Of a DNA stretch of 25,055 bases, positions 1-25,055 are shown piece after piece. Made by a program: the position numbers and the translations under genes. Numbering within the stretch: the stretch's first letter is position 1; every line of letters starts with the position of its first letter. Source of the DNA: a virus; the IMG/VR virus record IMGVR_UViG_3300025889_000885, positions 1 through 25,055 of that record, one strand, 5' to 3'. Below the pieces are notes generated by a model that did not search any database, had not been told where the DNA came from, and saw only the letters and a program-made list of their open reading frames with translations.

Positions 1-1
1 C

Positions 2-811
2 CCGGTTTCTACTGAAAAGCCAGAGCCAGAAAAGCATGAGTTGGATCAAATTAGCGAAAACGTACAAAAGCGTATTGCTAAATTGACAGCAAAGATGCGT
101 GAGGCAGAGCGCCGTGAGCAAGCAGCCATTGATTACGCTAGAAATGTCCAAGCCAAGGCGCAGGAGCTGGAACAAAAGTTGGTTACTACGGATCAGAGCC
201 GTGTGTATGAGGCTAAGTCCAGAGTAGAGACCCAGCAGATGCAGTTGAAGGCTATTATTCGCCGGGCGCGGGAAGAAGGCGATATTGACACAGAAACAGA
301 AGCCCAAGAACGGCTTATGCAACTGTCGTTTGAGCAGCGCCAACTGCAACAATGGGAGGATAGCCGTCCAGAGCCGCAAGCAGCACCTGTACAACAGCAG
401 GTTCAGCCACAGCAGCCTGTATATCAGCCTTCCGCGCCACAGCAACCAGCAGCGCCTAGTCCTCGGGCAGAGGAGTGGGCGGCTAGAAACGAGTGGTTTG
501 GGCAGGATAGGACGATGACGTACGCCGCATGGGGTATTCATCAGACTTTAATTGAGGAAGAGGGCATTGACCCCGATTCGGACGAGTACTATACTGAATT
601 AGACAACAGGCTCCGGAATGAGTTTCCGAACAAGTTCCGGGCTGCTCAATCAAACAGACAACGGTCGAACGTGCCAGCCGTTGCACCTGCTTCCCGTAGT
701 TCCGGGGTAAATAGTGCACGCAGGTCGGTGAAGTTATCACCGAGTCAAGTTGCTATTGCAAAGAAATTGGGTGTTCCGCTCGAGGAATATGCCAAATACG
801 TAAAGGAGTAA
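2..811 (+). CDS. Scaffolding protein, 5' end outside the window
   Basis: The frame is open to the left edge (first full codon at 2), so the true start lies upstream. A TTG at 41 is only an internal codon. The visible 269 residues begin with a long charged coiled coil (about the first 120), followed by a Gln/Pro-rich linker, an acidic segment and a basic C-terminal tail with a short helical motif (SPSQVAIAKKLGVPLEEYAK). A long coiled coil ending in a basic helix is the usual architecture of phage capsid scaffolds, where the C-terminal helices bind the coat protein. Position supports this: it lies just upstream of the decoration and major capsid genes. It would fill the procapsid and leave or be cleaved on maturation. 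No protease is visible in the window. An internal core protein is the alternative. Confidence 0.72.
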   Translation, partial: PVSTEKPEPEKHELDQISENVQKRIAKLTAKMREAERREQAAIDYARNVQAKAQELEQKLVTTDQSRVYEAKSRVETQQMQLKAIIRRAREEGDIDTETEAQERLMQLSFEQRQLQQWEDSRPEPQAAPVQQQVQPQQPVYQPSAPQQPAAPSPRAEEWAARNEWFGQDRTMTYAAWGIHQTLIEEEGIDPDSDEYYTELDNRLRNEFPNKFRAAQSNRQRSNVPAVAPASRSSGVNSARRSVKLSPSQVAIAKKLGVPLEEYAKYVKE

Positions 812-814
812 TAA

Positions 815-1285
815 ATGAGCCAAGAAAAACTTACTATCGACCGTGCCCCTCGTGCAACTCGTGAGAAGGAAGCGCGTCGCAAGCCTTGGGCTCCTCCTTC
901 ACGTTTGGATGCCCCTCCAGCACCTGCCGGTTTTCAGCATCGCTGGATTCGTGCAGAGATCAATGGATTTAATGACAAACAGCACGTCTTTGGCAGACTT
1001 CGTGAGGGCTATGAACTGGTCCGTAATGAAGAACTGTCCGAAGAATATCGCGATACGCTGCCTACCATTGAAGATGGTAAACATGCGGGCGTGATTTCTG
1101 TCGGGGGCTTGCTTTTGGCGCGTATTCCAAATGAGACTCTTGCCGAACGTAATGCTCACTACAACCGAAAGGCTAAAGAACAAATCCAAGCGGTAGACAA
1201 CGAGTTGATGCGTGAAAACGCGCATTCGACTATGCGTATCCAGAGCCCCGAACGGAGCTCTCGCACTACTTTTGGAAGCCGATAG
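815..1285 (+). CDS. Conserved phage protein of the head module, function unknown
   Basis: A protein of 156 residues starting 3 bases after the scaffold stop, with AAGGAG at 803-808 inside the end of the upstream gene. The N-terminus is basic and Pro-rich. The central part (about residues 40-110, from FQHRWIRAEINGFNDKQHVF to GGLLLARIP) looks like a compact folded domain. The C-terminus is a helical stretch (NAHYNRKAKEQIQAVDNELM) and a basic tail. As far as I recall, proteins with this pattern sit between scaffold and capsid genes in many uncultured marine phages. A head assembly or minor head role is inferred from position only. No catalytic motif is visible. Confidence 0.7.
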   Translation: MSQEKLTIDRAPRATREKEARRKPWAPPSRLDAPPAPAGFQHRWIRAEINGFNDKQHVFGRLREGYELVRNEELSEEYRDTLPTIEDGKHAGVISVGGLLLARIPNETLAERNAHYNRKAKEQIQAVDNELMRENAHSTMRIQSPERSSRTTFGSR

Positions 1286-1311
1286 GCTTCATAACCCTTT
1301 AGGAGATTCAA

Positions 1312-1896
1312 ATGGCAAACGTCGATAAAGCCTTTGGTCTGCGCCCTATGGGTAACCTTTCTGCTACTGGTGCACAGAAGCAGTATGGTTACAACATTGC
1401 GGACAACCAATCTGGCGCTATCTATCAGGGCGACCTCGTCACCCTTTCTGGTGGTTACATTGTCAAATTTGATGCAACCTTGCACACCGTAGCTGTTGGT
1501 GTGTTTAATGGTTGCAACTATATTGACCCAACGTCGGGCAAGCCCACTTGGAGTAACTATTACCCCGGTTCCGTCAATATCACAACTGGCCAAATCACGG
1601 CAGATGTAATCGACGATCCTAATCAATTGTTCCTGATCCAAGCAGACGAAGATGTTGTTCAAGCTGATATTGGCCTGAATGCCGCTATCGCCTACACGGC
1701 AGGTAGCACTGTCACTGGTGTTTCTGGCACTGAGTTGGATTCGTCCAGCATTGCCAATACTGCCGGTCTAGTGCTGAAGATTGTGGGTAATTACACCGCA
1801 CCGAACAATACCCTCGGCCAGAATAATGTCGATGTTATTGTGAAGATTAACGCACACATGTATGGCAGCGCTGGCGTTGCTAATACTGCACCGTAA
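1312..1896 (+). CDS. Head decoration-like structural protein
   Basis: 194 residues, with TAGGAG a few bases before the ATG. The sequence is rich in Gly, Thr, Val and Asn and predicts mostly beta strands. It starts MANVDKAFGLRPMG and has a central GVFNGCNYIDPTSGKP segment of a kind seen next to capsid genes in environmental phages. It lies directly upstream of the major capsid gene, the usual place of capsid-cementing or decoration proteins (compare lambda gpD before gpE). It probably binds the outer surface of the expanded head. The fold assignment is inference; another minor head protein is possible. Confidence 0.62.
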   Translation: MANVDKAFGLRPMGNLSATGAQKQYGYNIADNQSGAIYQGDLVTLSGGYIVKFDATLHTVAVGVFNGCNYIDPTSGKPTWSNYYPGSVNITTGQITADVIDDPNQLFLIQADEDVVQADIGLNAAIAYTAGSTVTGVSGTELDSSSIANTAGLVLKIVGNYTAPNNTLGQNNVDVIVKINAHMYGSAGVANTAP

Positions 1897-1909
1897 TAGG
1901 AGCTAAGTC

Positions 1910-2833
1910 ATGGCTATTTCTCGTTCGCAACTCGTTAAAGAGCTGGAGCCCGGCCTGAACGCTCTGTTCGGCATGGAGTACAACCGCTACGAAAACGAGC
2001 ACACTGCAATCTTCTCTGTTGAATCTTCTGACCGTGCATTTGAAGAAGAGGTCATGCTGACCGGCTTCGACGAAGCACCAACGAAGAATGAAGGCGCTGG
2101 CGTGAACTACGACTCCGCACAGGAATCGTTCACTGCTCGTTACACTCACGAAACCATCGCTCTGGCGTTTGCCCTGACCGAAGAGGCCATCGAGGACAAC
2201 CTCTATGACCGTCTGGCAGGTCGTTACACCAAGGCTCTGGCTCGTTCAATGTCCTACACCAAGCAAGTTAAAGCGGCTTCTGTGCTGAACAACGCGTTCA
2301 ACACTACTGGCCCTTACAATGGTGGTGACGGCGTGTCGCTGTGCAACAGCGCACACCCAACCGCTCTTGGCCCATCGTTTAGCAACGTGCCTACAACGGC
2401 AGCTGACCTGAACGAAACTTCGCTGGAACAGGGCATTATCGATGTCGCTGGTTTCACCGACGAACGTGGCCTGAAGGTCGCTCTGACTGTTCGCCGCATG
2501 ATCATTCCTAAGGAACTGCAATTTACCGCAGAGCGCCTGATGAAATCGACCCTGCGTACCGAAACGGCAGATAACGACATCAACGCCATCAAGTCGATGG
2601 GCATGGTCCCCGAAGGTTACTTCGTGAACCACTTCTTGACCGATCCTGACGCATGGTTCCTGATGACCGACGCGCCAAACGGCATGAAGATGTTCCAGCG
2701 TTCCGCGATCAAGACCGCCTTTGAAGGCGACTTTGATACCGGCAACGTTCGTTACAAGGCCCGTGAGCGTTATTCGTTCGGCTGGTCAGACCCCCGTGCA
2801 ATTTGGGGTTCGGAAGGCTATACCCCAGCCTAA
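1910..2833 (+). CDS. Major capsid protein, HK97-fold type
   Basis: 307 residues with AGGAG upstream of the ATG. The N-terminal part (SQLVKELEPGLNALFGMEYN, then SSDRAFEEEVMLTGFDEAP) resembles major capsid proteins of uncultured marine phages and the Mu gpT-like group of HK97-fold coats. An N-arm, a long helix around TEEAIEDNLYDRLAGRYTKAL, and a C-terminal domain with RRMIIPKELQFTAERLM fit that fold. Codon use is dominated by CGT, CTG, AAC and GAA and looks more biased than in neighbours, as expected for the most abundant virion protein. A strong terminator follows at once. It assembles around the upstream scaffold to form the icosahedral shell. Confidence 0.88.
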   Translation: MAISRSQLVKELEPGLNALFGMEYNRYENEHTAIFSVESSDRAFEEEVMLTGFDEAPTKNEGAGVNYDSAQESFTARYTHETIALAFALTEEAIEDNLYDRLAGRYTKALARSMSYTKQVKAASVLNNAFNTTGPYNGGDGVSLCNSAHPTALGPSFSNVPTTAADLNETSLEQGIIDVAGFTDERGLKVALTVRRMIIPKELQFTAERLMKSTLRTETADNDINAIKSMGMVPEGYFVNHFLTDPDAWFLMTDAPNGMKMFQRSAIKTAFEGDFDTGNVRYKARERYSFGWSDPRAIWGSEGYTPA

Positions 2834-2846
2834 TGGGGAAAACGAG

Positions 2847-2874
2847 AAAAGGGGCCTACGGGCCCCTTTTCTTT
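2847..2874 (+). terminator. Rho-independent terminator after the capsid gene
   Basis: A 10-bp perfect stem (AAAAGGGGCC paired with GGCCCCTTTT, 2847-2856 and 2861-2870) closes on a UACG loop. The loop and its closing C-G pair match the very stable cUNCGg tetraloop class. The U-rich 3' arm continues as CTTTT. It starts 13 bases after the capsid stop and is the only clear terminator in the window. It would end or attenuate head-gene transcription and protect the capsid mRNA 3' end. Confidence 0.93.
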
Positions 2875-2916
2875 TACTGTCAATAGTGTATATTTGGCTT
2901 ATTCCGGGACTTTTCC

Positions 2917-2961
2917 GGCATATCTGACAGCCCCGGCTGACGACATGCAGACAGATATGCC
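2917..2961. repeat. Perfect 10-bp inverted repeat between head and downstream genes
   Basis: GGCATATCTG at 2917-2926 and its exact reverse complement CAGATATGCC at 2952-2961 are separated by 25 bases. The spacer holds a smaller palindrome, CAGCCCCGGCTG (2928-2939). The element lies in the 151-base non-coding gap 2834-2984, after the terminator and 23 bases before the next ATG. It has no T-tract, so it is not an ordinary terminator. It could be an operator, an RNA processing hairpin or a leader structure for the small-gene operon. I could not identify a convincing sigma70 promoter in this gap. Confidence 0.6.
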
Positions 2962-2984
2962 CCTAACTCGCATGTGAGGACAAA

Positions 2985-3170
2985 ATGGCTCAAACCTCGT
3001 TTTCCGGCCCAGTATTGCTGGGCGCATTCACCGTAGCAACTGCTCCTGTCGCAAAAGTAGGCTCTGTCGCGTATTTCGCAGATGGTGCTGCGGGTTCGCC
3101 CGTACTTGCCTTCTATGATGGCACTGACTGGCTTCGTTGCGACACTCTTGCCGCTATTTCTGATTCTTAA
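2985..3170 (+). CDS. Small conserved phage protein, unknown
   Basis: 61 residues with GAGGA upstream of the ATG. It opens with a short hydrophobic, Ser/Thr-rich stretch (SFSGPVLLGAFTVATAP) and ends with a beta-hairpin-like segment containing AFYDGTDWLRCD. This end resembles the short phrases of phage fibre and decoration proteins that describe a value attached to a surface loop. It is the first gene after the terminator and inverted repeat, so it probably starts a new transcription or processing unit. Function is unknown; a small virion protein is the likeliest guess. Confidence 0.62.
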   Translation: MAQTSFSGPVLLGAFTVATAPVAKVGSVAYFADGAAGSPVLAFYDGTDWLRCDTLAAISDS

Positions 3171-3183
3171 TTAGGGGGTCGCC

Positions 3184-3462
3184 ATGGGTTACATGAGCGA
3201 TGTACAGAGTACCTATTTAGATGGGAATGGGGCTATTTTCACGGGCCGCACTCGCGTAAAAGGGGTATATGTTTCCCCTGATACAGGGGTAGGAGCGGTG
3301 GAAATCACGGATGGAAGTGGTGGTGCCACCCTTTACAAAATAGATGTTCCTGCGGGGAGTAGCGCTATTTATATGCCGCTTCCTGAGGATGGTATTTTGT
3401 TTAAAAATGGGGCATATGCAGTCCTAACCACTGTTATTTCCGCTACATTCTTCTGGGCATAA
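3184..3462 (+). CDS. Small beta-rich protein, probable minor virion component
   Basis: 92 residues, with AGGGGGT before the ATG. The sequence is rich in Gly, Val, Thr and Ala. Alternating hydrophobic positions (RVKGVYVSP, GAVEITDG, ATLYKIDVPAG, SAIYMPLPEDGILF) suggest a small beta sandwich. The pattern of an N-terminal ligand-like loop and a C-terminal A-V-L-T-T-V strand is common in short proteins encoded near phage capsid genes. No enzyme motif, signal peptide or membrane segment is present. Assignment as structural rests on composition and position. Confidence 0.62.
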   Translation: MGYMSDVQSTYLDGNGAIFTGRTRVKGVYVSPDTGVGAVEITDGSGGATLYKIDVPAGSSAIYMPLPEDGILFKNGAYAVLTTVISATFFWA

Positions 3463-3473
3463 GGAGCCGGATC

Positions 3474-3701
3474 ATGATGATGAAGATGAACAAAAAACGT
3501 AAGAAATCGGGCATGTCGATGGATAAGGGCATGTCGATGGCCAAGTCCAGTAAAAAAGGCATGGCGGGCGATGACATGTATAGCATGGATTCAATGCCTA
3601 TGAAAAAGATGGGTGGCGGCACGGTGGGCTACGCCAAAGGCGGTATGGTGGAGTGCCGTGGCAATGGTGCAGCACGTGGCAAAAAGTGTCGTATTTGCTA
3701 A
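3474..3701 (+). CDS. Met/Lys-rich small protein with Cys-rich C-terminus
   Basis: 75 residues, of which 15 are Met by my count and many are Lys. KGMSM/DSMPM units repeat through the first 46 residues. The C-terminal part has GYAKGGMVECRGNGAARGKK, with cysteines at 61, 72 and 75, and the last residue is Cys. Short proteins with a GG-x-V-x-C-R-G-x-G-A-A-R-G type end are frequent in environmental phages, but their role is unknown to me. GGAG lies upstream of three consecutive ATG codons; the first is used here. It shares the YAxGGM motif with the proteins at 4225 and 21738. High charge suggests nucleic acid or head-interior association, which is inference. Confidence 0.66.
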   Translation: MMMKMNKKRKKSGMSMDKGMSMAKSSKKGMAGDDMYSMDSMPMKKMGGGTVGYAKGGMVECRGNGAARGKKCRIC

Positions 3702-3704
3702 ACA

Positions 3705-3992
3705 ATGCCTTCCCGTAAGGAAAAGCCAATAGCCACCTCGGTCAAGTCGGGTAATTTTCGCCCGACAAAGGCCGGGGCGGGCATGACAAAAGCAGGAGTA
3801 AAAGCTTACCGCCGGGCTAATCCCGGCAGTAAGCTTCAAACTGCCGTCACTGAGGACAATCCCACGGGGAAACGTGCAGAGCGTCGTAAGTCGTATTGCG
3901 CCCGCAGTGAAGGGCAGATGAAAAAATTCCCTAAAGCAGCGGCTGATCCAGATAGCCGATTGCGACAGGCCCGGAAACGATGGAAGTGTTAA
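3705..3992 (+). CDS. Basic phage protein of the RKS-F/Y-CAR family (DUF6321-like)
   Basis: 95 residues, strongly basic. The central KAGAGMTKAGVKAYRRANPG segment, RRKSYCAR (Cys65) and the ending RLRQARKRWKC match a family widespread in cyanophages and other environmental phages, which I remember as DUF6321. The family has no established function. The start is 3 bases after the previous stop and lacks a good ribosome site, so it is probably translated by coupling. The Cys-terminated tail is shared with two neighbours. DNA binding or packing inside the head is a possible role, unsupported by a known domain. Confidence 0.75.
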   Translation: MPSRKEKPIATSVKSGNFRPTKAGAGMTKAGVKAYRRANPGSKLQTAVTEDNPTGKRAERRKSYCARSEGQMKKFPKAAADPDSRLRQARKRWKC

Positions 3993-4235
3993 ATGGAAAT
4001 GATCCTGTGGAACTCGCTTTTATCCTGCTTGCTTGCTTTATTTGCATGGATAATCCGGGAAAAATCGGAAGAACTACAGCGTATTCAGATATTGTTGAAT
4101 CGTACGCGGGAAGAAATCGCCAAGGAATATGTAACAAAACCTGAAGTTCACGCAGATATTAATCGTGTTTTGGATCGGTTGGACCGTTTGGACGCAAAAC
4201 TTGACCGTTTAATGGAGGTAAGGAATGCCAGCTAA
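3993..4235 (+). CDS. Small membrane-anchored coiled-coil protein
   Basis: 80 residues. A hydrophobic segment at about residues 4-21 (ILWNSLLSCLLALFAWII) is followed by a charged helix. The second half, from TKPEVHADINRVLDRLDRL to the end, has a clear leucine heptad. The ATG directly follows the previous stop (TAAATG). An N-terminal membrane helix plus coiled coil resembles an inner-membrane spanin subunit or a small holin-like accessory. The real lysis genes are 9 kb away and no outer-membrane partner is seen, so I do not assign lysis function. Proteins of this form are common small phage genes of unknown role. Confidence 0.66.
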   Translation: MEMILWNSLLSCLLALFAWIIREKSEELQRIQILLNRTREEIAKEYVTKPEVHADINRVLDRLDRLDAKLDRLMEVRNAS

Positions 4236-4557
4236 AAGCGCCAAACAAAAGAAATTAATGGACGCAGCGGCGCATAATCCGGCGTTTGCAAAAAAGGTAG
4301 GTATCCCGGTCAAGGTTGCAAAGGAATTTAGTGGTGCTAGTAAGGGCATGAAATTTAGAGATGGCGGCGTTGCTCGAGTTGGAAGAGCAGTAGCAACGGA
4401 TAGACGAGATCCCGATATCGGTAAAATGATTGGGCCGGGCAACCCTCCAAGTATGAAGCACAAGGGAAAATCAGGTCTTAATGAAGAGACCTTTGCCAAA
4501 TCAAAAGGCAAACGATACGCTTCTGGTGGCATGGCAAAAAAAGGTAAAAGGTGCTAA
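4225..4557 (+). CDS. Basic small phage protein with SKAQQ-like N-terminus (DUF3008-like)
   Basis: 110 residues overlapping the upstream gene by 11 bases, with ATGGAGG/AAGG preceding the ATG. The N-terminus (MPAKSAKQKKLMDAAAHNPA) fits a widespread short-protein family with a PA-x-S-x-x-Q-x-x-L-M motif, recalled as DUF3008. It continues with a basic region containing FRDGGVARVGRA, and the C-terminus is RYASGGMAKKGKRC. The Gly-Gly phrases match those in the proteins at 3474 and 21738, and the last residue is Cys. It overlaps no downstream gene (next ATG immediately follows the stop). Function unknown; virion or DNA association is possible. Confidence 0.7.
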   Translation: MPAKSAKQKKLMDAAAHNPAFAKKVGIPVKVAKEFSGASKGMKFRDGGVARVGRAVATDRRDPDIGKMIGPGNPPSMKHKGKSGLNEETFAKSKGKRYASGGMAKKGKRC

Positions 4558-5229
4558 ATGGCAACCTCTGGGACAACAACCTTCAATTTAGAATTTGATG
4601 ACCTAATTGAAGAGGCATATGAGCGTTGCGGTCTTGAAAATCGAGACGGCTACGACATGAAGACTGCTCGACGGTCTTTAAATCTGTTGTTCCTTGAGTG
4701 GGCCAATCGGGGACTCAACCTGTGGACTATAGAACAACGTCAAGTGACGATGGTGTATGGGCAAGCTGAATACACGCTCCCTGCCGATACGGTGAATGTC
4801 CTTTCTGCGGTTATCCGAACAGGTTCTGGCCAGACGCAGCAAGATATTACGATTGACCGTATTAGCCAGAACGAATACCTGCATCTTCCGGACAAGAATA
4901 CAGAAGCGCGTCCTGCACAATACTATGTGCAGCGTACCTCTTCGCCAAAATTGTTTGTCTACCCTGCCCCCGACAATACAGAGTCATATATTTTCAGGTA
5001 TTACGCTGTTCGCCGTATTGAGGATGTTGGGGCCTACACAAATACGTCAGATGTGGTTTTCCGGTTTTTACCGTGCCTAGCAGCAGGTCTTGCTTATCAC
5101 CTTTCTCTTAAAAAGGCTCCTGAACGCACAGTGATGCTGAAGCAGTTGTATGAAGAGGAGTTTGCACGAGCAGCACAGGAAGATAGAGATATTGCGAGTG
5201 TGTATTTAACGCCTGACTTGGGGTATTAA
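4558..5229 (+). CDS. Head-tail adaptor protein (SU10 adaptor / P22 gp4 functional type)
   Basis: 223 residues. The N-terminal helical part (DDLIEEAYERCGLENRDGYD, then ARRSLNLLFLEWANRGLNLW) is followed by a beta-rich domain (AEYTLPADTVNVLSAVIRTG). PAQYYVQRTSSPKLFVYPAP comes next, and a C-terminal helical domain (FRFLPCLAAGLAYHLSL) closes the protein. Helical bundle plus beta insert is the layout of podovirus adaptors (T7 gp11, P22 gp4, phage SU10 adaptor) that ring the portal and connect it to the nozzle. I recall close matches in many uncultured phages labelled tail tubular or adaptor protein. The start follows the previous stop directly (TAAATG). Confidence 0.72.
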   Translation: MATSGTTTFNLEFDDLIEEAYERCGLENRDGYDMKTARRSLNLLFLEWANRGLNLWTIEQRQVTMVYGQAEYTLPADTVNVLSAVIRTGSGQTQQDITIDRISQNEYLHLPDKNTEARPAQYYVQRTSSPKLFVYPAPDNTESYIFRYYAVRRIEDVGAYTNTSDVVFRFLPCLAAGLAYHLSLKKAPERTVMLKQLYEEEFARAAQEDRDIASVYLTPDLGY

Positions 5230-5230
5230 T

Positions 5231-5563
5231 ATGGCGGGCTATGCGGATGGAAAATACACGCAAGCCATATGCGATAGATGTGGGCAGCAGTATTTTTTGA
5301 AAGAGTTAAAAAAGGAATGGACGGGCTTTAAGGTTTGTCAGGAATGCTACGAGCCGAAGCATCCACAACTAGAGCCTAAACGCGGTATAAATGAGCCAAT
5401 TGCAGTTTACAACCCTAGGCCAGACGGGGTGCAAACGGTTCTAGTTTCATTGGGGTACGGCGGGGATTCGACGTTTGCTTCGGTAGGTATGCAGCCAGCT
5501 CCAGTAGCAAAACCGTTAACTGCAAGTGGATCAATTTCATCAGTGACTGTGACGATCACATGA
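5231..5563 (+). CDS. Zinc-ribbon phage protein
   Basis: 110 residues. Four cysteines form two CxxC knuckles, C14/C17 (ICDRCG) and C36/C39 (VCQECYEPKHPQLEP), spaced as in zinc ribbons. The second half (KRGINEPIAVYNPRPDGVQT onwards) is Gly/Ser/Thr-rich and looks like a beta tail. Genes with the same CDRCG...W-T-G-x-x-V-C-x-x-C pattern lie between adaptor genes in many environmental phages. It may be a small structural stabiliser that needs zinc; that function is inference. It is one base from the upstream stop and overlaps the next gene as ATGA, so the three are probably co-translated. Confidence 0.72.
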   Translation: MAGYADGKYTQAICDRCGQQYFLKELKKEWTGFKVCQECYEPKHPQLEPKRGINEPIAVYNPRPDGVQTVLVSLGYGGDSTFASVGMQPAPVAKPLTASGSISSVTVTIT

Positions 5564-6222
5564 ATTATACGGAACTAAAAGAGGCGGTTGCAGACTATAC
5601 GCAGAATGAGTTTACTGCGACGGAGTATGCTACTTTCACAAAACAAGCAGAGCAAAGAATATACAACTATGCCCAACCGGCTAATTTGCGTAAAAACGTC
5701 ACGGGTACGCTGACTTCTGGTAACAAGTATTTATCTTGCCCCACTGATTTTTTATCGGTGTATTCCATTGCGATAATCAAAGACGGGGACTACACTTATT
5801 TATTAGATAAAGACGTTAACTTTATTCATGAAGTATATCCATCGGCGAGTGGAACGGGCGTACCAAAATACTATGCCTTGTTTGGCCCCACGGTAGTTAC
5901 AGGCACAATCACGGATGAGTTAAGTTTTATTCTTGGTCCTACTCCGAACAGTGCGTATACGGTAGAGTTGCACTATAACTATTATCCAGAATCAATAGTA
6001 GATGCCGCAGATGGCAGAACATGGTTAGGGGATAATTTTGATACGGTACTCTTCTATGGTGTTTTAATGGAGGCATATACGTTCATGAAGGGCGAACCAG
6101 ACTTGCTCCAGCTTTATGATGCCAAGTACAAAGAAGCTATTGCCTTGTACAAAGCGCTGGCAGATGGTAAACAGCGTGGCGATATGTATCGTGACGGGCA
6201 GGTCAAATATCCGGTGAAATAA
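5560..6222 (+). CDS. Second adaptor-like protein
   Basis: 220 residues, ATGA overlap with the zinc-ribbon gene. Its layout mirrors the protein at 4558. There is an N-terminal helical region (YTELKEAVADYTQNEFTATE, with KQAEQRIYNYAQ), then a beta domain (KYLSCPTDFLSVYSIAIIKD; VPKYYALFGP; YTVELHYNYYPESI) and a C-terminal helical region (WLGDNFDTVLFYGVLMEAYTF). This is the pattern of SU10-type adaptor proteins, recalled as Pfam SU10_adaptor. Two adaptor-fold proteins in one genome could form successive rings below the portal. It could alternatively be the sole true adaptor, with the 4558 product playing another connector role. Confidence 0.7.
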   Translation: MNYTELKEAVADYTQNEFTATEYATFTKQAEQRIYNYAQPANLRKNVTGTLTSGNKYLSCPTDFLSVYSIAIIKDGDYTYLLDKDVNFIHEVYPSASGTGVPKYYALFGPTVVTGTITDELSFILGPTPNSAYTVELHYNYYPESIVDAADGRTWLGDNFDTVLFYGVLMEAYTFMKGEPDLLQLYDAKYKEAIALYKALADGKQRGDMYRDGQVKYPVK

Positions 6223-6641
6223 TGGCAATAACACAGACATGGACAACTAGTTTTAAGCGTCAAGTTTTGCTTGGGGAGCACGACTTGGACACAGATATTT
6301 TAAAAATAGCGCTATATACAAGTTCAGCGGTGTTGGGGCCTGATACTACGGCATATACGACGGCGGGGGAGATAAGTGGATCGGGCTATACCGCGGGCGG
6401 TATCGCACTTACCAATGTGACGGTAAATAGTGGAGATGGTATAGCGTATGTAGATTTTGACAACCCAACGTGGGCAGGAGCATCGTTTACGGCGAGAGGG
6501 GCGTTGATATACAACAGTAGTAAAAGTAATAAATCAATGTTTGTTTTGGATTTTGGGACAAATCAAACTGCTGTGAATGAAACATTTATGTTGGATCTGC
6601 CCGCAGATAATCCAACATTTGCTTTAATTAAATTGTCTTGA
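6222..6641 (+). CDS. Beta-rich virion protein with SFKxQ-LLGxHD N-terminus
   Basis: 139 residues, overlapping the previous stop by one base (TAATG). The N-terminal TTSFKRQVLLGEHDLDTDIL leads into alternating strands (LKIALYTSSAVLGP, EISGSGYTAGGIALTNVTV, GIAYVDFDNPTWAGASFTAR, GALIYNSSKSNKSMFVLDFG). This is a very common short phage protein that I know from many genomes only as a hypothetical structural protein. Likely roles are a tail or baseplate-like surface subunit. No catalytic or membrane feature is seen. Codon use is AT-richer than in the capsid gene. Confidence 0.7.
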   Translation: MAITQTWTTSFKRQVLLGEHDLDTDILKIALYTSSAVLGPDTTAYTTAGEISGSGYTAGGIALTNVTVNSGDGIAYVDFDNPTWAGASFTARGALIYNSSKSNKSMFVLDFGTNQTAVNETFMLDLPADNPTFALIKLS

Positions 6642-6650
6642 GAGGTAGTT

Positions 6651-7223
6651 ATGCTTATTGCAAAATCAACAGCAGCGGATAACGTGAGCGCAGGGATGGT
6701 GGCTAACACTAATGCCCCAGAAGCCGCAAGGGCGGGGGGCGTTTTTCATGTCCAGTGCTTTGACAAAGACGGCAACCTCAAATGGGAAACCTCTGAGCAT
6801 AACCTTGTGGTCAACGAGGGTCTGCAAGATATGAACACGCAGTACCTTAAAGGTGCGGCTTATACGGCGGCTTGGTATCTTGGCCTGATTACTGGCCCCG
6901 GAGTGGCCCTTACGTATTCTGGTGGGGACACACTAGCAGCTAAATCGTGGACAGAATTTACGGATTATTCCGGCGCACGTAAAGCGCTTACGTTTGGAAC
7001 TGCGACTACAGCTAACCCATCTGTAATTAGCAATTCATCCCCAGCGTCGTTCACTATTACTGGAGCAGGTGGGGTTGTTGCTGGTGCTTTTATGTGCTCG
7101 GTTTCAAGTGGGACTAGTGGTGTTTTGTTTTCAGAGTCGAACTTCCAATCTCCCGGTGATAGGACTGTGACTGCTGGGGACGTTCTTAACGTGACATATA
7201 CGTTTAGCCTTACCGGCTCTTAA
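6651..7223 (+). CDS. Beta-rich virion protein, possible relative of the upstream gene
   Basis: 190 residues with GAGAGG upstream of the ATG. After a variable N-terminus comes HVQCFDKDGNLKWETSEHNL and VVNEGLQDMNTQYLKGAAYT, then AAWYLGLITGPG. The remainder is Ser/Gly/Thr-rich beta sequence (AGAFMCSVSSGTSGVLFSES). The W-Y-L-G-L strand, a TE-x-x-x-YSG segment and the late G-A-x-x-x-S hairpin parallel the LKIALYTSS, AGEISGSGYT and GALIYNSS parts of the 6222 protein. This suggests a shared fold. Phage proteins with N-L-V-V-N-E-G are frequent next to fibre genes. A structural role is likely, exact function unknown. Confidence 0.68.
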   Translation: MLIAKSTAADNVSAGMVANTNAPEAARAGGVFHVQCFDKDGNLKWETSEHNLVVNEGLQDMNTQYLKGAAYTAAWYLGLITGPGVALTYSGGDTLAAKSWTEFTDYSGARKALTFGTATTANPSVISNSSPASFTITGAGGVVAGAFMCSVSSGTSGVLFSESNFQSPGDRTVTAGDVLNVTYTFSLTGS

Positions 7224-7226
7224 AAC

Positions 7227-7781
7227 GTGTTTGCGGGTACTCCATACTCCACAGTACCGTTCGCCACGATACGAGCGTTTGTCCCACCTATTGAGGCTTT
7301 TACAGAAGAGGCTGGGGCGGTGGAGGACACCGTCAGCGCGTTAAGCAGTTTTGTTGGGGGCAATACAGAAGCTTCTGCGGGTAGCGACTCTGCCCCAGTA
7401 GTCTCTGCGGTATTTTCTACAGCTATAAGTGAAGATGGTAGCGGCGCGGATTCAGTATCTGCGCTATTTAATGCAACAGTGGTTATTTCTGAAGCCGTAC
7501 AAGGACTGGACACTAATGCGGTAGAGCCGTCTGTGTTTAACATTGTTATGGGCGAGTTCGTAGATGCTGGCAGTATTGTACCGACTACAGCAATTCTTTA
7601 TTCCTCCGTATTGAATAACGCGATTGCAGCGGATACGATTCCTGCTGAATATCTTTGGGAGTTGATCAACGACGAGCAAGATGGAAACTGGGCCGCAATA
7701 AACAGCAATCAGACTTCCGGTTGGACTACCATAAATGACGCGCAAACTGCGTCATGGCAAAACATAGATACGCAGGATTAA
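7227..7781 (+). CDS. Virion protein with C-terminal W-x-x-I repeats, GTG start
   Basis: 184 residues from a GTG 3 bases after the previous stop. There is no good ribosome site, so coupling is likely; the next in-frame ATG would remove over half the protein. The first segment ([17 protein letters not shown]) has a G-x-P-Y/F-S-x-V-P-F phrase that recurs in phage structural proteins. The middle is acidic and Ala/Ser/Val-rich. The C-terminus has three copies of a 10-residue unit, [20 protein letters not shown] and [10 protein letters not shown]. Such W-x-x-I-N/D-x-x-Q tandem repeats are known at the ends of phage appendage proteins. Probable tail appendage; role unknown. Confidence 0.66.
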
Positions 7782-7783
7782 AC

Positions 7784-9496
7784 ATGGCGCTCATAGTAAA
7801 AGATAGAGTTCAGGAAACGACGAGTACAACAGGTACAGGTACCGTAACACTTGCCGGGGCGGTTAGTGGGTTTCAGTCTTTTGCTGCTATTGGTGACGGG
7901 AATACAACATACTACGCAATAGCCGATACAGCGGCAGGAGATTGGGAAGTTGGTATTGGTACGTACACAGCGTCAGGTACAACGCTTTCACGGGACACAG
8001 TTTTATCGTCAAGTAGTGGCGCGGCGCTTGTTAGTTTTGGCGTTGGAACTAAAAACGTATTTTGTACCTACCCGTCCGAGCGGGCGATATATTTAGACTC
8101 CGCTGGGTCTTACCCTGTTCAGAATACCTTCAACACACTGAACGTCGCAACAGCCACCATAACTGCGGGCACGGTAGCAACAACGCCAACAGGCGGCACC
8201 GACATAGCCAATAAGTCCTACGTTGATGCGATTGCAGCAGCCGGTATCCATTACCACACCCCTGTCTACGTAGAGTCGCCCAATACTGCGGGAAACTTGA
8301 ATGCCACTTACAACAACGGCACTGCTGGGGTTGGGGCTACGCTGACTAATGCGGGTACTCAGGCAACGCTGGTTATTGACGGTGTGACGTTATCTGGTGG
8401 TGAGCGGGTTCTGATTTACAACCAGACTAATCAGTTTGAGAACGGCGTTTATACCGTAACCAATGCAGGTAGCCCAAGCACGAACTGGGTGTTGACCCGT
8501 GCCACAGACGCAGACACTTACTCCCCGTACAGCCCTAATTCGTTAGGTCAGGGTGATGCTTTCTATGTTACCGCAGGTAATACGGGTGCGGGCGAGGGGT
8601 ACATCTGTACGACGGTAGGTACGATCACGTTTGGCACGACAGCTATTACGTTTGCCCAATTTACTTCAGCGCAGGTTTATTCAGCGGGCACCGGGCTAGA
8701 TTTAACCAACACGACTTTCAGTATAGCCAACACAGCGGTAACGGCTGCGTCCTACGGCACGGCTTCTTCTGTTGGTACCTTCACAGTCAACGCACAAGGC
8801 CAGCTTACTAGTGCGGTTGACACACCCATATCAATTACTTCCGCTGCGGTTTCAGGTTTAGCTGCATCTGCAACAACGGATACGACCGATGCGGCTAACA
8901 TCACTACCGGGGTGCTGCCCGCTGGGCGGTTATCTGGCTCATACCCTAATGTTACTGGGGTGGATACCCTTACTGTCGGTACGTGGAACGCTACAACTAT
9001 TGCTGCAAATTACGGGGGCACCGGTCAGACGGCATATACAGTGGGGGATATTCTGTACGCTGATACTGGAACTACGCTGGCAAAGTTGTCGGATATAGCA
9101 GTAGGCAACGCGTTAATTTCAGGTGGTGTGAGCGCGGCCCCTAGCTGGGGAAAAATTGGTTTAGCTACTCACGTTGACGGCACACTGCCGGTAGTAAATG
9201 GTGGCACGGGGGTAACGTCTTCGACAGGTACGGGCGCGGTTGTTTTATCTGATAGTCCGACATTAGTTACTCCTGCGCTGGGAACCCCTTCCTCCGGCAC
9301 TTTGACAAATTGTACGTTCCCCACATTGAATCAAAATACGACAGGCTCCTCTGGGTCACTTGCGACTACTAATTTTAGTATTGAAGAGTCTGGTGGCGTT
9401 TTGTATTTTAAGCACGGCGCGACAAATATAGCTAAACTTGATTCGAGCGGTAACTGGACAGTATTAGCTAACTTGACTGCATATGGTACGGTGTAA
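7784..9496 (+). CDS. Long tail fibre protein
   Basis: 570 residues from ATG 7784, which has AGGA at 7774-7777. An in-frame ATG at 7754 lies inside the previous gene and is less likely. The N-terminal domain ([20 protein letters not shown]...[20 protein letters not shown]) is a very common tail-fibre attachment domain. Residues from about 142 hold an inserted beta domain starting [19 protein letters not shown]. From about 410 come shaft repeats of the type found in many fibres, such as [20 protein letters not shown] and [20 protein letters not shown]. It ends with [20 protein letters not shown]. No chaperone domain is present. It should mediate host recognition. Confidence 0.9.
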
Positions 9497-9498
9497 TT

Positions 9499-10443
9499 AT
9501 GGCGCTACCCGGTCCCGGCCCTTCGTTATCTGTAGATGAGATAGCCACAGAATTTGGTGGTACAACCCCGCACTCATTGACCGAGTACTATCGAAGTGGT
9601 GGTCTTGTTCCGAATACGCCAACTAACGCAGCCATCCCAACATCTGGGCAAATTGCGGTTGGGGACTTTTATGGGGCATCAAACCGGCCACAAATTGCGC
9701 TCACTATATCCTCTGATACTTATAATTACGACGTTTATACCCAAGCAACACCAAGCCCTGCGTATATAGCTGGTAGTTCAGATATTACGGTGACAGTAAA
9801 CCCCGGGGTAACGGTGGGCAGCACTGCAACACCTACCTACGCCATGTTGGTGCCTTCTGCGTTTAATGCGGGGGATACAGTTACCATTATTAATAACGGC
9901 GTAATTCAGGGCAAGGGCGGCAATGGTGGTAACGGCGGTGGGTCTCCGATACCTCCTTTTGGGGCCGCTGTTGTTGGATCAACTGGAGCAAATGCTATAT
10001 ATGTTAACCGCCCAACAGTCATAACCAATAACGGCACTGTGGCTTCTGGCGGTGGTGGGGGTGGTGGTGGTGGGGGTAGGGTGCAACCCGTAACAGTCCC
10101 ACGACCACCAAAAAATGGCGGTCCGTATACTGTTGTTTATTTTTATGGCGGCGGGGGTGGTGGCGGCGGTGCGGGCTACAACGGGGGCACTAAAGGGCTA
10201 GGTGGATCCGGAGCAAGTGGCTCGGGTAGCCCCGGTAGTGACGGTTCATCTTCCACAGGTGGGGCAGGTGGACCTTCAGGCGGAGGACTGGGAGGTTCCG
10301 GGGGTGGACGAGGTGCTGCTGGTGCAGCGGGGACTCCTTCTAGTTACGCAGGTGCTGCTGGTGGCGCGACAGGCAACTATATTGTTGGTAATCCGTTTGT
10401 AACTTGGCCTGTAACTGGGACACGACAAGGTGGGGTAGCATGA
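9499..10443 (+). CDS. Polyglycine-rich tail fibre or adhesin
   Basis: 314 residues. The N-terminal 60 residues (LSVDEIATEFGGTTPHSLTE and PTSGQIAVGDFYGASN) are a common phage attachment domain ending in the DFYG motif. A beta region follows, with NPGVTVGSTATPTYAM and DTVTIINNGVIQGKGG. From about 137 the protein is extremely Gly-rich, with runs of ten Gly (encoded near 10047-10077) and eight Gly (near 10147-10170). GAGG/GSGG stretches and a non-repetitive C-terminus follow. Glycine-rich beds of this kind form polyglycine-II sandwich tips in Salmonella phage S16 gp38, where loops between them bind receptors. The same tip role is likely here, by inference. Next gene overlaps as ATGA. Confidence 0.82.
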   Translation: MALPGPGPSLSVDEIATEFGGTTPHSLTEYYRSGGLVPNTPTNAAIPTSGQIAVGDFYGASNRPQIALTISSDTYNYDVYTQATPSPAYIAGSSDITVTVNPGVTVGSTATPTYAMLVPSAFNAGDTVTIINNGVIQGKGGNGGNGGGSPIPPFGAAVVGSTGANAIYVNRPTVITNNGTVASGGGGGGGGGGRVQPVTVPRPPKNGGPYTVVYFYGGGGGGGGAGYNGGTKGLGGSGASGSGSPGSDGSSSTGGAGGPSGGGLGGSGGGRGAAGAAGTPSSYAGAAGGATGNYIVGNPFVTWPVTGTRQGGVA

Positions 10444-10796
10444 ATACGTTATACATGAAAATTCATTCGTACGAAGAGTCATCAAAGTCATTGGTGGTTT
10501 CTTTTGCATCGGATAAAACAGCTTCGCAAAATCCAGAAGATTACCCTGCTTACGCTTTCCAGCCATTAAACATGTGGCCCGATGTATCAGACCTTGATGA
10601 AATAAAGAAGCGAATTGCCGTTGCGGGTATGTACCACGCTGAACAACAAGCCCGCGAAGAAGCGTTTAGCGAAGACCCTGTTCGTACCGCACAAATAAAA
10701 AATTTAGTGGGACAGTTTCGTTCCTACGCTGTAGCGGATTTATTGCCGACACCATCCGAAGTACCTGATGCTTCTGACACTATACAAGAGGTGTGA
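10440..10796 (+). CDS. Conserved unknown phage protein next to the adhesin
   Basis: 118 residues from ATG 10440, overlapping the adhesin stop by ATGA. A longer open frame exists upstream but runs through the adhesin. The N-terminal MNTLYMKIHSYEESSKSLVV and FASDKTASQNPEDYPAYAFQ are characteristic of a phage family often adjacent to fibre genes. A helical second half (DLDEIKKRIAVAGMYHAEQQ) follows. The predicted mix of an N-terminal beta part and a helical C-terminus would suit a small assembly factor. I know no tested function. Translational coupling to the adhesin suggests a partner or chaperone of it. Confidence 0.7.
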   Translation: MNTLYMKIHSYEESSKSLVVSFASDKTASQNPEDYPAYAFQPLNMWPDVSDLDEIKKRIAVAGMYHAEQQAREEAFSEDPVRTAQIKNLVGQFRSYAVADLLPTPSEVPDASDTIQEV

Positions 10797-10797
10797 T

Positions 10798-11304
10798 ATG
10801 GAAGCCACATTACACCGATCTTTTGGTCTTGTAGCTACGATAGTAAAAGTGAAGAAGGGGGAAGAGATTACAGGCGAACCCATAGTAAAAAATGTTTACG
10901 AAGTAGGGTTAAATTTCAGCTACGTCAATATGCACACGAAGGGGGTGGATGTACTTGTTAATACTGTTACCGGCGAGACTATAACCCGAAGCCCCGGAGA
11001 TAACACTATTGACAATCCTGTTCCGATTGGGTCGTGGAGAATCACACTTCCAGAAGATGCGGAGATTGTTTGTTACAGCCCGTTTATTAATACGGACAAA
11101 CTTCCACTTAAAGATTACTTGGAACCTGTAGTCATCAAAGCTGGTAACAGTAAACTAATGACAAAAGGAACACAGTTTTTTCTTGCGGCTGGGGGTGTTT
11201 CAATAAATGAGCATTTAATTAGCGGGCCAAAACAAATACTTGTAAAAAACGACGACGTTCTTGTATTCGCAACCAATGACGCTTATGGGTTTATCGTCAG
11301 ATGA
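10798..11304 (+). CDS. Beta-sandwich protein, possibly cupin-like, unknown
   Basis: 168 residues from ATG 10798, with AAGAGG upstream. Sequence includes VGLNFSYVNMHTKGVDVLVN, GSWRITLPEDAEIVCYSP, KLPLKDYLEPVVIKAGNSKL and a C-terminal VKNDDVLVFATNDAYGFIVR. Alternating strands throughout suggest a beta sandwich or jelly roll. The hydrophobic strand before the end, with G-D-x-x-x-x-x-x-x-D spacing, looks like a cupin or DSBH shell. I see no metal-binding His triad, so it may be a non-catalytic relative or a virion protein. It is co-transcribed with the oxygenases downstream and overlaps the next gene by 4 bases. Confidence 0.6.
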   Translation: MEATLHRSFGLVATIVKVKKGEEITGEPIVKNVYEVGLNFSYVNMHTKGVDVLVNTVTGETITRSPGDNTIDNPVPIGSWRITLPEDAEIVCYSPFINTDKLPLKDYLEPVVIKAGNSKLMTKGTQFFLAAGGVSINEHLISGPKQILVKNDDVLVFATNDAYGFIVR

Positions 11305-11837
11305 AGTACGCAAAAAAGCTCAACTTCTCCGTACCTGAGTTTATGTACGGACTGCCCCGCACCACGCGCATTATTGCGGCAGAGGGGTCTAAAGCCAGAG
11401 GAAGAGTGCTGCGGCATTATGTTACTCGTGCAGACAGAGAGAAAATTCTAAGTATTTTTCCGCCGCATATTACTGTTACGGACAAAAGCATTTTTGTTTC
11501 GCATATCGGCCCTATTACGCCCCATGTACACAAATATGATCTGTGTGTAATTAATTTATATCTACAAGCGTCGGACGCAGAGACAGTATTTTACGATGGT
11601 GAGGCTGTCCCTTTAGAAGACCCCGAACTTAGTAACATAGATACATATATTGCATTTGATGAGAGCTTGCTTACACCTACGGAAAGTTTTAAAGCAGCGT
11701 CAGGGGATATATGGGTGTTAAATACAGGAGTGCCTCATGCGGTCGTCGCTAACGGTGCTTGCGAAGATCGGTGGGTGGTTCAAGTTTATTTGACTATACC
11801 GTTTAACGTGGCCTTGCAGCAGCTTGGAGTTAGCTAA
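11301..11837 (+). CDS. DSBH (2OG-oxygenase or cupin-like) protein with HxH motif
   Basis: 178 residues, overlapping the previous stop by 4 bases (ATGA). PHVHKYDLCVINLYLQ contains H75-x-H77. GDIWVLNTGVPHAVVANG contains H146, and R157 follows 11 residues later. The spacing fits a double-stranded beta-helix metal site with a 2-oxoglutarate-binding arginine. The canonical HxD carboxylate is replaced by His or supplied otherwise. Aspartyl/asparaginyl beta-hydroxylases also lack the carboxylate ligand, so an enzyme of that type is possible. A cupin is the alternative. Reaction and substrate are unknown. Confidence 0.55.
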   Translation: MKYAKKLNFSVPEFMYGLPRTTRIIAAEGSKARGRVLRHYVTRADREKILSIFPPHITVTDKSIFVSHIGPITPHVHKYDLCVINLYLQASDAETVFYDGEAVPLEDPELSNIDTYIAFDESLLTPTESFKAASGDIWVLNTGVPHAVVANGACEDRWVVQVYLTIPFNVALQQLGVS

Positions 11838-11839
11838 CT

Positions 11840-12409
11840 ATGGCACCCGTATATAAACTAAAAAATGTTGTGCCATTAGAGTTTTGCCAGTTTTTTACGC
11901 ATGTCCTTATGCGGCAGGGAGACTTGCATAAACACGAGGACTGCCAAGTGCCGAATGCTTTAGCGGCTATGGAGCATGAGGTCATGTTTGAAACACTGCA
12001 CGAACGGTTATGGCCCGTCATAGAAAAAGTAGTGGGCGAGGAGTTAATCCCAACATACGCTTACGCAAGGCTCTACGGGAATGATAATGTGTTGGAAAAA
12101 CACACGGATAGAGAAGCATGTGAAGTTAGCGTGACAATACAGTTGGGGCGGTCTCACCATTATGCGTGGCCTATTTACATGGGTGGGCAACGGTTTGATT
12201 TAGCAGAAGGTGATGGGGTAATTTACCCCGGCTGCGATGTGGAGCATTGGCGAGATAAATGCGATGGCCCGGACGGGTATTACTCAGGGCAAGTATTCTT
12301 GCATTTTGTACGGAAAAACGGTCCTTTCGCTGCTGAAGTTGGTGACAATAAAGTAAGAATCGAGTACTCATACAGGAAGAACCGGACAGCGCTTATGGAG
12401 TCGAAGTGA
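11840..12409 (+). CDS. 2-oxoglutarate/Fe(II)-dependent oxygenase, prolyl-4-hydroxylase-like
   Basis: 189 residues. YARLYGNDNVLEKHTDREAC supplies the HxD pair (H88, D90). GDGVIYPGCDVEHWRDKCDG supplies the distal His (H136), followed by YYSGQVFLHFV as the closing strand. This is the double-stranded beta-helix core of phage and bacterial prolyl-4-hydroxylase-like enzymes, which hydroxylate protein residues using O2, 2-oxoglutarate and Fe(II). The usual Arg/Lys contacting 2-oxoglutarate is not obvious at +8 to +12; R138 and K140 are nearby. Many marine phages carry such genes near structural modules, and their substrates are mostly unknown. Next gene overlaps as GTGA. Confidence 0.78.
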   Translation: MAPVYKLKNVVPLEFCQFFTHVLMRQGDLHKHEDCQVPNALAAMEHEVMFETLHERLWPVIEKVVGEELIPTYAYARLYGNDNVLEKHTDREACEVSVTIQLGRSHHYAWPIYMGGQRFDLAEGDGVIYPGCDVEHWRDKCDGPDGYYSGQVFLHFVRKNGPFAAEVGDNKVRIEYSYRKNRTALMESK

Positions 12410-13008
12410 TATACCCAATACCGCCAAGAGATATACCCGGCAAAGACCACCTTGCTTATTGGGAAGAGTTTTTGTCACCCGAAGATATTAACCTCATACT
12501 TGCCCAGCCGGAGTGGTTGAATTTAGAGGTTGGGTGTGTTGGCGGTGCTAGTGATGTTTCTATAACGGATTCAACAATACGCGAGACTAAATTGGCTTGG
12601 CTTGGGGCAAAGCCTGAACTCCAGCATATTTGGAACAAGCTTGCAGTTGCCGTAGCGGAAGTTAATAGGCGGTATTTTCATTTTGATATTACGGGGTTCC
12701 ATGAACCAATGCAGTTGGGGGTGTATACCGGAAGTCAGCAAGGGCACTATAACTGGCACATAGACTCTTCTCCAACAGACAATAATGTCCCAAGGAAGCT
12801 ATCCATGGCAATGCTGCTGTCTGACCCGTCAGAGTTTGAGGGGGGTGAATTTCAGGTAAAGACGAGCGATGATACGGCACAGACGCTTGAATGTAAGAAA
12901 GGTCGGGCTTGGTTTTTCCCGTCCTATACGCTACACCGCGTTGCCCCTGTAACAAAAGGCGTGCGTCGGTCGTTGGTTTTATGGGTAGGTGGCCCCCCGT
13001 TTAGGTAA
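12406..13008 (+). CDS. PKHD-type 2-oxoglutarate/Fe(II) hydroxylase
   Basis: 200 residues with a GTG start overlapping the previous stop (GTGA). GSQQGHYNWHIDSSPT carries H118-x-D120. SYTLHRVAPVTKGVRRSL carries distal H177 and R187, ten residues apart as in the PKHD-type family (PiuC/YbiX-like). EFEGGEFQVK, just before, is a conserved strand of the same fold. All catalytic positions are present, so the enzyme should be active. It would hydroxylate a protein or small molecule and consume 2-oxoglutarate and O2. Lying directly after another oxygenase and downstream of a fibre cluster, it may modify virion or host proteins; that is inference. Confidence 0.87.
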   Translation: MIYPIPPRDIPGKDHLAYWEEFLSPEDINLILAQPEWLNLEVGCVGGASDVSITDSTIRETKLAWLGAKPELQHIWNKLAVAVAEVNRRYFHFDITGFHEPMQLGVYTGSQQGHYNWHIDSSPTDNNVPRKLSMAMLLSDPSEFEGGEFQVKTSDDTAQTLECKKGRAWFFPSYTLHRVAPVTKGVRRSLVLWVGGPPFR

Positions 13009-13013
13009 AAATT

Positions 13014-13631
13014 ATGATTGATCCGGTGACCATCGGTCTAGCTATAGCTGGTGTCAAAGCGGTTGTTACAGGCGTTAAAGAAGCCGCAGCATTAGCAAAA
13101 GAAGCTTTTGACGAGATCAATGGTGCGGTCGAGTCAGGCAAGACGCTGGCCGATTCCATGTCGGGCGTTACCAAGTTTTTCTCAGCCGCAGGAAAGTACG
13201 AAACACACCGAGCGCATTTAGAAGAGGCAAGGGCAGCACAGGAAGAAGCGGTTGAGCGGGGCGAGACAGTGGCAGACCATATGTCAGATGCCGAGTACGT
13301 GATGGAGTTGATGGCAATAGACCGCCAGATTAAACAATACTACGCCGACATCAAGCATATATTCATCTACCACTTCCAAGAAGCCGGGATGTGGGAAGAG
13401 TTCTGGGCACGGATGGACAAGCTGCGCTCAGAAAGAGAAGCCAAGGTGGAAGCCAAGCGCCGTGCAGAGACCGAGAGGCGGTTGCACGAGAAGGCCGAAG
13501 CCATGAAGAAAAGACGGGCTAGAGCCAAGCAGATCGAGACGGTGCAGAGTGTACTGGCAATGGTTGTGATATTTGCACTGATTGCTGGCTTTGGTTACTT
13601 TATGAGATGGATGTTTCAACAAGGAGGTTGA
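13014..13631 (+). CDS. Coiled-coil protein with C-terminal membrane segment, lysis-module neighbour
   Basis: 205 residues. The N-terminal 30 residues (MIDPVTIGLAIAGVKAVVTG, then VKEAAALAKE) are amphipathic and Ala/Val-rich. The middle is helical and charged, with a long basic coiled coil at about 135-172 (RSEREAKVEAKRRAETERRL). Residues 177-198 (TVQSVLAMVVIFALIAGFGY) form one membrane span near the C-terminus. It is followed 1 base later by the holin. Proteins of this shape often precede holin/endolysin pairs in environmental phages, but I know no tested function. A lysis accessory or a virion membrane protein is possible. The topology is opposite to a standard i-spanin. Confidence 0.68.
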   Translation: MIDPVTIGLAIAGVKAVVTGVKEAAALAKEAFDEINGAVESGKTLADSMSGVTKFFSAAGKYETHRAHLEEARAAQEEAVERGETVADHMSDAEYVMELMAIDRQIKQYYADIKHIFIYHFQEAGMWEEFWARMDKLRSEREAKVEAKRRAETERRLHEKAEAMKKRRARAKQIETVQSVLAMVVIFALIAGFGYFMRWMFQQGG

Positions 13632-13632
13632 C

Positions 13633-14043
13633 ATGCTAGGACTTGACGCGCTGCTGGGTATCGGCGGCAAACTGATCGACAAACTGATTCCTGACCCGGA
13701 GCAGAAGGCCAAGGCGCAACTGGAACTCGCCAAGATGGCGCAGGATGGTGAGCTTGCCAAGATGGCAAATGAGACGGACTTGTACAAGACCGAGCAGAAC
13801 AACCTGACCGAGCGTCTGAAGTCCGACATGGGTAGTGATAGCTGGTTGTCGAAAAACATCCGACCCCTGACCCTGATTTACATTCTGGTGGCTTACCTTG
13901 CGCTGGCGCTGATCGACGCGTCTTCGCTGGACATTGCCGACTCCTTCGTAGAACTGCTGGGGCAGTGGGGCATGTTGGTCATGTCGTTTTACTTTGGCGG
14001 CAGAACGCTTGAGAAGATCATTGATATACGGGCGAAGAAATGA
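13633..14043 (+). CDS. Holin, GTA three-transmembrane type
   Basis: 136 residues with AAGGAGG at the end of the upstream gene. Residues 1-20 are hydrophobic/amphipathic (LGLDALLGIGGKLIDKLIP). A polar helix follows to about 65. WLSKNIRPLTLIYILVAYLA (71-90) and a second span (about 106-123, ending SFYFGGRTLEKI) complete the membrane part. SKNIRPLTL and FGGRTLEKI are signatures of the 'holin of 3TMs, for gene-transfer release' family (recalled as PF11351). It makes the inner-membrane lesion that releases the endolysin at lysis time. It overlaps the endolysin gene as ATGA, the classic lysis pair. Confidence 0.92.
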   Translation: MLGLDALLGIGGKLIDKLIPDPEQKAKAQLELAKMAQDGELAKMANETDLYKTEQNNLTERLKSDMGSDSWLSKNIRPLTLIYILVAYLALALIDASSLDIADSFVELLGQWGMLVMSFYFGGRTLEKIIDIRAKK

Positions 14044-14552
14044 AAGAGAACTTCGACGATGCCTTGAAAGCCATCCTGAAACACGAGGGGGGCTTCGTAA
14101 ACCACCCAAAAGACCCCGGCGGCATGACCAATCTGGGCGTGACCAAAAAAGTCTGGGAGGCGTGGGTAGGGCATGTTGTTGATGAAAAGGCAATGCGGGC
14201 GCTGACTCCCGAGGTGGTGGCTCCGATGTACAAGAAGAAGTACTGGGATGCGGTCAGGGCTGACGAGATGCCGGATGGTCTGGACTACCTGATGTTTGAC
14301 TTTGCGGTCAACGCTGGGCCGGGGCGCGCGATCAAGACCATGCAGAAAGCGATTGGCACAACCCCGGATGGGGCGATTGGCCCCAAGACCATGGCGGCAT
14401 TAAAAGCTGCCAATCAGAGCGAATTAGTGGCAAAATTCAGTGCAGAAAAGGAAGCGTTTTACCGCAGTCTGCCTACGTTTGCGACCTTCGGTAAAGGGTG
14501 GCTACGCCGCGTGGCTGAAGCCAAGACCCACGCTGAAACCATGCTGGCTTAA
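14040..14552 (+). CDS. Endolysin, glycoside hydrolase family 108 muramidase
   Basis: 170 residues. ILKHEGGFVNHPKDPGGMTN (12-31) followed by LGVT is the GH108 catalytic motif; E16 in HEGG is the expected catalytic acid. YWDAVRADEMPDGLDYLMFD and FAVNAGPGRAIKTMQKAIG follow in the usual order. DGAIGPKTMAALKA (about 110-123) marks the C-terminal peptidoglycan-binding part (PG_binding_3 type). There is no signal peptide, so release depends on the holin. It cleaves the glycan strands of the host peptidoglycan. No spanin pair is recognisable downstream. Confidence 0.93.
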   Translation: MKENFDDALKAILKHEGGFVNHPKDPGGMTNLGVTKKVWEAWVGHVVDEKAMRALTPEVVAPMYKKKYWDAVRADEMPDGLDYLMFDFAVNAGPGRAIKTMQKAIGTTPDGAIGPKTMAALKAANQSELVAKFSAEKEAFYRSLPTFATFGKGWLRRVAEAKTHAETMLA

Positions 14553-14564
14553 TAAGGAAAGACC

Positions 14565-15443
14565 ATGTCAACATATTCAACTAATTTGCGTATTGAGCTA
14601 ATCGGTAATGGAGAACAGCCGGGGACATGGGGGAGTACTACAAACTCCAACCTAGGGACATTGATTGAACAGGCTATAACGGGGTGGGAAGCGGTTACTA
14701 CCGTTGCGGACAAGCAAGCTTTAACGCGGTCTGATGGTGGAGCAGATCAAGCACGTAATGCAGTACTTGATCTTGATACTACTTATACAGGGGAATATCA
14801 AGTGTTTGTTCCACCTGTCCCAAAAACATACATAATAAAGAATTCCAATCTTAGCTACGGTGTCCGAATATATTGTTCGGATTCTCCCGGGAGTGTTGTT
14901 CCAGCAGGAACTTATGTTTTAGTCCCAGCAGGGAAAACCATTCCTATGTATTCCGATGGTACGGATATAAAAATATCTGTAGATCATTTAATTTCTCCTA
15001 CCTTATCCAATGCCGAATTGGATGGGGTGACATTAAGTGGAACGGTATCTTCTTCCGGTGCAGTTCTATCAGGAACATTCGATGCTTCTGGTTCCGTTCT
15101 TGATACACCTACTATTGATGCCGCCACTTTGAACGGTGGATACACGGAGCAGGTGTATGCGATAAGTGGCACTACTCCAGCATTGTCTCCGACAAATGGT
15201 TCAATACAAACATGGACCTTATCTGGAAACTCCACCCCTACTGCTGGAACATGGGCATCTGGTCAATCAATCATGATTATGATTGATGACGGAACTAATT
15301 ACACTGTTGATTGGGCATCTTTATCAATCGCATGGAAGTCAGGAGGGGGTAGCGCTCCAGCACTTTTGACTACAGGGTACACGCCTATTGTGCTGTGGAA
15401 GGTGGCCTCTACTATTTACGGGGCACGGGTGGGAGATGCTTGA
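14565..15443 (+). CDS. Tail appendage / fibre-like protein
   Basis: 292 residues with AAGGAAAG upstream. The N-terminus (STNLRIELIGNGEQPGTWGS, then TTNSNLGTLIEQAITGW) is a common attachment domain of phage fibres in marine and soil genomes. A beta region follows with VPAGTYVLVPAGKTIPMYSD. Then come short repeats (SNAELDGVTLSGTVSSSGAV, LSGTFDASGSVLDTPTIDAA) that look like a narrow beta helix. The C-terminal domain ends LWKVASTIYGARVGDA, also typical of these fibres. It probably forms a side fibre or spike. The stop overlaps the ATG of the beta-propeller gene by one base (TGATG). Confidence 0.82.
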   Translation: MSTYSTNLRIELIGNGEQPGTWGSTTNSNLGTLIEQAITGWEAVTTVADKQALTRSDGGADQARNAVLDLDTTYTGEYQVFVPPVPKTYIIKNSNLSYGVRIYCSDSPGSVVPAGTYVLVPAGKTIPMYSDGTDIKISVDHLISPTLSNAELDGVTLSGTVSSSGAVLSGTFDASGSVLDTPTIDAATLNGGYTEQVYAISGTTPALSPTNGSIQTWTLSGNSTPTAGTWASGQSIMIMIDDGTNYTVDWASLSIAWKSGGGSAPALLTTGYTPIVLWKVASTIYGARVGDA

Positions 15444-16684
15444 TGCTCTTATCCTCCCTACTTGGTGCTTCTTCCGCTACTACCGATAAATATGTCGCAG
15501 TTGCTCAACGCGTAACGGCTTCCCCTAGTGACATATATACGCCTACTACGCCTAGATTAGCTATATATCCTTGGCACTCAGGGGTGGGGTTTGGGGTTCC
15601 AAATTTGCCGCCTACTACCCTTAGTGGAAATGCTATTTCCTCAGTTAAATTTAATACCGCAAAAAATGTATTAGCTGTCGGGTCAGGTGATTGGCTAACT
15701 CAACATAGCTATGCTTCAAATGTGTTTTGCGCTTATCCTTGGGATAATGTTACTGGAGCATTAGGGACTAGGTTTTCAAGCCCATCTACATGGCCTAATA
15801 GTACTTACGGTATAACTCAAATTGAATTTTCCCCTTCCGATGATACTGTGTTCCTATCATCCATGAGTGCCCCCTTTATCCTTGCGTATCAATGGTCGAA
15901 TACAACGGGGTTTGGTACAAAGTATAGTGACCCATCTTCCTTACCTAATATTTATCAAAACTATGCATCTGTGGGGTTTAATAGACAATTAAATCTACAA
16001 GTTCATCCTAGTGGTAACTGTGTTGCGATAACTACCCAAAGTGGTACGGCTACTAACACTCCTTTATTTAAGGCGTATCCATGGAGTACCGCTACTGGGT
16101 TTGGCACAGCATATAGTAATCCAGTTGCGGCTACTGCTATTTATGACAACATATTTGGTCTGATGTTCACTCCATCAGGAGAAAGCCTTTTGACATTAGG
16201 CACTGGAGATAATGCTAGATCTTTTGATTTTTATGCAAACGGCGGTGGATTTAGCTCTTCAAATTACCCAATACTTTCTCCTTCCGGATGTGAAGCAAAG
16301 CAAAGAGCTATCTCTAATAATGCGGGGGATGTAATATTTTTTGGCAACTACAACTATTACTCGTATGGCTCTGAAAAACTAGTTGAGGCTTTTAGCTATA
16401 CAGATTCGCCTTTTTCCTTGGGTACGCCTTTTTCCTCTGCGGTAGGTATGCCAACTATTTCTCAGCAGAAGTGGTACAACTTTACTCCCCAGCCATTCTA
16501 TAGATTAGCTATAGATCCAGATGACTCAACTATCTTTTTTTCGGTCTGTGGAGCGGCTAACCTTCAGGTTCCAAAGATGTACGCCTTTGGTTGGGATAAT
16601 ACTTCGGGATGGGGGGCAAAATATAATGACCCCTCTACTTTTCAAAGTACTCAACTATGCCTTGATCTAGCATTGTCTTGGTAA
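15443..16684 (+). CDS. Seven-bladed beta-propeller virion protein A
   Basis: 413 residues from ATG 15443, overlapping the upstream stop (TGATG); 48 more in-frame bases exist inside the upstream gene. After about 12 residues come seven repeats of roughly 50 residues. Each has an A-Y-P/Q-W strand, G-F-G-x-x-Y-S-x-P and an F-x-P-S-x-D-x-x-x-x-S turn. Clear blades are FCAYPWDNVTGALGTRFSSP, ILAYQWSNTTGFGTKYSDPS, FKAYPWSTATGFGTAYSNPV and MYAFGWDNTSGWGAKYNDPS. The last strand, LCLDLALSW, could close the ring against KYVAVAQRV of blade 1. WD40-like propellers with this motif occur in other phages. A host-binding appendage is inferred. Confidence 0.78.
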   Translation: MLLSSLLGASSATTDKYVAVAQRVTASPSDIYTPTTPRLAIYPWHSGVGFGVPNLPPTTLSGNAISSVKFNTAKNVLAVGSGDWLTQHSYASNVFCAYPWDNVTGALGTRFSSPSTWPNSTYGITQIEFSPSDDTVFLSSMSAPFILAYQWSNTTGFGTKYSDPSSLPNIYQNYASVGFNRQLNLQVHPSGNCVAITTQSGTATNTPLFKAYPWSTATGFGTAYSNPVAATAIYDNIFGLMFTPSGESLLTLGTGDNARSFDFYANGGGFSSSNYPILSPSGCEAKQRAISNNAGDVIFFGNYNYYSYGSEKLVEAFSYTDSPFSLGTPFSSAVGMPTISQQKWYNFTPQPFYRLAIDPDDSTIFFSVCGAANLQVPKMYAFGWDNTSGWGAKYNDPSTFQSTQLCLDLALSW

Positions 16685-16693
16685 GGGAACATT

Positions 16694-17836
16694 ATGTTAT
16701 TTAATTTCGCTGCCGCCACTGCTCCCGTTATTCAAGGATATGTAGCTATTTCAGGTAACGACAATAGCAATACTAAGTTATATATTTATCCATGGCTTAG
16801 AGAATCCGGTTTTGGAAGCTTACGATATGATTTAAGCTACCCATACGTAAATTATATATATGAAACAGGGGTTGCATTTAATAATGCAAAAACCGCATTA
16901 GCTTTTGTAACAAAAGATTTAGTAGAGGTATGGGAATGGGACAATATCAATGGTGTTTTAGGTTCTCAGTTTTCTGCCCCAGCCACTGCCCCAACTGGCT
17001 ATTTAAGAAATGTCACGTTTTCCCCTTCAGATGATGTCCTTTTTATAGGGTCATATGATTCTCCCTATATACATGCGTATGAATGGAACAATTCTTCCGG
17101 GTTTGGAGCAAAGTACAGTAACCCATCTACATTGCCAACAGGGGGGAGTGCCCTTCAGGTTCACCCAAGTGGTAATGCGGTAATTGTTTCTTCTGAAACG
17201 CAAGGCTCGATTAGTTCCCCTAGAATATATGTATACCCATGGAATTATTCTACGGGTTTTGGAACGATAATGACTAACCCCACTTACCCTAATAACTTTT
17301 ATCAAATATGGGGTACTTATTTCACGCCTTCCGGGGACACATTGCTTACTTTGGGAGAGGACTACTTATCTTCTTACAGTAATAGAGCAATTGAGTTTGA
17401 CTCAAACGGAAGTGGTTTTGTTTCCCCTTCTCCAGATACATTGATTTATACAAATGAGGCAACTGATGCAGTAGCTGGGTCAAATAATGTAGTGTTTATA
17501 GGAAAGAACTCTTCATCTGCATCTAGCACCTACGCTATGTATGCGTATCCGTACACTGAAAATAATTTCACATTAAGTAGTCCGTATTCTGACGCTGTAA
17601 ATATGCCTAAAAACTATGGCGCGGGGTCAAATTCGTTTTTTATATCAGGAATGGCAATTAGCGAAGACAATAGTGTCTTACTATTTACTAGCTCTACTAC
17701 TAATTTGACTTCTGCCGGAGTATATGGGTTTGATTTTAATGACATTACAGGGTGGGGGCAGAAGTATAATTCTCCAACTGAGCTAATAAATAGTTCCGTT
17801 ATACGGTCGGCACATTCAATATCTATTACTTTTTAA
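16694..17836 (+). CDS. Seven-bladed beta-propeller virion protein B (paralogue of A)
   Basis: 380 residues, 9 bases after the previous stop, with a weak ribosome site. Domain order and motifs follow protein A blade by blade: VWEWDNINGVLGSQFSAPAT, HAYEWNNSSGFGAKYSNPST, VYPWNYSTGFGTIMTNPTYP and YGFDFNDITGWGQKYNSPTE, with FSPSDDVLFIGS and LQVHPSGNAVIVSS turns. Even DNA near-matches remain, such as the VHPSGN segment around 16000 and 17157. A tandem duplication followed by divergence is the simplest history. Codons are AT-rich. Probable role as for A; the two may bind different ligands. Confidence 0.76.
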   Translation: MLFNFAAATAPVIQGYVAISGNDNSNTKLYIYPWLRESGFGSLRYDLSYPYVNYIYETGVAFNNAKTALAFVTKDLVEVWEWDNINGVLGSQFSAPATAPTGYLRNVTFSPSDDVLFIGSYDSPYIHAYEWNNSSGFGAKYSNPSTLPTGGSALQVHPSGNAVIVSSETQGSISSPRIYVYPWNYSTGFGTIMTNPTYPNNFYQIWGTYFTPSGDTLLTLGEDYLSSYSNRAIEFDSNGSGFVSPSPDTLIYTNEATDAVAGSNNVVFIGKNSSSASSTYAMYAYPYTENNFTLSSPYSDAVNMPKNYGAGSNSFFISGMAISEDNSVLLFTSSTTNLTSAGVYGFDFNDITGWGQKYNSPTELINSSVIRSAHSISITF

Positions 17837-17862
17837 AATAAATAAAATATAAGGGGACTACG

Positions 17863-18099
17863 ATGGATGCAGAATTTAAAAAACAAGTACTTACTTCTTC
17901 TCTGCAAGCGCGTGTTAAAGAAGTCGATGAATATCAAATAAACATAGACAACTTTAGATTAGCTATTGAGAGAATTGGCGAAGACAAATATTTACGCCCA
18001 TTTAAAGAACAGCTTACATCTTTATTGGAAGGGCATTTATATGAACAAAGAAAAGCTCAAATAATGCTAGAGGTTATTCAGTCTCAATTGGAGGGCTAA
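17863..18099 (+). CDS. Small helical phage protein
   Basis: 78 residues with AAGGGG upstream after a short AT-rich gap. Almost entirely alpha-helical by composition: EYQINIDNFRLAIERIGED, then YLRPFKEQLTSLLEGHLYEQ and RKAQIMLEVIQSQLEG. There is no Cys, Gly-rich part or membrane segment. Small helical proteins of this size often follow fibre genes in environmental phages and may be assembly factors, but no function is established. It abuts the next gene with no gap (TAAATG), which indicates co-translation. Confidence 0.6.
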   Translation: MDAEFKKQVLTSSLQARVKEVDEYQINIDNFRLAIERIGEDKYLRPFKEQLTSLLEGHLYEQRKAQIMLEVIQSQLEG

Positions 18100-18567
18100 A
18101 TGTACATACGCGTTATAGATGATGTTATACAAAATCCAGTGTATACAGTTACGCAACTTGTTAAAGATCACCCCACAATATCTTTTCCTTACAACCCGTC
18201 AGAAAAGTTATTAAATAGCTATGGTGTATTTAAAGTAGAACCTGCTCCTCAACCTGACATCCCAGAAGGACATGTCTGTCAAGAAGGTCTTCCTTTTTTT
18301 GATAATGGAAAATGGGTTCAATCTTGGTGGGTCAGAGAAGAGACAAAAGAAGAAATAAAAATAAAGAATGACGCGCAGGAACACAGGATCCGTAATGAAC
18401 GGAATGCTAAGTTGGCAAAAATAGATAGTATTCCGGCTGTGCGTTGGTCTACAATAACCGAGGATAATCGACGTTTATGGCTGATATATCGTGAGGAATT
18501 GCTTAACATCCCTCAACAAGCCGGGTTTCCTTGGGAGGTAAACTGGCCAGATGAGCCTCCGCTTTAG
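18100..18567 (+). CDS. Tail assembly chaperone-like protein (Phage_tail_APC type)
   Basis: 155 residues. The N-terminal half contains a short domain with TVTQLVKDHPTISFPYNPSE and LLNSYGVFKVEP, seen in fibre-associated phage proteins. The C-terminal half (RIRNERNAKLAKIDSIPAVR, then LWLIYREELLNIPQQAGFPW and VNWPDEPP) fits the phage tail assembly chaperone (APC) family. In that family R-x-x-R-x-x-x-L is followed by Y-R-x-x-L-x-x-I-P-x-Q-x-G-F-P. It probably helps fold or trimerise a fibre. It lies between the propeller genes and the nozzle gene. Confidence 0.76.
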   Translation: MYIRVIDDVIQNPVYTVTQLVKDHPTISFPYNPSEKLLNSYGVFKVEPAPQPDIPEGHVCQEGLPFFDNGKWVQSWWVREETKEEIKIKNDAQEHRIRNERNAKLAKIDSIPAVRWSTITEDNRRLWLIYREELLNIPQQAGFPWEVNWPDEPPL

Positions 18568-18578
18568 CAGGAGTTAGT

Positions 18579-20543
18579 ATGCCTTTACAGAAACTTAAGT
18601 TTAAACCCGGAATAGTGAAAGAAATAACTACTCTTTCAGGGGAGGGGGGCTGGTTTGACGGAGATAAGATACGCTTCAGATTCGGTTTTCCTCAAAAAAT
18701 AGGGGGATGGACGGCTTTAACTTATACCTCTTTTTTGGGCGTAGCTAGGTCGTTATGGAATTGGGTTACCTTAAATAACTACAATTTATTAGGCATAGGT
18801 ACAAACCTAAAATTTTATGTAGAGAGTGGCGGTATTTATAATGATATTACTCCCATTAGAAGCACTACTGCTGCGGGGGATATAACTTTTGCAGCCAACA
18901 CAGTCACCCCCTCCTCGATAATCACGGTAACTGACACTGCGCATGGTTGTGTCACTAACGACTTCGTTACTTTTTACGATGTGGATGTCTCGGGCCTTGG
19001 CGGAAATATCACGCAAGCTGTTCTGCAACAGGAATATCAAGTAACTGTTGTAGACAATAATTCTTACACTATATCTGCTCGTGAAGTGTCCAATGTTGCC
19101 TCTCCCGGTAATCCTGTACTATCAAATGCCTCTGATACAGGGGACGGTGGTGCTAACGTATACGGGGAATATCAGATAAACACCGGACTTGACATTTATA
19201 CAATAGGGGTAGGTTGGGGCGCGGGCCCTTGGAATGCAGGAGCCTCAACAGATCCTTGGGCGCATGGGTGGGGAACATCTTTTGATTGGGCAGTAGGGTA
19301 TGGGCTACAGTTAAGGCTGTGGAGTCAGATTAATTATGGCCAAGACCTACTGTTTTCCCCAAGAAACGGCCCTTTGTTTATTTGGGAGGTAGGAAATGGT
19401 GCCGCTCCTTTATTCTCCACAAGAGGGACGCTTGTTCAAGCTGTAGATATCCCGTCCCAGATAGGGCAAATAGCCGTATCGGATGCCACCCGGATTGTTA
19501 TAGCGTTTGGGGCAAGCGAATATGGGGCTTATGGTACGGCTGATTTTGACCCAATGTTGATTAGGTGGAGTGCACAAGAGGATTATCTTGATTGGACTCC
19601 CAGTGCCACCAATCAAGCCGGTAGTTATAGGCTATCAAGAGGTTCATCAATTATAAGTTCTCTGCAAACTAGGCAGGAAATTCTAGTGTGGACAGATGCC
19701 GCGCTATATTCTATGCAGTATCTTGGACCTCCTTATGTCTATGGGTTTAATATACTTTCGGATAGCATTTCTATTGCTTCTCCTAATGTAATGGTTTCAG
19801 CTACAGGAACCACTTTTTGGATGGGACTGGATAAGTTTTATGTTTATTCTGGCCGTGTTGAAACACTGCCATGCCCCGTTCGGCAGTACGTTTTCGAGAA
19901 CATGAATAAAGATCAGGCGTTCCAATTTTTTGCAGGATCGAACGAGGGATTTTCTGAGATATGGTGGTTTTACTGTTCGTCTAACTCAACTGTTATTGAT
20001 AGATACGTAATATTCAACTATCAAGAAAATGCTTGGTATTATGGGGAGCTAGGTAGAACGGCATGGCTGGATTCTTCTATTCGTTCTTATCCAATAGCCG
20101 CCACTACAGGTAACCTGATTGTTTATCATGAAACTTCTGTAGATGATGGAACGACAGATCCGCCTAGTCCAATTTCATCCTATATTCAATCGTCTGACTT
20201 TGATATAGGGGAGGGCGACTCATACGGATTTGTATGGCGAATCATACCTGATGTGACATTTGATGGGTCAACCACACCTAGCCCGGGGAAACCGCAGGTA
20301 TCTTTTGTGCTTCGACCAAGAAAAAATCCCGGGTCCTCATATGCAGTAGCGGCGGAGAAAGATATTGATGCCGTTCAAAGTTATGAAACAACACATTTAT
20401 ACAATGTTCAGGAATTTACGCAACTTGTATATACACGGGCAAGGGGTAGGCAACTGGCGTTAAAAGTTCAGTCCAATACGCTTGGGACGCAATGGAAATT
20501 AGGAGTTCCCGCCATTGATATCAGAAAAGATGGTAGAAACTAA
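18579..20543 (+). CDS. Tail nozzle / tubular protein (P22 gp10, T7 gp12 functional type)
   Basis: 654 residues with GCAGGAG upstream. The N-terminus (KFKPGIVKEITTLSGEGGWF, DGDKIRFRFGFPQKIGGWTA) is very conserved in uncultured phage nozzle-like proteins. The body is beta-rich, with repeated aromatic strands. It includes a likely inserted beta domain (about 90-200, from GDITFAANTVTPSSIITVTD) and propeller-like segments such as ALYSMQYLGPPYVYGFNILS. FWMGLDKFYVYSGRVETLPC and RQLALKVQSNTLGTQWKLG follow near the end. Length and layout suit podovirus nozzle proteins that form the tube below the adaptor. Its size argues against a simple fibre. It overlaps the next gene by one base. Confidence 0.8.
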   Translation: MPLQKLKFKPGIVKEITTLSGEGGWFDGDKIRFRFGFPQKIGGWTALTYTSFLGVARSLWNWVTLNNYNLLGIGTNLKFYVESGGIYNDITPIRSTTAAGDITFAANTVTPSSIITVTDTAHGCVTNDFVTFYDVDVSGLGGNITQAVLQQEYQVTVVDNNSYTISAREVSNVASPGNPVLSNASDTGDGGANVYGEYQINTGLDIYTIGVGWGAGPWNAGASTDPWAHGWGTSFDWAVGYGLQLRLWSQINYGQDLLFSPRNGPLFIWEVGNGAAPLFSTRGTLVQAVDIPSQIGQIAVSDATRIVIAFGASEYGAYGTADFDPMLIRWSAQEDYLDWTPSATNQAGSYRLSRGSSIISSLQTRQEILVWTDAALYSMQYLGPPYVYGFNILSDSISIASPNVMVSATGTTFWMGLDKFYVYSGRVETLPCPVRQYVFENMNKDQAFQFFAGSNEGFSEIWWFYCSSNSTVIDRYVIFNYQENAWYYGELGRTAWLDSSIRSYPIAATTGNLIVYHETSVDDGTTDPPSPISSYIQSSDFDIGEGDSYGFVWRIIPDVTFDGSTTPSPGKPQVSFVLRPRKNPGSSYAVAAEKDIDAVQSYETTHLYNVQEFTQLVYTRARGRQLALKVQSNTLGTQWKLGVPAIDIRKDGRN

Positions 20544-21706
20544 TGGCTTTTACAAAAATGATCACTGCGGAGGGGGATGCGCTTACGGCGGTCAAGGCAC
20601 CGTCGTTACCCCTTTCCCCTCTCGAATACAACCGGTTGTACCAAGACACAGTTAACAACTTATTAAGGCAGTACTTTAATACGATAGACGCATTGGCTAG
20701 TCAACTGCAAATAAATAAACCGGTTGACTACATAGACTTTACAACCTCGCCCGACGCTATCTCGCACCAAGTAGGGCGTGTAAACTGGAATGTAACTGAT
20801 GCCACGCTTGAGATTGACATGGAGTACGGTGTCATCCAGCAGGTAGGGCAAGAGATTTACGCTCGGGTTAAAAACGTCACTGGAGTGACCATACCCAACG
20901 GCACCGCAGTAGGCTTTGCTGGAGCTTCCCCTAATTCCTTGGAAGTTGCACCGTATATTGCGGACGGTACGCAGCCTACGGTGTATATCGTGGGGGTAAT
21001 GACCCACGACTTGCCTGACTCGGGCGACAAGGGCTATTGCACGACATTTGGTTTTGTGCGGGACTTGGATACTACGGGTGCGCCATACGGTGAGACATGG
21101 GCTCAAGGGGACATTCTGTACGTCTCCCCTACCATCGCTGGCGGGTTTACCAACGTCAAACCTACTGCGCCAAACAACGTCATCATCATTGCAGCAGTTA
21201 CTACCGTTGGTGTAACGGACGGGGTTATTTTTGTACGCCCCACAATTATTCAGCAGCAGTACTACGGGGTATTCAATAGGACAACCGACTTTGTTCCAGT
21301 CGCCGCGAACACTGCTTATGCTATTCCTTTTACATCAACGGCGCTTAATAACGGGGTATCTATTGGTACTCCCGCCTCACGGATAGTGGTGATCCAGTCA
21401 GGGCTTTATAACGTCTCCTGCACGTTGCAGTATTCAAGTAGCAACTCTTCGCAAAAAAATGCGTATGGGTGGATTCGCAAAAACGGAGTAGATATCCCGC
21501 AGTCTTCACGTATAACTACGCTAAACCTTAACAGCGGCTATAGCTCAGTTCTCATTTCAGAAACAGTTTCGTTGGCAGCGAATGACTATATTGAGATTAT
21601 GTTTGCAACAACAGATACGGCGGTGACCGTGGCGGCAGCGCCTGCCACCGCTTTTGCCCCCGGCTCCCCGACGGCTAACTTGCTTGTTACGCAGGTTCAA
21701 CCGTAG
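20543..21706 (+). CDS. Fibre protein with C1q/TNF-like C-terminal tip
   Basis: 387 residues starting in a TAATG overlap with the nozzle gene. The N-terminal domain (LPLSPLEYNRLYQDTVNNLL, RQYFNTIDALASQL) is a common virion-anchoring helix region. Residues about 90-230 form the beta domain of many phage fibres (EIYARVKNVTGVTIPNGTAV; GVMTHDLPDSGDKGYCTTFG; WAQGDILYVSPTIAGGFTNV). The last 150 (FVPVAANTAYAIPFTSTALN, then IVVIQSGLYNVSCTLQYSSS, NDYIEIMFATTDTAVTV) match a C1q/TNF-like jelly roll used by trimeric fibre tips. It likely projects from the nozzle or the head and contacts receptors. Confidence 0.8.
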   Translation: MAFTKMITAEGDALTAVKAPSLPLSPLEYNRLYQDTVNNLLRQYFNTIDALASQLQINKPVDYIDFTTSPDAISHQVGRVNWNVTDATLEIDMEYGVIQQVGQEIYARVKNVTGVTIPNGTAVGFAGASPNSLEVAPYIADGTQPTVYIVGVMTHDLPDSGDKGYCTTFGFVRDLDTTGAPYGETWAQGDILYVSPTIAGGFTNVKPTAPNNVIIIAAVTTVGVTDGVIFVRPTIIQQQYYGVFNRTTDFVPVAANTAYAIPFTSTALNNGVSIGTPASRIVVIQSGLYNVSCTLQYSSSNSSQKNAYGWIRKNGVDIPQSSRITTLNLNSGYSSVLISETVSLAANDYIEIMFATTDTAVTVAAAPATAFAPGSPTANLLVTQVQP

Positions 21707-21737
21707 AATATTGTAAGTTATTCACAAAGGATTAATC

Positions 21738-24104
21738 ATGGCTATCGGACCAGAGCAGGGCATCATGGCACTCCCGGAAAACCAAGGAATGCAAGCTCCT
21801 CAGTTGAGCATGATGGATTCCTATGACGCGATGCAGCAAGGCCTGAAACAGGCTCGACCTGATGCTCATATGGAAATGCGGGAAATGTTGGATGAACTTC
21901 GCCCTGCACTGGATGAGTTAACGGATGAGCAACTTGGGCTATTAATCCAAGCAATACAAGATTTATACGGTGATCCACAGAACTATCAAGCAAAAGTTCA
22001 GGAGCTTGTAAAAAATAGGTTCATTGAATCAGCGGACGAGCTTCCGCCAGAGTACGACGAGCAGTTCATCGCTACGTTGTTAATGGTCCTTATTGATGTC
22101 CAGCAGTCCCGCCAGCAGGGCGCATCCGCTCCCATGCCTCAGGAAGCAGGTGGAATAGCCCCCGGCATGATGCCCCCGCCACAGCAGTTTGCTCGGGGTG
22201 GCATTGCTGAAGCTGCGCGGATCGTGGCCCAACAAGGTCGTAATGGCGATACGATGTTGGCGCACATTACTCCGGAAGAGGCTAGGTTCTTACGTGCTCG
22301 AGGTGGTTCAGGGACGATAAATCCTGTAACGGGCCTTCCTGAGTTTTGGCCGCTTCTTTCTCGCAAACGGGGTATTGGCAAGACTGTATCAAAGGCGTTG
22401 TCCAGCCCGGTAGGGCGCATTCTTGGCACTATTGCGTTAGGCATGGTCCTCGGACCGGCAGTCGGGGCCCTAATGCCCGGTTTATCTGCGGGCATGGCCG
22501 CAGGGGTCACAGGTGCCTTGTCTTCTGGTTTAGTAACCGCGGCTACTGGCGGTGACCTCAAGTCGATCCTGACCTCTGCTGCAACTGGATTCTTGGCGGC
22601 TCCCGGCGGCCCTGTAGGCAACTGGATTGGTAAATACACTGCGCAAGTGGGCATAACCAATGCGGCAGCACAGGCAGCTATAACTGGGGCGGTGACAGGT
22701 ACAGGCGCAGGTCTGATCAGTGGTCAAAACCTGAAGGAATCGTTGAAGGCAGGTTTGACTCAGGGTATTATCTCTGGCGGCTTGGCACTGGCCACGGGGG
22801 CAAAACCCATAGAGGCAGAAAAAGCGGCGCAGGATGCATCGACGGAGGCAACCTCGTCGGGTATGAAGCTAGAGCCTTTGGAAAGTGCCTCCCTTGAAGA
22901 TATGGCTCAAGCAAGTGCGGCAAAAGCTGGGAGCAGTCCTAACTATGTTCCTACAACAGATGCGAACGGTAATTTGGGGTTCTATGACAGGTTTAATGGG
23001 AATAAATTTATTCCTGCAAACTCAGCTGAAGCAAAAGCATTAGGTCTAGGTACCCCCCAATATGACCCGAACTTAAATGCTCCGGGTAAAGATATTTTTG
23101 CCCAAAAGCCGGGGATGTCTCAATCTCAGTTGGCCAGCCAAAACCTGACTGCGGCTAAGTCCCAAGTTATTCCACAAGGTCAGTTGGCGAACTTAAACGA
23201 GCCTTCGACTAATATTTTTGCCCAAAAGGCGGGGATGTCTCAGGCGGACTATGCAAGAAAATTAGCACAGGCAGACGCAGCCAGCTTTAATTCTTTTCAA
23301 GATCTAACAAGTGTAGATCAAGCAAGGAAAGGTCTGTCAGATCAAACCATGGGTCTTTACGATAGAGGCCGTGCGCAATCCCTCTCATCTCCTTCTTCTC
23401 CTTCGTTTATGGACAAGGTGGAGGGCCTATATGATAAGTATCTTTCTCCTGCGGAGCGCGGCAAGGCAGGTATGGCCGAGGCACAGAAGGCCTATTCCAG
23501 TACATTAGCTAGTACAGGAAGTAAAGAACTTGCAATGAAGGCATACGATGCGGCAATGCCCGGAGTAATTTCTACCTATGGTCCTATAACCGCCGCTGGC
23601 ATTGGTACGCTGTATGCAGCGGGGGCGTTTAAGACCCCAGAAGAGGAGCCTCTACCGGAAGAGTTTAGTGGGCCAACTGGGCAAGAGCTTTTACGCCAAG
23701 ACCCAAACAAATATCTTGTACAAGGGTTGCCCGGCGTTCAATATGACTCTTCTGGAAACATTACGGGGAGGTCCGCTTTTGGCCCTTCTTACTCCCTTTC
23801 TGATGTTCGTGTGGCGAGTAACTATCCCTCTTCTTATTCTCCCCAAAGAAGGTCTGGATTTAGCGGATTTTTTGCAGATGGCGGTATTGCAGCCTTGGCG
23901 CAAGGCGGATATCCTAGAATGAATGGCCAGATTAACGGTCCGGGGACAGAAAAGTCCGATTCCATTCCTGCCATGCTCTCCGATGGCGAATTCGTCATGA
24001 CAGCCAAAGCTGTGCGTGGCGCAGGTGGCGGTAGCCGCCGCGAAGGTGCTAAACGCATGTACGCACTGATGCATCAACTAGAACGCAACGCCGCACGAGG
24101 ATAA
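21738..24104 (+). CDS. Large Gly/Ala-rich virion protein, candidate ejection protein
   Basis: 788 residues with AAGGA upstream. Residues 1-135 are acidic/helical (MREMLDELRPALDELTDEQL). At about 149-196 are FARGGIAEAARIVAQQG and MLAHITPEEARFLRARGGSG, a recurring phage motif. About 215-345 are Gly/Ala-rich and hydrophobic (RILGTIALGMVLGPAVGALM; GAGLISGQNLKESLKAG), able to form membrane-inserting helices. A 40-codon tandem unit with IFAQKxGMSQ lies at about 453-502. The C-terminus has FFADGGIAALAQGGYPRM and SDSIPAMLSDGEFVMTAKAV. The last phrase is shared with internal or tape-measure-like phage proteins. With no classical tape measure present, an ejected pore or internal virion protein is likely by inference. 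Confidence 0.68.
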   Translation: MAIGPEQGIMALPENQGMQAPQLSMMDSYDAMQQGLKQARPDAHMEMREMLDELRPALDELTDEQLGLLIQAIQDLYGDPQNYQAKVQELVKNRFIESADELPPEYDEQFIATLLMVLIDVQQSRQQGASAPMPQEAGGIAPGMMPPPQQFARGGIAEAARIVAQQGRNGDTMLAHITPEEARFLRARGGSGTINPVTGLPEFWPLLSRKRGIGKTVSKALSSPVGRILGTIALGMVLGPAVGALMPGLSAGMAAGVTGALSSGLVTAATGGDLKSILTSAATGFLAAPGGPVGNWIGKYTAQVGITNAAAQAAITGAVTGTGAGLISGQNLKESLKAGLTQGIISGGLALATGAKPIEAEKAAQDASTEATSSGMKLEPLESASLEDMAQASAAKAGSSPNYVPTTDANGNLGFYDRFNGNKFIPANSAEAKALGLGTPQYDPNLNAPGKDIFAQKPGMSQSQLASQNLTAAKSQVIPQGQLANLNEPSTNIFAQKAGMSQADYARKLAQADAASFNSFQDLTSVDQARKGLSDQTMGLYDRGRAQSLSSPSSPSFMDKVEGLYDKYLSPAERGKAGMAEAQKAYSSTLASTGSKELAMKAYDAAMPGVISTYGPITAAGIGTLYAAGAFKTPEEEPLPEEFSGPTGQELLRQDPNKYLVQGLPGVQYDSSGNITGRSAFGPSYSLSDVRVASNYPSSYSPQRRSGFSGFFADGGIAALAQGGYPRMNGQINGPGTEKSDSIPAMLSDGEFVMTAKAVRGAGGGSRREGAKRMYALMHQLERNAARG
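23092..23242 (+). repeat. Direct repeat of 31 bases, spaced 120 bases apart, inside the large virion gene
   Basis: Copies lie at 23092-23122 and 23212-23242, 30 of 31 bases identical by reading. The mismatch is C at 23109 versus G at 23229. Spacing is exactly 120 bases, so the frame is kept and both encode IFAQKxGMSQ. The bases between the copies differ much more. This points to a retained 40-codon unit duplication or to selection on the motif. Confidence 0.88.
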
Positions 24105-24107
24105 GTC

Positions 24108-24947
24108 ATGGCAGATACAACTACCCAAATAGTCAGGGAAGCGCCCGAAGTAGAAGCCTATAAGCTGGGGCTATTGCAGTCCGCCAAAGCCCTTCCAGCC
24201 CCTACGTTACCTGCGTATCAAATTGCAGGTATGGCCCCGGGCCAAGAGCAAGCACTCCAGAGGGGTATGGAAGGAATTGGTGCCTATCAGCCTTATTTAG
24301 CGCAAGCTGGAGCAGGACTGACCGCCGCACAGCAAATGGCAACGCCAGCGGGGGTTAGCCAGTACATGTCGCCTTACCAGCAGCAGGTGATTGATGTGGC
24401 GATGCAAAATATTAATCGCCAAGGGGATATTGCGCGGCAGAATGCACAGGCACAGGCGGTTCGTTCGGGTGCATTTGGGGGCTCCCGGGAAGGTATCCAG
24501 AGAGCAGAGATGGAGCGCGGGCTGGCGGAAACGCGTAATACTACGCTGGCCAATCTTTTGAATCAGGGGTACCAACAAGCTGCTTCGCAATCATTACAGG
24601 GGGCACAACTGCAAGGTCAATTGGCGCAGGGGATCGGGGCTCTCGGAGCACAAGCGCAAGGTCTGGGGCAGCAGGATGTCACCTTCCAGTACGGTTTGGG
24701 TCAGCAGCAGCAAAGTCAGCAGCAGCGAGAACTCGATGCCCTCCGCGCTTCGCAGTTGCAAAGTGCTTATCAGCCATATCAGCAGTTGGCTTTCTTGTCC
24801 GATATTTATAAGGGAGCTCCGTCAACACAGATGGCAATGACCTCACAGTCCACTGCTGCACCAAGTCCTTTCCAACAGATAGCTGGTACTGCTACAGGCC
24901 TATTAGGAACCGCAGGTGCGGTGAAAGCCGCTGGCGGCCTCTTTTAA
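24108..24947 (+). CDS. Gln/Ala-rich virion protein, possible internal virion protein
   Basis: 279 residues, 3 bases after the previous stop, with GAGGAT upstream. The body is helical and rich in Gln, Ala and Gly: QYMSPYQQQVIDVAMQNINR, then AQAVRSGAFGGSREGIQRAE and MERGLAETRNTTLANLLNQG. Near 24704-24726 the DNA has CAG-rich tracts giving QQQQSQQQRE. A hydrophobic C-terminus (IAGTATGLLGTAGAVKAAGG) may touch a membrane. Proteins with the SPYQQxVxDxAxxxxxRxxDI and RSGAFGGSR motifs are frequent in podovirus-like environmental genomes, where they are annotated only as structural. Ejected internal protein is the best guess. Confidence 0.68.
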   Translation: MADTTTQIVREAPEVEAYKLGLLQSAKALPAPTLPAYQIAGMAPGQEQALQRGMEGIGAYQPYLAQAGAGLTAAQQMATPAGVSQYMSPYQQQVIDVAMQNINRQGDIARQNAQAQAVRSGAFGGSREGIQRAEMERGLAETRNTTLANLLNQGYQQAASQSLQGAQLQGQLAQGIGALGAQAQGLGQQDVTFQYGLGQQQQSQQQRELDALRASQLQSAYQPYQQLAFLSDIYKGAPSTQMAMTSQSTAAPSPFQQIAGTATGLLGTAGAVKAAGGLF

Positions 24948-24956
24948 GGAAAAACC

Positions 24957-25055
24957 ATGAAACAAGATGTCCTCAAGCGAGGTATGTTTTCAAAGCCGAT
25001 GTCAAAGTCCTCTCGCAATAGCGGGATTATGGAGGGGTTTGAAGATGAGATGGAC
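24957..25055 (+). CDS. Unknown phage gene, 3' end outside the window
   Basis: The first 33 codons are visible and the frame is open to the right edge. AAGGA (24946-24950) lies in the usual place before the ATG and overlaps the previous stop. The start is basic (MKQDVLKRGMFSKPMSKSSR), then turns acidic (GFEDEMD). An R-G-M-F-x-x-P start is frequent among phage virion genes in this position, but too little is visible to name the product. Confidence 0.7.
   Translation, partial: MKQDVLKRGMFSKPMSKSSRNSGIMEGFEDEMD

Follow-up and report, generated by a model that had tools for sequence, protein, structure and literature searches.

A recurrent phage gene module couples a glycine-rich adhesin to putative Fe(II)/2-oxoglutarate oxygenases

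Why would a phage carry a run of candidate oxygenase genes directly behind the gene for its adhesin, and on what would their products act? Aquatic viruses very commonly encode 2-oxoglutarate (2OG) oxygenases, which in phages are usually called metabolic genes; one cyanophage has 24 of them, with functions described as uninvestigated (PMC9602691). The window analysed here, IMGVR_UViG_3300025889_000885, is a virus record of 25,055 bp. Its major capsid protein shares 76% identity with that of Pelagibacter phage HTVC023P and 74% with that of phage DSL-LC04, a gp10-type stabilisation protein is also encoded, and the phage is related to podoviruses from marine and fresh waters. Within the tail region, the gene for a Gly-rich adhesin (9499-10443) leads directly into genes A to E (10440-13008), each of which overlaps its neighbour or sits 1-2 bases away:

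9499..10443, + strand: Gly-rich adhesin or fibre tip; 314 aa, 25% Gly; conserved C-terminus GNYIVGNPFVTWPVTGTRQGGVA; phrog_2056 match
10440..10796, + strand: gene A; 118 aa; start in the adhesin stop (ATGA); without a database match
10798..11304, + strand: gene B; 168 aa; predicted double cupin (bicupin) DSBH, without metal ligands
11301..11837, + strand: gene C; 178 aa; predicted 2OG-oxygenase fold; HxH(75,77)...H146...R157; HxH paralogue (C1) of an HxD family
11840..12409, + strand: gene D; 189 aa; H88-x-D90...H136 and R138 invariant; assigned to phrog_2954 ('ferrochelatase')
12406..13008, + strand: gene E; 200 aa, GTG start; PF13640; H118-x-D120...H177...R187; PKHD/P4H-like

The original prediction for this DNA had described a run from B to E, with 4-base overlaps at 11301/11304 and 12406/12409, 2 bases between 11837 and 11840, and metal sites in C, D and E. 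The reading frames and their spacing are as described, and the metal-site motifs are present in the window and kept in relatives; the run itself was correct for B to E but had missed a fifth gene, A, between the adhesin and B.

The adhesin and the proteins encoded behind it

The adhesin matched the host-specificity tail fibre family phrog_2056 at 1.6e-12, a value to which composition bias may contribute, and reached 11.2 bits (E 0.33) against PF05268 (Gp38), below the gathering cut-off of 25. No solved relative was found by sequence search. The T2-type gp38 adhesin, which binds the receptor from the fibre tip, is Gly-rich and has a PGII sandwich and variable loops; PMC12892980 describes no oxygenases for it. 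The window adhesin shares its Gly richness but falls to phrog_2056 rather than above the PF05268 cut-off. The ATG of gene A overlaps the adhesin stop by 4 bases, and its product matched nothing in the databases searched.

Gene E scored 58.3 bits against PF13640 (gathering cut-off 27; 1.5e-15), and H118, D120, H177 and R187 are found in 73/73 relatives. Its nearest solved relatives are the PKHD-type PiuC and prolyl 4-hydroxylases, and the solved enzyme 5c5t, named Prolyl 4-hydroxylase, was matched at 2e-7; we take 5c5t to be of viral origin. While the PKHD-type hydroxylases PiuC and YbiX are the nearest relatives that are solved and named, E lies far below the NCBIfam equivalog cut-offs (62.7 bits against 143 for PKHD-type hydroxylase, and lower for others) and its genomic setting is unlike theirs. 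E is a 2OG-Fe(II) oxygenase of the PF13640 family, for which protein hydroxylation is plausible.

Neither gene D nor 18 of its relatives matched a Pfam family. H88, D90 and H136 are present in 51/51 relatives, and the triad is also invariant in 19 divergent members, across which the pattern HxDR...GD...HxR is kept throughout. No conserved Arg/Lys was found ~10 residues past the distal His; instead, R138, located two positions beyond that His, is invariant, as are R91 and Q151. Profile searches gave weak matches to a Tet-like dioxygenase and to PiuC (E 0.12-1.4), hhalign returned a colinear but weak alignment of D with E, and in two loci (L209 and L210) D is fused to a PF13640 domain of the E type directly downstream of Gly-rich tail-like proteins. 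We read D as most likely a divergent 2OG-Fe(II) oxygenase, a reading held back by the lack of an Arg at the customary place behind the distal His. The 'ferrochelatase' label of phrog_2954 was rejected, as D matched no ferrochelatase profile and has an HxD...H motif instead.

An AlphaFold2 model of gene C, with the family alignment as input (pLDDT 89.6), had a 2OG oxygenase as its best match (Z 11.2, 154 residues, 3.6 A). The best 50 structural entries (Z 9.3-11.2) were DSBH enzymes, nearly all of them 2OG oxygenases, with a BesD-type halogenase and hydroxylase, ycfD, ALKBH6/7 and P4H at the top (Z 10-11, 126-160 residues). H75 and H146 are found in 53/53 family members, and position 157 is Arg or Lys in 46/53, R157 being the basic residue ~10 after the distal His in the window copy. 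Position 77 is His in 22 members and Asp in 31, such that 31/53 have an HxD...H triad, and the window copy has HxH...H in place of HxD/E...H. The family splits into HxH and HxD paralogues, of which HxH precedes HxD in 4/4 loci that have both; similar HxH sites occur in the cassette families c5 and c31 and in a pelagiphage family. We conclude that C is predicted to have a 2OG-oxygenase fold with a variant ligand set.

The corresponding model of gene B (pLDDT 95.8, family alignment input) contains two tandem cupin DSBH domains and matched double cupins, including the pirin YhhW (Z 9.5, 150 residues, 4.9 A), as well as phage proteins of unknown function, one of them from Prochlorococcus phage P-HM2. 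The first Foldseek matches were PKA regulatory subunits, which share jelly-roll pairs with B at poor TM-scores, and homology to these was rejected. A direct IMG/VR scan with B found no relatives, which were located instead via neighbour genes; among them, F9 and N98 are the only invariant residues, and there is no conserved His/Glu cupin metal-ligand set. B may be read as a non-catalytic scaffold or pseudo-enzyme. It had been put forward as a beta-rich relative without metal ligands, and the double-cupin model and the absence of a ligand set in its relatives agree with this description; the kinship holds as a likeness of fold but not as sequence homology, which hhalign could not detect between B and C, nor for C/E, D/C or B/c22. 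The DSBH fold itself, on which the original prediction had staked both B and C, is predicted for the two.

Related cassettes encode further candidate enzymes. The families c5, c6 and c31 also bear metal triads, c31 matches PF13759, and c27 weakly matches fatty-acid desaturases, whose His boxes are present. The phrog_274 label 'DNA endonuclease V', attached to c5, c6, c31 and cyanophage relatives, was rejected: cyanophage members match PF13640 or PF13759, at up to 3e-7 and 2e-11, and none match endonuclease.

The invariance of the catalytic residues argues that the enzymes are under selection. It also weighs on the idea that the DSBH proteins are chaperones or fibre parts that aid virion assembly, with catalysis incidental or directed at transient intermediates. 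B is conserved beside A despite having no ligands, and A-B pairs without oxygenases exist, both as this idea would have it; a structural role, however, would not require invariant catalytic residues in D, E, c5 and c6. We consider it very improbable as an account of the run: B, and possibly A, could have a structural or chaperone role, but such a role does not fit the invariant triads.

Distribution of the module across phages

IMG/VR was scanned with D and E as queries, yielding 60 and 130 relatives, respectively, and all ORFs of these loci were then clustered. A recurrent order emerged, comprising the Gly-rich adhesin, A, B (or the unrelated c22), C, D, optional c5, c6, c31 and c27, and E, in which 303/315 neighbouring gene pairs of the cassettes overlap or are at most 15 nt apart. 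Where upstream DNA is visible, a Gly-rich ORF (at least 20% Gly) directly precedes 79 of 82 distinct A genes, against a background of 6/471 (1.3%) among genes more than 4 kb away. To avoid ascertainment bias, IMG/VR was also searched blind to the oxygenases, using the adhesin C-terminal motif GNPFVTW as the sole query. Wherever a new contig has an in-frame Gly-rich ORF followed by ~330 bp or more, A adjoins the adhesin. Oxygenases are present in 45 of the 48 distinct modules for which 2.5 kb or more of downstream DNA is available, and absent from 3. Gene A is thus a strict partner of the adhesin and obligatory in the module, B is nearly obligatory, and the oxygenases are usual but dispensable.

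Three lineages have adhesin-A-B, or c22 in place of B, without an oxygenase, and hydroxylation is therefore not obligatory for such adhesins. The Pro, Asn, Asp and Lys contents of adhesins with and without oxygenases are alike, in a comparison that includes only 3 without. In the window, the module is followed by P22-type tail genes, a structural setting of the P22/HTVC023P type, whereas T4-type neck genes (head-tail adaptor Ad2 and head closure Hc2) lie downstream in other loci, including L005 and L156; the module is also present in a 244-kb contig (L062). As the downstream genes differ in this manner, the module has been exchanged between unlike phages as a unit. The region had no match at the DNA level in phage records, and protein searches of named phages with A, B and C likewise found none, so no isolate with the exact module came to light in these records. 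Absence of a family from the VIA-align lists was given no weight.

We favour a reading of this arrangement, held at roughly even chance, in which the cassette hydroxylates the adjacent Gly-rich adhesin. Adhesin, A and B would form the core of a module of adhesin plus tailoring enzymes, in which A would cap the adhesin or help to assemble it and B, itself not catalytic, would be a scaffold for adhesin presentation. C, D and E, together with c5, c6, c31 and others in relatives, would be Fe(II)/2-oxoglutarate oxygenases made from the adhesin's own tightly coupled operon. Late in infection, before or during virion assembly, these enzymes would add hydroxyl groups to side chains, such as those of Pro, Asn/Asp or Lys, in the Gly-rich receptor-binding protein, and differing enzyme sets would give differing adhesin surface chemistry that could aid binding, stability or escape from host change. 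The adhesin is likely either substrate or partner of the cassette. Gene order, coupling, conservation of catalytic residues, the predicted folds of B and C, exchange as a unit and the parallel marine linkage described below all point this way, as do the D-E fusions behind Gly-rich tail-like proteins and the P4H and PKHD enzymes among the closest solved relatives of E, and from them we infer activity, substrate, residue and benefit. Collagen-like Gly-X-Y repeats were sought in the cassette loci as a general substrate, and only short or Pro-poor runs were found. One neighbour in locus L206 matches PF01391.

A second marine architecture and other relatives

Scanning with the pelagiphage D produced 49 loci with sufficient DNA upstream. 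In 47 of these, one or more Gly-rich fibres are followed by a MAHFAEL protein, then by a 167-aa protein that lacks conserved His, and then by a 2OG run that ends in D. The Gly-rich fibres of this architecture end in a GGSGIVIIRY-like sequence. By hhalign, the enzymes of the two architectures are homologous (D/D2 99.9, E/E2 99.5), while A/MAHFAEL and B/167-aa gave no match above the reporting limit; the same D and E families have therefore joined two different, unrelated Gly-rich adhesin systems. A within-locus permutation of the distance from D to the nearest Gly-rich gene found no closeness (p 0.998) because D ends the run, and the gene-by-gene order is the informative result.

Linkage is less uniform further afield. 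Among ten further D loci from named phages, clear Gly-rich genes lie nearby in four (L297, L300, L302 and L303), a fifth is borderline (L298), one has RCC1-like fibre repeats (L305), and L299, L301, L304 and L306 have none. The run in L303 includes a tryptophan halogenase and lies between two Gly-rich genes. For some of the distant relatives of D and E, no fibre gene could be recognised nearby, and D and E relatives located elsewhere in some genomes are what would be expected if the fibre region were simply a hotspot that tolerates insertions, with oxygenases acting on host metabolism (2OG/nitrogen balance or small molecules). This is also the usual published reading of phage 2OG oxygenases (PMC9602691, PMC10611076). 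However, a hotspot would give far less regularity in order and coupling than is seen, the same enzymes recur beside unrelated Gly-rich fibres, and four or five divergent active sites would not be needed to consume 2OG; we judge this explanation to be distinctly unlikely.

The neighbourhood comparison proposed with the original prediction thus found oxygenases co-occurring with a Gly-rich adhesin across many phages. The coupling to the adhesin that it claimed is upheld by the conserved adhesin-A-B-oxygenase order and by the second Gly-rich fibre system, but does not extend to some distant D and E relatives. Its suggestion that the fibre, the adhesin or a host target is hydroxylated gains from this coupling and loses from those same relatives, as oxygenases in neighbourhoods devoid of fibre genes had been named as part of the evidence that would count against it.

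Other neighbours direct attention to glycans and lipids. Pseudonocardia and Kouleothrix D homologues adjoin glycosyltransferase-like (O-FucT) genes, and the class is therefore not tied to one substrate type; the oxygenase runs of S-CAM8 and S-SSM5 include a Nol-like carbamoyltransferase. D homologues beside O-FucT genes and the carbamoyltransferase of cyanophage runs would also suit glycan modification. The main rival to adhesin hydroxylation is that the enzymes alter a glycan or lipid of the host surface, which would hide the receptor or prevent superinfection, and travel with the adhesin as both concern the receptor. Consistent with this are the fatty-acid desaturase c27 inside some cassettes, a methyltransferase-like gene that occupies the slot in L169, the bacterial D homologues beside O-FucT-like and FkbM genes, and the carbamoyltransferase. 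The enzymes, however, are small, soluble and P4H/PKHD-like, unlike known glycan enzymes; the gene order begins inside the adhesin stop codon; the podovirus kin of the window phage were isolated on growing hosts, which makes superinfection exclusion less expected; and both betaproteobacterial D operons encode a repeat polypeptide. On balance we find receptor modification unlikely.

In those two operons, from Rhizobacter (L214) and Massilia (L212), a D homologue is found with a Gly-rich repeat protein, (GTEMSPGG)n, an oxygenase-like gene and an FkbM methyltransferase, followed in Rhizobacter by a PF13640 oxygenase. Their gene content looks like that of a pathway for modification of a ribosomal peptide, which counts in favour of adhesin hydroxylation; a literature search found no paper on GTEMSPGG repeats. 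A broader and more tentative proposal, which we think may well be wrong, is that aquatic phages practise a general RiPP-like tailoring of receptor-binding proteins, in which a mobile Gly-rich adhesin and interchangeable oxygenases, occasionally with a halogenase, desaturase or methyltransferase, set the chemistry of the virion contact surface.

Relation to known systems

Runs of 2OG oxygenase genes near phage fibres are already known from annotations, and the adhesin-A-B module is of the same general kind; for aquatic phages, the earlier view was mistaken in calling a series of such genes within a structural module unusual. In S-CAM8, S-SSM5, HTVC008M, HTVC023P and Mosig, homologous E and D families occur with genes in a row near tail fibres, often beside Gly-rich or other fibres. 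These cyanophage and pelagiphage runs differ from the window in having another adhesin family and other partner genes, with no A or B of the window type, and not all relatives are located in fibre regions. Fe(II)-dependent oxygenases of marine phage metaviromic islands have been counted under host recognition (PMC3909814); those islands are variable regions of marine phages that also hold Gp38-type adhesins, but the entry is a table count without gene order, mechanism or substrate. A virion-modifying pathway, it had been said, would be new, and this holds to the extent that neither phage tail-fibre hydroxylation nor this module was reported in the largely open-access literature searched; the placing of the oxygenases under host recognition in PMC3909814 tells against it.

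Adhesin oxygenation, if true, would be a little-explored way for phages to tailor chemically the part that contacts the host, and phage host binding would involve enzyme-made chemistry that cannot be predicted from sequence alone; two widespread database labels would also need correcting. With conserved coupling to receptor-binding proteins, the question of function becomes a test for +16 Da on a named virion protein. PMC9301287 cites the prolyl 4-hydroxylase of Chlorella virus PBCV-1 and calls the use in viruses cryptic. PBCV-1 differs from the window phage in being a eukaryotic virus with a collagen-like substrate and no multi-enzyme cassette behind an adhesin; its enzyme, as would be the case for E, is a virus-encoded protein hydroxylase.

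Metal-site variants in the C family

By predicted metal site, the family of C, an HxH variant of the 2OG-oxygenase fold, comprises two types of paralogue, HxH and HxD, and in every locus carrying both, the HxH copy precedes the HxD copy.

C-family HxH/HxD paralogues: window 11301-11837; loci L015, L018, L072 and L077

The predicted HxH site is shared beyond C with the optional cassette genes c5 and c31, as well as with one pelagiphage family.

Ferrochelatase and endonuclease labels

The phage family phrog_2954, labelled ferrochelatase, includes gene D (window 11840-12409) and L118 8830-9438. Its members carry an HxD...H motif and the family gave no ferrochelatase match; they are probably oxygenases that have been mislabelled on a wide scale. 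Cyanophage phrog_274 genes are labelled DNA endonuclease V; the profiles they match, PF13640/PF13759, are those of 2OG-Fe(II) oxygenases and not of an endonuclease.

phrog_274 genes: L215 9538-10116; L216 3633-4148 and 31036-31503; L118 11244-11759

Oxygenase runs and accompanying enzymes

In Synechococcus phage S-CREM1 (L299 26-5516), eight genes annotated as 2OG oxygenases form a single unbroken run together with a JmjC gene. The run of Synechococcus phage Sf-CH1a (L303 477-6639) combines 2OG genes with D and a tryptophan 7-halogenase, and is flanked by one Gly-rich gene on either side, two in all. The fatty-acid-desaturase-like c27, a further iron oxygenase type, lies within or next to some cassettes (L012 7781-8512 and seven other loci). 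At L169 1511-2041, a class I methyltransferase-like gene occupies the usual start of the B (double cupin) and oxygenase genes in an adhesin-A module.

Bacterial operons and putative fibre genes

Two bacterial operons encode a (GTEMSPGG)n repeat protein together with oxygenases, a D homologue and an FkbM methyltransferase, and may represent an undescribed cluster for peptide modification.

Rhizobacter operon: L214 3872-9918
Massilia operon: L212 435-4220

The phage adhesin-B-desaturase-oxygenase module, with a collagen-repeat protein downstream, also occurs at L206 5578-10272, on a contig that is deposited as Bacteroidetes genome sequence and is probably a wrongly binned phage contig.

Two tandem duplicated genes in the window, with weak WD40-like repeats, possibly encode beta-propeller fibre proteins.

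Window 15395-16684: 429 aa
Window 16694-17836: 380 aa
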